A program made the translations under genes and the position numbers. The notes beneath the pieces were generated by a model. It made no database searches. It was not told where the DNA came from and worked only from the letters and a program-made list of their open reading frames with translations. Shown here piece by piece: positions 1-64,000 of a stretch of 64,000 nucleotides of DNA (the first letter of the stretch is position 1; each line of letters begins with the position of its first letter). The DNA lies in assembly GCF_001695855.1 (NCBI RefSeq), contig NZ_MBSS01000067.1, positions 62,001 to 126,000 on the forward strand. Reading direction: 5' to 3'. This DNA is from Ensifer sp. LC163 (GTDB taxonomy: Bacteria > Pseudomonadota > Alphaproteobacteria > Rhizobiales > Rhizobiaceae).

Positions 1-324
1 GATTTCACCCATGTGATGATCGTAGCGCTCAGAAGCCTCGGCATCCCCGCCGGGTATGTCAGCGGCTTCTTAAGAACAATCCCCCCCGCCGGCAAGGAGC
101 GCCTGGAAGGGGCCGATGCCATGCACGCCTGGGTTCGCATCTGGTGCGGCACTACCGCGGGCTGGCTTGAACTCGACCCGACCAACAATATCCCGGCCGG
201 AACGGACCATATCGTCGTCGGTCACGGCCGCGACTACGGCGACGTCGCACCTGTCATCGGCGTGCTGAAGAGCTACGGCGGGCAGAAGACCGAACAGGCC
301 GTTGACGTCATTCCGGTCACCTGA
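1..324 (+). CDS. transglutaminase-like cysteine peptidase family protein, C-terminal part
   Basis: The reading frame is open from base 1 (DFTHVMIVAL...), so the gene begins outside the window and only about 107 residues are seen. The fragment holds the end of the transglutaminase-like core: the DFTHV strand that normally directly follows the catalytic Cys, the catalytic His in DAMHAWVRIW and the Asp in ELDPTNN. The tail DHIVVGHGRDYGDVAPVIGV is typical of the bacterial transglutaminase/SCO4226-like proteins found in rhizobia, often near alpha-E and circularly permuted ATP-grasp genes. Those neighbours would lie left of the window and cannot be checked. The catalytic Cys itself is not visible. 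Substrate unknown. Confidence 0.85.
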   Translation, partial: DFTHVMIVALRSLGIPAGYVSGFLRTIPPAGKERLEGADAMHAWVRIWCGTTAGWLELDPTNNIPAGTDHIVVGHGRDYGDVAPVIGVLKSYGGQKTEQAVDVIPVT

Positions 325-501
325 CCCGATTTGAGACATGGCATTCCCGTTTTCAAACACCACAGCATCCCCGGAACCCGCTGTAAGCACTGGTTTTCCT
401 GTATTCCGCTAAAATTGAATCTATCACCTGAACGATATCGTAAGCCATCGCCGCTAAACGTCGCCTTCAAGTTTGCAACGTGTTCCTTGGGGTGTGCAGA
501 G

Positions 502-1755
502 ATGGGAAAACGATCCACGATCAACCGGTCCTTCATGGCGATGCTGAAGGATCGTGGCGGCAATTTCGGCATGATGGCGGCCTTGGTAATGCCATTGGTC
601 CTTGCCGCCGGTGGCGTTGCCATCGACATGGCCAAGATGGTGACCACCAAGAATCAGATGCAGGACGCGGCCGACGCGGCAGCACTTGCGGCGGCTTCCG
701 CCTTGGTATCGAAGGAGAAGCCCGATATCGCAAAGGCAAAGGAAATTGCGACCAACTTCCTGAAGGCCCAAACCGCCGGCGGCAATAGCGTCGACCTTCC
801 GGCCAACGACGATGGCGCAACGGTCAGCGGCTTTGCCGCATCGGCCAATGCGGCTCCGATTGAAGAACTGGAAGTCAATTCCTCGACAGTCGACATCATC
901 GAGAGTGCCAACGGTGCAACCGGCAAGGCCTTCAAGGTGACGGTCGCCAACAAGCAGACCCTTCAGTTCAATGCGATGACACGCCTCCTTGGGCAGAAAT
1001 CGATACTGATCGAGACCCGCGCCACGGCGGAAAGCGCCACAGAAACCAAGAATGCGCTGTCGATGTATCTCGTGCTCGATCGCTCCGGCTCGATGGCCTG
1101 GAAGAGCAATACGCAGAACACAGCCAAAAGCTCGTGCCCCAACTATACCGAATCAAACTGGGGCAAGTACCCCAATCTGGCAGCGACCAGTCCTTGCTAC
1201 GTGACGAAGATCGACGCGCTCAAGACCGCGGTCAAGGATCTGCTCGCGCAGTTGAAAGCTGCCGACCCGAAGGAACTCTATGTCCGCACGGCAGCCGTTT
1301 CCTATAACTCGGCGCAGGATACCGCCGGCAATATCGCATGGGGGACTGCCGGAACTGGAACCTACGTCAACGCCCTCGTCGCGACGGGCGGCACGGCATC
1401 CGGTAATGCGTTCAAGACCGCCTACAGCCGGGTAACGGCCACCACCGAGGACACGGCGCACAAGACCAAGAATGGTCAGGTTGCGACGAAGTACATCGTC
1501 TTCATGACCGACGGCGCCAACAACAACACGAGCGATGACACAACGACGCTGCAATGGTGCGATACGGCGCGCAAGAACAACGTTCAGGTCTATACCGTGG
1601 CCTTCATGGCACCCGATCGCGGAAAGGCATTGCTCAAGTCCTGCGCGACCACGGTAGCAAACTACTTCCAGGCGGAAGAAGCAGCCGACCTGATTGCAGC
1701 CTTCAAGGCGATCGGCGAGAAGGCTTCGGCCATGGCGACCCGCCTGACAAAGTAA
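502..1755 (+). CDS. TadG-like pilus assembly protein with VWA domain
   Basis: About 417 residues. I start at the ATG of MGKRSTINRS rather than further upstream, because the TadE/TadG N-terminal signature follows directly: a short basic stretch, RGGNFGMMA, one hydrophobic segment (about residues 20-42), then DMAKMVTTKNQMQDAADAAA. The C-terminal half is a von Willebrand A domain with the metal-site motif LVLDRSGSM near residue 190 and a later FMTDGANNN strand. Members of this family are inner-membrane-anchored proteins exposed to the periplasm, linked to Flp/Tad pilus assembly or to general surface functions. No other tad gene is nearby, so this is an orphan and a pilus role is only inferred from the family. 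A strong terminator follows. Confidence 0.85.
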   Translation: MGKRSTINRSFMAMLKDRGGNFGMMAALVMPLVLAAGGVAIDMAKMVTTKNQMQDAADAAALAAASALVSKEKPDIAKAKEIATNFLKAQTAGGNSVDLPANDDGATVSGFAASANAAPIEELEVNSSTVDIIESANGATGKAFKVTVANKQTLQFNAMTRLLGQKSILIETRATAESATETKNALSMYLVLDRSGSMAWKSNTQNTAKSSCPNYTESNWGKYPNLAATSPCYVTKIDALKTAVKDLLAQLKAADPKELYVRTAAVSYNSAQDTAGNIAWGTAGTGTYVNALVATGGTASGNAFKTAYSRVTATTEDTAHKTKNGQVATKYIVFMTDGANNNTSDDTTTLQWCDTARKNNVQVYTVAFMAPDRGKALLKSCATTVANYFQAEEAADLIAAFKAIGEKASAMATRLTK

Positions 1756-1776
1756 CCAAAGAAAGCGCGCGCCATC

Positions 1777-1809
1777 ATGCCGCCCGGTCCCGCCGGGCGG
1801 CATTTTTCA
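1777..1809 (+). terminator. rho-independent terminator after the TadG/VWA gene
   Basis: An 11-bp perfect stem (ATGCCGCCCGG, loop TCCCG, then the complement) followed by TTTT. It lies 21 bases after the stop codon and isolates the VWA gene from the glycogen operon. Confidence 0.85.
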
Positions 1810-1980
1810 TTTGGGGCGGCGAGGCAAGCCACGGCTCTTTGCCAGACATCCCTTCTATTCAGGCAATTCTAATCCTTTTAAAAACACCTGTTGCAAGCGC
1901 TTCGGATCGATGCATAAATTGCCCATCCCCGGTCGGTTCCGGCCTGCGACCTCCCAACGCAAAAGGGTAAGACAGTTCTG

Positions 1981-4442
<2,462 letters not shown>

Positions 4443-4446
<4 letters not shown>

Positions 4447-6653
4447 CCCCTTCGGCCGGCAAAGACCCGGAACCTCCAGCCTCAGCCCTGCTGTCAATGC
4501 CGGCCATTGCGGCCATCCTCACAGGCACGCACCACGATCCCTTCGCCATACTCGGCGTGCAAGCGGTCGGGAAAGGCTATGTCGCCCGCTGCTTCATTCC
4601 GGGCGCCGACAGCGTCGTTGCGGAAACGCTGTCCGGGCAGGAACTCGGCGTCCTCGAGCGGCGCGACGACGCCGGCTTCTTCGAGGGACCGGTCTCGCTG
4701 CGCAAGATCCAGCCGGTGCGCTATCGCGCGCGCAACGATGGCGGCGAGTGGATCGTCGTCGATCCCTACAGCTTCGGGCCTGTGCTCGGGCCGATGGACG
4801 ACTACTATATCCGCGAGGGCTCGCATCTCCGGCTGTTCGACAAGATGGGTGCCCATCCGATCGACCATGAAGGCGCTCAAGGCTACCATTTCGCCGTCTG
4901 GGCCCCGAACGCCAAGCGTGTCTCCGTCGTCGGCCAGTTCAATGACTGGGACGGGCGTCGCCATGTCATGCGCCTTCGCACCGACACCGGCATCTGGGAG
5001 ATCTTCATCCCCGGCGTCGAGGCAGGCCTTGCCTACAAATACGAGATCCTCGACCGCCAGGGTACGCTTCTGCCGCTCAAGGCAGACCCCTTCGCCCGCC
5101 GCTCGGAGCTTCGCCCCAACACCGCCTCGGTGACGACACCTGAGATCGCGCAGGTTTGGGAAGACGAGGCGCATCGAGCCCATTGGGCATCGGCTGACGC
5201 CCGCCGCCAGCCGATCTCGATCTACGAGGTGCATGCCGGCTCGTGGCAGCGCCGCGACAACGGCGACATGCTGTCCTGGGACGAGCTTGCCGACCGCCTG
5301 ATCCCCTATTGTGTCGACATGGGCTTCACCCATATCGAATTCCTGCCGATCTCCGAATTCCCCTACGATCCCTCCTGGGGCTACCAGACGACCGGCCTCT
5401 ATGCGCCGACGGCACGCTTCGGCGAGCCGGAGGGGTTCGCGCGTTTCGTCAACGGCTGCCACAAGGTCGGCCTCGGCGTCATTCTCGACTGGGTCCCGGC
5501 GCATTTCCCGACCGACGAACACGGACTGCGCTGGTTCGACGGCACCGCGCTCTACGAGCACGAAGATCCGCGCCAGGGGTTTCATCCCGACTGGAACACG
5601 GCGATCTACAATTTCGGCCGGCAGGAAGTGCTGTCCTTCCTCGTCAACAACGCGCTCTATTGGGCGGAGAAATTCCACGTCGATGGCTTACGCGTCGATG
5701 CTGTGGCTTCCATGCTCTACCTCGATTATTCGCGCAAACACGGCGAATGGGTGCCGAACGAATACGGCGGCAACGAGAACCTGGAGGCGGTCCGCTTCCT
5801 TCAGACGATGAACACCGAAATCTACGGTGTTCACAAGGGCATCCTGACGATCGCCGAAGAATCGACGTCCTGGCCCAAGGTTTCCCACCCGGTCCATGCC
5901 GGTGGTCTTGGCTTCGGTTTCAAGTGGAACATGGGCTTCATGCACGACACGCTGCAGTATATGTCGCGCGAGCCCATCCACCGCCGCTTCCACCACAACG
6001 ACCTGACGTTCGGTCTGCTCTACGCCTTCAGCGAGAACTTCGTGTTGCCGCTGTCTCACGACGAGGTCGTGCACGGCAAGGGTTCGCTCATCGCCAAGAT
6101 GACCGGCGACGACTGGCAGAAGTTCGCCAACCTACGCGCCTACTACGCCTTCATGTGGGGCTATCCCGGCAAGAAGCTTCTGTTCATGGGGCAGGAGTTT
6201 GCGCAGTGGCGCGAATGGTCGGAGGAACGCGCGCTTGACTGGAACCTGCTGGAATATCACCTGCACGAGGGCATGCGGCGGCTGGTGCGCGACCTCAACG
6301 GCACCTACCGTTCGAAGCCGGCGCTGCACGCGCGCGACTGCGAGGGCGATGGCTTCGAATGGCTGCTCGCCGACGACCGGGACAATTCGGTCTTTGCCTG
6401 GCTGCGCAAGGCGCCGGGTGAAAAGCTCGTCGCCGTCATCACCAATTTCACGCCCGTTTATCGGGAAAATTACACGATCCCGCTTCCGGTCGCAGGTCGC
6501 TGGAAGGAAATTTTGAACACCGACGCGGAAATCTATGGGGGGAGTGGCAAGGGCAACGGCGGCGCCGTTCAGGCACAAGAAGATCAGACAGGCGCAATAA
6601 CGGCAACCATCACCTTGCCGCCCTTGGCAACGTTGATGCTGGAGCAGGATTAA
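4443..6653 (+). CDS. glgB: 1,4-alpha-glucan branching enzyme
   Basis: 736 residues. It introduces alpha-1,6 branches into glycogen. The start is the ATG overlapping the glgP stop (ATGA). The order is an N-terminal beta-sandwich, a CBM48 module (YHFAVWAPNAKRVSVVGQFNDW), then a GH13 barrel with the catalytic Asp in DGLRVDAVASMLYLDY, the Glu in IAEESTSWP and the LPLSHDEVVHGKGS motif, and a C-terminal all-beta domain. Translational coupling to glgP keeps the two enzymes stoichiometric. A 323-bp gap with two palindromic repeats separates it from glgC, the only large gap in the first five genes. Confidence 0.97.
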
Positions 6654-6721
6654 AGCATGTCGCGCAAAAGTGTTCAGCGGTTTTGCGATGACGACATGCG
6701 CAAAAACAAGAGCTTAAAGCG
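6654..6721 (+). repeat. palindromic intergenic repeat, GCATGTCGCGCAAAAGTG family
   Basis: It begins right after the glgB stop. GCATGTCG...CGACATGC form the outer arms, with GCAAAAGTG and GGTTTTGCG inside. A clear copy lies at 32437-32496 in the opposite orientation, and a related one at 39912-39959. It lies inside the glg operon and could fold in the transcript. Confidence 0.7.
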
Positions 6722-6753
6722 CAGCGCGCATCTGAAAGATCGCGACGCGCTTT

Positions 6754-6852
6754 AGAGCATTTCCAGGAAAAGTGCGTAGCGGTTTCCGCCAGGAAATGCG
6801 TAAAAACAAAGAGATAGAGCGTTTCTTCGACTCCATTTAGATCGGAAACGCT
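6754..6852 (+). repeat. palindromic intergenic repeat, GAGCATTTCCAGGAAAAG family
   Basis: About 100 bp, almost identical to 31234-31333, with a half copy at 15649-15684. It has two hairpins: GCATTTCC...GGAAATGC, and GCGTTTC...GGAAACGC around GACTCCATTTAGATC. With the preceding repeat it fills most of the glgB-glgC gap. The remainder (6853-6976) holds the glgC ribosome site GGGGAGGA and possibly a promoter. Confidence 0.75.
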
Positions 6853-6976
6853 AGCGTGTTCCAGCCCGACGGAATGAAGCGGGAGGCGGGAGCACAAGAA
6901 GAAATTTCGAGGGCCGCAAGGCGTCGCAAAAAGTCGCCGTGACGATCCCGAAGAACAATGATTTTGGGGAGGACAA

Positions 6977-8239
6977 ATGGTGGAAAAGCGTACGCAACCT
7001 CTGGCCCGTGATGCCATGGCCTATGTTCTCGCAGGCGGCCGCGGCAGCCGCCTGAAGGAGTTGACCGACCGACGGGCAAAGCCGGCCGTCTATTTCGGCG
7101 GCAAGGCCCGCATCATCGACTTCGCACTTTCGAACGCCTTGAACTCCGGTATCCGCCGCATCGGCGTCGCCACGCAGTACAAGGCCCATTCGCTGATCCG
7201 CCACCTGCAGCGCGGCTGGAACTTCTTCCGCCCGGAACGAAACGAAAGCTTCGACATCCTGCCGGCAAGCCAGCGCGTCTCGGAAACGCAATGGTACGAA
7301 GGCACCGCCGACGCGGTCTACCAGAATATCGACATCATCGAGGATCACGGCGTCGAATATATGGTCATCCTCGCAGGCGACCACATCTACAAGATGGACT
7401 ACGAATTGATGCTGCAGCAGCACGTCGATTCCGGCGCCGACGTCACCATCGGCTGCCTCGAAGTGCCGCGCATGGAAGCAACCGGCTTCGGCGTCATGCA
7501 TGTGGACGACAAGGATCGCATCATCGCCTTCGTCGAAAAGCCGGCCGACCCGCCGGGCATTCCCGGCAATCCCGAGATGGCCCTTGCCTCGATGGGCATC
7601 TATGTCTTCCACACCAAATTCCTGATGGATCTGTTGCGGCGCGACGCGGCCGATCCGAAATCGAGCCGCGACTTCGGCAAGGACATCATCCCCTATATCG
7701 TCGAGAACGGTAAGGCGGTCGCCCATCGCTTCAACCGGTCCTGCGTGCGCTCGGATTTCGAAAGCGAGGCCTATTGGCGCGACGTCGGCACGATCGATGC
7801 CTATTGGCAGGCCAATATCGATCTCACCCATGTAACGCCGGAGCTCGACATCTACGACAGCACCTGGCCGATCTGGACCTTCGCCGAGATCAAGCCGCCG
7901 GCCAAATTTGTGCATGACGACGAGAACCGTCGCGGCTCGGCGACCTCCTCGCTCGTATCGGGCGACTGCATCATCTCAGGCGCTGCGCTCAATCGCAGCC
8001 TGCTTTTCACCGGTGTCAGAGTAAATTCGTATTCCCGACTGGAAAATGCCGTCATCCTGCCCGATGTGAAGATAGGTCGCCACGCGCTGCTCAGCAATGT
8101 GGTAATCGACAGCCGCGTGGTCATTCCGGAGGGCCTCGTCGTCGGCGAAGATCCGGAGCTGGATGCGAAGCGCTTCCGTCGTTCGGAAAACGGCGTTTGC
8201 CTGATCACCCAAACGATGATCGACAAACTGGGAATGTAG
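6977..8239 (+). CDS. glgC: glucose-1-phosphate adenylyltransferase (ADP-glucose pyrophosphorylase)
   Basis: 420 residues. It makes ADP-glucose from glucose-1-phosphate and ATP, the committed step of glycogen synthesis. The N-terminal nucleotidyltransferase domain shows [16 protein letters not shown] and [15 protein letters not shown], then the substrate-binding [12 protein letters not shown] region and a C-terminal left-handed beta-helix ([21 protein letters not shown]). The start is well set by GGGGAGGACAA 6 bases upstream. Family members from rhizobia and Agrobacterium are allosterically activated by fructose-6-phosphate and pyruvate; that is family knowledge, not seen here. glgA follows after 11 bases. 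Confidence 0.97.
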
Positions 8240-8250
8240 GTCCGCCGCTG

Positions 8251-9693
8251 ATGAACATCCTCTCCGTTGCGTCCGAAGTGTATCCGCTGGTCAAGACCGG
8301 GGGGCTCGCCGACGTCGTCGGTGCCCTCCCGGCAGCACTGTCGCCGCACGGTATCCGTACCCGCACCTTGGTGCCCGGCTATCCCGCTGTGCTGCAGAAG
8401 CTGAAGAAGAAAAAGAAGGTCGGCAGCTTTGCCAACCTGTTCGGCAGCCCGGCCTCGGTTCTCGCAGCCGATCTCGACGGGCTCGACCTGCTCGTGCTCG
8501 ATCTGCCTGTTCTCTACGAGCGCGATGGCGGCCCCTATGTCGACGCCACCGGCCGCGACTATGTCGACAATTTCCGCCGCTTCGCGGCCCTGTCGTTGGC
8601 CGCGGCCGAAATCGCCGCCGGCGATGTCGTGTCCGGCTGGAAGCCCGATCTCGTCCATGTGCATGATTGGCAGACAGCGCTGACGCCGGTCTATATGCGT
8701 TTTGGTCGCGCAGCCGCGACGCCGACGGTGATGACGATCCACAACATCGCCTTCCAGGGGCAGTTCGGCCCGGAGATCTTCGCCGAGCTCGCGCTTCCGC
8801 CCGAAGCCTTCTCGATGCAGTTCGTCGAATATTACGGCGATGTCGGCTTCCTCAAAGGCGGTCTGCAGACCGCAAGCGCGATCACCACCGTCAGCCCGTC
8901 CTATGCGCAGGAGATCCTGACGCCGGAATTCGGCATGGGCCTCGAAGGCCTGCTCAAAAGCAGGCTTTCCGACCTCGCCGGCATCGTCAACGGCATCGAC
9001 GCCGATGTCTGGAATCCGGCGAGCGACCCGCTGATCGCCCAGCATTTCAGCGCGACGACATTGAAGCAGCGCGCCGCCAACCGGCACGCGCTCGAAGAGC
9101 GTTTCGGGCTGGAACAGGGCAATGGCCCGATCTTCTGCGTCATCAGCCGGCTGACCTGGCAGAAGGGCATGGACCTCGTGGCCGAAGTCGCCGACGAGAT
9201 CGTGGCGATGGGCGGCAAGCTCATCGTTCTCGGCTCCGGCGACACGGCACTCGAAGGCGCGCTCCTCGCCGCCGCCTCGCGCCACCGCGGCCATGTCGGC
9301 ATGGTCACCGGCTACAACGAACCGCTCTCGCACCTGATGCAGGCCGGATCGGACGCGATCCTCATTCCGTCGCGCTTCGAGCCCTGCGGGCTGACCCAGC
9401 TCTATGGCCTGCGCTACGGCTGCGTGCCGGTGGTCGCGCGCACCGGCGGACTTGCCGACACCATCATCGACGCGAACGAAGCCGGGCTGTCTGCCAAGGT
9501 GGCGACCGGCTTCCAGTTCACGCCGGTCAGCGCCGACGGGTTGCGTCTTGCGATCAGGCGCGTCTTCCGTGCATACAACGAACCGAAAGTCTGGGCGCGT
9601 CTGCAGACCCAGGGCATGAAATCGGACGTTTCCTGGGCCAGAAGTGCCGAGCGCTACGTCTCTCTATATTCCGGTCTTCTCGGGAAAGGCTAA
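8251..9693 (+). CDS. glgA: glycogen synthase (ADP-glucose dependent)
   Basis: 480 residues, a GT5 family retaining glucosyltransferase that extends alpha-1,4-glucan from ADP-glucose. The start at [19 protein letters not shown] places the KTGGL ADP-glucose-binding motif at its usual position near residue 15. The GT-B C-terminal domain has [11 protein letters not shown] and the nucleotide/catalytic motif [18 protein letters not shown] run of lysines (LKKKKKVG, around residue 54) sits in the usual variable loop. It is spaced 11 bases after glgC and 6 before pgm, so the three are surely co-transcribed. Confidence 0.96.
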
Positions 9694-11328
<1,635 letters not shown>

Positions 11329-11368
11329 CGGAGCGCCCCATCCGGGGCGCGCGAAGACCTGACATTGC

Positions 11369-11474
11369 TACTGCATAATTCCTTAAATCGGAATCGATTT
11401 AAGGAGAAAATTATGCAGCAGATTTAAAGCGTTACAGCGTCCTTTGCGCGTCATATTTGACGCGCGGCGCTGTA
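11369..11474 (+). repeat. RIME-like two-palindrome element, full copy
   Basis: The element runs CTGCATAATT...GCGCTG (11371-11472), flanked by TA at both ends. Module A is a long hairpin, CTGCATAATT pairing with AATTATGCAG. Module B is TTACAGCG pairing with CGCTGTAA around GCGCGTCA/TGACGCGC. It sits between pgm and glgX inside the operon. It resembles the published Rhizobium-specific intergenic mosaic elements; exact assignment to RIME1 needs a sequence search. Confidence 0.85.
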
Positions 11475-11500
11475 AGAAAAAACCGAGGGGTGCCTGATCG

Positions 11501-13465
11501 ATGCCGACCGCCGGACTGCCACCCCTCGGCACCACCTTAACCCCGCAAGGCACGCGCTTTGCCGTCTGGTCGCGCAATGCCGCACGCATCGACCTCTGCC
11601 TGTTCGACAAGGCGGGCGCCAAGGCCCTGCGCCAACTGCCGATGGCGCGTGACGGCGACGTGCACAGCCTCGTGGTTGCCGATGCACCGAAGGGAACCCG
11701 CTACGGCTTTCGCGCCGATGGCGTCTATTCGCCCGACCATGGCCTCTGGTTCGATCCATCAAAACTGCTCGTCGATCCCTACGCCGTCGAGCTCGACCGG
11801 CCGTTCCGGCACGATCCCAGGCTCACCATCTTCGGTGAGGACACCGCCGATCTCGTGCCGAAGGCGATTGTCAACGACGTCGGGACAGCCAAGCCGAAGC
11901 CGCCGATCTTTAGGGCGGGTGGGCTCATCTACGAGATCGCGGTCAAACCTTTCACCATGCTGCATCAAGGTATTCCCGAGGCAAAACGCGGCACGGTCGC
12001 AGCGCTCGCCGAGCCTGTCGTCATCGATCATCTGAAGCGCCTTGGCGTTTCCGCCGTCGAACTGATGCCGATCGTCGCCTGGATCGACGAGCGCCACCTG
12101 CCGCCGCTCGGGCTCAGCAATGGCTGGGGCTACAATCCGATCGCACCGATGGCGCTCGATCCACGGCTGGTGCCGGGCGGGATTAGGGAATTGCGCCAGA
12201 CCGTCGAAGCACTGCGCAAGGCAGGCATCGGCGTCATCCTCGATCTCGTCTTCAACCATTCCGGCGAAAGCGATCGGCTCGGCACGACGCTGTCGATGCG
12301 CGGGCTCGACAATCTCACCTACTATCGCCACGTGACCGACAGGCCCGGCGATCTCATCAACGATACCGGCTGCGGCAACACGATCGCCTGCGACCACCCG
12401 GTCGTCCAGACACTGATCCTCGACAGCCTGCGCCACTTCGTGTTGGCCGCCGGCGTCGACGGTTTCCGCTTCGACCTTGCCTCGATCCTCGGCCGCGACA
12501 TGGGCGGTTTCCATCGTGATGCCCCCCTGTTTGAGGCGATTGATGCCGATCCGGTTCTTGCCGATCGCGTGCTGATCGCCGAGCCCTGGGATGTCGGCCC
12601 CGGCGGCTACCAGCTCGGCAACTTTCCCGCTCCGTTTCTCGAGTGGAACGACCGGGCGCGCGACGACGTCAGGCTCTACTGGCGCGGCGACCGGCATGTG
12701 ATCGGTGCGCTTGCGACCGCTCTTGCGGGCTCTTCCGATACGTTCTCCCGCTGGGGCGACGCCGGCACCCGAACGGTCAACTTCATCGCCGCCCATGACG
12801 GCTTTACCCTTGCCGACATCGTTGCCTATGCCGGCAAGCACAACGAGGCGAACGGCGAGGAAAACCGCGACGGCCACAACGAAAACCACTCGTGGAACAA
12901 CGGCGCCGAGGGCGCGACGGCCGATCCCGAGATTACGGCTGCGCGCCGGCATGATGTCATGGCCCTGCTCGGCACGCTGTTTGCCTCCCGCGGCACGATC
13001 ATGCTGACCGCCGGTGACGAGGGTGGGCGCACCCAAAGCGGCAACAACAATGCCTATTGCCAGGACAATGACACCACCTGGGTCGACTGGAGTGCGATGG
13101 ACGAGGCGCTGGTCGCCCATGCGGCAGCGCTTTCAACGCTGAGAAAGCGCTTCGACGTCTTCGGCGAGACGGCCTTCTTCACCGGCAAGGGCGATGTCGA
13201 ATGGCTGCGCCTCGATGGCCGCGCTATGGCCGTGGCGGATTGGGAACACCCGGCAACGGACAACCTGATGATGGTGCTCGCCACCCGAGACGGCAAGAAG
13301 AAGCGGCCGACGCGGCTTGCCGTCGTCGTCAATCGCAGCCACGCGCCGCACCCGATCCATCTGCCCGAAAGCCTCGACGGCCGCTGGCAGGATGCGCTTT
13401 CCGATAAGCCTCCACCCACCTTCGTGCCTCCTCGCTCGGTTTGCTTCTTCGTCGAAAATTTCTGA
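11501..13465 (+). CDS. glgX: glycogen debranching enzyme
   Basis: 654 residues, GH13 isoamylase type. It cleaves the alpha-1,6 branches left by GlgP. An N-terminal CBM48 module (GTRFAVWSRNAARIDLCLFD) is followed by the barrel with the nucleophile Asp in DGFRFDLASILGRDM, the acid Glu in LIAEPWDVGPGGY and the stabilising Asp in AAHDGFTLADIV. The start ATG lies 27 bases after the RIME-like element, with GAGGGG about 10 bases upstream. It is the last gene of the glycogen cluster. The element in front may reduce or uncouple its expression, since it falls exactly between pgm and glgX. Confidence 0.95.
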   Translation: MPTAGLPPLGTTLTPQGTRFAVWSRNAARIDLCLFDKAGAKALRQLPMARDGDVHSLVVADAPKGTRYGFRADGVYSPDHGLWFDPSKLLVDPYAVELDRPFRHDPRLTIFGEDTADLVPKAIVNDVGTAKPKPPIFRAGGLIYEIAVKPFTMLHQGIPEAKRGTVAALAEPVVIDHLKRLGVSAVELMPIVAWIDERHLPPLGLSNGWGYNPIAPMALDPRLVPGGIRELRQTVEALRKAGIGVILDLVFNHSGESDRLGTTLSMRGLDNLTYYRHVTDRPGDLINDTGCGNTIACDHPVVQTLILDSLRHFVLAAGVDGFRFDLASILGRDMGGFHRDAPLFEAIDADPVLADRVLIAEPWDVGPGGYQLGNFPAPFLEWNDRARDDVRLYWRGDRHVIGALATALAGSSDTFSRWGDAGTRTVNFIAAHDGFTLADIVAYAGKHNEANGEENRDGHNENHSWNNGAEGATADPEITAARRHDVMALLGTLFASRGTIMLTAGDEGGRTQSGNNNAYCQDNDTTWVDWSAMDEALVAHAAALSTLRKRFDVFGETAFFTGKGDVEWLRLDGRAMAVADWEHPATDNLMMVLATRDGKKKRPTRLAVVVNRSHAPHPIHLPESLDGRWQDALSDKPPPTFVPPRSVCFFVENF

Positions 13466-13540
13466 ACTATTCCGACCACTTGCTAGAACTCACCCGACCG
13501 TCCTATAGATTCGTCGGGGGGCCACTTTCAGGACAGTCAC

Positions 13541-14029
13541 ATGCTGAAGGACATTTCACTTGCCGAAATCAGGTCGCGCGTCGGTATGGAGATCGGCGTC
13601 TCCGACTGGATCACGGTCACGCAGGAAACGATCGACAAGTTCGCCGAGGCAACCGGCGACTATCAGTATATCCATGTCGATCCGGTGCGTGCCGCCGCCG
13701 AAACGCCGTTCGGCGGCACGATCGCCCATGGCTTCCTGTCGCTGTCGCTGTTGTCGGCGATGAACTACAGCTGCCTGCCGAAGATCCGCGAACAGACGAT
13801 GGGCATCAATTACGGGTTCGAGAAGGTGCGCTTCATCGCTCCGGTGAAGAGTGGCGCCCGGGTGCGTGGACACTTCACCATGGCCGACGCGCGCTTCCGT
13901 GGCGGCAGCATGCTGATGATCACCTATGATGTCACGGTCGAAATCGAGGGCGAGCGCAAGCCGGCGCTGACCGCCACCTGGCAGACGATCATCCAGTTCG
14001 ATCCCAAGGATCGCCCCGCCGATGCCTGA
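13541..14029 (+). CDS. MaoC/NodN-like hot-dog dehydratase
   Basis: 162 residues, a single hot-dog domain. The R-hydratase motif is present as DYQYIHVDPVRA (catalytic Asp/His) followed by PFGGTIAHGFLSLSLL. Family members hydrate 2-enoyl-CoA thioesters to R-3-hydroxyacyl-CoA. The short single-domain form is close to NodN and other MaoC-like proteins, so the actual substrate is uncertain. It has its own start after TTTCAGGACAGTCAC, 75 bases behind glgX, and no operon partner. Distal transcription from glg is possible. Confidence 0.88.
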   Translation: MLKDISLAEIRSRVGMEIGVSDWITVTQETIDKFAEATGDYQYIHVDPVRAAAETPFGGTIAHGFLSLSLLSAMNYSCLPKIREQTMGINYGFEKVRFIAPVKSGARVRGHFTMADARFRGGSMLMITYDVTVEIEGERKPALTATWQTIIQFDPKDRPADA

Positions 14030-14065
14030 GGCAGAGGCAAGCGAACAGGGTGTGTGCAGTGCGTT

Positions 14066-14171
14066 TACAGCGCCGCGCGTCAAATATGACGCGCAAAGGA
14101 CGCTGTAACGTCTTAAATCTGCTGCATAATTTTCTCCTTAAATCGATTCCGATTTAAGGAATTATGCAGTA
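14066..14171 (-). repeat. RIME-like two-palindrome element, full copy
   Basis: Reverse orientation relative to the copy at 11369, flanked by TA on both sides (14066-14067 and 14170-14171). Both palindromes are intact. It lies in the convergent space between the MaoC gene and the alcohol dehydrogenase. Confidence 0.85.
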
Positions 14172-14298
14172 GCGACCAGCCGAAATCCTGAACCCATCGA
14201 GCGCGCTGCTGGCAGAATGTGCGATCGCATCGTTGAGATGCGGTGCCTATTCGACGCCACCGCGGCTTGACCGCCGCTTCTCGACGCTCAGGATTTGG

Positions 14299-15423
14299 TC
14301 AGAACGTGATCACGTGGCGGATGACCTTGCCCTGGTCGAGGAGGTCGAACGCCTCGTTGATCTCCTCAAGCGGACCTGTGCCCGACAACAGCCTGTCGAC
14401 GGGCAGCTTGCCGCGTCGATAAAGCCCGATGAACCGCGGAATATCGCGGCTCGGCACGCAGCTTCCCATGTAGCTGCCGCGAAGCGTACGCTCTTCGGCG
14501 ACCAGGCTGACGGCCGGGATGGCGATCTGGCTTGAAGGATGCGCAAGGCCGGCTGATGCGGTCGCCCCGCCGCGTCGAGTGATGCGATAGGCAAGCTCGA
14601 ACGCCTTGACCGAACCGGCCGCTTCCAAGGCATGATCGACACCGCCTGATGTCACCTCGCGGATCGCATCCCCCACATCAGGATCGGTGGCGACAAAGGT
14701 GTCGGTCGCGCCAAGGGAACGTGCCAGCGCCAGCTTGTCCTCGGAGAGATCGATCGCCACCACCCGCTCCGCGCCCGACGCGACCGCTCCAAGCACGGCG
14801 GCAAGCCCGACGCCGCCGAGACCGACCACGGCAACCGACTGGCCCACTTGCACGCGGCAGGTATTGACGATCGCGCCGACGCCCGTCAGCACGGCGCAGC
14901 CGAAAAGCGCCGCCTCGACCAGCGGCAGATCGGCGTCCACCTTGACGGCCGAATGGCGTGAGACGACCGCATAGTCGGCAAAGCCGGAAACGCCGAGATG
15001 ATGGTGAACCGGAACGGCGTCGCAATGGATCCGACGCTCCCCGGAAAGTAGCGTTCCCTTGCCATTGGCCTCCGCCCCGGGGAGGCACAATGCCGGACGA
15101 CCTTCTGCGCAAGGCAGACAGTGACCGCAGCTCGGCATGAAGCTCATCACCACCCGGTCGCTGGGCTTGAGGTCGCGCACCGCGCTGCCGACGGCTTCGA
15201 CCGTGCCTGCCGCCTCGTGACCGAGCGCCATCGGCACCGGTCGTGGCCTGTCGCCGTTGATCACCGAAAGATCGGAATGGCAGAGACCGGCAGCGCCGAT
15301 GCGCACCAGCAGTTCGTCCGGGCCCGGCGGATCGAGCTCGACGATCTCGATCGAGAGTGGCCGCGACCTGGCATAGGGCCGCTCGAACGGCGCGTGCCTC
15401 AGCACTGCTGCACGTGTTTTCAA
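14299..15423 (-). CDS. zinc-dependent alcohol dehydrogenase (MDR family)
   Basis: 374 residues if translation begins at the TTG at 15423, which has GGGAGGA three bases upstream; a TTG at 15438 would add five residues without such a site. The features are those of class III-like zinc dehydrogenases: catalytic zinc ligands in AAGLCHSDLSV and LGHEAAGTV, the four-cysteine structural zinc lobe (SCGHCLPCAEGRPALC), and a Rossmann VVGLGGVGLAAV. It oxidises an alcohol with NAD(P). The IHCDAVPVHHHLGVSGFADYAVV segment is typical of the S-(hydroxymethyl)glutathione/aryl-alcohol branch; the substrate is not determinable. A RIME-like element begins only 15 bases upstream of the start. Confidence 0.9.
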   Translation of the reverse strand: MKTRAAVLRHAPFERPYARSRPLSIEIVELDPPGPDELLVRIGAAGLCHSDLSVINGDRPRPVPMALGHEAAGTVEAVGSAVRDLKPSDRVVMSFMPSCGHCLPCAEGRPALCLPGAEANGKGTLLSGERRIHCDAVPVHHHLGVSGFADYAVVSRHSAVKVDADLPLVEAALFGCAVLTGVGAIVNTCRVQVGQSVAVVGLGGVGLAAVLGAVASGAERVVAIDLSEDKLALARSLGATDTFVATDPDVGDAIREVTSGGVDHALEAAGSVKAFELAYRITRRGGATASAGLAHPSSQIAIPAVSLVAEERTLRGSYMGSCVPSRDIPRFIGLYRRGKLPVDRLLSGTGPLEEINEAFDLLDQGKVIRHVITF

Positions 15424-15438
15424 ACTATCCTCCCGCAA

Positions 15439-15535
15439 CAGCGCCGCGCGCCAAATATGACGCGCTGGGACGCTGTAATACTTTAAGATTGCTGCATAAT
15501 TCCTTTAATCGATTCCGATCTAAGGAGTTATGCAG
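15439..15535 (-). repeat. RIME-like element, diverged copy
   Basis: Both palindromes are recognisable, but the flanking TA dinucleotides are not kept (AA on the left, CA on the right), and several arm positions differ, so this looks like an older copy. It directly abuts the ribosome-binding site of the alcohol dehydrogenase and therefore occupies its promoter region. Confidence 0.75.
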
Positions 15536-15648
15536 CAGCAATCGGGGGCAGCTTAGCCGCCGGAGAACTCCGGCGGCAAGATCACATCGCGCACTCGGCC
15601 ACAGGCATTGCGGATCCGCAAGCACGCACGGGAAATCGCTGGCGTGAG

Positions 15649-15684
15649 AGCGTTTCCATCCTAAACGGAGTCGTGGAAAAGCTC
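15649..15684 (-). repeat. half copy of the GAGCATTTCCAGG palindromic family
   Basis: AGCGTTTCCATCCTAAACGG and the following GAGTCGTGGAAAAGCTC match the reverse complement of the distal hairpin of the repeats at 6754 and 31234. It ends at the soxG stop codon. Confidence 0.5.
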
Positions 15685-16234
15685 AGTGGCCGGCATCCGC
15701 CGCGCCCTCGGACAGCATGCCGAAGACGTAAGGGGAAAACGACCGCCAGCATTCGACGCGGAACGTGTCCTCGGCGATGCGCGAAAGCACGATCTCCACC
15801 TTGCCGAGGATCGTGCGCGAGCAGGCGCCGACCGGAAAGATCGGCAGCGACAGATCCTGCGGGCAGCCGCTGTTGATGGCCACTTCTGCACCAGGGCCGC
15901 TGACGATGACGGCAACGTTGCGATGAGACACGTCGACGGACGAGTGCAGCGTGCCGCTCGAGGCAGCCGCGGCCATCAGGTCGCCTTCGCCCTCGTCGAT
16001 CAGCAGCCACTCGTCAGGCCCGAGCCAGAGCGCATGGCGCTTGCCGCTCAAAGCCGAGGTCTTCGGCCGCGTCGGCAAGGTGACGCCGAGGGCCGCCGAA
16101 AGACCAGGCAGCGCATCGGCGCCGGCCCTCAGCGAAAGGCGCGACGCGGCAGGTGCCGGCGTCAGGACCACCTCGGCGAAACCGCCGCGGGTCGTAAGAG
16201 CGGCGTTGCGGGTTGCAGTTGCCAGATCAGCCAT
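15683..16234 (-). CDS. soxG: sarcosine oxidase gamma subunit
   Basis: 183 residues. The start is taken at MADLATATRN (ATG 16234), which overlaps the soxA stop by 8 bases. SoxG is the small structural subunit of heterotetrameric sarcosine oxidase (SoxABDG), which demethylates sarcosine to glycine and passes the C1 unit to tetrahydrofolate. Family features visible are the WLGPDEWLL segment and SVDVSHRNVAVIVSGPGA, followed by a GcvT-like C-terminal region. It is the last gene of soxBDAG. Confidence 0.92.
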   Translation of the reverse strand: MADLATATRNAALTTRGGFAEVVLTPAPAASRLSLRAGADALPGLSAALGVTLPTRPKTSALSGKRHALWLGPDEWLLIDEGEGDLMAAAASSGTLHSSVDVSHRNVAVIVSGPGAEVAINSGCPQDLSLPIFPVGACSRTILGKVEIVLSRIAEDTFRVECWRSFSPYVFGMLSEGAADAGH

Positions 16235-19220
16235 GGAGGCGACCCCCTTCCTTGTCAAAGAACACCATGTCGCTCACCTCAACGGCGATCGTCCTGTCGG
16301 CCATCGGCACGTAAAGCGTCTGGCCAAGGCGCGCGCGTCCACCGGCAACGACGGCCAATGCGATCGAGCGGCCGCAGTTTTCCGACCAGTAGGACGACGT
16401 CACATGGCCGAGCATCGTCATCGGCTTCGGCTGGTTCGGATCGGCGACGATCTGTGCGCCCTCCTCCAGCACCACCTTCGGGTCCTTGGTCAGCAGCCCG
16501 ACGAGCTGTTTGCGACCGTCCTTGACCAGGTCCGGGCGCTTGAGGCCGCGAATGCCGACGAAATCGGCCTTCTTCTTCGAGACCGCCCAGGAGAGGGCGG
16601 CATCGTCGGGGGTCAATGTCCCGTCGGTATCCTGGCCGACGATGATGTAACCCTTCTCGGCGCGCAGCACGTGCATGGTCTCGGTCCCGTAGGCGCAGGC
16701 GCCCATGGGTTCGGCTCGCTCCCAGATCGCTTCCCAGACCGCCTGGCCGTAGTCGGCAGGCACGTTGACTTCGAAGCCGAGTTCGCCGGTGAACGACATG
16801 CGGAAGAGCCGCGTCGGCACGCCGCAGATCTTGCCCTCGGCCACGCTCATATGCGGGAAGGCCTCGTTGGAAAGATCGATGCCTTCGACGAGCGGGGCAA
16901 TGATCTCGCGCGCCTTCGGACCCTGCACGGCAATGACGGCCCATTGTTCCGTCGTCGAGGTCAGCCAGACCTTCAAGTGCGGGAACTCGGTCTGCAGGTA
17001 ATCTTCCATGTGGTTCATGACGCGCGGCGCACCGCCGGTCGTGGTCGTCACGTGGAAGCGATCCTCGGCAAGCCTGCCCACCACGCCGTCGTCATAGACG
17101 AAGCCGTCGTCGCGCAGCATGATGCCGTAGCGGCAGCGGCCGGGCTTCAGCGTGTCCCAGGCGTTGGTGTACATCAGGTTGAGAAACGCGGCCGCATCCG
17201 GGCCGACCACCTCGATCTTGCCGAGCGTCGAGGCGTCGAACAGGCCGGCGACCTCGCGCACGGTCTTGCATTCGCGCCCGACCGCCTCGTGCATGCCCTC
17301 GCCCGCCTTCGGATAGAACCAGGCACGTTTCCAGTTGCCGACATCCTCGAACTCGGCGCCGTGCGCCTCTTCCCAGGCGTGGATCGGCGTCTTTCGGGCG
17401 GGATCGAAGAGGCTCCCGCGCGAGTGGTTGACGATCGCGCCGAAGGTCACCGGCGTGTAGGGCTGGCGGAAGGTCGTCAGACCCACCTGCGGGATGTCCT
17501 TGCCGAGCGTTTCGGCGGCAATGGCAAGGCCATGCATGTTGGACAGCTTGCCCTGGTCGGACGCCATGCCATTGGTGGTGAAGCGCTTGATGTGTTCGAT
17601 CGAATGCATGCCTTCGCGCACCGCAAGCCGGATATCCTTGGCGCAGACATCGTGCTGGAAGTCGATGAAGGCCTTGACGGTGGTGTCCGGCCCCGCCCCT
17701 TCGGCAGCGCCGATCATGCCGCCGGTCCAGCTGAAAGCATTTTCGCCGTGGAGCGTCACCTGGGCGCCGCCCTCGGCCCCTGCAGCACGTGCGGTCAGTT
17801 CGCCGGCAGCCAGCGCCTCGTCGATCGTTGCCTGCAGGTCGTCGGTGCCGTTGCAGGCGCCGATCGACAGGCAATCCTGCAGATAGGTGCCCGGCAGGAA
17901 GCGCTGCGTTGCCGCGTCGAATTTCACCTTGCCGCGCGATTGCGAGAACAGATGCACCGACGGCGTCCAGCCGGACGACACCAGCAGCGCGTCGACTGCG
18001 ATCTTGCGCGCCGATCCGCCGCCGTTGCGGGCAACGCTGATCGAGGAGACGCGCAACTTGCCGCCGGCATTGACGACGGAGTGTCCGGTCAGCACCTCGA
18101 TGCCGAGGCGGCGGGCTTCCGCCAGCACCGCTTCGCCCGGATTGTCGCGGCAATCGACGATGGCCGGAACGGCAACGCCGGCGCGCTTGAGATCGAAGGC
18201 GGCCTCATAGGCGGAATCGTGTGCCGTGTAGACGCCGACCTTGGAGCCGACGGCCACGCCGTAATGGTTGAGATAGGTACGGCCGGCCGAGGCGAGCATG
18301 ATGCCCGGACGGTCGTTGTTGGCAAACACCATGTGGCGCTCGATCGAGCCGTTGGCGAGGATGACCTTCTTGGCGCGCACCTGCCAGAGGCGCTCGCGCG
18401 GCAGCGCCTTGTCGAGGGCGGGCAGATGGTCCGTCACTCTTTCGACGAGGCCGACGAAGTTGTGGTTGTAGTAGCCGAAGCCGGTTGTGCGCGTGAGCAC
18501 CGTGACGTTGTCCATCGCGGCCAGCGTCCTGGCCGCCGCCTGGGCCCAGTCCCAGCCTTCCTTGCCGTCGATCGTCGTGCCGCGTTCATAGCGCAGCGCA
18601 CCGCCGACTTCCGGCTGCTCGTCGCAGAGGATCACCTTGGCGCCGGCCTTGGCGGCCGCGAGCGCTGCGGAGAGGCCGGCAGCACCGGCACCGATCACCA
18701 GCACGTCGCAATGGGCATAGCGGCTGGCATAATGATCCGGGTCGGCTTCCGTCGGCGCGACACCGAGACCAGCCGCACGGCGGATGAACGGCTCATAGAT
18801 CGCATGCCAGGCCGCCTTAGGCCACATGAAGGTCTTGTAATAGAAGCCGGCGGCAAAGAACGGCGACAACAGGTCGTTGAAGCCGCCGACGTCGAAGGCG
18901 AGCGACGGCCAGCGGTTCTGCGATTCCACCTTCATGCCGTCGAAGACTTCCTGCACCGTGGCGCGCACGTTCGGCTGGCGACGGGCAGCGTCACGTGACA
19001 CGTCGAGCAGCGCGTTCGGTTCTTCGGCGCCGGCCGACAGGATGCCGCGCGGACGATGATACTTGAATGAACGGCCGACCAAGTGAATGCCATTGGCAAG
19101 CAATGCCGAGGCGACAGTGTCGCCTTCCAGTGCCGTCAGCGTGCGTCCGTCGAAGGTGAAGCGGGCGGTACGCGCCGGCGTCAGACGGCCGGCACCTGCA
19201 ATACGATTGGCGCCGCTCAT
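16227..19220 (-). CDS. soxA: sarcosine oxidase alpha subunit
   Basis: 997 residues, full length. The N-terminus has the 2Fe-2S-like/NoxA region (FTFDGRTLTALEGDTVASALLANG), then a dinucleotide-binding domain with VLVIGAGAAGLSAALAAA (about residue 175) that binds NAD and FAD/FMN. The C-terminal 400 residues are a GcvT/aminomethyltransferase-type folate-binding domain (KTPIHAWEEAHGAEF, GELGFEVNVPADYG). Together with SoxB it oxidises sarcosine, yielding glycine, 5,10-methylene-THF and hydrogen peroxide. The start overlaps the soxD stop as ATGA. Confidence 0.96.
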   Translation of the reverse strand: MSGANRIAGAGRLTPARTARFTFDGRTLTALEGDTVASALLANGIHLVGRSFKYHRPRGILSAGAEEPNALLDVSRDAARRQPNVRATVQEVFDGMKVESQNRWPSLAFDVGGFNDLLSPFFAAGFYYKTFMWPKAAWHAIYEPFIRRAAGLGVAPTEADPDHYASRYAHCDVLVIGAGAAGLSAALAAAKAGAKVILCDEQPEVGGALRYERGTTIDGKEGWDWAQAAARTLAAMDNVTVLTRTTGFGYYNHNFVGLVERVTDHLPALDKALPRERLWQVRAKKVILANGSIERHMVFANNDRPGIMLASAGRTYLNHYGVAVGSKVGVYTAHDSAYEAAFDLKRAGVAVPAIVDCRDNPGEAVLAEARRLGIEVLTGHSVVNAGGKLRVSSISVARNGGGSARKIAVDALLVSSGWTPSVHLFSQSRGKVKFDAATQRFLPGTYLQDCLSIGACNGTDDLQATIDEALAAGELTARAAGAEGGAQVTLHGENAFSWTGGMIGAAEGAGPDTTVKAFIDFQHDVCAKDIRLAVREGMHSIEHIKRFTTNGMASDQGKLSNMHGLAIAAETLGKDIPQVGLTTFRQPYTPVTFGAIVNHSRGSLFDPARKTPIHAWEEAHGAEFEDVGNWKRAWFYPKAGEGMHEAVGRECKTVREVAGLFDASTLGKIEVVGPDAAAFLNLMYTNAWDTLKPGRCRYGIMLRDDGFVYDDGVVGRLAEDRFHVTTTTGGAPRVMNHMEDYLQTEFPHLKVWLTSTTEQWAVIAVQGPKAREIIAPLVEGIDLSNEAFPHMSVAEGKICGVPTRLFRMSFTGELGFEVNVPADYGQAVWEAIWERAEPMGACAYGTETMHVLRAEKGYIIVGQDTDGTLTPDDAALSWAVSKKKADFVGIRGLKRPDLVKDGRKQLVGLLTKDPKVVLEEGAQIVADPNQPKPMTMLGHVTSSYWSENCGRSIALAVVAGGRARLGQTLYVPMADRTIAVEVSDMVFFDKEGGRLHG

Positions 19221-19537
19221 CGTGCCGCTCCCTTGTCCTGCTCGCCCTTTAGAATGGCGGCAACATCGGGCTTTGGCTCGCCCGCCTTGTAGGTGGTGTA
19301 GAACCGGTCGCTCACCGTATCGCGCGCGGCGTTGAAGAACCGACCGCAGCCATGGATATGGCGCCAGCGTTCGAAGATCAGGCCCTTGGGGTTCTGGCGG
19401 AGGAAGAAGAACTCCTCGAACTCCTCGTCGCTGATCTCGGCAATGTTGGCAGGCCGGACGATATGGGCGTCACCGGCATTGCGGAACTCGAGCTCGGAGC
19501 GCTCTTCCTCGCAATAGGGGCAATAGATCAGAAGCAT
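19217..19537 (-). CDS. soxD: sarcosine oxidase delta subunit
   Basis: 106 residues, the usual size. The N-terminus MLLIYCPYCEEERSELEF carries the CxxC pair, and HGCGRFFNAARDT supplies the other zinc ligands of the SoxD zinc site. The signature FFFLRQNPKGLIFERWRH is intact. A longer upstream frame exists, but the ATG at 19537 gives the family N-terminus and lies 17 bases after the soxB stop. Confidence 0.95.
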   Translation of the reverse strand: MLLIYCPYCEEERSELEFRNAGDAHIVRPANIAEISDEEFEEFFFLRQNPKGLIFERWRHIHGCGRFFNAARDTVSDRFYTTYKAGEPKPDVAAILKGEQDKGAAR

Positions 19538-19554
19538 CTCGAAATCCTTGGCAA

Positions 19555-20808
19555 TCAGTGCGCAACGGCGGCGGCGGCCGCCTCGTCGATCAGTCGGCCG
19601 GTGCGGAAGCGGTCGAGCGTCAGCCCGGCGGCCAGCCGATGCGGTTCGCCCCTCGCGATGAGGTGCGCAAAGAGGTTGGCCGAGCCCGGCGTCGCCTTGA
19701 AGCCGCCCGTACCCCAGCCGGCATTCAGGAACAGGCCTGGAACCGGCGTGATGCCCTGGATCGGCGAGCGGTCCTGCGTCACGTCGACGATACCGCCCCA
19801 CTGCCGCATCATCTTGACGCGGCGGAACATCGGGAAGAGCTCGCAGATCGCATCCAGCGTATGGGTGATGATCTGCAGGCCGCCCGTCTGGGAGTAGGAA
19901 TTGTACTGGTCGGTGCCGGCGCCGATGACGAACTCGCCCTTGTCGGATTGCGAGATATAGGCATGCACGGAGTTCGACATGACGACGCAGGGGAAGATCG
20001 GCTTCAGCGGCTCGGACACCAGCGCCTGCAGCGGCTGGCTCTGCAGCGGCACACGCACGCCGGCCATTTCCATCAGCACCGACGAATGGCCGGCAGCGGA
20101 GACGCCGATCTTCTTGGCGCCGATGAAACCACGACTGGTATCGACGCCGGTCACCCGGCCGCTCTCATCACGGCGGATGCCGGTCACTTCGCAATTCTGG
20201 ATGATGTGCACGCCGCGATCGGACGCGCCGCGGGCATAGCCCCAGGCAACCGCATCATGTCGGGCCGTGCCGCCGCGTCGCTGCAGTGCCGCGCCATTGA
20301 TCGGATAGCGGGCGTTCTTGGCGATGTCGAGCGGCGGGCAATAGGCCTTGGCCTGTTCCGGCGTCAGCCACTCATTGTCGATGCCATAGAGACGGTTGGC
20401 ATTGATATGGCGCTTGAACGACTGCTGGTCGTGGATGTTGTGCGACAGCATCATGACGCCGCGCGGCGAATACATGACGTTATAGTTCAGATCCTGCGAC
20501 AGGTTCTCCCAGAGCTTCAGTGAATGCTCGTAGATGTCCATGCTCTCTTCGTAGAGATAGTTGGACCGGATGATCGTGGTGTTGCGGCCGGTGTTGCCGC
20601 CGCCGATCCAGCCCTTCTCGAGCACCGCGACATTGGTGATGCCATGCTCCTTGGCAAGGTAGTAGGCAGCGCCCAGGCCATGGCCGCCGCCGCCGATGAT
20701 GATCACATCATAGTCCTTGCGGGGCTCGGGCGAGGCCCACTGCGGGCCCCATCCCTTGTGGCCGCGCAAAGCCTCGCGCGCCACGGCAAAAACTGAATAT
20801 TTGCGCAT
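19555..20808 (-). CDS. soxB: sarcosine oxidase beta subunit
   Basis: 417 residues. It starts at MRKYSVFAVAREAL with GGAGTAACAGGCGG just upstream. The FAD-binding motif DVIIIGGGGHGLGAAYYLA is followed by GNTGRNTTIIRSNYL, typical of SoxB. The chain runs to a C-terminal DAO-type domain (WGTGGFKATPGSANLFAHLIA). This is the first gene of soxBDAG, divergent from rpsU. The operon here lacks the glyA, purU and folD companions found with sox in many bacteria; they may lie elsewhere. Confidence 0.95.
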   Translation of the reverse strand: MRKYSVFAVAREALRGHKGWGPQWASPEPRKDYDVIIIGGGGHGLGAAYYLAKEHGITNVAVLEKGWIGGGNTGRNTTIIRSNYLYEESMDIYEHSLKLWENLSQDLNYNVMYSPRGVMMLSHNIHDQQSFKRHINANRLYGIDNEWLTPEQAKAYCPPLDIAKNARYPINGAALQRRGGTARHDAVAWGYARGASDRGVHIIQNCEVTGIRRDESGRVTGVDTSRGFIGAKKIGVSAAGHSSVLMEMAGVRVPLQSQPLQALVSEPLKPIFPCVVMSNSVHAYISQSDKGEFVIGAGTDQYNSYSQTGGLQIITHTLDAICELFPMFRRVKMMRQWGGIVDVTQDRSPIQGITPVPGLFLNAGWGTGGFKATPGSANLFAHLIARGEPHRLAAGLTLDRFRTGRLIDEAAAAAVAH

Positions 20809-21144
20809 CCGCCTGTTACTCCATGAACCCCGGTGATCATTCTCGTTGGCGTTAGAAATCGCAAATCCGGCGCCCGCGCAACGTTTCTTTTGCGACGCAA
20901 ACGGGCGGACTTGCGCGGAGTTGCGACATCGCGACATCACACCATCTGCGACGCGATGATACACATGCCGGGCCACCATTGCGGTTTTTTCCGCGCAGCC
21001 TCATGTCCTTGCTGGACTTTCCGTGAGCGATCTGGTATCCGCACCTTCAATCGTCGAGCTTTCGGCTCAGCGAACGTAGCTTTTTTTGCCTCCGACACCT
21101 GACGTGAGGCAACAACTCGAAACAACCAAAGGAACGGGATTCAC
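20809..21144. other. divergent promoter region between soxB and rpsU
   Basis: 336 bp without a gene. It must hold the promoters of the minus-strand sox operon and the plus-strand rpsU. The rpsU side contains an AAAGGAACGGGA ribosome site. I recognise no operator or riboswitch. Confidence 0.6.
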
Positions 21145-21357
21145 GTGCAGGTACTTGTCCGCGATAACAATGTTGATCAGGCGCTCCGCGCTCTCAAGAA
21201 GAAGATGCAGCGCGAAGGCATTTTCCGCGAAATGAAGATGCGTGATTTCTACGAAAAGCCGTCCCAGAAGCGCGCCCGCGAAAAGGCTGAAGCCGTTCGC
21301 CGCGTTCGCAAGCTGGCGCGCAAGCGTGCACAGCGCGAAGGCCTCGTGGCCCGTTAA
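21145..21357 (+). CDS. rpsU: 30S ribosomal protein S21
   Basis: 70 residues starting at GTG ([20 protein letters not shown]). It is the alphaproteobacterial S21 form with a basic C-terminal tail ([15 protein letters not shown]). It binds the 30S platform near the anti-Shine-Dalgarno end of 16S rRNA during initiation. The AAAGGAACGGGA site supports the GTG start. A terminator follows, so it is probably monocistronic. Confidence 0.97.
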
Positions 21358-21393
21358 TTTGTCGATTTTTCGACGCTTTTCGATCTAAGTCGT

Positions 21394-21428
21394 GGCGGGG
21401 GCGAAATATCGCCGCCGCCTTTCTTTTG
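21394..21428 (+). terminator. rho-independent terminator after rpsU
   Basis: GGCGGGGGCGA, loop AATA, TCGCCGCCGCC (11-bp stem with one mismatch) followed by TTTCTTTT, 36 bases after the rpsU stop. Confidence 0.75.
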
Positions 21429-21621
21429 GTATGGACATCTTTTCCGTCGTCGGGCTAGCGTGACAGTCGCAGCCGGCAACGGTGGCCGGTCGCGGCGTTT
21501 GACGCCGAACGGTTTGCCGCAGGCCCTGGTAGCCTCGGCTGTGGGGCCCCGCGAATTTCGCCGGCCTCCTTGAACGGGAAGCCGATGGCTTTCGGACCTA
21601 GTCGCATTGAGGGATCGACCT

Positions 21622-22506
21622 TTGACACTTGCTGCCATGACTGCGGACGTCGCCGGTTTCACCACCCAAGAGGCGCGCCGCCGCCACCAGCGCAAGCCGA
21701 AGCTTGCCGCCTTGTTCCTCCTCGGATCGGCTCTGCTTCTGGCGGGATGCCAGACCGACGGACCTGAATCGATGGCCAAGGTCGAGCGCGAACAGGGCTC
21801 GCAGGGAAATATCGCATCGCTGTCGAGCGTGATCGCCTCCAACCCGAGCGACCCGGAGGGTTATAACGTCCGTGGCTCCGCCTATGGCCGTGCCGGCGAA
21901 TACCGCCGCGCCATCGCCGATTTCGACCAGGCGATCCAGCTCAACCCGCGCTTCTACCAGGCCTTTGCCAACCGTGCGCTCGTTCACCGCAATATGGGCA
22001 ATACCCAGGCCGCACTTGCCGACTACAACATGGCGCTGCAGTTGAACGCCAACTATGACGTCGCCTATATCGGCCGCGGCAATCTCTACCGCCAGGCCGG
22101 CCAGCTCGATTCCGCCTTCAACGACTTCAACAAGGCGATCCAGCTCGACACCACCGACCCGCGCGCCTACCACAATCGCGGCCTGATCTACCAGGCGCGC
22201 AACCAGCACGGCCAGGCGATCGAAGACTTCTCGACGGCGATCTCGCTGTCGCCGAGCTCGCCGGAGCCCTACAACGGTCGCGGCATTTCCTACGTCGCCC
22301 AGGGCGATGACGACAATGCATTCTCCGACTTCAATACCGCCATCACGCTCGACGGCAAGGTTGCCGAATCCTGGGCGAACCAGGCGCTGGTCTATGAGCG
22401 CAAGGGCGATAAGGCCAAGGCCTCGAAGTCCTACTCGCACGCCCTGCAGCTCGACCCGAAATACGAGCCGGCGCGCGCAGGCCTCGCCCGCGTGAAAGCC
22501 TCGTAA
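21622..22506 (+). CDS. TPR-repeat lipoprotein
   Basis: About 294 residues. A signal region (KPKLAALFLLGSALLLAGC) ends in the lipobox LLAGC, so the mature protein should be a lipid-anchored periplasmic or outer-membrane protein. Six consecutive tetratricopeptide repeats follow (for example RGSAYGRAGEYRRAIADFDQA). It resembles NlpI-type lipoproteins in build, which act as adaptors for envelope proteases and peptidoglycan enzymes; that role is inferred. The start is uncertain: TTG at 21622 has GAGGGA seven bases upstream, while ATG at 21637 has no clear site; both leave a long N-region before the lipobox. A terminator follows. Confidence 0.88.
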   Translation: MTLAAMTADVAGFTTQEARRRHQRKPKLAALFLLGSALLLAGCQTDGPESMAKVEREQGSQGNIASLSSVIASNPSDPEGYNVRGSAYGRAGEYRRAIADFDQAIQLNPRFYQAFANRALVHRNMGNTQAALADYNMALQLNANYDVAYIGRGNLYRQAGQLDSAFNDFNKAIQLDTTDPRAYHNRGLIYQARNQHGQAIEDFSTAISLSPSSPEPYNGRGISYVAQGDDDNAFSDFNTAITLDGKVAESWANQALVYERKGDKAKASKSYSHALQLDPKYEPARAGLARVKAS

Positions 22507-22532
22507 GAAGCAACGGCTCCTCTCTTGTTTCA

Positions 22533-22565
22533 ACGCCCGCGACCACGTCGCGGGCGTTTTCGTTT
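22533..22565 (+). terminator. rho-independent terminator after the TPR lipoprotein
   Basis: Perfect 11-bp stem ACGCCCGCGAC, loop CAC, complement GTCGCGGGCGT, then TTTCGTTT. Confidence 0.9.
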
Positions 22566-22581
22566 GTCCGTCAGGCCATTG

Positions 22582-22649
22582 CAGCGCCGCGCGTCCAGTA
22601 TGACGCGCAAAGGACGCTGCAACGCTTTAAACCTGCTGCATAATTTTCT
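22582..22649 (-). repeat. RIME-like element, truncated
   Basis: Module B is complete and module A is cut in the middle, right after GCTGCATAATTTTCT. The sequence then passes directly into a protein-coding remnant at 22650, so a deletion has joined the two. Confidence 0.75.
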
Positions 22650-22796
22650 GCGAGCCTCGCCATTGGCGGCGGCGCCAAGGTGATCGGCGGCGGCACCAAT
22701 AAGGCCTTCATGCTGCAGCCGGTCAATGTGCAGGTGCAGGAGGGGCTGAACATAGCGATTGGCATCGACGAACTGACGCTCGCCCCCGCAAGGTGA
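22650..22796 (+). pseudogene. remnant of a DUF992 family gene (C-terminal 48 codons)
   Basis: The open frame reads ASLAIGGGAKVIGGGTNKAF and continues MLQPVNVQVQEGLNIAIGI to a TGA. The GG(T/S)NK...LQP..VQ.Q.GLN.A.GI pattern matches the C-terminus of DUF992 proteins, small periplasmic proteins common in Rhizobiales. No start codon or N-terminal half is present; the frame begins where a truncated RIME-like element ends. The family call is from memory of the motif, moderate confidence. Confidence 0.6.
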
Positions 22797-22849
22797 TGAG
22801 CCGAGCTGATGAAATGTCGGCGAGATGATCCTCGCCGGCAGTTCGACGC

Positions 22850-22885
22850 GTCAAACGAAAACTCCCGCCATAGGGCGGGAGTTTT
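22850..22885 (-). terminator. terminator of the pnt operon
   Basis: Stem AAAACTCCCGCC / GGCGGGAGTTTT with a 4-base loop. Read on the minus strand the stem ends in TTTTCGTTT. It lies 25 bases past the pntB stop. Confidence 0.88.
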
Positions 22886-22910
22886 CTATTCCAGCATCGC
22901 TTGCAGCCGC

Positions 22911-24311
22911 TTAGTGGTTCAGCGCCTTGACGATGTCTTCCGTCACCTTCTTGGCATCACCGAGCAGCATCATGGTGCCGTCCTTGTAGAACAGCGTGTT
23001 GTCGATGCCGGCATAGCCGGAGCCGAGCGAGCGCTTGACGAACAGGCAGGTCTTGGCCTTGTCGACGTCGAGGATCGGCATGCCGTAGATCGGCGACGAC
23101 GTGTCGTCGCGCGCGGCCGGGTTGGTGACGTCGTTGGCGCCGATGACATAGGCGACATCCGCCTGGGCGAACGCCGAGTTGATGTCTTCGAGCTCGAACA
23201 CCTCGTCATAGGGCACGTTCGCTTCAGCGAGCAGCACGTTCATGTGACCAGGCATACGGCCGGCAACCGGGTGGATCGCGTATTTCACGTCGACGCCTGC
23301 CGCCTTCAGCTGGTCGCCGAGTTCGCGCAGTGAATGCTGCGCCTGGGCAACGGCCATGCCGTAGCCCGGAACGATGATCACCTTGGAGGCATTTGACATC
23401 AGGAACGCCGCATCGTCGGCTGCCCCCTGCTTGACGGTGCGCTGGACGCCGTCGTCGACGGCGGCTGCCGCCGCTTCGCCGCCGAAGCCGCCGAGGATGA
23501 CCGAGATGAACGACCGGTTCATGCCCTTGCACATGATGTAGGACAGGATCGCACCGGACGAGCCGACGAGCGCGCCGGTGACGATCAGCGCCAGGTTGCC
23601 GAGCGTGAAGCCGATACCGGCCGCGGCCCAACCCGAATAGGAGTTGAGCATCGACACGACCACCGGCATGTCGGCGCCGCCGATCGGGATGATGATCAAC
23701 ACGCCAAGCGCCAGCGACAGCGCGACGATCAGCCAGAACACGGTCGTGCTCTGGGTGAAGACCAGCATGATCACCAGGACGACGAGCGCGATCGCAAGGC
23801 CAGCGTTGACGAAGTGACGCCCGGTCAACAGGATCGGCTTGCCGGACATGCGTCCGTCGAGCTTGAGGAAGGCGATGACCGAACCGGTAAAGGTGATCGC
23901 GCCGATGGCGACGCCGAGCGACATTTCGACCAGAGCCTGGGCGTGGATGTCGCCTACGGCGCCGATGCCGAAGCTTTCGGGCGTATACATCGCCGCGGCG
24001 GCGACCATGACTGCCGCCAAACCGACGAGCGAGTGGAAGGCGGCGACAAGCTGCGGCATCGACGTCATGGCGATGCGCCGGGCGATCACCGCGCCGGCAC
24101 CGCCGCCGATGGCAAGGCCGAGCACGATCAGCAGGAAGCCGCCGAAGGTGGGCTTTGCCAGAAGCAGCGTGGTGACGATGGCGATGCCCATGCCGACCAT
24201 GCCGTAGGTGTTGCCCTTGCGGCTGGTGGCCGGGTGCGACAGGCCGCGGAGTGCCGTGATGAAGAGCACGCCCGAGACGAGATAGAGGAAGGCTGCGAAG
24301 TTAGCGTTCAT
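22911..24311 (-). CDS. pntB: NAD(P) transhydrogenase subunit beta
   Basis: 466 residues. The N-terminal half has eight or nine hydrophobic segments (membrane domain II). The C-terminal domain III binds NADP(H) and shows VIIVPGYGMAVAQAQH, HPVAGRMPGHMNVLLAEA and YVIGANDVTNPAARDD. With the two alpha subunits it couples hydride transfer from NADH to NADP+ to proton entry. It is the last gene of pntAA-pntAB-pntB; the start is 9 bases after pntAB. Confidence 0.97.
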   Translation of the reverse strand: MNANFAAFLYLVSGVLFITALRGLSHPATSRKGNTYGMVGMGIAIVTTLLLAKPTFGGFLLIVLGLAIGGGAGAVIARRIAMTSMPQLVAAFHSLVGLAAVMVAAAAMYTPESFGIGAVGDIHAQALVEMSLGVAIGAITFTGSVIAFLKLDGRMSGKPILLTGRHFVNAGLAIALVVLVIMLVFTQSTTVFWLIVALSLALGVLIIIPIGGADMPVVVSMLNSYSGWAAAGIGFTLGNLALIVTGALVGSSGAILSYIMCKGMNRSFISVILGGFGGEAAAAAVDDGVQRTVKQGAADDAAFLMSNASKVIIVPGYGMAVAQAQHSLRELGDQLKAAGVDVKYAIHPVAGRMPGHMNVLLAEANVPYDEVFELEDINSAFAQADVAYVIGANDVTNPAARDDTSSPIYGMPILDVDKAKTCLFVKRSLGSGYAGIDNTLFYKDGTMMLLGDAKKVTEDIVKALNH

Positions 24312-24320
24312 CGGCCGGCC

Positions 24321-24740
24321 TCACTTGTCTTTTTTCTTGTACATGGCGAGCATGCGCTGGGTGACCAGAAAGCCGCCAAAGATGTTGACCGAGGCGAGCA
24401 CGAGCGCGATGAAACCGAAACTGGTCGCAAGCCCCGAGGCCGAGATCCCGACGGCGAGCAGTGCACCGACGACGATGACCGAGGAGATCGCGTTGGTGAC
24501 CGCCATCAACGGCGTGTGCAAGGCCGGCGTCACCGACCAGACGACGTAGTAGCCGACGAAGATCGACAGGACGAAGATCGCCAGTCGGAAGACGAACGGG
24601 TCGATCGCACCGCCGGTGGCGCCATGTGCAAGCGCGCCGGCTGCTTCAGCGGTATCGGGAAGGTTCAACGCTGCCTGCTGGACGGCCGCAACCGCCTTAT
24701 CGAGCGCATCGAGCGCTTTTTCCAATGCTTCGTTCGCCAT
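24321..24740 (-). CDS. pntAB: NAD(P) transhydrogenase subunit alpha part 2
   Basis: 139 residues, the split alpha-2 form found in alphaproteobacteria. An N-terminal helical linker rich in Ala ([18 protein letters not shown]) precedes the membrane part with [20 protein letters not shown] and the conserved [18 protein letters not shown] motif. The ATG at 24740 overlaps the pntAA stop by one base (TGATG), with GGGGGA upstream. Confidence 0.95.
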
Positions 24741-25888
24741 CAAAGATCCCCCTTCTTCTTCGGCTCGAAATTCGGGTTGACGATGGCGCCGCCATGGGTG
24801 AGCGCCGTCGCCTTGACGAGCTCGTCTTCCATGTTGAGCGCCAGCGCCTTCGTTTCCTTCGAGACCATGGTCTCGAGGAAGGTCACGAGGTTCTTGGCGT
24901 AGAGGCCGGACGCCGATGCGGCGATCCGACCGGGCACGTTGAGGTGGCCGATGACCTTGACGCCTTCGACATCGGCAACCTTGCCGGCTTTAGCGCCCTC
25001 GACGTTACCGCCGCGCTCGACAGCAAGGTCGACCGCGACCGAACCGGGCTTCATGCTTTTAAGCATGTCGCGCGTGACGAGACGCGGCGCCGGGCGGCCC
25101 GGGATCAGCGCCGTGGTGATGACGATGTCCTGCTTGGCGATGTGTTCGGCGACGAGTGCCGCCTGTTTCGCCTGATACTCCTTGGACATTTCCTTGGCGT
25201 AGCCACCGGCGGTTTCGGCCGCCTTGAATTCCTCGTCCTCGACAGCGATGAACTTGGCGCCGAGCGAGGCCACCTGCTCCTTGGCGGCGGGACGAACATC
25301 GGTCGCCGAAACCACGGCGCCGAGACGGCGGGCGGTGGCGATCGCCTGAAGGCCGGCAACGCCGGCACCCATGACAAAGATCTTGGCGGCCGGAACCGTG
25401 CCTGCGGCCGTCATCATCATCGGCAGCGCCCGGTCGTATTCGCAGGCGGCATCGATAACCGCCTGGTAGCCGGCAAGGTTTGCCTGGCTCGACAGCACGT
25501 CCATCGACTGCGCGCGGGTGATGCGCGGCATCAGCTCCATCGCAAAGGCGCTGAGGCCGGCCTTGGCCATGTCGGCAACCGCATCCTCGTTGCCGTAGGG
25601 ATCCATGATGGCGATGACGATGGCGCCGGATTTGTAGCCGGCAATTTCGGCACTGTTCGGCCGGCGCACCTTGAGGACGACATCGGCCGTCTTCGCATCG
25701 GCGATCGCGCCGATCCTGGCGCCGGCCTTCTCGTATTCCGCATCCGGAACGCGCGACAGAAACCCGGCGCCGGTCTCGACGACGACGTCGAAGCCGAGCC
25801 CTTTGAGTTTCTTCACGCTATCCGGTGATGCCGCAACGCGACCCTCATTCGGATCCGTTTCCTTGGCGATAAAGACAATTTCGCTCAC
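24740..25888 (-). CDS. pntAA: NAD(P) transhydrogenase subunit alpha part 1
   Basis: 382 residues starting at GTG 25888, chosen because GGGAGGGGACTT lies directly upstream and the family N-terminus ([18 protein letters not shown]) follows. It is the soluble NAD(H)-binding domain I, related to alanine dehydrogenase: [22 protein letters not shown] is the Rossmann motif, and [19 protein letters not shown] is conserved. The separate alpha-1/alpha-2/beta arrangement matches Rhodospirillum and Rhizobium enzymes. Confidence 0.96.
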
Positions 25889-26218
25889 AAGTCCCCTCCC
25901 TGGCCGCAATCGAGCCAAGGCTGGAATGCGGGCATCCTGTCCGACTGCAAAGCGGCCGCTCATGCGAGCAGGCGCCCTCCCATGTGCAAAGCACACATTC
26001 CCCTGGAGACAGGCTCGGCCTGTCCTCCACTCCCCCTCACGCGGTGAGGATAAAGCGCCGCGCGTTCTCCAACGAACGCATCGAGGCGCTGCGAACTTTC
26101 AAGAGCCGAAACACTGATATCGACGCTCCCGGTCGATGTCATGCGGCTCCAATCCGGACCTCAAGTCCGGCAGTCAAGGGCAAACCTCCACCCGGCCTGT
26201 CCCTGGCTAGACGTGTCA

Positions 26219-26321
26219 CTGCATGTTGCCTTAAATCGTATCCGATTTAGGGATAAAAACATGCAGCATTTCAGAGTGCCACAGCGACCTTGGCGCGTCT
26301 GATAAGACGCGCGGCGCTGTA
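26219..26321 (+). repeat. RIME-like element, variant copy with paired substitutions
   Basis: Module A arms are CTGCATGTT and AACATGCAG instead of CTGCATAATT and AATTATGCAG, so both arms changed together. Module B has GCGCGTCT/AGACGCGC in place of GCGCGTCA/TGACGCGC. The right flank is TA; the left is CA. It occupies part of the 443-bp gap upstream of pntAA (25889-26331), in which I see no gene. Confidence 0.8.
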
Positions 26322-26331
26322 GTAATGCCGA

Positions 26332-26556
26332 TTAGCGAAGGAAGAAGAAACCGGCGACGTTGAGAAGGATGAACAGCACCAGCGAGCTGAAGAAGCCCAT
26401 TGTGGTGAAGAAGCCGGCTGCCATGGCGATCAGCAGAGCCACGCAGAACAGCGTGCCGTACTTCGTTGCACTGAGGAAGAAATCGTAGGTCTTCTCGTGT
26501 TCCGCATAATCCATCGGAGCGCCCATCTCGACCGGTCCAGAATGATGCTCAGCCAT
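26332..26556 (-). CDS. aa3-type cytochrome c oxidase subunit IV-like small membrane protein
   Basis: 74 residues. A soluble head (DYAEHEKTYDFFLSATKYG) is followed by two closely spaced hydrophobic segments. This is the pattern of the bacterial aa3 oxidase subunit IV family found in alphaproteobacteria, often near pnt genes. GGGAGAATTGGACG precedes the ATG. It would be an accessory subunit of the terminal oxidase; the catalytic subunits are not in this window. Confidence 0.85.
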   Translation of the reverse strand: MAEHHSGPVEMGAPMDYAEHEKTYDFFLSATKYGTLFCVALLIAMAAGFFTTMGFFSSLVLFILLNVAGFFFLR

Positions 26557-26744
26557 CGTCCAATTCTCCCAGAATGCTGCGGCGCGACCATTGGCCTTCG
26601 CCGCCCTTCAACCTTGATCCAAGAATGGCCTTGGCGGAAAACCGCGCAGAAGCCCTTTAGCTGCCCATACACAATGCCGGGCCCGGGCGCAACGAAAACC
26701 CGCCGCTGCACCCGGTGGCCTGGGGCGATATGCCGCGTGCGTCT

Positions 26745-27518
26745 TTAGCGGAACACGGATGTGCGATAGGAACGGCCGGAACCGTTCTGCGCGATACGCG
26801 CTGTCGGCAGAATCGTCAGTGGCGCGAACGGCACTTCCTGGCGGTCCGCGAACATCAGGCGACGCTCGAACGGTTCGGAATCGAAGATCGGATAACGGTC
26901 GAGGATCGAAGGCCGCTGCCCCCTCACCTGCGCAACCAACAGCGCTCCGTCGGCATTGTAGACGCCGAGGTTCTCGCGCTTGGCGACAACGGTCTCGGAG
27001 GCAAAGATGCGCTTGTAGAACGCCGCGTGCCGCGGCCGGCAGGCGGTCAGGCACCGGTCGGCAGTGAAGTATTCACACGCCATCGCCACCGGGCGCAGCG
27101 TCAGGTAGGGAAGTGCCCGCGTCTCGTCGCCGGTGACATCCGGATCGACCGCCAGCCGGCCGGGATCGACCAGCACCATGCCCGCGTCGAGAAAGACATC
27201 GATCTCGGGCGCAAAGATCAGCCCTGACGTGCTGGCCCTGTGCTCCGGTGTGACATGATGAACGCGCACCGTGCTGACCAGGTTCTCGTCGAGATAGATG
27301 CCGAAGACATAGGCGTGACTGTCGAAGTCGAGATCGTCGATCAGGGTCGAGCCGGTCAGCTCCATCAGGTTGACGGCCTTGTAGGCCTTGTAGCGAAGCC
27401 GGGCGATGTCCTCCATGTCCTCGCCCGTCTCGACCCGCCGATATTCGACGCGATCCAGAAGAAGCATCAGCTTCTCAGAAAAACTCCCAGGCTCCGCCCG
27501 GTGAAGACCTTCACCCAT
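26745..27518 (-). CDS. N-acyl amino acid synthase FeeM-like / autoinducer-synthase-fold acyltransferase
   Basis: 257 residues. The fold is suggested by an N-terminal VEYRRVETGEDMEDIARLRYKAY segment, VFGIYLDENLVSTVRVHHV, and LPYLTLRPVAMACEYFTADRCLTACRP. This is the layout of the FeeM domain, related to LuxI and GNAT acyltransferases, which joins acyl chains from acyl carrier protein to amino acids. No acyl carrier protein gene is adjacent, so substrate and product are unknown. The start ATG has GAGGGTCGGGAA upstream. The promoter region carries four TTAA-N7-TTAA sites expected for CtrA, pointing to cell-cycle control. The next gene upstream encodes a c-di-GMP-type GGDEF/EAL protein. Confidence 0.75.
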   Translation of the reverse strand: MGEGLHRAEPGSFSEKLMLLLDRVEYRRVETGEDMEDIARLRYKAYKAVNLMELTGSTLIDDLDFDSHAYVFGIYLDENLVSTVRVHHVTPEHRASTSGLIFAPEIDVFLDAGMVLVDPGRLAVDPDVTGDETRALPYLTLRPVAMACEYFTADRCLTACRPRHAAFYKRIFASETVVAKRENLGVYNADGALLVAQVRGQRPSILDRYPIFDSEPFERRLMFADRQEVPFAPLTILPTARIAQNGSGRSYRTSVFR

Positions 27519-27534
27519 TTCCCGACCCTCATGG

Positions 27535-27655
27535 TTAACAGATCGTTAACCTATTGACGGTCAGTCCGGCAGCAACAACAAAATGGCACAACTCGCCTTT
27601 AACTTATTGTTAACCTTAATATTTCGTTAATTTTTGTGGTTAACAGGGCGTTAAC
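27535..27655 (-). promoter_or_regulatory. cluster of four CtrA-type binding sites
   Basis: TTAA-N7-TTAAC at 27535-27550, 27599-27614 and 27640-27655, and TTAA-N7-TTAAT at 27616-27631. Spacing is exactly seven bases in all four, the published CtrA consensus of alphaproteobacteria. They lie 17-137 bp upstream of the FeeM-like start codon, in a markedly AT-rich patch of an otherwise GC-rich region. Binding is inferred from the consensus. Confidence 0.75.
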
Positions 27656-27748
27656 GCGCAACAAGGCAGCGCGAACCATGCGGCGGTACAAAGACTGACG
27701 TCGAGGAGACGATCGCGGAGTAAAAAACGAAGCCGCGCAGCCCAAGTG

Positions 27749-30058
27749 TCAGGCGATGCGCTTGCTCGTCGGCGTGGTGACCGGTTTCTGGACACCATTC
27801 TTGCAGAATGCCTCGATGGCGGACGCCGGCATTGGGGCCGCGAACACGAAACCCTGTATCAGATCGGCGCAGTGGTAGTCGTTGATCAGCTGCAGCTGGT
27901 CCGCCGTCTCCACACCTTCGACGACGATCTTCAGGCCCAGGGCACGACCGAGGTTGGCCGTGCCGCGCAGCAGCTTGAAGCGTCGCGAATCCTCGCGAAT
28001 GTTGCGCACGAACGACCGATCGATCTTGATGATGTTGACCGGCAACGCGTCGAGGTAGCTGAGGCTGGAATAGCCCGTACCGAAATCATCTATGGCTATT
28101 GTGATGCCGCTGTCGCGCAGCTCGGCAAGGATGGCCTGCACCTTGACCGGCTCATCCATCAGGCAGCTTTCCGTGACCTCGAGATGCAGACGAGAAGCAT
28201 CAAGCCCGGTCGCCTGCAGTATGTCGGCCACCACGGTGACGATATCGTTGCTGCGCAGGTCGAGCACCGACAGATTGACCGAAACGGAAACGTGGCCAGG
28301 CCAGCTCATGCAATCCTCGCACGCCTGCTCCAGCACGAAGCGGGTGATCTCGGTGACGAGGCCCAACTCCTCGGCAAGCTGGATGAAGACGTTCGGCGGC
28401 ACCGGCCCGCGCTCGGGATGCGTCCAGCGCGCCAAAGCTTCGCAGCATTCAAGACGCGCGCCGTTCGGTGTGAACATCGGCTGGTAGGAAAGCGTCAGCG
28501 CGCCAGCGTTGATCGCATCGCGCAGATCGCTCTTCAGCTTCTGGCGGTCGAGATAGCGCGCGTCCATCTCGTCTTCGAACACAGTGCAACCGCCCTTGTT
28601 GCGCGCCTTGGCCTCCGACAGCGCAAGATCGGCCTTGATCTGCAGCTCTTCCAGCCGGAAGGCGCTGCTCGGCACGAGAACGACGCCGGCGCTCATGGTC
28701 ATGTTGAAGGTGAAACCGCTCGCCACATAGGCGCCGCGCAATCCGGCGTGGACCGCGCGCATCTGCTCTTCGAGATCGGGCAGGTGCAACCTGTTGGGAA
28801 AGAAGACGACGAACTCGTCGCCCATCAGGCGGGCGGCGATCGCCGTATTGCCGACCAATGTCTTCAGCCGCCCGGCAATCGCCTGCAGCAGCCGATCGCC
28901 GACGATGTGGCCGCGCATGTCGTTGACATGCTTGAACTCGGCGACGTCGAGCACCATCAGGCCGACCTCGACGTCCTCCTTGCCCTCGAGCGCCACGGCG
29001 CTGTGGGCAAGTTCGGCGAAATAGTCGCGGCTCGGCAAGCCGGTCAGCGTGTCGAAGCGCACCATTTGAAGGATCTGCCTGTCGGCCTGAACACGCGCGG
29101 TCACGTCCTCGAAAATCAGCACGACCTCGCCGTTTTCATGCCGACCGGCGGAAAACTCGAGAAACAGATCATCGGTCACCGGGACCAGAACCTGGGTCTT
29201 CTTGCCCTTGATCAGGAGGTCGAGCTGCCGAGAGATCGCGCGCGTCTCTTCGACGCTGAGCGACATGCGCCTGACACCGCGACGCACGACATCGTCCAGC
29301 AGCCGATCCCGAAGATCAGCCTTGTCGCCGAGCATCAGCAACTCGCAGGCGCGCTCGTTGGCAACGACGATCCGATTGTCGCGGTCGAGCATCAAAAGCC
29401 CGTGCGTCATGTTGTTGAGCGCCGCATCGAATTGGCCGGCAATCGTTGCTATCTCTCGGGCCGCCAGCACGTTCTCATAGAGAAAGGCGCGCACATTGTT
29501 GGCCATCATCCAGGTCGAGAAGATGAAAGGCAGGATCAGAACCGCCAGGATGAGCATGAATCCATCCTGCAGCGTGATCAGCCCGATCACGATCGGCAGG
29601 CAGGCGGACGAGGACAGAAGCAGCACCGCCCGCTCGGAGCCGTAGTTTCGCCCGACCAGGGAGATCATCGACGCGAGCGTGACGGAGATACAGGCGAGTT
29701 CCGAGAAGGAATCCTGGCTGACGGCGATCGCATAGCCGCAGGCAATCCCGCAGGTGAGCGTCACGCCGACGCCGCCGAGAATGTAGCGGTTCTCCCATTT
29801 TCGAACGGTGGCCCGGTCGGCATTGGAGAAATCCTGGCGATCAAAGCGCGCCATGTCCAGATTGCGCAGCACCCAGAACACGACGATGGCTGCGGTGCAG
29901 ATGAGATAGAGCGGATCGGAAGTCTTGAGATAGACGAGCGCGAAAGTCACGACATGCGAGAGCATGCCGATCAGCAGAGTCCTGCGATGTTCGTAGAGCG
30001 AGCTCACAGACGACAGATAGACATCCGTCGGGAGAGCGCCCCGTTCATTGCGCGTCAT
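27749..30058 (-). CDS. membrane GGDEF/EAL protein with PAS-like domain
   Basis: 769 residues. About residues 25-190 hold six hydrophobic segments (membrane sensor region), then a PAS-like part (ALNNMTHGLLMLDRDNRIVVAN), a GGDEF domain (about 330-490) and an EAL domain (about 505-755). The GGDEF signature reads ARLMGDEFVVF, with Met in place of the first Gly, and the inhibitory-site RxxD is absent upstream (GNTA), so cyclase activity is doubtful. The EAL domain keeps CEALARW, SVNLS, LEVTES, IDDFGTGYSSL, IKIDRSF, VVEGVET and IQG, so a c-di-GMP phosphodiesterase is likely. The 3' end faces the CtrA-box region of the FeeM-like gene. Confidence 0.93.
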   Translation of the reverse strand: MTRNERGALPTDVYLSSVSSLYEHRRTLLIGMLSHVVTFALVYLKTSDPLYLICTAAIVVFWVLRNLDMARFDRQDFSNADRATVRKWENRYILGGVGVTLTCGIACGYAIAVSQDSFSELACISVTLASMISLVGRNYGSERAVLLLSSSACLPIVIGLITLQDGFMLILAVLILPFIFSTWMMANNVRAFLYENVLAAREIATIAGQFDAALNNMTHGLLMLDRDNRIVVANERACELLMLGDKADLRDRLLDDVVRRGVRRMSLSVEETRAISRQLDLLIKGKKTQVLVPVTDDLFLEFSAGRHENGEVVLIFEDVTARVQADRQILQMVRFDTLTGLPSRDYFAELAHSAVALEGKEDVEVGLMVLDVAEFKHVNDMRGHIVGDRLLQAIAGRLKTLVGNTAIAARLMGDEFVVFFPNRLHLPDLEEQMRAVHAGLRGAYVASGFTFNMTMSAGVVLVPSSAFRLEELQIKADLALSEAKARNKGGCTVFEDEMDARYLDRQKLKSDLRDAINAGALTLSYQPMFTPNGARLECCEALARWTHPERGPVPPNVFIQLAEELGLVTEITRFVLEQACEDCMSWPGHVSVSVNLSVLDLRSNDIVTVVADILQATGLDASRLHLEVTESCLMDEPVKVQAILAELRDSGITIAIDDFGTGYSSLSYLDALPVNIIKIDRSFVRNIREDSRRFKLLRGTANLGRALGLKIVVEGVETADQLQLINDYHCADLIQGFVFAAPMPASAIEAFCKNGVQKPVTTPTSKRIA

Positions 30059-30476
30059 GAACCCATAGCTCCGGTTTTCCGGATTTTTAGAGGCGATGAT
30101 TTAACGAAAGATTTCGCGAAAACACCGCCTCGAAGCCTTGTATTGCAACATTTAAACGGTGCTCAGCGGGAGCTTTTCCGAAACTCAACCTAATATTGCG
30201 AAACCAACGAACAGAAGATGTTTTCTGCAACCATGCATAGACAAAACCACGTTTACTTTCTGACATTGTATTTAAGGCGATTCTGCTTGGCAAACATCAC
30301 ATCCACCGATTCACTCGGGATGTGGTTACCCAAACCTAAAGAAAATCCACCAATTCCTGCCACGCACTTGCGAACCTTACCCTGGACGGCGTCATCGTCA
30401 CATCAGTGAGCTTCCCAGTTGACTTTCAGCCGCATCTGGCGGCAAGGCTTTGCAAAGCGAGATACGGAGCCTGATG
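30059..30476. other. intergenic region, divergent promoters
   Basis: 418 bp between the divergent GGDEF/EAL and PuuD-like genes. It is relatively AT-rich and should hold both promoters. I see no gene, repeat or recognisable operator. Confidence 0.5.
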
Positions 30477-31235
30477 ATGTCGAAACCTGTCGTTGCCATC
30501 CCCTGCGATTTCCGCGAATTCGACGGCAATGTCTGGCATGTCGTTGCCAATCAATATGTTCGCGCCGCCGTCGAAGGCGCCGGCGTCATGCCCTTCCTCA
30601 TTCCAGCGCTCGAGACCGGCAACGATATCGACGAAATTCTCGATCGTGTCGACGGCGTGCTGGCAAGCGGCGCCCGCTCCAATGTTCATCCCTCGCTCTA
30701 CGGCCGCGAGGCCAAGGACACCGACGGCCCCTTTGATCCAGGCCGCGATGCCACCAGCCTGCCTTTGATCCGGCGCGCGCTCGAGCGCGGCGTTCCGCTA
30801 TTTGCCATCTGCCGCGGCATCCAGGAGCTCAACGTTGCGCTTGGCGGCACGCTGGCAAGCGAAATTCAGGAACAGCCGGGCGTCTGGGATCACCGCAAGC
30901 CCGACGTTTCCGAGCTGGATGTCGCCTACGGCATCCGCCAGGACGTGATTGTTAGGGAAGGCAGCTGTCTCGCGCCGGTGCTGGGTGCCGGCCGCGTGCG
31001 CGTCAATTCCCTGCATCGCCAAGCCATTGGCGCGACGGCCCCGCGCCTCGCCGTCGAGGCGGTGGCCGACGACGGCACCATCGAAGCCGTCTCGGTGATT
31101 GGCGCCAAGGCGTTCGCCGTCGGGGTGCAATGGCATCCGGAATATTGGGTGCGGACGGACGCTCCGTCGGCGAGCCTGTTCAAGGCATTCGGCGATGCCG
31201 TGCGCGCCTACGCGGCGCGGCGGATGGCGGCATAG
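30477..31235 (+). CDS. gamma-glutamyl-gamma-aminobutyrate hydrolase family protein (class I glutamine amidotransferase)
   Basis: 252 residues from the second of two adjacent ATGs (30474/30477); GGAG sits seven bases before 30477. The triad is visible: Cys in PLFAICRGIQELN, and His/Glu in VQWHPEYW. LIPALETGNDIDEILDRVDGVLASGARSNVHPSLYG is typical of PuuD, which releases GABA from gamma-Glu-GABA in putrescine degradation. No other puu gene is adjacent, so the precise substrate is a family inference. A 100-bp palindromic repeat starts at its stop codon. Confidence 0.88.
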   Translation: MSKPVVAIPCDFREFDGNVWHVVANQYVRAAVEGAGVMPFLIPALETGNDIDEILDRVDGVLASGARSNVHPSLYGREAKDTDGPFDPGRDATSLPLIRRALERGVPLFAICRGIQELNVALGGTLASEIQEQPGVWDHRKPDVSELDVAYGIRQDVIVREGSCLAPVLGAGRVRVNSLHRQAIGATAPRLAVEAVADDGTIEAVSVIGAKAFAVGVQWHPEYWVRTDAPSASLFKAFGDAVRAYAARRMAA

Positions 31236-31333
31236 AGCATTTCCAGGAAAAGTGCGAAGCGGTTTTCCGTCAGGAAATGCGTAAAACCAAAGAGATAGAG
31301 CTTTTCTGCGACTCCGTCTAAACCGGAAACGCG
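31234..31333 (+). repeat. palindromic intergenic repeat, GAGCATTTCCAGGAAAAG family
   Basis: Nearly the same sequence as 6754-6852. It exactly fills the space between two convergent stop codons (31235 and 31334), where its two hairpins could act as a bidirectional transcript end. Confidence 0.75.
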
Positions 31334-32302
31334 CTAACCTGCGCGCTGGGTGAACGGCGTTTCCGGCACCGGCGTCAGTGCCTTGCCGGTCGAGAACCAG
31401 GCCTTCAGGTTATCGACGACCAGATCCGCCATGGCGTTGCGGGTGACCACCGACGCCGAAGCCACATGCGGCAACAGCGAAACATTCGGCAGCGCCAGTA
31501 ACGCGTCGGGCACATGCGGTTCGTTGTCGAAAACGTCGAGCCCCGCCCCCGCAATGACGCCATTCTGAAGCGCCGCGACCAGCGCTGCCTCATCGACAGT
31601 CGAACCGCGGCCGACATTGATCAGAACGCCGTTGCTTCCGAGTGCCGAAAGCACCCCGGCATTCACCGTCTTTCGTGTCGCCTCCGTTCCCGGAACGATG
31701 ACAACAAGCGTATCGACGGCGGCGGCAAGCCCTTCGAGCGTCGGATAGTAGGCATAGGTCAGGCCATCGCGTGGGCTGCGGGTGTGATAGGCGACCGAAA
31801 CGCCGAAGGCTTCGAGCCGCTTGGCAATCGCAAGCCCGATGCGCCCGAGACCATAAAGCCCGACCGTGCGGCCACGCAGCGACAGGGGCGACAGTGCAAA
31901 GGCGCCGTCCCGCGCCCAGCGACCCTGGCGCAGCCATTGCTCTGCCTGCGGTAGCTGCCGCAGCGTATTGATCAGCAGACCGACGGCGGTGTCGGCGACC
32001 TCTTCTGTCAGAACGTCGGGGGTATTGGTGACGACGATACCCTTGGAGGCGGCATGCTTCACATCGACGCCGTCATAGCCGACACCGAAATTGGCAATGA
32101 TTTCGAGACCGGGCAGCGCATCCATCAGGCCGGCGGGAACGCGACCGGAGACGGCAATGCCCCTGACGTCGACCATGTCAGCGGTCACCAGGTCAGGGTC
32201 CGCACGTTCCAGCCGCACGATTTCAAACGTGTCGGGCAGCCGCTGCAGCACTCGTTCGTTGATTTTTCCGGGCACGAGGATGCAGGGAAGGCTCGAGGAC
32301 AT
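31334..32302 (-). CDS. D-isomer specific 2-hydroxyacid dehydrogenase (hydroxypyruvate/glyoxylate reductase type)
   Basis: 322 residues. The Rossmann motif is VGLYGLGRIGLAIAKRL, followed by the ANFGVGYDGVDVKHA substrate loop, NVGRGSTVDEAALV with the catalytic Arg region, the Glu in DVFDNEP, and the catalytic His in LLPHVASASVVTRNAM. The lineage resembles GhrB-like enzymes that reduce hydroxypyruvate or glyoxylate with NADPH. CAGGAGTACCC precedes the ATG. A shortened RIME-like element is 15 bases upstream. The LacI regulator upstream on the same strand may control it, which is inference from position only. Confidence 0.92.
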   Translation of the reverse strand: MSSSLPCILVPGKINERVLQRLPDTFEIVRLERADPDLVTADMVDVRGIAVSGRVPAGLMDALPGLEIIANFGVGYDGVDVKHAASKGIVVTNTPDVLTEEVADTAVGLLINTLRQLPQAEQWLRQGRWARDGAFALSPLSLRGRTVGLYGLGRIGLAIAKRLEAFGVSVAYHTRSPRDGLTYAYYPTLEGLAAAVDTLVVIVPGTEATRKTVNAGVLSALGSNGVLINVGRGSTVDEAALVAALQNGVIAGAGLDVFDNEPHVPDALLALPNVSLLPHVASASVVTRNAMADLVVDNLKAWFSTGKALTPVPETPFTQRAG

Positions 32303-32317
32303 GGGTACTCCTGGTAT

Positions 32318-32392
32318 TACTGCATAATTCCTTAAATCGGATCCGATTTAGGGATAGTCCTTTGCGCGTCATATTTAACGCGCGGCGCGGTA
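32318..32392 (+). repeat. RIME-like element with internal deletion
   Basis: It begins TA-CTGCATAATTCC and ends GGCGCGG-TA, but the second arm of module A and first arm of module B are gone, removing about 30 bp. Both flanking TA dinucleotides remain. Confidence 0.75.
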
Positions 32393-32436
32393 AAGCGCGT
32401 CGCGATCTCCAGGATTCGCTTGCCGCACTTCAAGTT

Positions 32437-32496
32437 CTTGTTTTTGTGCATGTCGCCTTCGCAAAAGCCGCTGCACACTTTCTGCGCGACATGCAT
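32437..32496 (-). repeat. palindromic repeat, GCATGTCGCGCAAAAGTG family
   Basis: TGCATGTCGC...GCGACATGCA outer arms with GCAAAAG inside, the reverse of the copy at 6654. It lies just downstream of the LacI regulator stop. Confidence 0.65.
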
Positions 32497-32507
32497 TAGG
32501 GATTTCT

Positions 32508-33530
32508 TCAGGCGGTGACGCGCAACGGGCCGGTCGACTGACGGATGCGCATTTCCGGCTTGATCAGGTGGATGCCGTCGGGCTCGTGGCTGCCGGAAAG
32601 CCTGTCGAGAAGCGCGCGCGCCGCACTGCGGCCGACATCGGCCTGGCCGTTCCAGACGGTGGTCAATGCCGGCGTCGCGATCGACGCCTCTTCCAGGTCG
32701 TCATAGCCGGTGACGGAGATATCGACGCCGGGAACAAGGCCGGCGCGCGCGATGCCGTTCATCATGCCGATCGCCACCAGGTCGTTCCAGCAGACGACCG
32801 CGGTCGGCTTCTGCGGCAGCGACAGCAGATGCACCGCCGCTTCGAATCCACCCTGCTTGGAGCGGGGCCCAGGAATGCGCAACTCTGGATCAACCTCGAT
32901 GTTGGCCTTGCGCAGCGCGTTGACATAACCCTGATAGCGGTCGCGACCGGTCGAGGTCTGGTCGGTGCCGCCGACCATGGCGATACAGCGGTGGCCAAGG
33001 CCGATCAGATGGTTGGTCGCCAGCGAGATGCCATAGGCGTCGTCGCCACGGAAGATCGGCACGTCCAGCCCCTCGATCGATCGGGCGATCAGGATCGCCG
33101 GCATGCCGTTGTCCTCGGCAAGCTGGATATCCTCCGGCGGAGTGCCGATGGCCGGGGACATGATGACGCCGTCGCCGCCGAGTTGCAGCAGCGTCTCGAT
33201 GAAGTCACGCTGCTTGTCGACCGAGTCGTAATGGTTGGAGAGGATGAAGGTCTGCTTGTCGCGATCGAGCTCCGCTTCGATCGCCTTCAGGATTTCCCCG
33301 TAGAACGGGTTCATGATGTCGTGCACGACGACGCCGATGATGCCGGAGCGCGACGTCCTGAGGCTGGCAGCGCGGCGGTTGTAGATATAGCCGAGTGCGC
33401 GGGCCTGTTCCTTGATCTTGTCGCGTGTGAGGGTCGCCACCAATGGGCTGTCACGCAATGCCAGGGATACCGTTGCCGTCGAAAGACCGAGTGTTTCCGC
33501 GATCGTCGAAAGCTTGACCTTTTGCGCCAC
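32508..33530 (-). CDS. LacI family transcriptional regulator
   Basis: 340 residues. An N-terminal helix-turn-helix (KLSTIAETLGLSTATVSLALRDSPLVA) is followed by the hinge YNRRAASLRTSRSGIIGVVV and a periplasmic-binding-protein-like effector domain (ISVTGYDDLEEASIATPALTTV). It belongs to the GalR/LacI class that senses sugars. The effector is unknown. The neighbours are a hydroxyacid dehydrogenase downstream and a divergent-facing MarR gene; no sugar transporter is adjacent. Confidence 0.94.
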   Translation of the reverse strand: MAQKVKLSTIAETLGLSTATVSLALRDSPLVATLTRDKIKEQARALGYIYNRRAASLRTSRSGIIGVVVHDIMNPFYGEILKAIEAELDRDKQTFILSNHYDSVDKQRDFIETLLQLGGDGVIMSPAIGTPPEDIQLAEDNGMPAILIARSIEGLDVPIFRGDDAYGISLATNHLIGLGHRCIAMVGGTDQTSTGRDRYQGYVNALRKANIEVDPELRIPGPRSKQGGFEAAVHLLSLPQKPTAVVCWNDLVAIGMMNGIARAGLVPGVDISVTGYDDLEEASIATPALTTVWNGQADVGRSAARALLDRLSGSHEPDGIHLIKPEMRIRQSTGPLRVTA

Positions 33531-33624
33531 GATGCCCCCTGTTTAAGCCTAGTTGCCTATCCTCAAATTTAAATCCCTATTTAAACTGTTTAAATCGCCG
33601 CCGCAATATGCCGCGAAACAAGCC

Positions 33625-34122
33625 TCAGTCGGCTGCGCGCGCTGCCTGCAGATTGCTATCGACAGCCCGCAAAAGCTTCATCAGCGTGCGTACCTGCTTG
33701 TCCGTCAGCCCGCGTGTCGCCAGATTTTCCGAATGCTGTCCGGCCTCCGCGATCGTCTGCAGCCGGTTGCGCCCAGGCTCGGTGAGATAGACCTTGGTCA
33801 GCCGCGCATCGTCATCATCAGGACGACGTTCGAGGAAACCCTGCGCTTCCATGCGGCCGATCGTGCGCGTCATCGTCGGCGCCTTGACGCCGAGCTTGGC
33901 TGCAAGCCCGCCCGCCGTCAGCCCGTCCGTTTCGGCGAGCGCCAGCATCACGCCGTCCTGGCCGGCATAAAGCCCGCTTTCGAGCAGGTTGCGCGACAAG
34001 ACCGTGCGCATGGAGCGTGCCGCCTGGACAAGGATCGAGGCGAGATCGTGCTGTTCGGCGAGAAGCTCGTCCTTCTTCTTGCCGTTCTTGCCCTTCTTTT
34101 CGGCCTTGTTCTTCTTGCCCAT
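33625..34122 (-). CDS. MarR family transcriptional regulator
   Basis: 165 residues from the ATG at 34122, which has GCAGGAGGTCC right upstream. The first 18 residues are almost all Lys, Gly and Asn (MGKKNKAEKKGKNGKKK), an unusual basic tail. Then comes a winged-helix MarR domain: LAETDGLTAGGLAAKLGVKAPTMTRTIGRME as the recognition helix region and DDDDARLTKVYLTEPG as the wing. It is divergent from the creatininase-family gene with 113 bp between, so it probably regulates that gene and itself. Confidence 0.92.
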   Translation of the reverse strand: MGKKNKAEKKGKNGKKKDELLAEQHDLASILVQAARSMRTVLSRNLLESGLYAGQDGVMLALAETDGLTAGGLAAKLGVKAPTMTRTIGRMEAQGFLERRPDDDDARLTKVYLTEPGRNRLQTIAEAGQHSENLATRGLTDKQVRTLMKLLRAVDSNLQAARAAD

Positions 34123-34235
34123 TGGACCTCCTGCCGAATCCCGTCTTAGACATTTATAGCAATACAGCTTGCGATTACGAACTGTATGACTCAAATAACA
34201 TTTTTACGACGATTGACGTGAAGGATCGAAGAGAA

Positions 34236-35027
34236 ATGTCGATGCCCCAGGCCCGATGGCAGGACAATCCGACCGACCTTCCGCGACAAGCCCGGCGCGA
34301 CTGGATCGCCGTGCTGCCGCTCGGCGCTCATGAGCAGCATGGCCCGCACTTGCCCTTCGACACGGACACGCTGATTGCTGCGGGCATCGTCGAGCGCAGC
34401 ATCCCTGTTCTGCCGGCCACCCTGCCCGCCACCTTCCTGCCCGTAGAGCCCGTCGGCTATTCGATCGAGCACATGGATGTCGCCGGCAGCCGGTCGCTCG
34501 CCTACGACGAGGCTGTCCGCCGTTGGCTCGGCATCGCCGAAAACCTGCACGGTCTCGGCATCCGCAAGTTCGTGATGCTGAACGCCCATGGCGGTAACTC
34601 GCCGTTGATGACGATCGTTGCGACCGAGGCACGGGTGCGTTTCGGCATGCTGGCGGTTGCGACCAGTTGGACCCGCTTCGGCCAGCCGGACGGCTGGATC
34701 ACGCCCGAGGACAAGGCGATCGACATTCACGGCGGCGATATCGAGACGTCGGTGATGCTGGCGCTCCATCCGGAAAAGGTCGAGATGGCGAAGGCCCGTG
34801 CCTTCCCCTCGCGCCAGAGCGACTATGCCGGACGCTTCAGGCATTTGCGCGCCTATGGCCCGCATGCCTTCGGCTGGAAGATGTCCGACCTCAACCGCGA
34901 GGGTGTTGCCGGCAATGCTTCAGCGGCCACCGCCGCGCGCGGCGAGCAACTGCTGTCCCACGCGGTCAAGGGCGTGATCGAGCTTTTGACCGATGTCGCC
35001 GGCTTCGACATGGCCGAACTCGCCTGA
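34236..35027 (+). CDS. creatininase family amidohydrolase
   Basis: 263 residues. The metal-binding motifs of the family are clear: LGAHEQHGPHLPFDTDT, LNAHGGNSPLM and IHGGDIETSVML. The family includes creatinine amidohydrolase, ArfB-type formamide hydrolases and mycofactocin MftE. No neighbouring gene fixes the substrate. GAAGAGA precedes the ATG; a second ATG lies two codons on. It is divergent from the MarR regulator and followed by a polysaccharide gene. Confidence 0.88.
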   Translation: MSMPQARWQDNPTDLPRQARRDWIAVLPLGAHEQHGPHLPFDTDTLIAAGIVERSIPVLPATLPATFLPVEPVGYSIEHMDVAGSRSLAYDEAVRRWLGIAENLHGLGIRKFVMLNAHGGNSPLMTIVATEARVRFGMLAVATSWTRFGQPDGWITPEDKAIDIHGGDIETSVMLALHPEKVEMAKARAFPSRQSDYAGRFRHLRAYGPHAFGWKMSDLNREGVAGNASAATAARGEQLLSHAVKGVIELLTDVAGFDMAELA

Positions 35028-35127
35028 GCAAAGGGGCGCCCTGCGCCGGCAAACACTTTGTTTGGGCTTTTACGCTATCAGCATGGGCAGCAGCAAACGA
35101 CGACAGGCGGCGCAAAGCCGGAAACCC

Positions 35128-36513
35128 ATGGCGAAGATCATCGCGCTCGGCGCCTATTTCTATCAGGCCCTGATCGCCTTCGGCCTGTTGATCATCGTCG
35201 CCCATTGGCTGGCCCCGGCCGACTATGCCGGCTATTCGCTCTTCATCTCGCTCAGCCAGTTCGGCGCGATCGCCGCCTTCGAATGGGTGCGTTTCTCCTG
35301 CATGCGGTTCTACCCCGGCCCGTCGGCGGAAAGCGAAGCGGCGGAGCGGCGAACGATCGTTGCGGAGGCAGCGGCCTGCGCGCTTTTCTGCCTTCTGGCT
35401 GCGACTGTGTCGCTCGCCTTCGGCGTCTCGCCGCCGGTGGCGCTCGTCGGCGGCCTCGTTGCCGTCGCGCAAGGCGGCAGCGACCTGCACCTGACCATGC
35501 TGCGCTTCCGTCAGGATTTTCGCGCCTTCTCGGTGCTGCAAGGCTCCCGCGCCACCATCCTGGCGGCGGGAACATTGCTCGGTGCGGTCGTGTCGCCAAC
35601 GTTCCTGTCGACGGTCACCGGCCTGCTTGGCGGTTATGCCCTCTACGCGCTGCTCGCAGCGCTGCTGTCGCGCAGAGCAGGGCCGCGGCCTTCGGCATCG
35701 CTCGAGATGGCGCGCGTGCGAAAGCATCTGGTCTATGGCAGCGTTTCCGCGGGTGCGGCCACCGCCTCGATGTTCGCGCCGCTCGCGCTCAAGGCGATCG
35801 TCACCTCGGTCCTTGGGCCCGGCGGTGCGGCCGGTGCGCTGCTCGCACTCGATCTGTTGCAGCGCCCCTTCGTCCTCATCGTCTCCGCCCTGCAGGCGAT
35901 CCAGTATCCCGAGATCGTCGCCGCGCACGACAAGGGCGGCGAAACGCCGGTGCTTCGCCGCCAGCTCGGACAGTATTACGCCCTGCTGACCAGCTTCGCG
36001 CTGATGATGGCGGCCGGCATCTTCGCGGTGCTGGTGCCGGCGACATGGCTGGTGATCAGCCCGAGCCTGCAGGCCGGATTCCTTGCGACCGCCCCCTTCG
36101 TCATCATCCTCTCGCTTGCGCGCGTGCTGACGCAGATCATGCTGCCGACACCGCTGCACCTGAAGCAGCGCCTTACCTCGATCTTCGCGCTCGCCGCCAT
36201 CGACTGCGCGCTTCTCAATCTTCTTGCCCTTGCCTGCGGCTTCCTGCTGGCGCTGACCGACGCCGTCATGATGGCCGGTGGCGCGCTCGGCGCCATATTC
36301 GCATCGTTGATCGGCCTGCGCCTGATGGCGACCTTGGCCTTCGATTTCACCTGGCCGCCGGTCCTCTTCGCCGCCGCGGGCCTGGCGGTAACCATCGTCG
36401 CCTTCGTCCTGTCGTACCAGTCCGCTTATGTCGCCACAGCAGCCGGCATCCTTATTGGTGGGGCCTGCTGCCTCTTGGCGCTCGATCGCCTGCGGCTTGG
36501 CATGCGCGCGTGA
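35128..36513 (+). CDS. polysaccharide flippase-like membrane protein (Wzx/MATE fold)
   Basis: About 461 residues with some twelve hydrophobic segments, such as IIALGAYFYQALIAFGLLII and later LLGGYALYALLAAL. The layout of an N-terminal YSLFISLSQFGAIAAFEWVRFS segment and pairs of helices is that of oligosaccharide flippases that move lipid-linked repeat units. An in-frame ATG at 35083 would add 15 basic residues; neither start has a strong ribosome site. A glycosyltransferase follows 71 bases later on the same strand, supporting a surface-polysaccharide role. Confidence 0.78.
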   Translation: MAKIIALGAYFYQALIAFGLLIIVAHWLAPADYAGYSLFISLSQFGAIAAFEWVRFSCMRFYPGPSAESEAAERRTIVAEAAACALFCLLAATVSLAFGVSPPVALVGGLVAVAQGGSDLHLTMLRFRQDFRAFSVLQGSRATILAAGTLLGAVVSPTFLSTVTGLLGGYALYALLAALLSRRAGPRPSASLEMARVRKHLVYGSVSAGAATASMFAPLALKAIVTSVLGPGGAAGALLALDLLQRPFVLIVSALQAIQYPEIVAAHDKGGETPVLRRQLGQYYALLTSFALMMAAGIFAVLVPATWLVISPSLQAGFLATAPFVIILSLARVLTQIMLPTPLHLKQRLTSIFALAAIDCALLNLLALACGFLLALTDAVMMAGGALGAIFASLIGLRLMATLAFDFTWPPVLFAAAGLAVTIVAFVLSYQSAYVATAAGILIGGACCLLALDRLRLGMRA

Positions 36514-36584
36514 CCTCAGGCACGATAAGGAAAACTGAACCTCTTTCCGCTTATATCTGAGCCAACGTAGAGGCGAAGAACACC

Positions 36585-37463
36585 ATGAAGATCATTGTCG
36601 GAATAGCCACGGCGGGCCGCCGCGAGGTGCTGTCCGAAACGCTGCAGCACCTGACCCGGCAGGATCGCAAACCGGACGCCATCCTCGTGTGCCCGTCTTC
36701 GCCGGACGACGTGGATGAAACATTCGCCGAAACACTATCTGTTCCGGTGACGATCGTCGCGGGTGAGCGCGGGCTGACCAAACAGCGAAACGCCATTCTG
36801 TCGTCGATCGACGCCGGCGACCTGCTCGTCTTTTTTGACGACGACTTTCTGCCGCAAGTCGCCTTCCTGGCAAGCGCGGAGACGCTTTTCCTCAAGGAAC
36901 GGGATATCGCGGTTGCAACGGGGCTGGTGCTGGCGGATGGCATTCATGGTCCCGGCATCCCGGTCAAGGAAGGGCTGGAAATCCTCGATCGCGATCGGAC
37001 GACAGGCAGCCTGGCCACGCTCGAACCTGTTTACAACGCCTATGGCTGCAACATGGTATTCCGATTGTCGGCAATAGAAGCCGACGGCACCCGGTTCGAC
37101 GAACGACTGCCGCTCTACGGCTGGCAGGAGGATGTCGATTTCTGCCGCCGTCTCGCGCGTTACGGTCGCATCGTTCGAAGCGGCGAATTGCGTGGCGTGC
37201 ACCTCGGCAGCAAGCGCGGCCGCACCTCTGGCCTGCGGTTCGGATATTCCCAGGTGGCCAACCCGCTCTACCTCTTCCGCAAGGGCAGTGTCAGCTTGAG
37301 GTGGACCATCCGTCTCGTGGGTAGCAATGTCGCGGCAAACACGATCGGCAGCCTGAGACCTCAAGGGCTCGTCGATCGACGCGGCCGGCTCAAGGGAAAC
37401 CTCATCGCCTTCGCCGATCTCCTGCGCGGCAGGATCGACCCGCTGCGCATGCTCGAACTCTGA
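36585..37463 (+). CDS. glycosyltransferase family 2
   Basis: 292 residues. The GT-A fold begins IIVGIATAGRREVLSETLQHL. The metal-binding motif is VFFDDDFLP, and the acceptor region is YGWQEDVDFCRRLARYG with the ED catalytic pair. It resembles ExoU-like succinoglycan glucosyltransferases in the EDVDF motif, but the exo cluster is not here. The donor sugar is unknown. AGGCGAAGAACACC precedes the ATG. It converges on the GT4 gene. Confidence 0.9.
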   Translation: MKIIVGIATAGRREVLSETLQHLTRQDRKPDAILVCPSSPDDVDETFAETLSVPVTIVAGERGLTKQRNAILSSIDAGDLLVFFDDDFLPQVAFLASAETLFLKERDIAVATGLVLADGIHGPGIPVKEGLEILDRDRTTGSLATLEPVYNAYGCNMVFRLSAIEADGTRFDERLPLYGWQEDVDFCRRLARYGRIVRSGELRGVHLGSKRGRTSGLRFGYSQVANPLYLFRKGSVSLRWTIRLVGSNVAANTIGSLRPQGLVDRRGRLKGNLIAFADLLRGRIDPLRMLEL

Positions 37464-37494
37464 CTGGGCATTCGGCTCCGACCAGGCAAGCTGG

Positions 37495-38586
37495 TCAGCC
37501 CCGTCCTGCCGCCAGCAGGTTAAGCAGAACGACCGCACTTGCGTTCCATGAGAACCGCTCGGCATTCTCGTGCCCGGTGCGCACAAGCTGCCGCCGAAGG
37601 GCAGCATCGGCGGATATGTGCCGCATGACCTCGATCAGAGTTTCCACCTTCGTCGGATCGAAATAGAGAGCCGCCTCGCCGCAGGCCTCCCTGACCGGCG
37701 GGATGTCGGCAGCGAGTACCGGACACCCTTGCGTCATCGCCTCGAGCGGCGGGATGCCGAACCCTTCGTAGAGACTCGGGAACAAGAAGGCCGTGGCGTG
37801 GCGCTGAAGCCCGGCGATCTCCGCGTCGGTGAGGCGCCCGGGAAAGATCAGGTTGCCGCGCGACGTCGGAGCGATGTCGCGAAAAACGCTGGGATCCGTA
37901 CCGCCAACGACGACGAGCTTGCTGCCGGTTGCGCCCAGGGCCTCGAAGGCACGCACCGCGAATTCGACGTTCTTGTTCGGCTTCAAGGTGCCGACGAGAA
38001 GGGAGAAGGGCGTATCGGCAAGGCCAAGCTTCGCAACGATTTCCCGATCCGGCTGCAGGTCCGAAAAATGGTCGGTGGCATTGTAGATCACGTCGATGCC
38101 CGTAGCCGGGACGCGAAAAATGTCTGCCAGCTCGCCACGAGAAAAGTACGAAACGGTGCCGATCTTCGCACGCCGCGTCAGGATGTAGCCGAGCGCGCCA
38201 TGGAACAGACGGTAGCCGCGACCGAAGGATGCCGGATGACGAAAGAGCGTGACGTCATGGATCACCACCACCTGGTCGGAGTGCAGCACCGGTCCGCTGC
38301 CGCCAAGGCCGATCAGCGTGTCACGACGCGCTCGCCAACAGAGTGGCCCCTGCTCCCAGAGATGGCCCGGTCCCGAACCGAAGCGCTCGATCGATATCGC
38401 CGATAGCTGAAGATCATCCGGTGTCGACGCCGGAGCCAGCAACCGCCAGCGCACATCTTTCAACGCTGCCGGCACATCGCCTGCGGCAATGCGGGCATCG
38501 AGCGCGCGGGTGATTTCGCGGGCAAAGCGCTGCACGCCGGTGAGCGGTTGGGTCAGAAACCGGCCGTTGATGGAAATCGTCTTCAC
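37495..38586 (-). CDS. glycosyltransferase family 4
   Basis: 363 residues from a GTG at 38586 (KTISINGRFLTQPLTGVQRFA); AAGGG lies about ten bases upstream. The GT-B C-terminal domain contains LLVGTLKPNKNVEFAVRAF and the nucleotide-sugar motif PSLYEGFGIPPLEAMTQGCPV with the E-x7-E pair. It resembles mannosyl/fucosyl transferases of exopolysaccharide loci. With the flippase and GT2 it forms a compact surface-glycan module, although there is no polymerase or priming transferase in sight. Confidence 0.9.
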   Translation of the reverse strand: MKTISINGRFLTQPLTGVQRFAREITRALDARIAAGDVPAALKDVRWRLLAPASTPDDLQLSAISIERFGSGPGHLWEQGPLCWRARRDTLIGLGGSGPVLHSDQVVVIHDVTLFRHPASFGRGYRLFHGALGYILTRRAKIGTVSYFSRGELADIFRVPATGIDVIYNATDHFSDLQPDREIVAKLGLADTPFSLLVGTLKPNKNVEFAVRAFEALGATGSKLVVVGGTDPSVFRDIAPTSRGNLIFPGRLTDAEIAGLQRHATAFLFPSLYEGFGIPPLEAMTQGCPVLAADIPPVREACGEAALYFDPTKVETLIEVMRHISADAALRRQLVRTGHENAERFSWNASAVVLLNLLAAGRG

Positions 38587-38785
38587 GCGCGCACCCTTGT
38601 CGATAGGACGCGAACTCTCCCTGATTTTGATGAAAGGAGCGTTATCGCTGCCCGGCCGACCCGTCTTGGTGGCGGCAAAGGCGCGGCCAAAATGGGCTTC
38701 GCCATTTGCGCATCGCCGCCGCATCTCCTATATGAAGCGCGACATGGATGCCCGCTTCCCGCATCCCGAGATACCAGAGGTTCCC

Positions 38786-39865
38786 ATGACCGAAACATCC
38801 CCGCAGAAGCCGATTCCCGTCACCGTGCTCACCGGATATCTCGGCGCCGGCAAGACGACGCTGTTGAACCGCATCCTCAGCGAGAACCACGGGCGCAAAT
38901 ACGCCGTCATCGTCAACGAATTCGGCGAGATCGGCATCGACAACGACCTGATCGTGGAATCCGACGAGGAAATCTACGAAATGAACAACGGCTGCGTCTG
39001 CTGCACCGTGCGCGGCGACTTGATCCGCGTGGTGGAGGGCCTGATGCGCCGCCCCGGCCGCTTCGATGCGATCATCGTTGAAACCACTGGCCTTGCCGAC
39101 CCGGTCCCGGTGGCCCAGACCTTCTTCATGGACGATGACGTGCGCGCCAAGACCGAGCTTGACGCCGTTGTCGCGCTGGTCGATGCCAAGCACCTGCCGC
39201 TCAGGCTGAAGGACAGCCGCGAGGCGGAAGACCAGATCGCCTTCGCCGACGTCGTGCTCCTGAACAAGACCGACCTTGTCAGCCCGGAAGAACTCGACCG
39301 GATCGAGGCGACGGTTCGGGTGATCAACCCGTCGGCCCGCATCTACAAGACGCAACGCTCCGACATCGACCTCACCAAGGTTCTCGACCAGGGCGCGTTC
39401 AACCTTGAGAAGGCGCTGGAAAACGACCCGCATTTCCTTGAGCAGGACGATCATGAACACGATCACACCTGCGGTCCGGATTGCGGCCACGATCACCATC
39501 ATCACGACGATCATGACCACCATGATCACGATCATCACCACCATGACCACGCCCCGTCGCCGATCCATGACGTGACGGTGCAGTCGATCTCGCTGCGCGG
39601 CGGCGAGATGAACCCTGATCGCTTCTTCCCCTGGATCCAAAAGATCACCCAGACGGACGGCCCGAACATCCTGCGGCTGAAGGGCATCATCGCCTTTGCC
39701 GGCGATGCCGAGCGCTATGTCGTGCAGGGCGTGCACATGATCATCGAGGGCGACCACCAGCGCGCCTGGAAGGAAGGCGAGAAGCGCGAAAGTCGCCTGG
39801 TCTTCATCGGCCGCGACCTCGACCGCGAAAAGCTGGAGCGCACCTTCAAGGCCTGCGAAGCTTAA
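38786..39865 (+). CDS. CobW/COG0523 family GTPase with histidine-rich insert
   Basis: 359 residues. The start at MTETSPQKPIPVT has AGAGG upstream. It contains the Walker A GYLGAGKTTLL (residues 17-27), the metal-binding CVCC (70-73), NKTD (160-163) and a C-terminal CobW_C domain. Between them, residues 223-255 are dominated by His and Asp (about 18 His), a likely metal store. COG0523 GTPases move Zn, Co or Fe to client proteins; the His-rich loop favours Zn or Co. No cobalamin genes are nearby, so a zinc chaperone is more likely than a role in B12 synthesis. A WD40 protein follows 233 bp later. Confidence 0.92.
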   Translation: MTETSPQKPIPVTVLTGYLGAGKTTLLNRILSENHGRKYAVIVNEFGEIGIDNDLIVESDEEIYEMNNGCVCCTVRGDLIRVVEGLMRRPGRFDAIIVETTGLADPVPVAQTFFMDDDVRAKTELDAVVALVDAKHLPLRLKDSREAEDQIAFADVVLLNKTDLVSPEELDRIEATVRVINPSARIYKTQRSDIDLTKVLDQGAFNLEKALENDPHFLEQDDHEHDHTCGPDCGHDHHHHDDHDHHDHDHHHHDHAPSPIHDVTVQSISLRGGEMNPDRFFPWIQKITQTDGPNILRLKGIIAFAGDAERYVVQGVHMIIEGDHQRAWKEGEKRESRLVFIGRDLDREKLERTFKACEA

Positions 39866-39911
39866 AGCCTGATACTGGAAGCCGTGATCCGGCTCCAAGA
39901 TCAAATAAGTA

Positions 39912-39959
39912 GGGCATGATGTCGGCCGAAAACCGCTTACACTTTTCGACATCGTGCTC
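39912..39959 (+). repeat. palindromic repeat related to the GCATGTCG family
   Basis: GGGCATGATGTCGGCCGAAAA and the complementary TTTTCGACATCGTGCTC form one hairpin. It directly adjoins a RIME-like element at 39960, so two repeat families are stacked in the same gap. Confidence 0.6.
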
Positions 39960-40065
39960 TACTGCATAATTCCCTACATCGGATCCGATGTAGGGATAAA
40001 ATTATGCAGCGAGTTTAAAGCGTTACAGAGCCCTTTGCGCGTCATATTCGACGCGCGGCGCTGTA
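39960..40065 (+). repeat. RIME-like element with covarying palindrome arms
   Basis: Module A carries CCCTACATCGGA pairing perfectly with TCCGATGTAGGG, where other copies have CCTTAAATCGGA and its complement. Three positions changed in both arms, keeping pairing. Flanked by TA at 39960-39961 and 40064-40065. Confidence 0.82.
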
Positions 40066-40098
40066 AGGCCTGCCGAACCAGGGGACCATAACAATCTG

Positions 40099-41088
40099 AT
40101 GCCGACAGTCGCTCCGCTCGATCTTGAAGGCCACGTCGTTGGCGTAGCCTTTCTCAAGGGCATACCTTTCTTCGCCGAAGCCACCGGCGCCATCCACCGT
40201 CTCGACCATGGCCACAAGACGACGGAAGTCCATGAAGGCCTGCTGTCTCTGGTTGTCGACGAGGCGAACGACACGCTGCTGACCGGCGGCGAGGACGGCA
40301 AGGTGATGCGTACGGCCGCCGACGGCACGGCGACGCTGGTTGCCGAAGCGCCGCGCAAGTGGATCGCCCAGGTCGCCGCCGGACCGCAGGGAGCCGTCGG
40401 CTATGCCTATGGCAAGACCACGCATGTGCGGCTGGCCGACGGCACGACGAAGGAATTTACCGAAGAGCGCACGGTCGAGGGCGTCGCCTTTGCACCGAAG
40501 GGCCTGCGCGTTGCCGCGGCCCGCTACAACGGCGTGTCGATGCACTGGGTCGCGACCGCGGGCCAGCCGATCGATCTCGACTGGAAGGGTGCCCATACCG
40601 GCGTCACCTTCTCCCCCGACGGCCGTTTCCTCGTGACCACGATGCAGGAAAATGCCCTGCACGGCTGGAAGCTCGATGCCAAGCCCGGCGCCGAGGCGCG
40701 CCACATGCGCATGACCGGATATCCCGCCAAGGTGAAGTCGCTCTCCTGGTCCGCCAAGGGCAAGTGGCTTGCCTCCTCAGGCGCGCCGGCCGCCATCGTC
40801 TGGCCCTTCCAGGGCAAGGACGGACCGATGGGCAAGGCGCCGCTGGAACTCGGCACCCGCGCCGACATCATGGTCACCTCCGTTTCCTGCCATCCGGCCG
40901 AGGACATCGTCGCGATCGGCTACCAGGACGGCATGATCCTGGCCGCGCGTTTCGCCGACAGCAAGGAAGTGCTGCTGCGTCGCCCCGGCAAGGGCGCGGT
41001 CACCGCCATGGCCTGGAGCAAGGATGGGCGCCAGCTCGCCTTCGGTTCGGCCGAGGGCGACTGCGGCGTCGTCGATATCGCAGGATAA
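40099..41088 (+). CDS. WD40 repeat protein
   Basis: 329 residues, starting at MPTVAPLDLEGHVVGVAFLKG. Several blades end in short WD-type strands, for example VTFSPDGRFLVTTMQENALHGWKL, VKSLSWSAKGKWLASSGAPAAIVW and VTAMAWSKDGRQLAFGSAEGDCGVVD, giving a seven-bladed propeller. No enzymatic motif is visible; a scaffold role is inferred. It follows the His-rich CobW GTPase on the same strand, an arrangement I believe recurs in Rhizobiales, which suggests the two work together in metal handling. Confidence 0.85.
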   Translation: MPTVAPLDLEGHVVGVAFLKGIPFFAEATGAIHRLDHGHKTTEVHEGLLSLVVDEANDTLLTGGEDGKVMRTAADGTATLVAEAPRKWIAQVAAGPQGAVGYAYGKTTHVRLADGTTKEFTEERTVEGVAFAPKGLRVAAARYNGVSMHWVATAGQPIDLDWKGAHTGVTFSPDGRFLVTTMQENALHGWKLDAKPGAEARHMRMTGYPAKVKSLSWSAKGKWLASSGAPAAIVWPFQGKDGPMGKAPLELGTRADIMVTSVSCHPAEDIVAIGYQDGMILAARFADSKEVLLRRPGKGAVTAMAWSKDGRQLAFGSAEGDCGVVDIAG

Positions 41089-41140
41089 AGTCTGCTCCAG
41101 GCCGCACCGCCTATGGCGCACGCTGGCATCTGCCCCCTCA

Positions 41141-41257
41141 CCCTCTCCCCGCAAGCGGGGCGAGGGGACGTGGCATACGCTTTATCACGGATACCGAACA
41201 AATGGCCGGGTGAAACCGCGCCACAAGTTCCTTCTCCCTGTCCTGACGGGGAGAAGG
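41141..41257 (+). repeat. tandem pair of GC-rich palindromes
   Basis: CCTCTCCCCGC/GCGGGGCGAGG at 41141-41167, and CCTTCTCCC.../GGGAGAAGG at 41230-41257 followed by TGGCGGCAGCCGGATGAGGGG. The same pair, in the same order and with the same trailing sequence, occurs at 63018-63138. This is a common intergenic palindrome type in Rhizobiales. Confidence 0.75.
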
Positions 41258-41407
41258 TGGCGGCAGCCGGATGAGGGGCTGCCTCATCACTCACGGGCCC
41301 CTACCCCAAACAATCAGATCTTCACAAGCGTCGCCGTCACGTACATGAAGCCCACGCCAGCAGCGAGCAGGTGATGCCACGAAGTCCGAATTGACCGGCA
41401 CGCCTGA

Positions 41408-41456
41408 TTGCGAACCGTTCGCAACTACACTGATAATGCAAATGCAACTCATTCTC
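41408..41456 (+). promoter_or_regulatory. candidate operator region: perfect palindrome and Fur-like inverted repeat
   Basis: TTGCGAA-CCG-TTCGCAA is a perfect inverted repeat (41408-41424). Eight bases on, GATAATG-N11-CATTCTC (41432-41456) has 6 of 7 arm positions matched and looks like a Fur-family box. An ATG follows at 41462. No intact gene lies downstream, since a RIME-like element begins at 41537. The assignment is pattern-based only. Confidence 0.4.
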
Positions 41457-41461
41457 ACCTG

Positions 41462-41593
41462 ATGAAGACGCAGGCGGATGCGATGAACGGATTGGTGCAT
41501 CGGTGGGTATCGTTGCGGGAAAAGGCGCGGCGGCTGCTGCATAATTCCTTAAATCGGAATCGATTTAATGAGAAAATTATGCAGCAGATTTAA
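41462..41593 (+). CDS. possible small ORF ending inside a RIME-like element
   Basis: 43 codons (MKTQADAMNGLVHRWVSLRE...). The first 25 codons are unique sequence; the rest are read from the repeat. It could be the 5' end of a gene cut by the element, or not a gene. Its position just after a Fur-like box is the only support, and no ribosome-binding site is evident. Not recognised as any family. Confidence 0.25.
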   Translation: MKTQADAMNGLVHRWVSLREKARRLLHNSLNRNRFNEKIMQQI

Positions 41594-41640
41594 GGCGTTA
41601 CAGCGTCCCTTGCGCGTCACAGTTGACGCGCGGCGCTGTA
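41537..41640 (+). repeat. RIME-like element
   Basis: Full two-palindrome copy, CTGCATAATT...GCGCTG-TA. The right flank is TA; the left is TG. Confidence 0.82.
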
Positions 41641-41670
41641 TGTCTCCGAAGCGCTCGGCTTCGGAGACAT
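41640..41670 (+). other. perfect 12-bp stem hairpin
   Basis: ATGTCTCCGAAG pairs with CTTCGGAGACAT around CGCTCGG. It starts on the last base of the RIME-like copy. No T-run follows on either strand, so termination is unproven. The rest of 41089-41737 has no recognisable gene apart from the entries given. Confidence 0.5.
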
Positions 41671-41737
41671 AGGCTGACCAACAAATGCCCGCAGGCGGCA
41701 ACCTCAATGGCTGAGGCGCAACCGCAGCGAGGGCTGC

Positions 41738-42181
41738 TCACCATTCGAGTTCCAACTGCGAACGGCCGTTGGACGTCTTCTCGATCGTACGCCCGGTCTC
41801 GTCCACAGTCGCCGTCACCCGCTGGCGAAACGCAGAGAAGCTCTCGAAGGTCACGACATCCACCGGCTCGTCGAACTTCATCGTCAACCGGTAGCGCCCG
41901 GGCTGGGCCGTCAGCGCCTGCACCGAAAGGATCTCGCCTTCGAATGGCTGGCCGAGGTAAAGACCTTTGACGCGCGAACCGAGCATCCAGGGATTGAACG
42001 CCGGCCGATTGCCGGCGGCAGCATGAAGGGTATTCCAGTCGCGGTAGCCGTACTGGGCGGCGATCAATTCGAGGGAACGGGAGTGGCTGATATCCTCGCC
42101 TTCAGAGGATAACCGCGATCGCAGGCGTTTTGCCTGGTCCTTGAGGGCATTGAGCTGTGGTAGCGTGTCTGATCCGCGCAT
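41738..42181 (-). CDS. glyoxalase-related (GRSP) domain protein of unknown function
   Basis: 147 residues from the ATG at 42181, with AGGAGA ten bases upstream; an ATG at 42205 lacks such a site. The N-terminal segment TLPQLNALKDQAKRLRSRL...ISHSRSLELIAAQYGYRDWNTLHAA is the small domain often annotated as a glyoxalase superfamily relative. The C-terminal part (PFEGEILSVQALTAQPGRYRL) looks like an all-beta module. No catalytic motif is seen and no function is assigned. Confidence 0.7.
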   Translation of the reverse strand: MRGSDTLPQLNALKDQAKRLRSRLSSEGEDISHSRSLELIAAQYGYRDWNTLHAAAGNRPAFNPWMLGSRVKGLYLGQPFEGEILSVQALTAQPGRYRLTMKFDEPVDVVTFESFSAFRQRVTATVDETGRTIEKTSNGRSQLELEW

Positions 42182-42430
42182 TGACAGGGTCTCCTGCTGC
42201 GGCATGCATTTTCAGGGATGGGAGCCCGCATTGCCACCGGTTCGCATGCCGTTTCGGCTGACCGTGTCTCAACGAAGGGCTTCACCAAAGCATGACGCTC
42301 GCGGACGGCAGGGGCCCTCGCCCTTCGCGTCCATTAGGGGAAGCGACGCGAACTGTCAAATGTCCGCCTGCTTCCTGTTGCGCAGGAACCTGAGGTGTGA
42401 AACGACTTCCTCACTACGCTGGAGGATCTC

Positions 42431-43060
42431 ATGAGTGAAATCACCATCCTCGCATTCGCCTTTGTCGCTTTCATCGGTATTGCCACTCCCGGCCCGACCG
42501 TCCTGCTGGCGCTCACCAACGGCTCGCGCTACGGCATCAAGCGCGCACTTGCCGGCATGGTCGGCGCCGTCCTTTCGGATTTTGTGCTGATCGGCGCGGT
42601 GGCGCTGGGCCTCGGCGCCCTGCTTGCCGCCTCCGAGTTCTGGTTTACCGTGGTCAAATGGCTCGGTGCCGCCTATCTCACCTTTCTCGGGGTCATGCTG
42701 TTGCGGTCGAAGGGAACGCTCGACGTTTCCGTCGACAAGGACAGTGCCGATGCCACGGCGCCCACGATTTTTCTGAAGAGCTTTCTGGTCGCCGTCACCA
42801 ACCCGAAGGGCTATCTCTTCTTCTCGGCCTTCATGCCGCAATTCATCGACCTCGCCTTGCCGCAGGCACCGCAATATGCAGCGCTTGCTTTCGTCTTCGC
42901 GCTTGTCGATTTCGCCGTCATGCTCGGCTACGCCCTGCTCGGCTCTCAGGCGGCTCGCTTTCTCAAGCATTCCGGGGCCGTCTGGCTCGAACGTATCTGT
43001 GGCGGCGCCCTGCTGGCTCTCGCCGGTTCCCTCGCTTTCTATCGCCGCGCCACCAACTGA
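42431..43060 (+). CDS. LysE/RhtB family amino acid exporter
   Basis: 209 residues with about six hydrophobic segments. It starts MSEITILAFAFVAFIGIATPGPTVLLAL, the signature PGP motif of LysE/RhtB permeases, and later has FLVAVTNPKGYLFFSAFMPQFI. The ribosome site GGAGGATCTC is strong. These proteins export lysine, homoserine or other metabolites with proton exchange; the substrate is not inferable. The next gene starts one base after its stop and is likely translationally coupled. Confidence 0.92.
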   Translation: MSEITILAFAFVAFIGIATPGPTVLLALTNGSRYGIKRALAGMVGAVLSDFVLIGAVALGLGALLAASEFWFTVVKWLGAAYLTFLGVMLLRSKGTLDVSVDKDSADATAPTIFLKSFLVAVTNPKGYLFFSAFMPQFIDLALPQAPQYAALAFVFALVDFAVMLGYALLGSQAARFLKHSGAVWLERICGGALLALAGSLAFYRRATN

Positions 43061-43061
43061 C

Positions 43062-43634
43062 ATGCTGTTCGGCAAGGCCATCCTCGACCAGATTGCCAAA
43101 GGAGACGTGACGCTGGCCTTCCGGCGCTGGACGAGGCCGACCGTCAAGGCCGGCGGCAGCCTGCGCACGGCGGCCGGCCCATTGTCGATCGGCACGATCG
43201 ACGTCATCAATGCCGAAGACATCAGCAAGGAAGATGCACGCCGCGCCGGCTACCCGACGCGCGAGGTGTTGCTTGCCGAGCTCGACGATCGCCCCGACGG
43301 CACGCTTTACCGCATCGCCTTCCATCGCGCGGGCGATGATCCGCGCCTGTCCCTGCGCGATGACACGACGCTTGGGAAGGCCGACCGGGCCGCAATCGCC
43401 GCCAGGCTCGCAAGCTTCGACGAAACCGCCGGCCAGACATGGGCCAAGCCGACACTCCGCCTGATCGCTTCGCGCGACGGCATCACCGCCGCCGAGATTG
43501 CCGAACAGGTCGGCATCGATAAGCTCAAGCTCAAGGCGCGCATCCGCAAGCTGAAGGAACTGGGACTGACGGAAAGCCTGGCGGTCGGCTACCGGCTGTC
43601 GCCGCGCGGCCGGTCCTTCCTTGGTCAGGTTTGA
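43062..43634 (+). CDS. ASCH-like protein with C-terminal winged-helix region (tentative)
   Basis: 190 residues (MLFGKAILDQIAKGDVTLAFRRW...). The beginning, with KGDVTLAFRRWTRPTVKAGGSL and LSIGTIDVINAEDI, resembles the ASCH/PUA-like fold, a beta barrel tied to RNA binding. The C-terminal third (ITAAEIAEQVGIDKLKLKARIRKLKELGL) is a plausible winged helix. The start is placed at 43062, one base after the LysE stop. Function unknown; coupling to the exporter suggests a link, but I cannot say which. Confidence 0.6.
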   Translation: MLFGKAILDQIAKGDVTLAFRRWTRPTVKAGGSLRTAAGPLSIGTIDVINAEDISKEDARRAGYPTREVLLAELDDRPDGTLYRIAFHRAGDDPRLSLRDDTTLGKADRAAIAARLASFDETAGQTWAKPTLRLIASRDGITAAEIAEQVGIDKLKLKARIRKLKELGLTESLAVGYRLSPRGRSFLGQV

Positions 43635-43727
43635 GCGATGCCAGGCAAGACAAGGGAGAAAACATGATCGGATATACGATGGTCGGAACGACCGACCTCA
43701 AGCGGGCCGAACGGTTCTACGATCCGC

Positions 43728-43833
43728 TACTGCATAATTCCTTAAATCGGATCCGATTTAAGGAGAAAATTATGCAGCAGGTTTAAAGCGTTACAGCGTC
43801 CTTTGCGCGTCATATTTGACGCGCGGCGCTGTA
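43728..43833 (+). repeat. RIME-like element inserted in the VOC gene (first)
   Basis: Full copy with both palindromes. It is flanked by TA at 43728-43729 and 43832-43833, and the gene reads straight across if one TA and the element are removed. Confidence 0.88.
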
Positions 43834-44142
43834 ATGGCGCTGATCGGCCAGGAACGCTGCTGGTGCGACGAACAGGTGGCATCCTGGGGACGCAGGGATG
43901 ACGACCGCGCGCCGCGCTTCTTCACCGGCTATCCCTTCGACGGAAATCCCGCCGGCATCGGCAATGGCGCCATGACCGCCTTCCTCGCACCAAGCGCTGC
44001 GGTCATCGACCGGCTGTTTGCAACGGCATTGGAACAAGGCGGCAGCGTCGAGGGCGAGCCGGGCTTCCGCCCGCAGTATGGCGAGGGTTTCTACGCCGCC
44101 TATGTGCGCGACCCCGACGGCAACAAGCTTGCCTTCGTCTGC

Positions 44143-44247
44143 TACTGCATAATTCCTTAAATCGGAATCGATTTAAGGACAAAATTATGCAGCAACTCAA
44201 AGTGTTACAGCGACCTTTGCGCGTCTAAATAGACGCGCGGCGCTGTA
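44143..44247 (+). repeat. RIME-like element inserted in the VOC gene (second)
   Basis: TA-CTGCATAATT...GCGCTG-TA. Module B carries GCGCGTCTA/TAGACGCGC, a paired variant. It sits near the 3' end of the broken VOC gene, replacing the natural end with YCIIP-stop read from the repeat. Confidence 0.87.
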
Positions 44248-44345
44248 TGACGCGCGGCCGTCTGCCGCGGAGATGTGATCTCAAGAGCATGGGGCATTAT
44301 GCCCTGCTCCCCCACCTATTGAACGAGACAGGCGGGGGAGCAGCG

Positions 44346-44376
44346 AAAAATCCGCCTCCGCAGGGTTGGAGGCGGA
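44346..44376 (-). terminator. terminator of the GNAT gene, with a second hairpin toward the VOC side
   Basis: TCCGCCTCC/GGAGGCGGA stem (44351-44359 with 44368-44376). Read on the minus strand it is followed by TTTTT. A wider GC-rich inverted repeat (GCTCCCCC...GGGGGAGC, about 44308-44342) lies just beyond, as expected between convergent genes. Confidence 0.8.
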
Positions 44377-44382
44377 AAGGGA

Positions 44383-44973
44383 TCAGGCGGCGCGCTTGAC
44401 CGGCGGCAACGCCAGCTTGCGGCCGCTGGCAACGATCAGGCCGGCAGCGCCTTCGAGCCAGCCATCCCGAAGTTCGAGCGCAAGGAAACGGTTGCGTTCG
44501 AATGGGCCCGGCATCACCAGATGCTGCGTGCGCGTGGAAAAGAAACCAAAGCGCTCGTAATAGGACGCGTCGCCGACCAGCAGGATCGCGCCGTGGCTGC
44601 GGTTCTTGGCCTCTTCGATGGCTGCACGCATCAGCATGCCACCGATGCCCTTGCCTTCATGGCCAGGATCGACCGCAAGCGGGCCGAGCAGCAGCGCAGG
44701 AATGCTGTGACCCTCGCGGTTGACGCCGGCCTCGACATTCCACAGGCGAACGCTGCCGATGACATGGCCGTCGAGATCGCGGGCGACGAAGGCAAGACCT
44801 TCGGCCGGCACGCGGCCGCTGCGCAGCTTTTCCGACGACTTGCGGCGCCGCTCCGGCCCCATCGCCCGGTCGAGCAGGTTTTCGCGGGCAACGACGTCAC
44901 CCGGGTTTTCGTTATCGATAACGAATGTGGACGGCGCGAAAAACGCGCGCAGGGCATCAACAACAGCGGCCAT
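44383..44973 (-). CDS. GNAT family N-acetyltransferase
   Basis: 196 residues, starting ATG with GGGAGG just upstream. The core is LLLGPLAVDPGHEGKGIGGMLMRAAIEEAKNR, where the acetyl-CoA pyrophosphate-binding pattern Q/RxxGxG/A appears as HEGKGIGG. ILLVGDASYYERFGF follows, a segment typical of the YhbS-like subgroup. The substrate is unknown. It is a single-gene unit with its own terminator. Confidence 0.88.
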   Translation of the reverse strand: MAAVVDALRAFFAPSTFVIDNENPGDVVARENLLDRAMGPERRRKSSEKLRSGRVPAEGLAFVARDLDGHVIGSVRLWNVEAGVNREGHSIPALLLGPLAVDPGHEGKGIGGMLMRAAIEEAKNRSHGAILLVGDASYYERFGFFSTRTQHLVMPGPFERNRFLALELRDGWLEGAAGLIVASGRKLALPPVKRAA

Positions 44974-45031
44974 CCGGGCCTCCCGTCATCAAAACCGCTT
45001 CAGGCGGCATCTAAGAAAATTGTGAAGTGGC

Positions 45032-45053
45032 GCTCCCGACCGAAGACGGGAGC
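45032..45053 (-). terminator. possible terminator hairpin of the decarboxylase gene
   Basis: GCTCCCG/CGGGAGC, a 7-bp stem with an 8-base loop, 9 bases past the stop codon. No immediate T-run, so weak. Confidence 0.4.
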
Positions 45054-45061
45054 AGGCCGGA

Positions 45062-46195
45062 TCAGATCACGTAGGACTTCAAGGGCTCGAAGCCGTTGAA
45101 GGCGACGGCCGAATAGGTCGTCGTGTAGGCGCCGGTGCCTTCGATCAGAACCTCGTCGCCGATCGAGAGCGTGATCGGCAGCGGATACATGTTCTTCTCG
45201 TACAGCACGTCGGCCGAATCGCAGGTCGGGCCGGCGAGCACGCAGGGCTCCATTTCGTCACCGTCACGGGCCGTGCGGATCGGGTAGCGGATCGCCTCGT
45301 CCATGGTTTCGGCGAGACCGCCGAACTTGCCGATGTCGAGGAACACCCAGCGGTGGCTGTCATTGTCCGACTTCTTCGAGACGAGAACGACTTCCGCCTT
45401 GATCACGCCGGCGTTGCCGACCATGCCGCGGCCGGGCTCGATGATCGTTTCCGGGATGTGGTTGCCGAAGTGCTTCTTCAGCGCGCCGAAGATCGCCTGA
45501 CCGTAGGCTTCAGCCGTCGGCACGTCCTTGAGGTACTTCGTCGGGAAGCCACCGCCCATGTTGACCATCTTGAGCTCGATGCCCTGCTTGGCCAGCTGCA
45601 CGAAGACGCGCTTGGCATCGGCAAGGGCCGAATCCCAGGCGTCGAGCTTCGTCATCTGCGAACCGACATGGAACGAGACGCCGTAGGAAACGAGGCCATG
45701 CTGATGAGCGTAGACGAGCACGTCGACCGCCATCTGCGGGACGCAGCCGAACTTGCGCGACAGCGGCCATTCGGCGCCTTCGCCATCGGTCAGCACGCGG
45801 CAGAACACGCGGGCGCCAGGCGCAGCACGGGCGATCTTCTCGACTTCCTCATGGCTGTCGACCGCAAAGAGCGACACACCCAGAGCATGAGCGCGGGCAA
45901 TATCGCGCTCCTTCTTGATGGTGTTGCCGTAGGAGACGCGCTGCGCGGTCGCACCGGCGTCGAGCGCCATTTCGATTTCGGCGACGGACGCGCAATCGAA
46001 GGAGGAGCCCAAGCCAGCGAGCAGGCGCAGGATTTCCGGCGCCGGGTTTGCCTTGACGGCGTAATAGATCGAGCTGTCGGGCAGCGCGTGGCGGAAGGCC
46101 GTGAAATTGTTGCGCACGACGTCGAGGTCGACAACGAGGCACGGGCCTTCGGGTCGTCGGGTGTTGATGAAGTCGATGATGCGTGCCGTGGTCAT
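45062..46195 (-). CDS. odc2: type III PLP ornithine/lysine decarboxylase
   Basis: 377 residues, the length of the alphaproteobacterial alanine-racemase-fold decarboxylases. The PLP lysine lies in SIYYAVKANPAPEIL (about residue 50). The family motifs FHVGSQ, NMGGGFPTKY, IIEPGRGMVGNAG and the catalytic Cys in AGPTCDSADVLYE are intact. It produces putrescine or cadaverine. In Sinorhizobium meliloti the homologue is the lysine/ornithine decarboxylase Odc2, whose name I borrow. The start ATG has AGGGGAATAAGG upstream. The gene has a leader of up to 700 bases, a strong hint of RNA-level control. Confidence 0.93.
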   Translation of the reverse strand: MTTARIIDFINTRRPEGPCLVVDLDVVRNNFTAFRHALPDSSIYYAVKANPAPEILRLLAGLGSSFDCASVAEIEMALDAGATAQRVSYGNTIKKERDIARAHALGVSLFAVDSHEEVEKIARAAPGARVFCRVLTDGEGAEWPLSRKFGCVPQMAVDVLVYAHQHGLVSYGVSFHVGSQMTKLDAWDSALADAKRVFVQLAKQGIELKMVNMGGGFPTKYLKDVPTAEAYGQAIFGALKKHFGNHIPETIIEPGRGMVGNAGVIKAEVVLVSKKSDNDSHRWVFLDIGKFGGLAETMDEAIRYPIRTARDGDEMEPCVLAGPTCDSADVLYEKNMYPLPITLSIGDEVLIEGTGAYTTTYSAVAFNGFEPLKSYVI

Positions 46196-46903
46196 GGCCT
46201 TATTCCCCTGATCCAAAATGCTCCGCTTTCGCGAAGGACAAAGGGCATACGCGCGAATGCTCTGGAACCAGCCGGTGGAGACCCCGGAACCATGCATGCG
46301 CTCGATGCGCGAACGGTGAACCGAAGCCCGCCTAGGCTTCAATTCGGCTTTGTCTGCCATGGATTGGAGGGGAATAACCCAACCGCACTTCCGGCAATGA
46401 AGGTGTGCCTCTTCAGTAACCCCGGCTGTTGGAGAGCCGGCAGACACCAGAAAGGCCCGCACCGTCGTTGCTTCAAGATGTCCTCGCATTTCCCGGTTGG
46501 CCGGAATAGCGACTGGAGGGGTTAGTTCCAGGTACCTTACCGATACCCTCACCTAATCGAGGGTCGGCGGACACCCACAGGCACGTGCGACTTTGGGCAA
46601 GGGCGTAGGTAAGAAAAAACCTTGTCGTAATCAAGAGTTTTTTCGCTGCCGGGTTGAATTTTTTTTGAGACCGGCAACACTGTTGGCGTTCACGTTTACT
46701 GAACAATCGGCACCGATGCGAAGACCGCCGCAAGCGATTGAAAGGTCTGGGTTTATTTCGGGGCCTCGCCTATCCGGTCGTCAAGATCCGGGAAGCGGAT
46801 AAACCCGGCTGGAAAGACAGCCGCGGAACAGGGAAACGTGAAAGAAGCATTCGCGGCGAATCAATGCTGCCGCGACCAGGAAAGACGAGAGAAAGACCGG
46901 CCC
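46196..46903 (-). promoter_or_regulatory. long structured leader upstream of the decarboxylase (candidate speF-type RNA motif)
   Basis: 708 bp with no convincing gene, between the decarboxylase start and the divergent LysR gene. Read on the minus strand it has several hairpins: GACCCTC...GAGGGT (near 46550), CCGGCT/AGCCGG (46422-46440), and GAAGCC/GGCTTC (46323-46340). A conserved leader RNA called the speF motif was reported upstream of alphaproteobacterial ornithine decarboxylase genes; position and target fit, but I have not aligned it. An in-frame open stretch runs through the leader with ATG at 46489; I do not consider it the true start. Confidence 0.5.
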
Positions 46904-47797
46904 ATGGACACGCTCACCCGCATCCGCGCCTTCATCGATGTCGTGGACGCCGAAGGGTTTTCGGCGGCGGCCCGCCGCGTCGGCAAGTCGAAGGCGCTGC
47001 TGTCGAAATATGTGCGCGAACTCGAGGACGAACTCGGCGCGCTTCTGCTGAACCGCACCACAAGGCAGTTCTCGCTGACGGAAGCCGGCCACACCTATTA
47101 TCGCACCGCGTCAGAAATCCTGAAGGAGATCGACAATCTCGCCGATCTCGTGCGCGCCAACAATTCCGATCTCAAGGGCCGCCTGCGGATTACCGCGCCC
47201 CGCACCTTCGTCGATGCCGAGATTGGCCAGTCGCTGATGGATTTTGGCAAGCAGCATCCGGAGCTGTCGCTGGAGATCGTCTCCGACGACCGTTTCGTCG
47301 ATCTCGTCGAAGAAGGCTTCGATGTTGCCATCCGCATCACGCGGCTGGAGGATTCGACGCTGATCGCCCGCAAGCTCGACGATTTCCAGGTGCTGATCTG
47401 TGCGGCCCCGGATTTCCTGGAGAAGGTCGGGCCGATCGCCCATCCAACCGAGCTTTCGAAGCTCCCCTGCATTCTCGATACCAATGGCCGGTCCTATTCC
47501 AACTGGCGCTTCATCGAGCCCGACGGTTCCGCCTTCACCGTTCCCGTGAGCGGCCCGATCGAGGTCAACAGCCCGCTTGCCTCCGTGCGCGCCGCCGTCT
47601 CCGGCATCGGCGTGGCGTTGGTTCCAGACTTCATCGCCCGCCCCAAGGTTGCCACCGGCGAACTCGTCACGCTTTTTGACGATTTTCTGCCCCGGGATCG
47701 CGGCATCTACGCGATCTATCCGCATCGCCGCTACCTGCCGGCCAAGGTGCGCACCCTCGTCGACTACCTGCATGCCTGGTTCCGCAAGCCGCGTTGA
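46904..47797 (+). CDS. LysR family transcriptional regulator
   Basis: 297 residues. The start at MDTLTRIRAFIDVVDAEGFS is the classic LysR N-terminus; the helix-turn-helix is SAAARRVGKSKALLSKYVRELED with LLNRTTRQFSLTEAG. The effector domain follows (LKGRLRITAPRTFVDAEIGQ, SRKL-like ARKLDDFQVLICAAPDFL). It is of the type with a long DxR...R loop. The neighbours are the divergent decarboxylase and the downstream DUF1007 gene 92 bp away; it may control one of them, which is inference. Confidence 0.93.
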   Translation: MDTLTRIRAFIDVVDAEGFSAAARRVGKSKALLSKYVRELEDELGALLLNRTTRQFSLTEAGHTYYRTASEILKEIDNLADLVRANNSDLKGRLRITAPRTFVDAEIGQSLMDFGKQHPELSLEIVSDDRFVDLVEEGFDVAIRITRLEDSTLIARKLDDFQVLICAAPDFLEKVGPIAHPTELSKLPCILDTNGRSYSNWRFIEPDGSAFTVPVSGPIEVNSPLASVRAAVSGIGVALVPDFIARPKVATGELVTLFDDFLPRDRGIYAIYPHRRYLPAKVRTLVDYLHAWFRKPR

Positions 47798-47889
47798 CGC
47801 GGAAAGGTCCCAAATCCGTCCCATTTCCAGTACATTGCGGGAACGATTCGAAGGCGCTGTCACGCCCTGACCGAAAGGATTGCCGTTTC

Positions 47890-48534
47890 ATGAGAATTAA
47901 GCGCCTCGTCATGGCCGGCCTTGCCACCCTGCTTGCGCCGACCCTGGTCTTCGCCCATCCGCACATCTTCGCCGAGGCCCGCCTGGAAGTGGCCTCCGAC
48001 GACAAGGGCGAAGTCAGCGAGCTGAGGAACGTCTGGCGTTTCGACGAGCTGTTTTCCGCAAGTGTCGTTCTCGATTTCGACAAGAATTCGAACGCCACGC
48101 TCGATCCGGACGAACTGGCCGAAGTCGGCCAGACGGTGCTGGAGTCGCTGTCGGAGTACAATTACTACACGACGGCCCTGGAAAACGGCAAATCCATCAA
48201 GGTCAACAAACCCGAGCGCATCACCGTCGACTACAAGGACGGCCAGCTCCTGATGATGTTCGCGGTCAAGCCGGCCGAACCGATGCCACTCAAGGGCAAG
48301 CTCTCCTTCGGCGTCTACGACCCGACCATGTACACGGCCATGGATTTCCCGACCGACGACGACCTGACCGTGGTCGGCGACAAGATCGCCGCCTGCGAGC
48401 ACAAGGTCGTCCGCCCTGATCCTGACGAAGTCCTTGCTGAAAACAAGGACACGCTGACCGATGCCTTCTGGAGCGACCCGACCGGCACCGACATGTCGAA
48501 GCTCTTTGCAACCAGGATAGAGATCACATGCTGA
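47890..48534 (+). CDS. DUF1007 periplasmic protein, partner of a NicO metal transporter
   Basis: 214 residues. A signal peptide (MRIKRLVMAGLATLLAPTLVFA) precedes HPHIFAEARLEV, the conserved mature N-terminus of DUF1007 with His residues that could bind metal. DFDKNSNATLDPDEL looks like an EF-hand-like acidic loop. The last codons overlap the next gene by 7 bases (ATGCTGA). In Haemophilus a similar pair (ZevA/ZevB) takes part in zinc transport. The LysR gene upstream is only 92 bp away. Confidence 0.85.
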   Translation: MRIKRLVMAGLATLLAPTLVFAHPHIFAEARLEVASDDKGEVSELRNVWRFDELFSASVVLDFDKNSNATLDPDELAEVGQTVLESLSEYNYYTTALENGKSIKVNKPERITVDYKDGQLLMMFAVKPAEPMPLKGKLSFGVYDPTMYTAMDFPTDDDLTVVGDKIAACEHKVVRPDPDEVLAENKDTLTDAFWSDPTGTDMSKLFATRIEITC

Positions 48535-49577
48535 ACACCCGCAGGATCGGCGGCCTGATTGCCGCCACGCTCGTGTTGACCGCGCTGTCGGCCGGCCTTG
48601 CCGCGGCGCAATCGCCGCTCGGCATCGGCACCGCCGAACCGTCCTTTCAGACGACCGGCTTCCTCGGCGGCTTCTTTGCCTGGGTGAATTCGGAACAACA
48701 GGGCTTCTACCGCACGCTGACCGGCGCGCTGAAGGGCATGCGCGACAACCCGTGGCAGCTCTGGTCGCTGATCGGCCTTTCCTTCGCCTATGGCGTCTTC
48801 CATGCCGCCGGCCCCGGCCACGGCAAGGCGGTCATCTCTTCCTACATGATCGCCAACGAGACCGAGCTGAAGCGCGGCGTGCTGCTCTCCTTCATGTCGT
48901 CGATCCTGCAGGGGGTCGTCGCCATCCTGCTCGTCGGCGCCGTTTATCTTCTTTTGCGCGGGTCCTCGATCAGCATGACCGACGCGACGCGCTCGCTGGA
49001 AATTGCCAGCTACGCGCTGATCGCCGCCTTCGGGGGCTGGCTTTTGTTTCGCAAGCTGCGCTCGATGATGCGCCCGGCGGTTCTCATGGCAACGGCCGGC
49101 GGCGGGCATGTTCACCTCGAGCATGACCATCACGATCATGCCCACCATCGCCACGACCACGCACATCATCATCACGATCACAGTCACGGCGCCGGCGAAG
49201 TCTGCTCCACCTGCGGCCATGCGCATGCGCCGGATCCGTCGATGCTCAAGGGGGATCGCTTCGCCATCAGCGAGGCCTGGTCGGCGATCGTCGCCGTCGG
49301 CCTGCGTCCCTGCTCGGGCGCACTGATCGTATTGTCCTTCGCCCTGCTCAACGGCCTTTATCTCGGCGGTATCCTGTCGGTCTTCGCCATGTCGATCGGC
49401 ACGGCGATCACGGTATCGATCCTGGCGACGCTGGCCGTCACGGCAAAGGGTTTTGCCGTGCGCTATGCGTCAAGCGCCGCATCGGCCACCCGCATCTCGA
49501 ATAGCATCGAGATCGCCGGAGCGTTGCTCGTCCTTATCCTCGGATTGATTTTGCTGGGTGCTGCGCTGCAGAGCTGA
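48528..49577 (+). CDS. NicO/RcnA-type nickel, cobalt or zinc transporter with His-rich loop
   Basis: 349 residues, with a signal-like N-terminus and about six to eight hydrophobic segments. GVFHAAGPGHGKAVISSY is the hallmark HxxGPGHGK motif of the family. Residues 194-233 form a cytoplasmic or periplasmic loop with about 20 His, and CSTCGH. The second half has VGLRPCSGALIVLSFAL, also diagnostic. It overlaps the DUF1007 gene by 7 bases, so the two are made together. Direction of transport and metal are not decided by sequence. Confidence 0.92.
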   Translation: MLNTRRIGGLIAATLVLTALSAGLAAAQSPLGIGTAEPSFQTTGFLGGFFAWVNSEQQGFYRTLTGALKGMRDNPWQLWSLIGLSFAYGVFHAAGPGHGKAVISSYMIANETELKRGVLLSFMSSILQGVVAILLVGAVYLLLRGSSISMTDATRSLEIASYALIAAFGGWLLFRKLRSMMRPAVLMATAGGGHVHLEHDHHDHAHHRHDHAHHHHDHSHGAGEVCSTCGHAHAPDPSMLKGDRFAISEAWSAIVAVGLRPCSGALIVLSFALLNGLYLGGILSVFAMSIGTAITVSILATLAVTAKGFAVRYASSAASATRISNSIEIAGALLVLILGLILLGAALQS

Positions 49578-49674
49578 TGCCTTCGGCTTGCGCGTCGAAT
49601 CTGACACGCAAGAGGCCTTGGCCTTCGCATCTGCTCTACAATTGCTTTTGCTCAAAGCAGACAGGAGGCGTCAG

Positions 49675-49911
49675 TCAGAGGCCGCGCTTGCGCTGATACC
49701 GCGCCCGCAGCCAGAAGATCAGGAAGAAGCAGAGAACGAAGACGACGCCGAAAGCGCCGGCCAGCCAGACAGAGATATCACCAAGCCTCAGCATGATCGA
49801 CGGCAGCACGAAAAAGCCGACGCCGACGACGGCCAGAATGACAGCCGCGGCGATCGCCGGCGATTTTTCCTTGTTCGTTTGGTTTTCTCTGCTCTTCTCG
49901 GGCGCGTTCAC
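49675..49911 (-). CDS. small membrane protein of unknown function
   Basis: 78 residues. I start at the GTG at 49911, which has AAGGAG five bases upstream; the GTG at 49917 would sit on the ribosome site. It has a charged N-terminus (EKSRENQTNKEKS) and two hydrophobic segments (IAAAVILAVVGVGFFVLP and WLAGAFGVVFVLCFFLIFWL) followed by a basic tail. Not recognised. It begins 3 bases after the stop of the GNAT gene and is probably co-transcribed with it. Confidence 0.7.
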   Translation of the reverse strand: MNAPEKSRENQTNKEKSPAIAAAVILAVVGVGFFVLPSIMLRLGDISVWLAGAFGVVFVLCFFLIFWLRARYQRKRGL

Positions 49912-49913
49912 GC

Positions 49914-50603
49914 TCACTCCTTTGGCGCGAGGTCCGCGCGAATATCTTCCAATCGCCGCTTCTGGCGACCGTCGGCATCGAAATTATCAGGCGACAGCCA
50001 GTTTTCGAATGCGGCATTGAGCAGCGGCCATTCGCTGTCGATCATCGAGAACCAGGCGGTGTCGCGATTGCCACCCTTGGATATCATATGCTGGCGGAAA
50101 ATGCCTTCGAAACTGAAACCGAGACGCGCGGCGGTCGTCCGGCTTGCCTCATTCTCGCTGTTGCATTTCCACTCGTAGCGGCGATAGCCGAGGTCCTCGA
50201 AAACGTGCTTGGCCATGAGGTAATGCGCCTCGGTCGACAGCGGCGAGCGGGCCATCGCCGCGCCGTGCACAACGGACCCGACCTCGACAACCCCGTTGGC
50301 CGGATCGGCGCGCATATAGTTCGCCATGCCGACGACCTTGCCGTTCGCCTTGTCGCGAAACACTTCGGTGACCCAGCCGGATTTTTCCTGGGCGGCGGTC
50401 AGCCAGGCATCGAAATCGTCGATGCCGCCGAAATCAGCTTGCGCGAAATACTTCAGCAGCGGGTTGATACCCATACCGCCGAGCCCGTCCCACAGGTCCT
50501 GCCGGTGCGTGGCGCGGTCATAGGGTTCGAGCCTGATGTAGCGACCTTCGATCGCCACCGGCTTCGGCGCCGGACATCCTTTCCAGTTGCTCAGATCACG
50601 CAT
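49914..50603 (-). CDS. RimJ/RimL-type GNAT acetyltransferase
   Basis: 229 residues from ATG 50603 with AGGAGAGG upstream. The RimJ/L features are VAIEGRYIRLEPYDRATH at the start, VVEVGSVVHGAAMARSPLSTEAHYLMAKHVFEDLGYRRYEWKC in the core and NEASRTTAARLGFSFEGIFRQH at the C-terminus. This subgroup acetylates protein N-termini or small molecules, including antibiotics; the substrate is unknown. A half RIME-like element lies 35 bp upstream. Confidence 0.9.
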   Translation of the reverse strand: MRDLSNWKGCPAPKPVAIEGRYIRLEPYDRATHRQDLWDGLGGMGINPLLKYFAQADFGGIDDFDAWLTAAQEKSGWVTEVFRDKANGKVVGMANYMRADPANGVVEVGSVVHGAAMARSPLSTEAHYLMAKHVFEDLGYRRYEWKCNSENEASRTTAARLGFSFEGIFRQHMISKGGNRDTAWFSMIDSEWPLLNAAFENWLSPDNFDADGRQKRRLEDIRADLAPKE

Positions 50604-50637
50604 CGGCCACCTCTCCTGCTTGCAGCAATTCAACGTG

Positions 50638-50681
50638 CTATGGCGACCTTTGCGCATCTGATAAGACGCTCGGCGCTATAG
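50638..50681 (+). repeat. RIME-like module B alone
   Basis: Only the second palindrome: outer arms CTATGGCG/CGCTATAG instead of TTACAGCG/CGCTGTAA, again changed in both arms (with one G-T pair), and inner arms GCATCT/AGACGC. It lies upstream of the GNAT gene. Confidence 0.65.
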
Positions 50682-50749
50682 TCTTCGGCATAGGGCAGAG
50701 AAGCGGCCGACACAAATTCAAACTGGTGATCAATCCATGAGCGATGTGA

Positions 50750-51457
50750 TCAGGCCGGCACCTTGGCCGACGACACCGTCGCCTCGATATGATCGACGAG
50801 TGCATCGGGTAGGCCGAGACGGCCGGCGAGCAGATCGAGATAGCCCCGCTCGGCGCGGCTTTCCGGCTCGATCGCCAGGCGCGAGGCAGTGTAGACCTCG
50901 ACACGCTCTTCCTCGGTCTTCGCAGCACCGACGATCGCGTCGATATCGACCGGATTGGCAAGCTCGCCCTCCAGGAACGCCGACGAATCGGCTGACAGGC
51001 CGGACACCGAGAGCTTGTCCATGATGTGGCGACGCTCGACCTCGTCGATATGGCCGTCCGCGCGTGAGGCCGCGATCATGGCGCGCACCAGAACAAGCGC
51101 AAAATCGTTACTGATCTTTTCCGGCGCGGCGGCAAATCCGGAATCAGCCGGCGGCGGCAGCAGTTCCGGCTGCTTCTGGGCGGCGGGGTCAGTGACCGGA
51201 GCATTGCCCGACTGGTAGTTCTTGTAGGCCTGGTAGCCGAGGCCGGCGATGGCGGCGAGCCCCCCGAGCACGGCCGCATTGCCGGTCAGCTGCCGGCCCG
51301 ACTTGGTGCCGAGCAGCACGGCGGCGATTGCGCCGGTTGCAAGCGGATTGTCCTTGGCGAGCTGCGTTACCTGGCCGGCGCGGTCGCGCACCGTGCCACC
51401 CGCTCCCGGGACCTGCGATCCGAGAAACTGGTCCAGCAATTTCTTCGCGTCGAACAT
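50750..51457 (-). CDS. DUF533/TerB-like membrane-associated protein
   Basis: 235 residues from ATG 51457 with AAGGAG 9 bases upstream. The N-terminus MFDAKKLLDQFLGSQVPGAGG and a Gly/Ala-rich hydrophobic stretch (LGGLAAIAGLGYQAYKNYQ) are followed by a Pro-rich linker (QPELLPPPADSG) and a helical TerB-like domain (LVRAMIAASRADGHIDEVERRHIMDKL). TerB-like domains bind metal and are tied to tellurite and stress phenotypes; the role here is unknown. Confidence 0.88.
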   Translation of the reverse strand: MFDAKKLLDQFLGSQVPGAGGTVRDRAGQVTQLAKDNPLATGAIAAVLLGTKSGRQLTGNAAVLGGLAAIAGLGYQAYKNYQSGNAPVTDPAAQKQPELLPPPADSGFAAAPEKISNDFALVLVRAMIAASRADGHIDEVERRHIMDKLSVSGLSADSSAFLEGELANPVDIDAIVGAAKTEEERVEVYTASRLAIEPESRAERGYLDLLAGRLGLPDALVDHIEATVSSAKVPA

Positions 51458-51603
51458 GGGGTTTCGCTCCTTGTCGGTTCCAGGCGGATGAAAACGTGCG
51501 GAACAGGGCGCCGCCTGCACCCGCTCCGTCAAACCGATTGAGACATAGGAACGTTGCAGTGGAAATACAAATTCGCGTTGCAGCTGAAAAAGCGGGGCAC
51601 ACG

Positions 51604-51630
51604 AAAAAGGCCGGACTGACGCCCGGCCTT
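51604..51630 (-). terminator. terminator after eda
   Basis: AAGGCCGG/CCGGCCTT stem with an 8-base loop. Read on the minus strand it ends in TTTTTCG. It lies 26 bases past the eda stop. Confidence 0.82.
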
Positions 51631-51656
51631 CGGATTCTCAAGCGAAGGGGCGTCCC

Positions 51657-52295
51657 TCAGCCCTTGAGTGCAAAGGCTTCGGCCGCCAGCTTGGTGATGC
51701 CGGCCCAGTCGCCCTTTGCCACCAGATCCTTCGGCGCTACCCAGGAACCGCCGACGCAGACGACGTTCGGCAGCGACAGATAGTCGCGCGCATTCGAAAG
51801 CGAAATGCCGCCGGTCGGGCAGAAGAAGGTGCCGGCAAGCGGCGACGACAGCGACTTGAGGTAGGCAGCACCACCGGCCTGTTCCGCCGGGAAGAACTTC
51901 ATCACGTCGTAGCCTTCTTCGCGCAGGCCCATGACTTCGCTGGCGGTCGCAGCGCCCGGCAAAAGCGGGGCGTCGTGGTCGTTGGCAACGTCGATCAACT
52001 CCTGCGTCGTGCCCGGGCTGACGATGAACCGCGAACCGGCTTCGACCGCCGCCTCGAACTGGGCGGCATTGAGAATGGTGCCGGCGCCGGCAACCGCGCC
52101 CTCGACCTCATTGGCAACGGCGCGGATCGCTTCGAGCGCTGCCGGCGTGCGCAACGTGATCTCGATGGCTCTCAGTCCACCGGCGACAAGCGCCCTCGCC
52201 AGCGGCACGGCCGTCGCCACATCGTCGATCACCAGAACCGGCACGACCGGCTGCAGTCTGAGGATGGAAAGAAGCTTGTCGGTTTTCGCACTCAT
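51657..52295 (-). CDS. eda: 2-dehydro-3-deoxy-phosphogluconate aldolase
   Basis: 212 residues. It splits KDPG to pyruvate and glyceraldehyde-3-phosphate, the last step of the Entner-Doudoroff pathway, the main sugar route in rhizobia. The catalytic Glu is in AIEITLRTPAAL, the Schiff-base Lys in VMKFFPAEQAGG, and FCPTGGIS is the phosphate-binding segment. AAAAGGACGATCTGC precedes the ATG. A much longer frame is open upstream but lacks family homology. edd and zwf are not adjacent. Confidence 0.95.
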   Translation of the reverse strand: MSAKTDKLLSILRLQPVVPVLVIDDVATAVPLARALVAGGLRAIEITLRTPAALEAIRAVANEVEGAVAGAGTILNAAQFEAAVEAGSRFIVSPGTTQELIDVANDHDAPLLPGAATASEVMGLREEGYDVMKFFPAEQAGGAAYLKSLSSPLAGTFFCPTGGISLSNARDYLSLPNVVCVGGSWVAPKDLVAKGDWAGITKLAAEAFALKG

Positions 52296-52496
52296 GCAGA
52301 TCGTCCTTTTAAAACGATTGAATATGCGTTCCCGCATACTCCGCCTGCTGCCGCTTGTCGAGGCCGAACGCAGAGCGGATACGCCGTTCGTATATGAGCA
52401 AAGAAAAAAATGACATCGACAACAAAGAGATACTTGAGCCTTGCTGGCAAAACGATAGTTTGATTGCAATCGACCCTCTCGAAATGCGGGATCCCC

Positions 52497-52970
52497 ATGG
52501 CGAAGGAGATAGAGCGCAAGTTCCTGGTGGCATCCGGTGGATGGCGGGAGCATGCCGACAAGGGCACTCAGCTCCAGCAGGCCTATGTCGTCACCATGGA
52601 CGACCGATCCGTGCGCGTGCGGATCCACGGCGACAAATGGGCGCGGCTAACGATCAAGATCGGCAAGTCGGCGCTGGTTCGCAATGAATACGAGTATGAC
52701 CTGCCGATGGACGACGCCGGGGAAATGCTGACCCAGGCGGTCGGCATCGTCATCGAGAAGCGACGTTACCGCGTGCCGCACAAGGGCTTCACCTGGGAGG
52801 TTGACGTCTACGAAGGCGCGCTTAAAGGGCTCGTGATCGCCGAGGTCGAGATGAAGCGGGAAACCGATCTGCCGGCACTTCCAGACTGGCTGGGGCGGGA
52901 GATCACCGGCGACCGGCGTTACTCCAACCAGGCGCTCGCCACCGACGGACTTGTGGAAGAACAGGCATGA
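52497..52970 (+). CDS. CYTH domain protein (triphosphate tunnel metalloenzyme)
   Basis: 157 residues, starting MAKEIERKFLV, with the ExExK metal motif (EIERK) at residues 4-8 and alternating charged strands (VRVRIHGDKWARLTIKIGK, EVDVYEGALKGLVIAEVEM) that line the tunnel. CYTH enzymes hydrolyse tripolyphosphate, thiamine triphosphate or other triphosphates, or act as class IV adenylate cyclases; the short, single-domain form fits a triphosphatase. It overlaps the CHAD gene as ATGA. Confidence 0.92.
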   Translation: MAKEIERKFLVASGGWREHADKGTQLQQAYVVTMDDRSVRVRIHGDKWARLTIKIGKSALVRNEYEYDLPMDDAGEMLTQAVGIVIEKRRYRVPHKGFTWEVDVYEGALKGLVIAEVEMKRETDLPALPDWLGREITGDRRYSNQALATDGLVEEQA

Positions 52971-53875
52971 GCTACGCCTTCAGGCCAGGCCGGGCCTTCA
53001 CCGACGATTTCAGGAGTGTGGGCGCCGAACAATTCGAGCAGGCGATCGAAGTCCTCCGGCTTCGCCCGGACGGTGTTCACGAGGCCATCCACGACGCCCG
53101 AAAATGCTTCAAGCGCGTGCGCGCGCTCTACCGGCTGGTCGCCTCCGATGTGCCGCTGTTTCAAAAACAGGAGAATGCGCGCATTCGCGACATGGCGCGC
53201 AATCTATCGACTGTCAGGGACGCAGCCGCACTCGTCGAAAATGCCCGCTATCTGCATGAAGGCGCCCGCAGCGAAGACGAAGAGAAAGCCCTCGACCACG
53301 TCTGCTCGCGACTGATTGAGCGGCGCGACCGGATCGCCGCTGGCGAAACGGATATCGAGGACAGGGTCGCGGCGACCATCGTCAATTGCGAACAGGCCAC
53401 GGCAGCGCTCGTCCACGTCTCCTTCGATGACCGCCGCCGCAAGACGGCCGACCGGTTGGCGAAGGGTTGGCGGCGCACGTTGAAGCGCGCTGCCGGCGCC
53501 CGCGAGGCTTGCAAGGCGAGCACCGAGGCCGCCTCTTTCCACGAACTGCGCAAGCGCGCCCAGGATTATCGCATGCACCTGGCCTTGGTGCGGGAGGCAT
53601 GGCCGTCGGCGATGCAGGTGAAGCGCCTGGATGCCAAGGCGCTGGTCGATATTCTCGGGCATCTCAATGATCTCGACGTCATGACCTCGCTCGTCAACGA
53701 GGATCCCGGCCTCGCCGGCAACAGCCAGGATCAGGCCTATCTGATCTCCGCCGTCATCGCCCGGCAGGTCAGCCTGCGCTCGGAGGCGCTGGAACGCGCA
53801 GCCGACGTGTTTCTCGATACGCCGGATGACGAGAGCCGGACCATCCGGCTGCTCTGGCTCGACGCCGGCCGCTAG
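52967..53875 (+). CDS. CHAD domain protein
   Basis: 302 residues, almost wholly helical. The conserved histidines and basic residues of CHAD are seen in DGVHEAIHDARKCFKRVRALYRL and in FHELRKRAQDYRMHLALV. CHAD domains bind inorganic polyphosphate and are often fused C-terminally to CYTH in one protein. Here the two are separate, translationally coupled genes (ATGA overlap), which strongly suggests they act together on polyphosphate. Confidence 0.93.
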   Translation: MSYAFRPGRAFTDDFRSVGAEQFEQAIEVLRLRPDGVHEAIHDARKCFKRVRALYRLVASDVPLFQKQENARIRDMARNLSTVRDAAALVENARYLHEGARSEDEEKALDHVCSRLIERRDRIAAGETDIEDRVAATIVNCEQATAALVHVSFDDRRRKTADRLAKGWRRTLKRAAGAREACKASTEAASFHELRKRAQDYRMHLALVREAWPSAMQVKRLDAKALVDILGHLNDLDVMTSLVNEDPGLAGNSQDQAYLISAVIARQVSLRSEALERAADVFLDTPDDESRTIRLLWLDAGR

Positions 53876-53952
53876 CCGCCGGCCGCGACAGATGGCCCCT
53901 GTAAGGGAGGCCGGATTGCACTTGCGGCGCGAAAGCTGTATTTGCACGGCCC

Positions 53953-54897
53953 ATGACCGACATTTCAACGACCCCGCGCCCTGAGACGCATGGCCAGTTC
54001 ATGGTCGCAGCGCTCTACCATTTCGTCGCCTTCTCGCGTTTCGCCGAATTCCGCGAACCGCTGCAGGCCGTTTGCGACGAGAACGGTGTCAAGGGAACCC
54101 TGCTTCTCGCCCATGAGGGCATCAACGGCACGATCGCCGGCACCGACGCCGGCATCACGGCCGTGCTTTCCTATCTGCGCTCCCAGCCGGAATTCGCGGG
54201 CCTGGAACACAAGGAAAGCCGTGCCTCCTCGATGCCGTTCCTGCGTATGAAGGTGCGGCTGAAAAAGGAAATCGTCACCATGGGCGTCGACAACATCGAC
54301 CCCAACAAGATCGTCGGCACCTATGTCGATGCGAAGGACTGGAATGCGCTGATCTCCGATCCCGAGACGATCGTCATCGACACGCGCAACGACTACGAAA
54401 CGGCGATCGGCATCTTCAAGGGCGCGGTCGACCCGCAGACCAAGACCTTCCGCGAGTTTCCCGACTGGGTGCGCAACAAAGCCGGCCTGCACAACAAGCC
54501 GAGGATCGCCATGTATTGCACCGGCGGCATCCGCTGCGAAAAGGCGACCGCCTTCATGAAGGAGCAGGGCTTCGACGAGGTCTTCCATCTCAAGGGCGGC
54601 ATCCTGAAATATCTCGAAGAGGTGCCGCAGGAAGAAAGCCTGTGGGAAGGCGCCTGCTTCGTCTTCGATGACCGCGTGTCGGTCACGCATGGGCTTGAAG
54701 AGGGCGAGCACACGCTGTGCCATGCCTGCCGCCAGCCGCTGACACCGGCCGAGCTCGCCTCGCCACGCCACGAGGACGGCGTCGCCTGCATCCATTGCTA
54801 CGAAGTGCGCACCGACGAGGATCGCGAGCGTTACCGCCAGCGTCAGCGCCAGATCACGCTCGCCAAGAAGCGCGGCGAGAAACATCTCGGAAGCTGA
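53953..54897 (+). CDS. trhO: rhodanese-related tRNA uridine-34 hydroxylase
   Basis: 314 residues. An N-terminal UPF0176 domain ([35 protein letters not shown]) is followed by a rhodanese domain with the active Cys in [18 protein letters not shown] and a C-terminal zinc-like Cys cluster ([19 protein letters not shown]). TrhO (YceA) makes 5-hydroxyuridine at tRNA position 34 with oxygen. The start lies 77 bases after the CHAD stop. It is probably its own unit. Confidence 0.95.
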
Positions 54898-54939
54898 TCG
54901 GCGACGACCGGTAGGCATTCTCTGCGCGGGACAAAAGAC

Positions 54940-55338
54940 TCAGCCCGGCAATGCCTCGCATTCCTGCAGCGCCATCACCGCCCGATCCCATTCGGGCCGA
55001 CTGCGTGTGAAGATCGCATCCGTCGGCTGAAACGCGGAGAGATCGTCCAGCGTGCCGGCATAGATCGTCAGGCGGCCGTCATCCGGCAGGCCGCTTCCAA
55101 AAATCTGGCTGCCGCAGGTGTCGCAGAAATGGCGGACGGAGATGTTGCCGTTTGCGGCGACGGTCTGGTAGCTGCGATAGGACCCGGTCGCAATCACATC
55201 CGAACGATCGAAGATCATGTAGCAGCAATGACCGGTACCGGTGATCCGCTGGCAGTCGCGACAATGGCAAAAGCCGGAATAGGACGGCGCGCGCCGTGTC
55301 TCGTAGCGTATAGCGCCGCAGTGACATCCACCCTTCAT
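54940..55338 (-). CDS. GFA family zinc protein (CENP-V/GFA domain)
   Basis: 132 residues from ATG 55338 with GGGAGGA upstream. The zinc ligands are CHCG in MKGGCHCGAIRY, CHCRDCQR and FCDTCGSQIF. Members were named after glutathione-dependent formaldehyde-activating enzyme, but most have no proven activity. A general small-molecule or redox role is possible; nothing nearby decides. Confidence 0.9.
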   Translation of the reverse strand: MKGGCHCGAIRYETRRAPSYSGFCHCRDCQRITGTGHCCYMIFDRSDVIATGSYRSYQTVAANGNISVRHFCDTCGSQIFGSGLPDDGRLTIYAGTLDDLSAFQPTDAIFTRSRPEWDRAVMALQECEALPG

Positions 55339-55390
55339 GCCTGTTCCTCCCAAGATTGCGGAGAACATAGGGCGCAGCCGCCAGCGGTCA

Positions 55391-55425
55391 AAAGAAAACC
55401 GCGCGCCGGGGTGCGGCGCGCGGTT
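55391..55425 (-). terminator. terminator of the metNIQ operon
   Basis: AACCGCGCGCC / GGCGCGCGGTT, an 11-bp perfect stem with a 7-base loop. On the minus strand it is followed by TTCTTTT. It lies 29 bases past the metQ stop. Confidence 0.88.
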
Positions 55426-55453
55426 CGGTATTCGACTGCCGAAGCTCTGGAAA

Positions 55454-56230
55454 TTACCAGCTCGGGATCAGCGCACCCTTGAAGGTGTCGTTGATGAAGG
55501 CCTTCACCTTTTCGTCATGGTAGGCTTCGACCAGCGTCTTCACCCAGGGCGCATCCTTGTCGGCGGTGCGCACGGCAATGACGTTGGCGTAGGGCGACTT
55601 CTCGCCTTCGATGGCGATCGCGTCCTTCTTCGGGTGCAGGTCGGCCTCGAGCGCATAGTTGGTGTTAATGACAGCCGCATCGACGTCGGCGAGCGAGCGC
55701 GGCAGCTGGGCTGCATCAAGCTCGGCGAACGTGATGTTCTTCGGGTTCTCGGTGATGTCGGCCGGAGTGACCTTCAGCCCGGCCTCTTCCTTGACCTTGA
55801 TCAGGCCTTTCGAGGCGAGAACGAGCAGCGCGCGGCCGCCGTTGGTCGGGTCGTTCGGGATGGCGATGGTCGCGCCGTCCTGAAGTTCGTCGAGGCTCTT
55901 CACCTTGCTCGAATAGACACCCATCGGCGTGGTGATGGTGGTGCCGACACTGACGATATCGAAGCCGCGATCGGCGATCTGGTTGTCGAGATAGGGCTGG
56001 TGCTGGAACGAGTTGGCATTGAGGTCGCCGTCGGCGAGCGCCTGGTTCGGAACGACGTAATCCGAGAATTCGAGGATCTCGATGTCGAGGCCCTTGGGAG
56101 CCGCGACTTCCTTCACCTTCTCCATGATCTGGGCGTGTTCGCCCGGCGTTACGCCGACCTTGATGGTCTCGGCCAGTGCCGTACCGGCAGCAAGGGTTGC
56201 GATTGCCGCAGCAATGATGAGCTTCTTCAT
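55454..56230 (-). CDS. metQ: methionine ABC transporter substrate-binding protein
   Basis: 258 residues. The NlpA/MetQ fold is clear: IKVGVTPGEHAQIMEKVKEVA, DGDLNANSFQHQPYLDNQ and PNDPTNGGRALLVLASKG. The signal peptide ends AAGTALA-ETIK with an AxA signal peptidase I site and no lipobox Cys, so unlike E. coli MetQ this copy should be a soluble periplasmic protein. D-/L-methionine is the expected ligand from the operon. It is the last gene of metN-metI-metQ, 38 bp after metI. Confidence 0.95.
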   Translation of the reverse strand: MKKLIIAAAIATLAAGTALAETIKVGVTPGEHAQIMEKVKEVAAPKGLDIEILEFSDYVVPNQALADGDLNANSFQHQPYLDNQIADRGFDIVSVGTTITTPMGVYSSKVKSLDELQDGATIAIPNDPTNGGRALLVLASKGLIKVKEEAGLKVTPADITENPKNITFAELDAAQLPRSLADVDAAVINTNYALEADLHPKKDAIAIEGEKSPYANVIAVRTADKDAPWVKTLVEAYHDEKVKAFINDTFKGALIPSW

Positions 56231-56268
56231 GGGTATCTCCTTGTTGGTGACCTGAGTGTCCTGGGAAA

Positions 56269-56934
56269 TCAGTTCTTGCGGCTGCGCCTGTCAAAGTGGC
56301 GCGCCAGTCCGTCGCCGGCGCTCTGGACGAGCTGCACCAGCACGATGAGCACGATGACGACGACCAGCATCACGTCGGGCATGAAGCGCTGGTAGCCGTA
56401 GCGGATGCCGAGATCGCCGAGCCCGCCACCACCGACGGCGCCGACCATGGCGGAGTAACCGATGAGGCTGACGATGGTCATGGTCAGCGCCAATGTCAGC
56501 GCCGGGCGCGCTTCCGCCAGCAGCACCTTGAAGACGATCTGCATCGGCGTCGCGCCCATGGCGCGGGCGGCCTCGATCAGTCCCTTGTCGATCTCGCGGA
56601 TCGCCGCCTCCACCAGACGCGCGACGAAGGGAATGGTTGCGATCGTCAGCGGCACGATCGCCGCCTTGGTGCCGATCGACGTCCCGGTGATCAGCCGGGT
56701 GAAAGGAATGATGGCGACGACCAGGATGATGAACGGCGTCGAGCGTGCGGCATTGACGATCAGCCCGACGATGCGGTTGGTCGTCGGCGCCGGGAACAGT
56801 TCGCCCTTGCCGCTGGTCGCCAGGAAAATACCGATCGGCAGGCCGATCAGCGAGCCGATCAGGCCGGCGATCGCCACCATGTAAAGCGTATCGAGCGTGG
56901 CGCTGCCGATGCGCAAGAGAAGATCAGGCGACAT
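56269..56934 (-). CDS. metI: methionine ABC transporter permease
   Basis: 221 residues from the ATG at 56934, which has GGAGGTGCTCGG upstream and overlaps the metN stop by 11 bases. Five or so hydrophobic segments surround the EAA loop ([27 protein letters not shown]) that contacts the ATPase. The C-terminal [20 protein letters not shown] is the MetI signature. Confidence 0.95.
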
Positions 56935-58006
56935 AACCGAGCACCTCCGTGACCAGTCCATTTTCGGTGAAGAAGCGTTCGGCACGGCCGGCAGTCTCCG
57001 CATCCGCGCCATAGGCGACGACCAGCGAGCCATAGGGCCGGCCGCCGATCTCATCGATCGTGCCGGCAATGATATTGACCTCGGCGCCGACCGACTTGAT
57101 CAGCTGCGAAATCAACGGCCGTTCTGCCGCCGCCCCGAAGAAGGTCAGGCGCACGACGGCGCGGTCGCCGTCATCCGCCTGCGGCTTCAGCCCGCGCGAC
57201 ACGGCGTCGGGCAGTTTCGAGCCGGGCAGGCCGGAGAGCATCGCCCGCGTCGTCTCGTGCCTGGGATGGGTGAAGACGTCGAAGGTATGGCCGCGCTCGA
57301 CGATGCGGCCGTGATCGATCACGGCAACGTCGGAGGTGACAGCCTTCACCACTTCCATCTCATGGGTGATGAGCAGCACGGTCAGGCCAAGGTCGGCATT
57401 GATACGCTTCAGCAGTTCCAGGATCGATTGCGTCGTCTCGGGATCGAGCGCCGAGGTCGCCTCGTCCGAGAGCAGCAGCTTCGGCTCGGTCGCCAGCGCC
57501 CGGGCAATGCCGATCCGTTGTTTCTGCCCGCCGGAAAGCTCGGCCGGGTAACGACCATGCTTGTCGGCAAGCCCGACGAGATCGAGCAGCGGCCGCACGC
57601 GCTTTTCGATGGCTTGCTTGTCCATGCCGGCGATTTCGAGCGGCAGCGCCACATTGCCGAACACGGTGCGCGACGACAGCAGATTGAAATGCTGGAAGAT
57701 CATGCCGACCGAGCGCCTGAGCTCGCGAAGGCCCGCCTCGTCGAGCGCGCCGACATCGACGCCATCGACGAGCACCGTGCCGCCCGTCGGCTTTTCCAGC
57801 CCGTTGACCAGGCGGATCAGCGTCGACTTGCCGGCGCCGGAGCGGCCGATGATGCCGGTGATCGAGCCGCGCCCGACCGAAAGCGAGACCGTGTCGAGCG
57901 CGGTGAAGGCGCCGCTCTTGCCGGAGGCGGCGAAATGCTTGGAAACGCCATCGAAGATGACGGCGGCATCACCGGGCGCCGGCGCTGTATAGGCGGAAAC
58001 GCTCAT
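56924..58006 (-). CDS. metN: methionine ABC transporter ATP-binding protein
   Basis: 360 residues. ABC motifs are complete: Walker [14 protein letters not shown]-loop MIFQHFNLL, signature [15 protein letters not shown], Walker [15 protein letters not shown] and switch His in ITHEMEVV. The C-terminal NIL/ACT domain ([21 protein letters not shown]) is the methionine-sensing regulatory part known to inhibit transport when methionine is abundant. It is the first gene of metNIQ. Confidence 0.96.
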
Positions 58007-58383
58007 CGTTCGGATACCCCCGAAAGAGGCGTTATCGTTATGGACGGGTACATAGGTGCTCTCGGATGCTCGAAACTCAGAATCCCGGGCTCGGGCGCGG
58101 GATGGAAGGCGCGTCTTGTCAGGCCGACATTCGACAACGCATTCGGAACAGGGAGCACATCTCTAGCATTAGCCAACCGGTGAGTTCAACGTCGTTGCCG
58201 CGGGAAGAACATGCGACATAATCTACGGCCCTTATCGACAATAGATCCCGGCTTTTACAGGTATGTTTTTCCGGGTTGCTCCACGTTTGCGGAAAAAACC
58301 GCTCTTTCGCTGGCGGCGCGGCAAGAAGCCGGCCGCGCACCGACCCGACAAGCGGGCCGATGCCGACGATCTGCCTGCGACGG
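58007..58383. other. intergenic region upstream of metN
   Basis: 377 bp between metN and the end of the TerC gene, both on the minus strand. It should hold the metN promoter. I looked for a SAM-II or other SAM-responsive element and saw none I could support. No gene or repeat recognised. Confidence 0.45.
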
Positions 58384-59016
58384 TCAGATGCCGATGGCGT
58401 GGGCAACCGGCGCCAGGTGCGGCCAGACCTCGATCGAGCCGCGATAGATCATGTTGAGCGCCACGTAGAGGATGATGGCGAGACCGACATAGGCGATCCA
58501 GTGATAGCGGTTGAGCAGCCGCGCGATGAAGCTGGCAGCAATGCCCATCAGCGCGATCGAAAGGATAAGGCCGAAGACGAGGATGGTCGGATGCTCGCGT
58601 GCAGCGCCGGCGACCGCCAGAACGTTGTCAAGCGACATCGAGACGTCGGCAATGACGATCTGGATCGCCGCCTGAAGAAAGGTCTTTCGCGGCGCCGAAT
58701 TGGCACCCTCACCCTCGAAATCTTCCGCGCCGCCGGCACGGATCTCGCGCCACATCTTCCAGCAGACCCAAAGAAGCAGAAGGCCACCGGCCAAAAGCAG
58801 CCCGATGATATCGAGAAGCTGCACGGTGACACTGGCAAGCGCGATGCGAAACAGGGTTGCGGCAAGGATGCCGACCAGGATCGCCTTGCGGCGCTGCTCG
58901 GTCGGCAGACCGGCGGCTGCAAGACCGATAACGACCGCATTGTCGCCGGCCAGAACCAGGTCGATGACGATGACCTGCAGAAGCGCCAGCAGCCCGGCAG
59001 AGGTGAAGATTTCCAT
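58384..59016 (-). CDS. TerC family membrane protein
   Basis: 210 residues. The start at MEIFTSAGLLALLQVIVIDL gives the canonical N-terminus. The repeated acidic motifs VLAGDNAVVIGLA and DVSMSLDNVLAVAGA are those of TerC/YjbE transporters, which export Mn2+ or Ca2+ in family members studied. About seven hydrophobic segments. Tellurite in the family name is historical. I saw no manganese riboswitch in the 241-bp divergent promoter region upstream. Confidence 0.92.
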   Translation of the reverse strand: MEIFTSAGLLALLQVIVIDLVLAGDNAVVIGLAAAGLPTEQRRKAILVGILAATLFRIALASVTVQLLDIIGLLLAGGLLLLWVCWKMWREIRAGGAEDFEGEGANSAPRKTFLQAAIQIVIADVSMSLDNVLAVAGAAREHPTILVFGLILSIALMGIAASFIARLLNRYHWIAYVGLAIILYVALNMIYRGSIEVWPHLAPVAHAIGI

Positions 59017-59257
59017 ATTCGATAGTCCCCCGGCGCCCCGCACGCCTATTCGCTATCGCCAACGCATAGAACAAGGGGAGTTGGCGGATCAAGGGCCCGG
59101 AGCGGACAGCTTCGCAATACGCACCGGAATGATGATCGTCACAGGGTGAGTTGAGCCTTCGACCGCGGTCGCGGGAATACGGCCTACTTCGCGGTTTACT
59201 GACCACAGTTCTCTGATACGAAACACGCGAAGACTGAGTCGAAAGGCAGGAGAGCGG

Positions 59258-60148
59258 ATGCGCATCGTTTTGACCGGAAGTTCAGGGCGCATCGGCCGGG
59301 CGATCTACAATGCGCTGGCGCCCCATCATGACGTGGTCGGCATCGATCGCGCGCCTTTCGCGACGACGGAAGTCTCAGGCGATTTTGTCGATGGCGTGCT
59401 GCTGGAGCGCGCCATGCAAGGCGCCGATGCAGTCATCCATACGGCCGCGCTACACGCGCCTCACGTCGATACGATCCCGGACGCGGAGTTCGAGCGCGTC
59501 AATGTGATGGGGACCCATCTCGTCATTGCCGCCGCGCAGGCCGCCGGCGTCAGCCGCATCGTCTTCACCAGCACGACGGCACTTTACGGCCACGCGGTGA
59601 AAGAGGGTGCCTGCGCCTGGATTACCGAGGAAACGCCGCCGCAGCCGCACACGATCTACCACCACACCAAGCTTGCCGCCGAGGCGCTCTTGGAAAATGC
59701 CGCCGACCGGGCGCTGCACGTCCGTGTCCTGCGCATGTCGCGGTGCTTTCCGGAGCAGGCCGACCGCATGGCGGCCTATCGGCTGCACCGCGGTATCGAC
59801 GTCCGCGACGTGGCGGACGCGCATGTGGCGGCGCTCGACAATGACGGCCCCGCCTTTCAGAGGTTCATCGTCTCAGGTGAGCCCGCCTTCCTGCCTACGG
59901 ATTGCCGGCATCTGGCAAGCGATGCCGCCTCGATCCTGCGGGAGCGGGCGACCAGGTTTTCCCAGGCCTTTGCCGAACGCGGCTGGTCGCTGCCCGCCTC
60001 GATCGACCGCATCTACGATCCGAGTGCCGCCATCGGCGCACTCGGATGGAAGCCGCGCTTCGGCTTCAAGGAGGTCCTCGCCCAGCTCGATCGCGGCAGC
60101 CTCGAGGTGCTGCCGGTGCGCAAAGCGGCCGCGGGACGCTTCGATTGA
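59258..60148 (+). CDS. NAD-dependent epimerase/dehydratase (extended SDR)
   Basis: 296 residues, AGGAGAGCGG before the ATG. The nucleotide motif is RIVLTGSSGRIGRAIYNAL, and the catalytic pair is IYHHTKLAAEALL (Tyr-x3-Lys) with Ser/Thr in FTSTTALYG. The RDVADAHVAAL segment is typical of the family. The substrate, a nucleotide sugar or another carbohydrate, is unknown; the downstream sugar genes run in the opposite direction. A RIME-like copy begins two bases after the stop. Confidence 0.9.
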   Translation: MRIVLTGSSGRIGRAIYNALAPHHDVVGIDRAPFATTEVSGDFVDGVLLERAMQGADAVIHTAALHAPHVDTIPDAEFERVNVMGTHLVIAAAQAAGVSRIVFTSTTALYGHAVKEGACAWITEETPPQPHTIYHHTKLAAEALLENAADRALHVRVLRMSRCFPEQADRMAAYRLHRGIDVRDVADAHVAALDNDGPAFQRFIVSGEPAFLPTDCRHLASDAASILRERATRFSQAFAERGWSLPASIDRIYDPSAAIGALGWKPRFGFKEVLAQLDRGSLEVLPVRKAAAGRFD

Positions 60149-60149
60149 C

Positions 60150-60245
60150 TACTGCATGATTCCTTAAATCGGATTCGATTTAAGGAGAAATTATGCAGCA
60201 GGTCTAAAGCGTTACAGCGTCCTTTGCGCGCCATATTTGACGCGC
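60150..60245 (+). repeat. RIME-like element lacking its right end
   Basis: TA-CTGCATGATTCC..., both palindromes nearly complete, but the last bases (GGCGCTG-TA) are missing. It fills the space between the convergent epimerase and beta-glucosidase genes. Confidence 0.8.
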
Positions 60246-60258
60246 AAGGCTTCAGCCG

Positions 60259-61626
60259 TCAGATGTGATTGCCTCCGGGAAATTCCTCGGCCAATGCCTT
60301 GTACCAGTGGCCGCTCTTCTTGATCGTGCGCACTTGCGTTTCGTAATCCACATGCACGATGCCAAAGCGCATCTTGTAGCCTTCGGCCCACTCGAAATTG
60401 TCCATCAGGCTCCAGGCGAAATAGCCGCGCATCGGATAACCCTTGGCGATCAGATTCGCCGTTACCGACAGGTGCTCGGCGAGGTAGTCGAGCCTGGGCT
60501 GGTCGTCGACCGCACCGTTTTCGACGCCCATATTGTAGCAGGCGCCGTTCTCGGTGATGTAGCAATCGGGCAGGTCGTAGCGGGCGTTCAGCGTTTCCAC
60601 CAGCTGACCGAGCGCCGGCGCATAGACCTCCCAGCCGATATCCGTCTTCAGATCGCTGACCGGCTTGGCATTGATCGTCGCCGGATATTCGGCACCGGCC
60701 GTTGGATCGTCGCTGACGCGCATCGGCGTGTAGTAGTTGAGGCCCCACCAATCGAGCGGGCGCGAGATCGTTTCCATGTCGCCGTCTTCGATATCAGGCA
60801 TGCGATGTCCAAGCGCGCTCATGAAGCTGTCGGGATACTCACCCCTGAAGATCGGACCGAAGAAAACGCCGTTGTGGAAATCGAAGGCGCGCTCGGCGGC
60901 AGCCTTGTCGGCATCAGCGTCGCTGCCGGGATAGACCGAATGCGCATTGATGACGATGCCGGCCGGCAGGTTCGGCCGCTCCGAGCGGATCGCGTCAACG
61001 CCCAGACCATGGGCCAGATTGGTGAAGTGCAGCGCATGCAGGGCCGCATCCATGTTGCGCTCGCCCGGCGCATGAATGCCGTAGAGATGGCTGAGCCAGA
61101 CTGAGCACCAGGGCTCGTTGAAGGTCGCGACCGCGTCGAGCCGGTCGCCGAGGCGGGCGATCACCGTCTTGGCATAACGCTGGAAGGCGTAAGCCGTGGT
61201 GCGCGCCGTCCAGCCGCCATCGCCCATCAGGGCCAGCGGCAGGTCCCAATGATAGAGGGTGGCGAAAGCCTCGATGTTGCGCGCCTTCAGGCCGTCGACG
61301 AGGCGGTCGTAGAAGTCGAGCCCCTTCTCGTTGATCGGGCCGGTACCTTCGGGAATGATGCGCGGCCAGGCGATCGAGAAGCGGTAGGCCTCAACGCCGA
61401 GGCTCTTGATCAGGTCCAGATCCTCATCGAGCCGGTTGTAGTGGTCACAGGCGACATCGCCATTGTGTCGCCCGAAGACGCGGCCCGGCATGTTGGAGAA
61501 GGCGTCCCAGATCGACGGCTTGCGGCCGTCGGCCTTGGTGGCGCCCTCGATCTGGAAGGAGGCGGTCGCCACCCCGAATACGAAGTCGGCCGGGAAGCGC
61601 TGGGCCAGGATCTTGGGATCGGTCAT
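60259..61626 (-). CDS. GH1 beta-glucosidase
   Basis: 455 residues, the normal GH1 length. The acid/base Glu is in DAVATFNEPWCSVW and the nucleophile Glu in CYITENGACYNMG. The N-terminal FPADFVFGVATASFQIEGA is the GH1 signature. It has no signal peptide, so it is cytoplasmic and cuts imported beta-glucosides. It sits just downstream of the oxidoreductase/isomerase pair on the same strand, with a terminator between. Confidence 0.95.
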   Translation of the reverse strand: MTDPKILAQRFPADFVFGVATASFQIEGATKADGRKPSIWDAFSNMPGRVFGRHNGDVACDHYNRLDEDLDLIKSLGVEAYRFSIAWPRIIPEGTGPINEKGLDFYDRLVDGLKARNIEAFATLYHWDLPLALMGDGGWTARTTAYAFQRYAKTVIARLGDRLDAVATFNEPWCSVWLSHLYGIHAPGERNMDAALHALHFTNLAHGLGVDAIRSERPNLPAGIVINAHSVYPGSDADADKAAAERAFDFHNGVFFGPIFRGEYPDSFMSALGHRMPDIEDGDMETISRPLDWWGLNYYTPMRVSDDPTAGAEYPATINAKPVSDLKTDIGWEVYAPALGQLVETLNARYDLPDCYITENGACYNMGVENGAVDDQPRLDYLAEHLSVTANLIAKGYPMRGYFAWSLMDNFEWAEGYKMRFGIVHVDYETQVRTIKKSGHWYKALAEEFPGGNHI

Positions 61627-61726
61627 CTCTCTGTCTCGTCTCGTTCCGACCCCGCCGAAAGCGGGGCCTCGTTGTTTTCAGTGGATCGCGGCCGGCCTAA
61701 AGCCATGCCGGCAAATGTCAACTCGC

Positions 61727-61753
61727 CAAAAAGGGCGGGAATGCCCCGCCCTT
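61727..61753 (-). terminator. terminator after the Gfo/Idh/MocA oxidoreductase
   Basis: AAGGGCGGG/CCCGCCCTT stem with a 5-base loop. Read on the minus strand a run of T follows. It lies 22 bases past the stop. Confidence 0.82.
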
Positions 61754-61774
61754 CCGCCCGGCTCAGGCGGTTCG

Positions 61775-62956
61775 CTACACCTTTACCCAGGCTCCATTTC
61801 GTTTGGATGACTGGACGCAGGCGTCGACGAAGACCATGCCCTTCATGCCGTCGTCGATGGTCGGGTAGGTGACGGCAGGATCGATCTTCTCGCCTTTGCG
61901 CTTGGCGAAGATGGCGCGGGCCGCTTCGGTGTAGATATTGGCAAAGCCCTCGAGATAACCCTCCGGATGACCCGACGGGACGCGGCTGACGCGGTTGGCA
62001 GCAGGCCCTGCCCCGGCACCGGCGCGGGTGAGCAACCGCTTGGGCTCGCCGAATGGCGTGTGCCAGAGATAGTTCGGGTCCTTCTGCGTCCATTCGAGTC
62101 CGCCCGTGGTGCCATAGACCCGCACCATAAGGCCGTTCTCGTGGCCGGGCGCCACTTGGCTGCACCAGAGCAAGCCCTTGGCGCGTTCGCCGTCCTTCGT
62201 CTTGAAGCGCATCATCACATGGGCATTGTCGTCGAGTTGGCGGCCGGGCACGAAGCTGTCGAGATCGGCCGCAAGCTCCTCCAGTTCGAGACCCGAAACG
62301 AAGGCGCCGAGATTATAGGCGTGGGTGCCGATGTCGCCGGTCGAGCCGCCGGCACCCGAGCGGGCCGGATCGGTGCGCCAGGCCGCCTGCTTCTGGCCTG
62401 ATTGTTCGATGTTCTCCGTCAGCCAGTCCTGCGGATATTCCATCTGCACCAGCCGCACCGCGCCGATATCGCCATTGGCGATCATCTCGCGCGCCTGGCG
62501 CACCATCGGGTAGCCGGTGTAGTTGTGGGTGAGCACGAACAGCGCATTGCTGTCGTCGGCCGCCTTCTTCAGCTTCTTCGCATCCGCCAGCGTCGAGGTC
62601 AGCGGCTTGTCGCAGATCACATGGATGCCGCGCTTCAAAAACTCCTTGGCCGCGGCATAGTGCACATGGTTGGGGGTGACGATCGCCACCGCCTCGATGC
62701 CGTCCTTCAGCTTGGCCTCGCGGATCGCCATCTGCTTGAAGTCGGAATAGACCCGCGATGGATCGAGCCCGAGTTCGCGGCCGGAGCTTTCGGCTCTGTC
62801 GGGCGTCGACGACAGGGCGCCGGCCACCAGCTCATAGTGATCGTCGAGCCTCGCGGCGATGCGGTGCACCGCGCCGATGAAGGCGCCCGAGCCGCCGCCG
62901 ACCATGCCCAGCCGGATGCGCCGCTCGCGCTTCTCGCTCGTTCCCTCGATTGCCAT
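61775..62956 (-). CDS. Gfo/Idh/MocA family oxidoreductase
   Basis: 393 residues from ATG 62956 with CAGGGAGAACC upstream. The Rossmann motif is IRLGMVGGGSGAFIGAVHRIAA, then the EKP-type motif seen as VICDKPLTSTL, and HNYTGYPMVRQAREMI of the substrate domain with GGSTGDIGTHAYNLG. The enzyme probably oxidises or reduces an inositol- or sugar-type alcohol with NAD(P). A sugar-phosphate isomerase gene lies upstream on the same strand, about 200 bp away, a common pairing in sugar catabolic loci. Substrate unknown. Confidence 0.93.
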   Translation of the reverse strand: MAIEGTSEKRERRIRLGMVGGGSGAFIGAVHRIAARLDDHYELVAGALSSTPDRAESSGRELGLDPSRVYSDFKQMAIREAKLKDGIEAVAIVTPNHVHYAAAKEFLKRGIHVICDKPLTSTLADAKKLKKAADDSNALFVLTHNYTGYPMVRQAREMIANGDIGAVRLVQMEYPQDWLTENIEQSGQKQAAWRTDPARSGAGGSTGDIGTHAYNLGAFVSGLELEELAADLDSFVPGRQLDDNAHVMMRFKTKDGERAKGLLWCSQVAPGHENGLMVRVYGTTGGLEWTQKDPNYLWHTPFGEPKRLLTRAGAGAGPAANRVSRVPSGHPEGYLEGFANIYTEAARAIFAKRKGEKIDPAVTYPTIDDGMKGMVFVDACVQSSKRNGAWVKV

Positions 62957-63017
62957 TTGGTTCTCCCTGTTCTGGTCCTGTTGTATCGTTCTATCGCGAT
63001 CGTCATGTCGTGGGGTC

Positions 63018-63138
63018 GCCCCTCTCCCCGCCTGCGGGGAGAGGGCACATGGCTCACGGTTCCGCCATGTGAGCAGAGGCTGCCGCAATCGGCCTTCTCC
63101 CCGCAGGCGGGGAGAAGGTGGCGGTAGCCGGATGAGGG
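63018..63138 (+). repeat. tandem pair of GC-rich palindromes (second locus)
   Basis: CCTCTCCCCGC/GCGGGGAGAGG at 63018-63045, and CCTTCTCCCCGC/GCGGGGAGAAGG at 63093-63118 followed by TGGCGGTAGCCGGATGAGGGG. Same order and trailing sequence as 41141-41284. It lies between two genes of the putative sugar operon. Confidence 0.78.
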
Positions 63139-63156
63139 GCGCAACGGATAAAAACC

Positions 63157-64000
63157 TCAAATCCCCAGCAGGCGCCGGTTGGCGGCCTCGTCGGTACCGC
63201 TGTCGGCAAAATCGTCGAACGCCTTCTCAGTGACGCGGATGATGTGGTGCTTGACGAACTCCGCCCCTTCGCGCGCGCCGTCTTCGGGATGCTTCAGGCA
63301 GCACTCCCATTCCACCACCGCCCAGCCGGCAAAATCATTGGCCGCCATCTTGGAAAAGACCGCGCCGAAATCGACCTGGCCATCGCCCAGCGAGCGGAAG
63401 CGCCCTGCCCGGTTGACCCAGCCCTGGTAGCCGCCATAGACGCCCTGGCGTCCGGTCGGGTTGAACTCGGCATCCTTGACGTGGAACATCCGGATGCGAT
63501 CCCTGTAGATGTCGATGTTGTCGAGATAGTCGAGGCACTGCAGCACATAGTGCGACGGGTCATAGAGCATGTTGGCGCGGGCATGGTTGCCGGTGCGCTC
63601 CAAAAACATCTCGAAGGTGATGCCGTCATGCAGGTCCTCACCCGGATGGATCTCGTAGCAGACGTCGACGCCGCAGTCCTCGGCATGGTCGAGGATCGGC
63701 CGCCAGCGCCGCGCCAGTTCGTCGAACGCGGTCTCGACCAGGCCGGCCGGGCGCTGCGGCCAGGGATAGACGAACGGCCAGGCAAGCGCGCCGGAGAAGC
63801 TCGCCATCGCATCGAGCCCGAGGTTCTTCGACGCCGTCAGCGCCAGCTTCACCTGCTCGACCGCCCATTCTTGCCGCGCTTGTCGGTTGCCGCGCACTTC
63901 CGGCACGGCAAAGCCGTCAAAAACCTCGTCATAGGCCGGATGAGTGGCGACCAGCTGGCCCTGCAGATGGGTCGACAGCTCGGTGATCTCGACGCCGTTG
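63157..64000 (-). CDS. sugar phosphate isomerase/epimerase (xylose isomerase-like TIM barrel), 5' end outside the window
   Basis: 281 codons are seen, open to the right edge; the frame continues past the GTG at 63906 (NGVEITELSTHLQGQLVATH upstream), so the start lies beyond 64000. Barrel motifs: CYEIHPGEDLHDGITFEMFLER, ANMLYDPSHYVLQCLDYLDN with the metal-binding Asp/His, RIRMFHVKDAEF and WAVVEWECCL with the catalytic Glu. These AP-endonuclease-fold proteins isomerise or epimerise keto-sugars or act like IolE/IolH. With the Gfo/Idh/MocA gene it forms a catabolic pair. Confidence 0.92.
   Translation of the reverse strand, partial: NGVEITELSTHLQGQLVATHPAYDEVFDGFAVPEVRGNRQARQEWAVEQVKLALTASKNLGLDAMASFSGALAWPFVYPWPQRPAGLVETAFDELARRWRPILDHAEDCGVDVCYEIHPGEDLHDGITFEMFLERTGNHARANMLYDPSHYVLQCLDYLDNIDIYRDRIRMFHVKDAEFNPTGRQGVYGGYQGWVNRAGRFRSLGDGQVDFGAVFSKMAANDFAGWAVVEWECCLKHPEDGAREGAEFVKHHIIRVTEKAFDDFADSGTDEAANRRLLGI

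Follow-up and report, generated by a model that had tools for sequence, protein, structure and literature searches.

A short TA-ended hairpin repeat of Ensifer that interrupts one VOC gene twice and whose empty sites are often not TA

Introduction

Short rhizobial repeats called Rhizobium-specific intergenic mosaic elements (RIME) were reportedly described by Osteras in 1995, and we take the element studied here to be RIME-like. In the accessible parts of two papers that mention it, RIME is a short, palindromic, high-copy repeat of Rhizobiaceae that is mostly intergenic (PMC2245857; PMC2573895). Our element is likewise a short palindromic high-copy repeat of Rhizobiaceae, a likeness at the level of description, but two of its copies lie inside a gene and its family is mobile.

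The closest described group is that of the CcrM-associated intergenic repeats (CIR) of Caulobacter and Brucella. In the available text of a review (PMC2229807) they consist of two hairpin arms with a linker between them, end in TA on both sides and lack a terminal inverted repeat; their target duplication is listed there as unknown. The same plan is found here, with two independent hairpins and a linker, terminal TA and no long terminal inverted repeat. GANTC stands in the terminal loop of CIR according to that text, and in our family it is present in part of the copies (somewhere in the element in 49 of 91 copies from the genome of the window, G000, and 17 of 51 from E. adhaerens SD006, G013). 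This likeness to CIR too is one of description, and the empty sites of our element are often non-TA. The ERIC, RUP and Correia/NEMIS-type MITEs resemble it in being ~100 bp, non-coding, TA-ended and able to insert into genes, but the accessible review text lists them with terminal inverted repeats and target-site duplication (PMC2229807), whereas terminal repeats are minimal in our element and dinucleotide duplication fails at 28 of 42 sites.

For Sleeping Beauty, the part of PMC5801840 available to us gives next-best targets one change away from TA, CA and TG above all, with non-TA sites making up ~1.4% of insertions and the recovered ones carrying perfect non-TA duplications; a DDE transposase with target duplication, such as this one, copies the dinucleotide to both sides (PMC5801840). 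The preference for targets one change from TA is shared by our element, but most of its filled copies read TA..TA at non-TA targets. The nearest mechanistic analogies, though not proposed relatives, are IS607-type serine transposases, in which a circle joint with a fixed GG meets a matching target (PMC4058570), and piggyBac, in which a carried TTAA overhang meets a matching target (PMC7351741). In both a short fixed core or overhang is carried by the element; in the accessible text of these two papers neither is described with a TA core.

The interrupted VOC gene

The window is a 64,000-nucleotide stretch of contig NZ_MBSS01000067.1 of Ensifer sp. LC163. The original prediction placed two RIME-like elements in one VOC gene of this stretch, each between TA dinucleotides, and the sequence upholds the coordinates (Table 1). 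As the gene stands in the window, its frame runs into a stop within copy 1 after 40 codons. Removal of the elements had been said to restore the frame, and fusing the flanks of both copies in silico does give a 135-codon ORF; the downstream gene part alone matches Pfam Glyoxalase (PF00903, E 4.3e-05), and the 22-aa upstream part alone has no Pfam match. Uninterrupted orthologues, which the prediction had proposed to look for in relatives, are indeed present: among 15 other genomes of the genus, 13 have a gene that runs unbroken through the two insertion points, the exceptions being G004, where it is frameshifted, and G012, which has no close match. The fused frame differs from its nearest orthologue (L061 of E. 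adhaerens SD006) by 13 synonymous and 2 nonsynonymous codons, so few that the frame has not decayed beyond the two insertions. Judged from its sequence, the gene was intact until recently.

In E. adhaerens Lc04 (L046/L120) the VOC orthologue is split by a frameshift and holds no element, which suggests that more than one lineage can do without the gene.

Table 1. Coordinates of the VOC gene parts, element copies, hairpins and host repeat (positions in the window unless loci are named)
Feature	Position	Strand	Basis
Codons 1-22 of the interrupted VOC (glyoxalase-like) gene, with the left TA of copy 1 (43728-43729) at the end	43664..43729	+	sequence, orthologues
Element copy 1 (interior 43730-43831) with its right TA (43832-43833), in codon 22	43730..43833	+	sequence; empty site TG in G013, G014, G003 and G006
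VOC gene, middle part, ending with the left TA of copy 2 (44143-44144)	43834..44144	+	sequence, orthologues
Element copy 2 (interior 44145-44245) with its right TA (44246-44247)	44145..44247	+	sequence; single-TA empty site in G013, G014, G003 and G006
VOC gene, last part and stop codon	44248..44278	+	sequence, orthologues
Hairpin A of copy 1, starting one base past the left TA	43730..43777	+	DNA fold
Hairpin B of copy 1; the right TA is its last two bases, paired with an internal TA	43792..43833	+	DNA fold
Hairpin A of copy 2; GANTC site in loop GGAATC	44145..44192	+	DNA fold and sequence
Hairpin B of copy 2; the right TA forms its foot	44206..44247	+	DNA fold
Larger host repeat with the element	L318-L321, L325-L328, L331 (G013 loci), element at ~1501-1605		

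Structure of the element

The element is ~103-104 bp long, non-coding and RIME/CIR-like in its two-hairpin build, and the two copies in the VOC gene agree at 93% in one half (57 nt) and at 88% in the other (49 nt). DNA folding gives two separate hairpins per copy (z -10.0 and -9.5 relative to shuffles), with the left TA outside hairpin A and the right TA base-paired at the foot of hairpin B. The ends (TACTGCATAATT and GGCGCTGTA) have only TAC(T/A)GC in common, and a long terminal inverted repeat is absent, in agreement with the earlier remark that terminal inverted repeats are not obvious. Across copies, copy 2 (44145-44192) among them, hairpin A has as its loop either GGAATC, which is a GANTC site, or GGATCC. 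The Rfam search gave sub-threshold matches to a Brucella sRNA only (BASRCI27, RF02600; 28.0 and 27.2 bits, E 0.00099 and 0.0016, against a gathering score of 59.8), and this assignment was rejected.

Abundance and mobility of the family

At least 40 places in G000 match copy 1 at 94-100% identity over 101-105 bp; these are the 40 that were scored among 378 first-look candidates, and all 40 carry the element, which bears out the view that its double occurrence in one gene is more than chance. Matches to the end motif with at most 2 mismatches number 258 in G000, 84 in G013, 44 in E. canadensis T173 (G014; NZ_CP083371.1) and 3-21 in 13 other genomes, figures that are not copy counts since one copy may match on both arms. 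Related copies occur in 344 plasmid records, nearly all of Rhizobiaceae.

After deduplication there are 42 cases in which the element is present in one of the sister genomes G000 and G013 and the clean homologous site is empty in the other. Together with a VOC gene that is intact elsewhere, they agree with the suggestion that the element transposes or recently did, and these genome comparisons show a family that moves within the E. adhaerens clade. Megaplasmids of S. fredii, examined for within-species polymorphism, hold 39-49 places each, and 20 chosen stretches of them contained no clean insertion polymorphism, the copies being shared, decayed or rearranged; judged from those stretches, the family looks inactive there.

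No autonomous parent with both ends was found in 1.00 Mb of G000, 0.79 Mb of G013 and the 3-kb loci. The sole pair of left and right ends in the searched sequence of G000 and G013 lies 86 bp apart, and one candidate parent, a left end followed after 677 bp by a motif like the right end, turned out to be a truncated copy. Nine G013 copies of a larger TA-ended palindromic repeat (ends TATACCAACCTGCG..CGCAGGTTGGTATA) have the element inside, so it also spreads as a passenger; copies of the same host repeat that lack the element are present in G000, G003 and G013. A second TA-ended repeat of ~104 bp (start TAGAGCGTTTCC, end GAAACGCTCTA; 1399-1502 of L017) adjoins the element and has many copies in G013 and G014.

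Target motif

Flanks were scored on 96 unique full-length copies with a score of at least 90. A pyrimidine precedes the left dinucleotide in 91 of the 96, and as many have a purine after the right TA. TA itself stands on the right in 92 copies and on the left in 74 (p 2e-4). At empty sites TA is ~51-fold enriched over the Y-NN-R background, taken from G000 sequence with elements unmasked. The target, as it reads from flanks and empty sites, is Y-NN-R, with TA strongly preferred and not required.

Some copies lie within the loop of an older hairpin, for example a terminator (L335/L355, L324 and C12b:95459 of G000). Stems of at least 8 span the insertion site in 3 of the 96 copies against 0.2 expected from shuffling; a preference for hairpin loops was set aside, three copies being too few.

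Empty sites in sister genomes

Empty sites were compared between two sister species of ~94.5% identity, for copies from five 200-kb blocks of G000 and five stretches of G013 (0.79 Mb) and for the best-scoring 30 copies of each genome, which is not a random sample. Dropped before the count were 56 incomplete copies, 17 duplicates, 79 copies for which no homologous alignment spanned the site, 14 gapped at the junction and 4 with poor flanks; 48 were left, and 42 once the nine-copy host repeat was counted once (27 sites for G000 copies and 15 for G013 copies). TA is present at 14 of these 42 clean sites and absent from 28 (TG 9, CA 7, GA 6, AA 2, and TC, TT, CC and CG 1 each).

The 31 copies with TA on both sides have a TA empty site in 12 cases and a non-TA one in 19, and their mismatches are concentrated on the dinucleotide, 11 and 9 at its two positions against 0-5 at each of 22 flanking positions (p 3e-8). 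The 23 youngest-looking copies follow the same pattern, with 8 TA. By comparison, the sister genome had kept TA at 350 of 467 YTAR control sites outside elements that passed the same flank filter (p 4e-5), and at 42 of 53 lying within 400 bp of elements (p 3e-4), these Fisher p values for element against control sites ranging from 4e-5 to 3e-4. With perfect 8+8 flanks, TA is found at 3 of 9 element sites and at 213 of 253 controls (p 1e-3). Unrecognised site heterogeneity could narrow the gap between the roughly one quarter of non-TA sites expected from TA targeting plus mutation and the observed 19 of 31.

Eight clean copies are asymmetric, with a non-TA dinucleotide on the left and TA on the right. 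In four of them the left one matches the empty site (GA, CA or TG; L324, L330, C67:88218 and G013 C8:62553), and in the other four it does not. In copies whose right dinucleotide is non-TA it equals the empty site in 0 of 2.

Relatives and outgroups at single sites

The original prediction expected a single TA at both VOC sites. At site 2 this is what is seen, in all 12 named relatives whose alignment reaches the site (4 of the 16 are not reached); at site 1 the empty state is instead TG in 15 of 16 named relatives, where it forms part of a CTG, TTG or GTG codon, and TA solely in L065. Empty sites without a single TA had been named beforehand as the outcome that would refute a simple 2-bp TA target duplication of the mariner/IS630 kind, and VOC site 1 and the 28 non-TA sites among the 42 are of exactly that sort. 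A TA duplicated from the target, as in IS630/Tc1-mariner-type MITEs, is not supported for the family (14 of 42 sites, against 350 of 467 controls).

Other loci can be read in several genomes. The empty state is GA in two genomes at C67:35283, TC in two at L004, CA in three at L025, and CA in two and TG in a third at L337. It is GA in three genomes at L330 and CA in three at C67:88218, the filled copies keeping GA and CA, respectively, on the left, and the G014 insertion at 37669 of its block has empty CA in three genomes. The nine element-bearing copies of the larger host repeat in G013 have TA on both sides, and the element-free repeat has CA in G000, G003 and G013 (L320), or CG in G013. Two sites (L027 and C1:47505) are TA in the sister genome yet CA in G014, which counts against a non-TA ancestor supported by outgroups. 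At 9 of 13 sites that could be polarised, both comparators lack TA, compared with 30 of 120 controls (p 0.002), a count made by hand that takes in gapped alignments (L022, L338 and C67:101960) and the diverged L030.

The locus L339 (G013 C1:240797; L357 in G000) is filled in G013 and G014, degenerate in G003, and empty with CA in G000, a distribution that needs loss or recombination, not insertion. It is a candidate for precise loss or allele replacement in G000.

Possible mode of insertion

For the observed presence/absence polymorphism, Y-NN-R target, TA on either side of most copies, empty-site statistics, greater constancy of the right TA and hairpins, we lean, at little better than even confidence, toward an element that brings its own TA as a two-nucleotide core and exchanges it with a TA-like Y-NN-R target, so that the junctions mostly become TA. 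A short non-autonomous mobile DNA of two hairpins would insert at TA, or at a dinucleotide one base away from TA, that has a pyrimidine before it and a purine after it. It would carry TA as a two-base cohesive core, perhaps at the joint of a circular form or as a 2-nt overhang, and during strand exchange this core would pair with the dinucleotide of the target, one mismatch being tolerated, with a putative recombinase acting in trans. Mismatched junctions, which would be heteroduplex, would then become TA in nearly every case on the right and in most cases on the left. The target dinucleotide would in this way be overwritten and not duplicated.

Filled copies read TA..TA where the ancestor was non-TA, and structurally the right TA belongs to the element; a carried two-base core is the simplest account. 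Several observations count for overwriting: outgroups agree on a non-TA ancestor (VOC site 1, L004, L025 and L337); the host repeat is TA/TA when filled and CA or CG when element-free; the right TA is nearly constant and base-paired, whereas the left TA varies and lies outside hairpin A; and half of the asymmetric copies (4 of 8) keep the empty-site dinucleotide on the left. Others count against it, namely the remaining 4 of 8 left mismatches together with the 0 of 2 right matches, the pattern at L339, and the non-TA states (mainly TG, CA and GA), which resemble the divergence spectrum of ordinary TA sites, as strict targeting of TA followed by mutation would also yield. So does the insertion common to L335 and L355, whose left dinucleotide is TA in L335 and CA in L355 and must therefore also mutate after insertion.

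Strict TA duplication combined with mutation in the lineages is disfavoured relative to overwriting. Here an IS630/Tc1-mariner-type transposase would act in trans and duplicate TA, with non-TA empty sites arising by mutation of the site to TA ahead of insertion in one lineage, or away from TA in the other. The marked enrichment of TA among empty sites over the Y-NN-R background, the single TA at VOC site 2 and at 14 of 42 clean sites, and the one quarter or so of control YTAR sites that differ between the genomes, with a similar spectrum, all suit it, and other TA-ended bacterial short repeats are ascribed to IS630-like enzymes in the accessible text of PMC2229807. Nevertheless, we regard it as rather unlikely, given a non-TA empty site for 19 of the 31 copies with TA on both sides, when 117 of 467 controls are non-TA, the agreement of several relatives on non-TA states, the excess at polarised sites (9 of 13 against 30 of 120, p 0.002) and the left/right asymmetry of TA.

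Another alternative is single-strand insertion of the IS200/IS605 or REP type, by which the element would be CTGC..GTA, joined after the target dinucleotide without duplication, and the left TA would be merely the preferred target. The right TA does belong to hairpin B, and the fit is exact in the four asymmetric clean copies of eight whose left dinucleotide is that of the empty site (L324, L330, C67:88218 and G013 C8:62553); but the 19 of 31 copies with a left TA and a non-TA empty site would go unexplained, and a purine after the dinucleotide in 91 of 96 copies bespeaks a symmetric target, so that this route strikes us as improbable. It seems more improbable still that many "empty" sites are excision scars or were replaced by recombination, in which case their dinucleotide would say nothing about the target. 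L339, with copies in three genomes and an empty CA site in G000, could be such a case, but 15 of 16 named relatives carry an intact VOC gene and share its codon pattern, the empty states of L025, L337 and L004 agree in two or three genomes, and the host-repeat consensus is common to different species.

If overwriting is what occurs, this may be a bacterial short element with non-duplicative two-base exchange, one that carries TA, takes YNNR targets one mismatch away and converts them to TA; we put this forward tentatively, as a possibility that we would not yet count on. Dinucleotide overwriting by RIME, CIR or Bru-RS is not described in the accessible text of the literature searched, outside which lie most subscription papers, the RIME paper included, and this negative is weak evidence of novelty.

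Significance

Alphaproteobacterial genomes are full of short hairpin repeats with hundreds of copies, and here a rhizobial intergenic repeat disrupts one gene twice. Dozens of recent insertions in this clade have clean empty sites, so that the choice of target and the formation of junctions can be put to the test. If the TA is imposed by the element, such ends would say little in favour of IS630-type enzymes, and recombinases with a two-base core should be among the candidates when a partner enzyme is sought. Were this general, in other bacterial MITE-like repeats too the terminal TA may belong to the element and not be a scar of target duplication.
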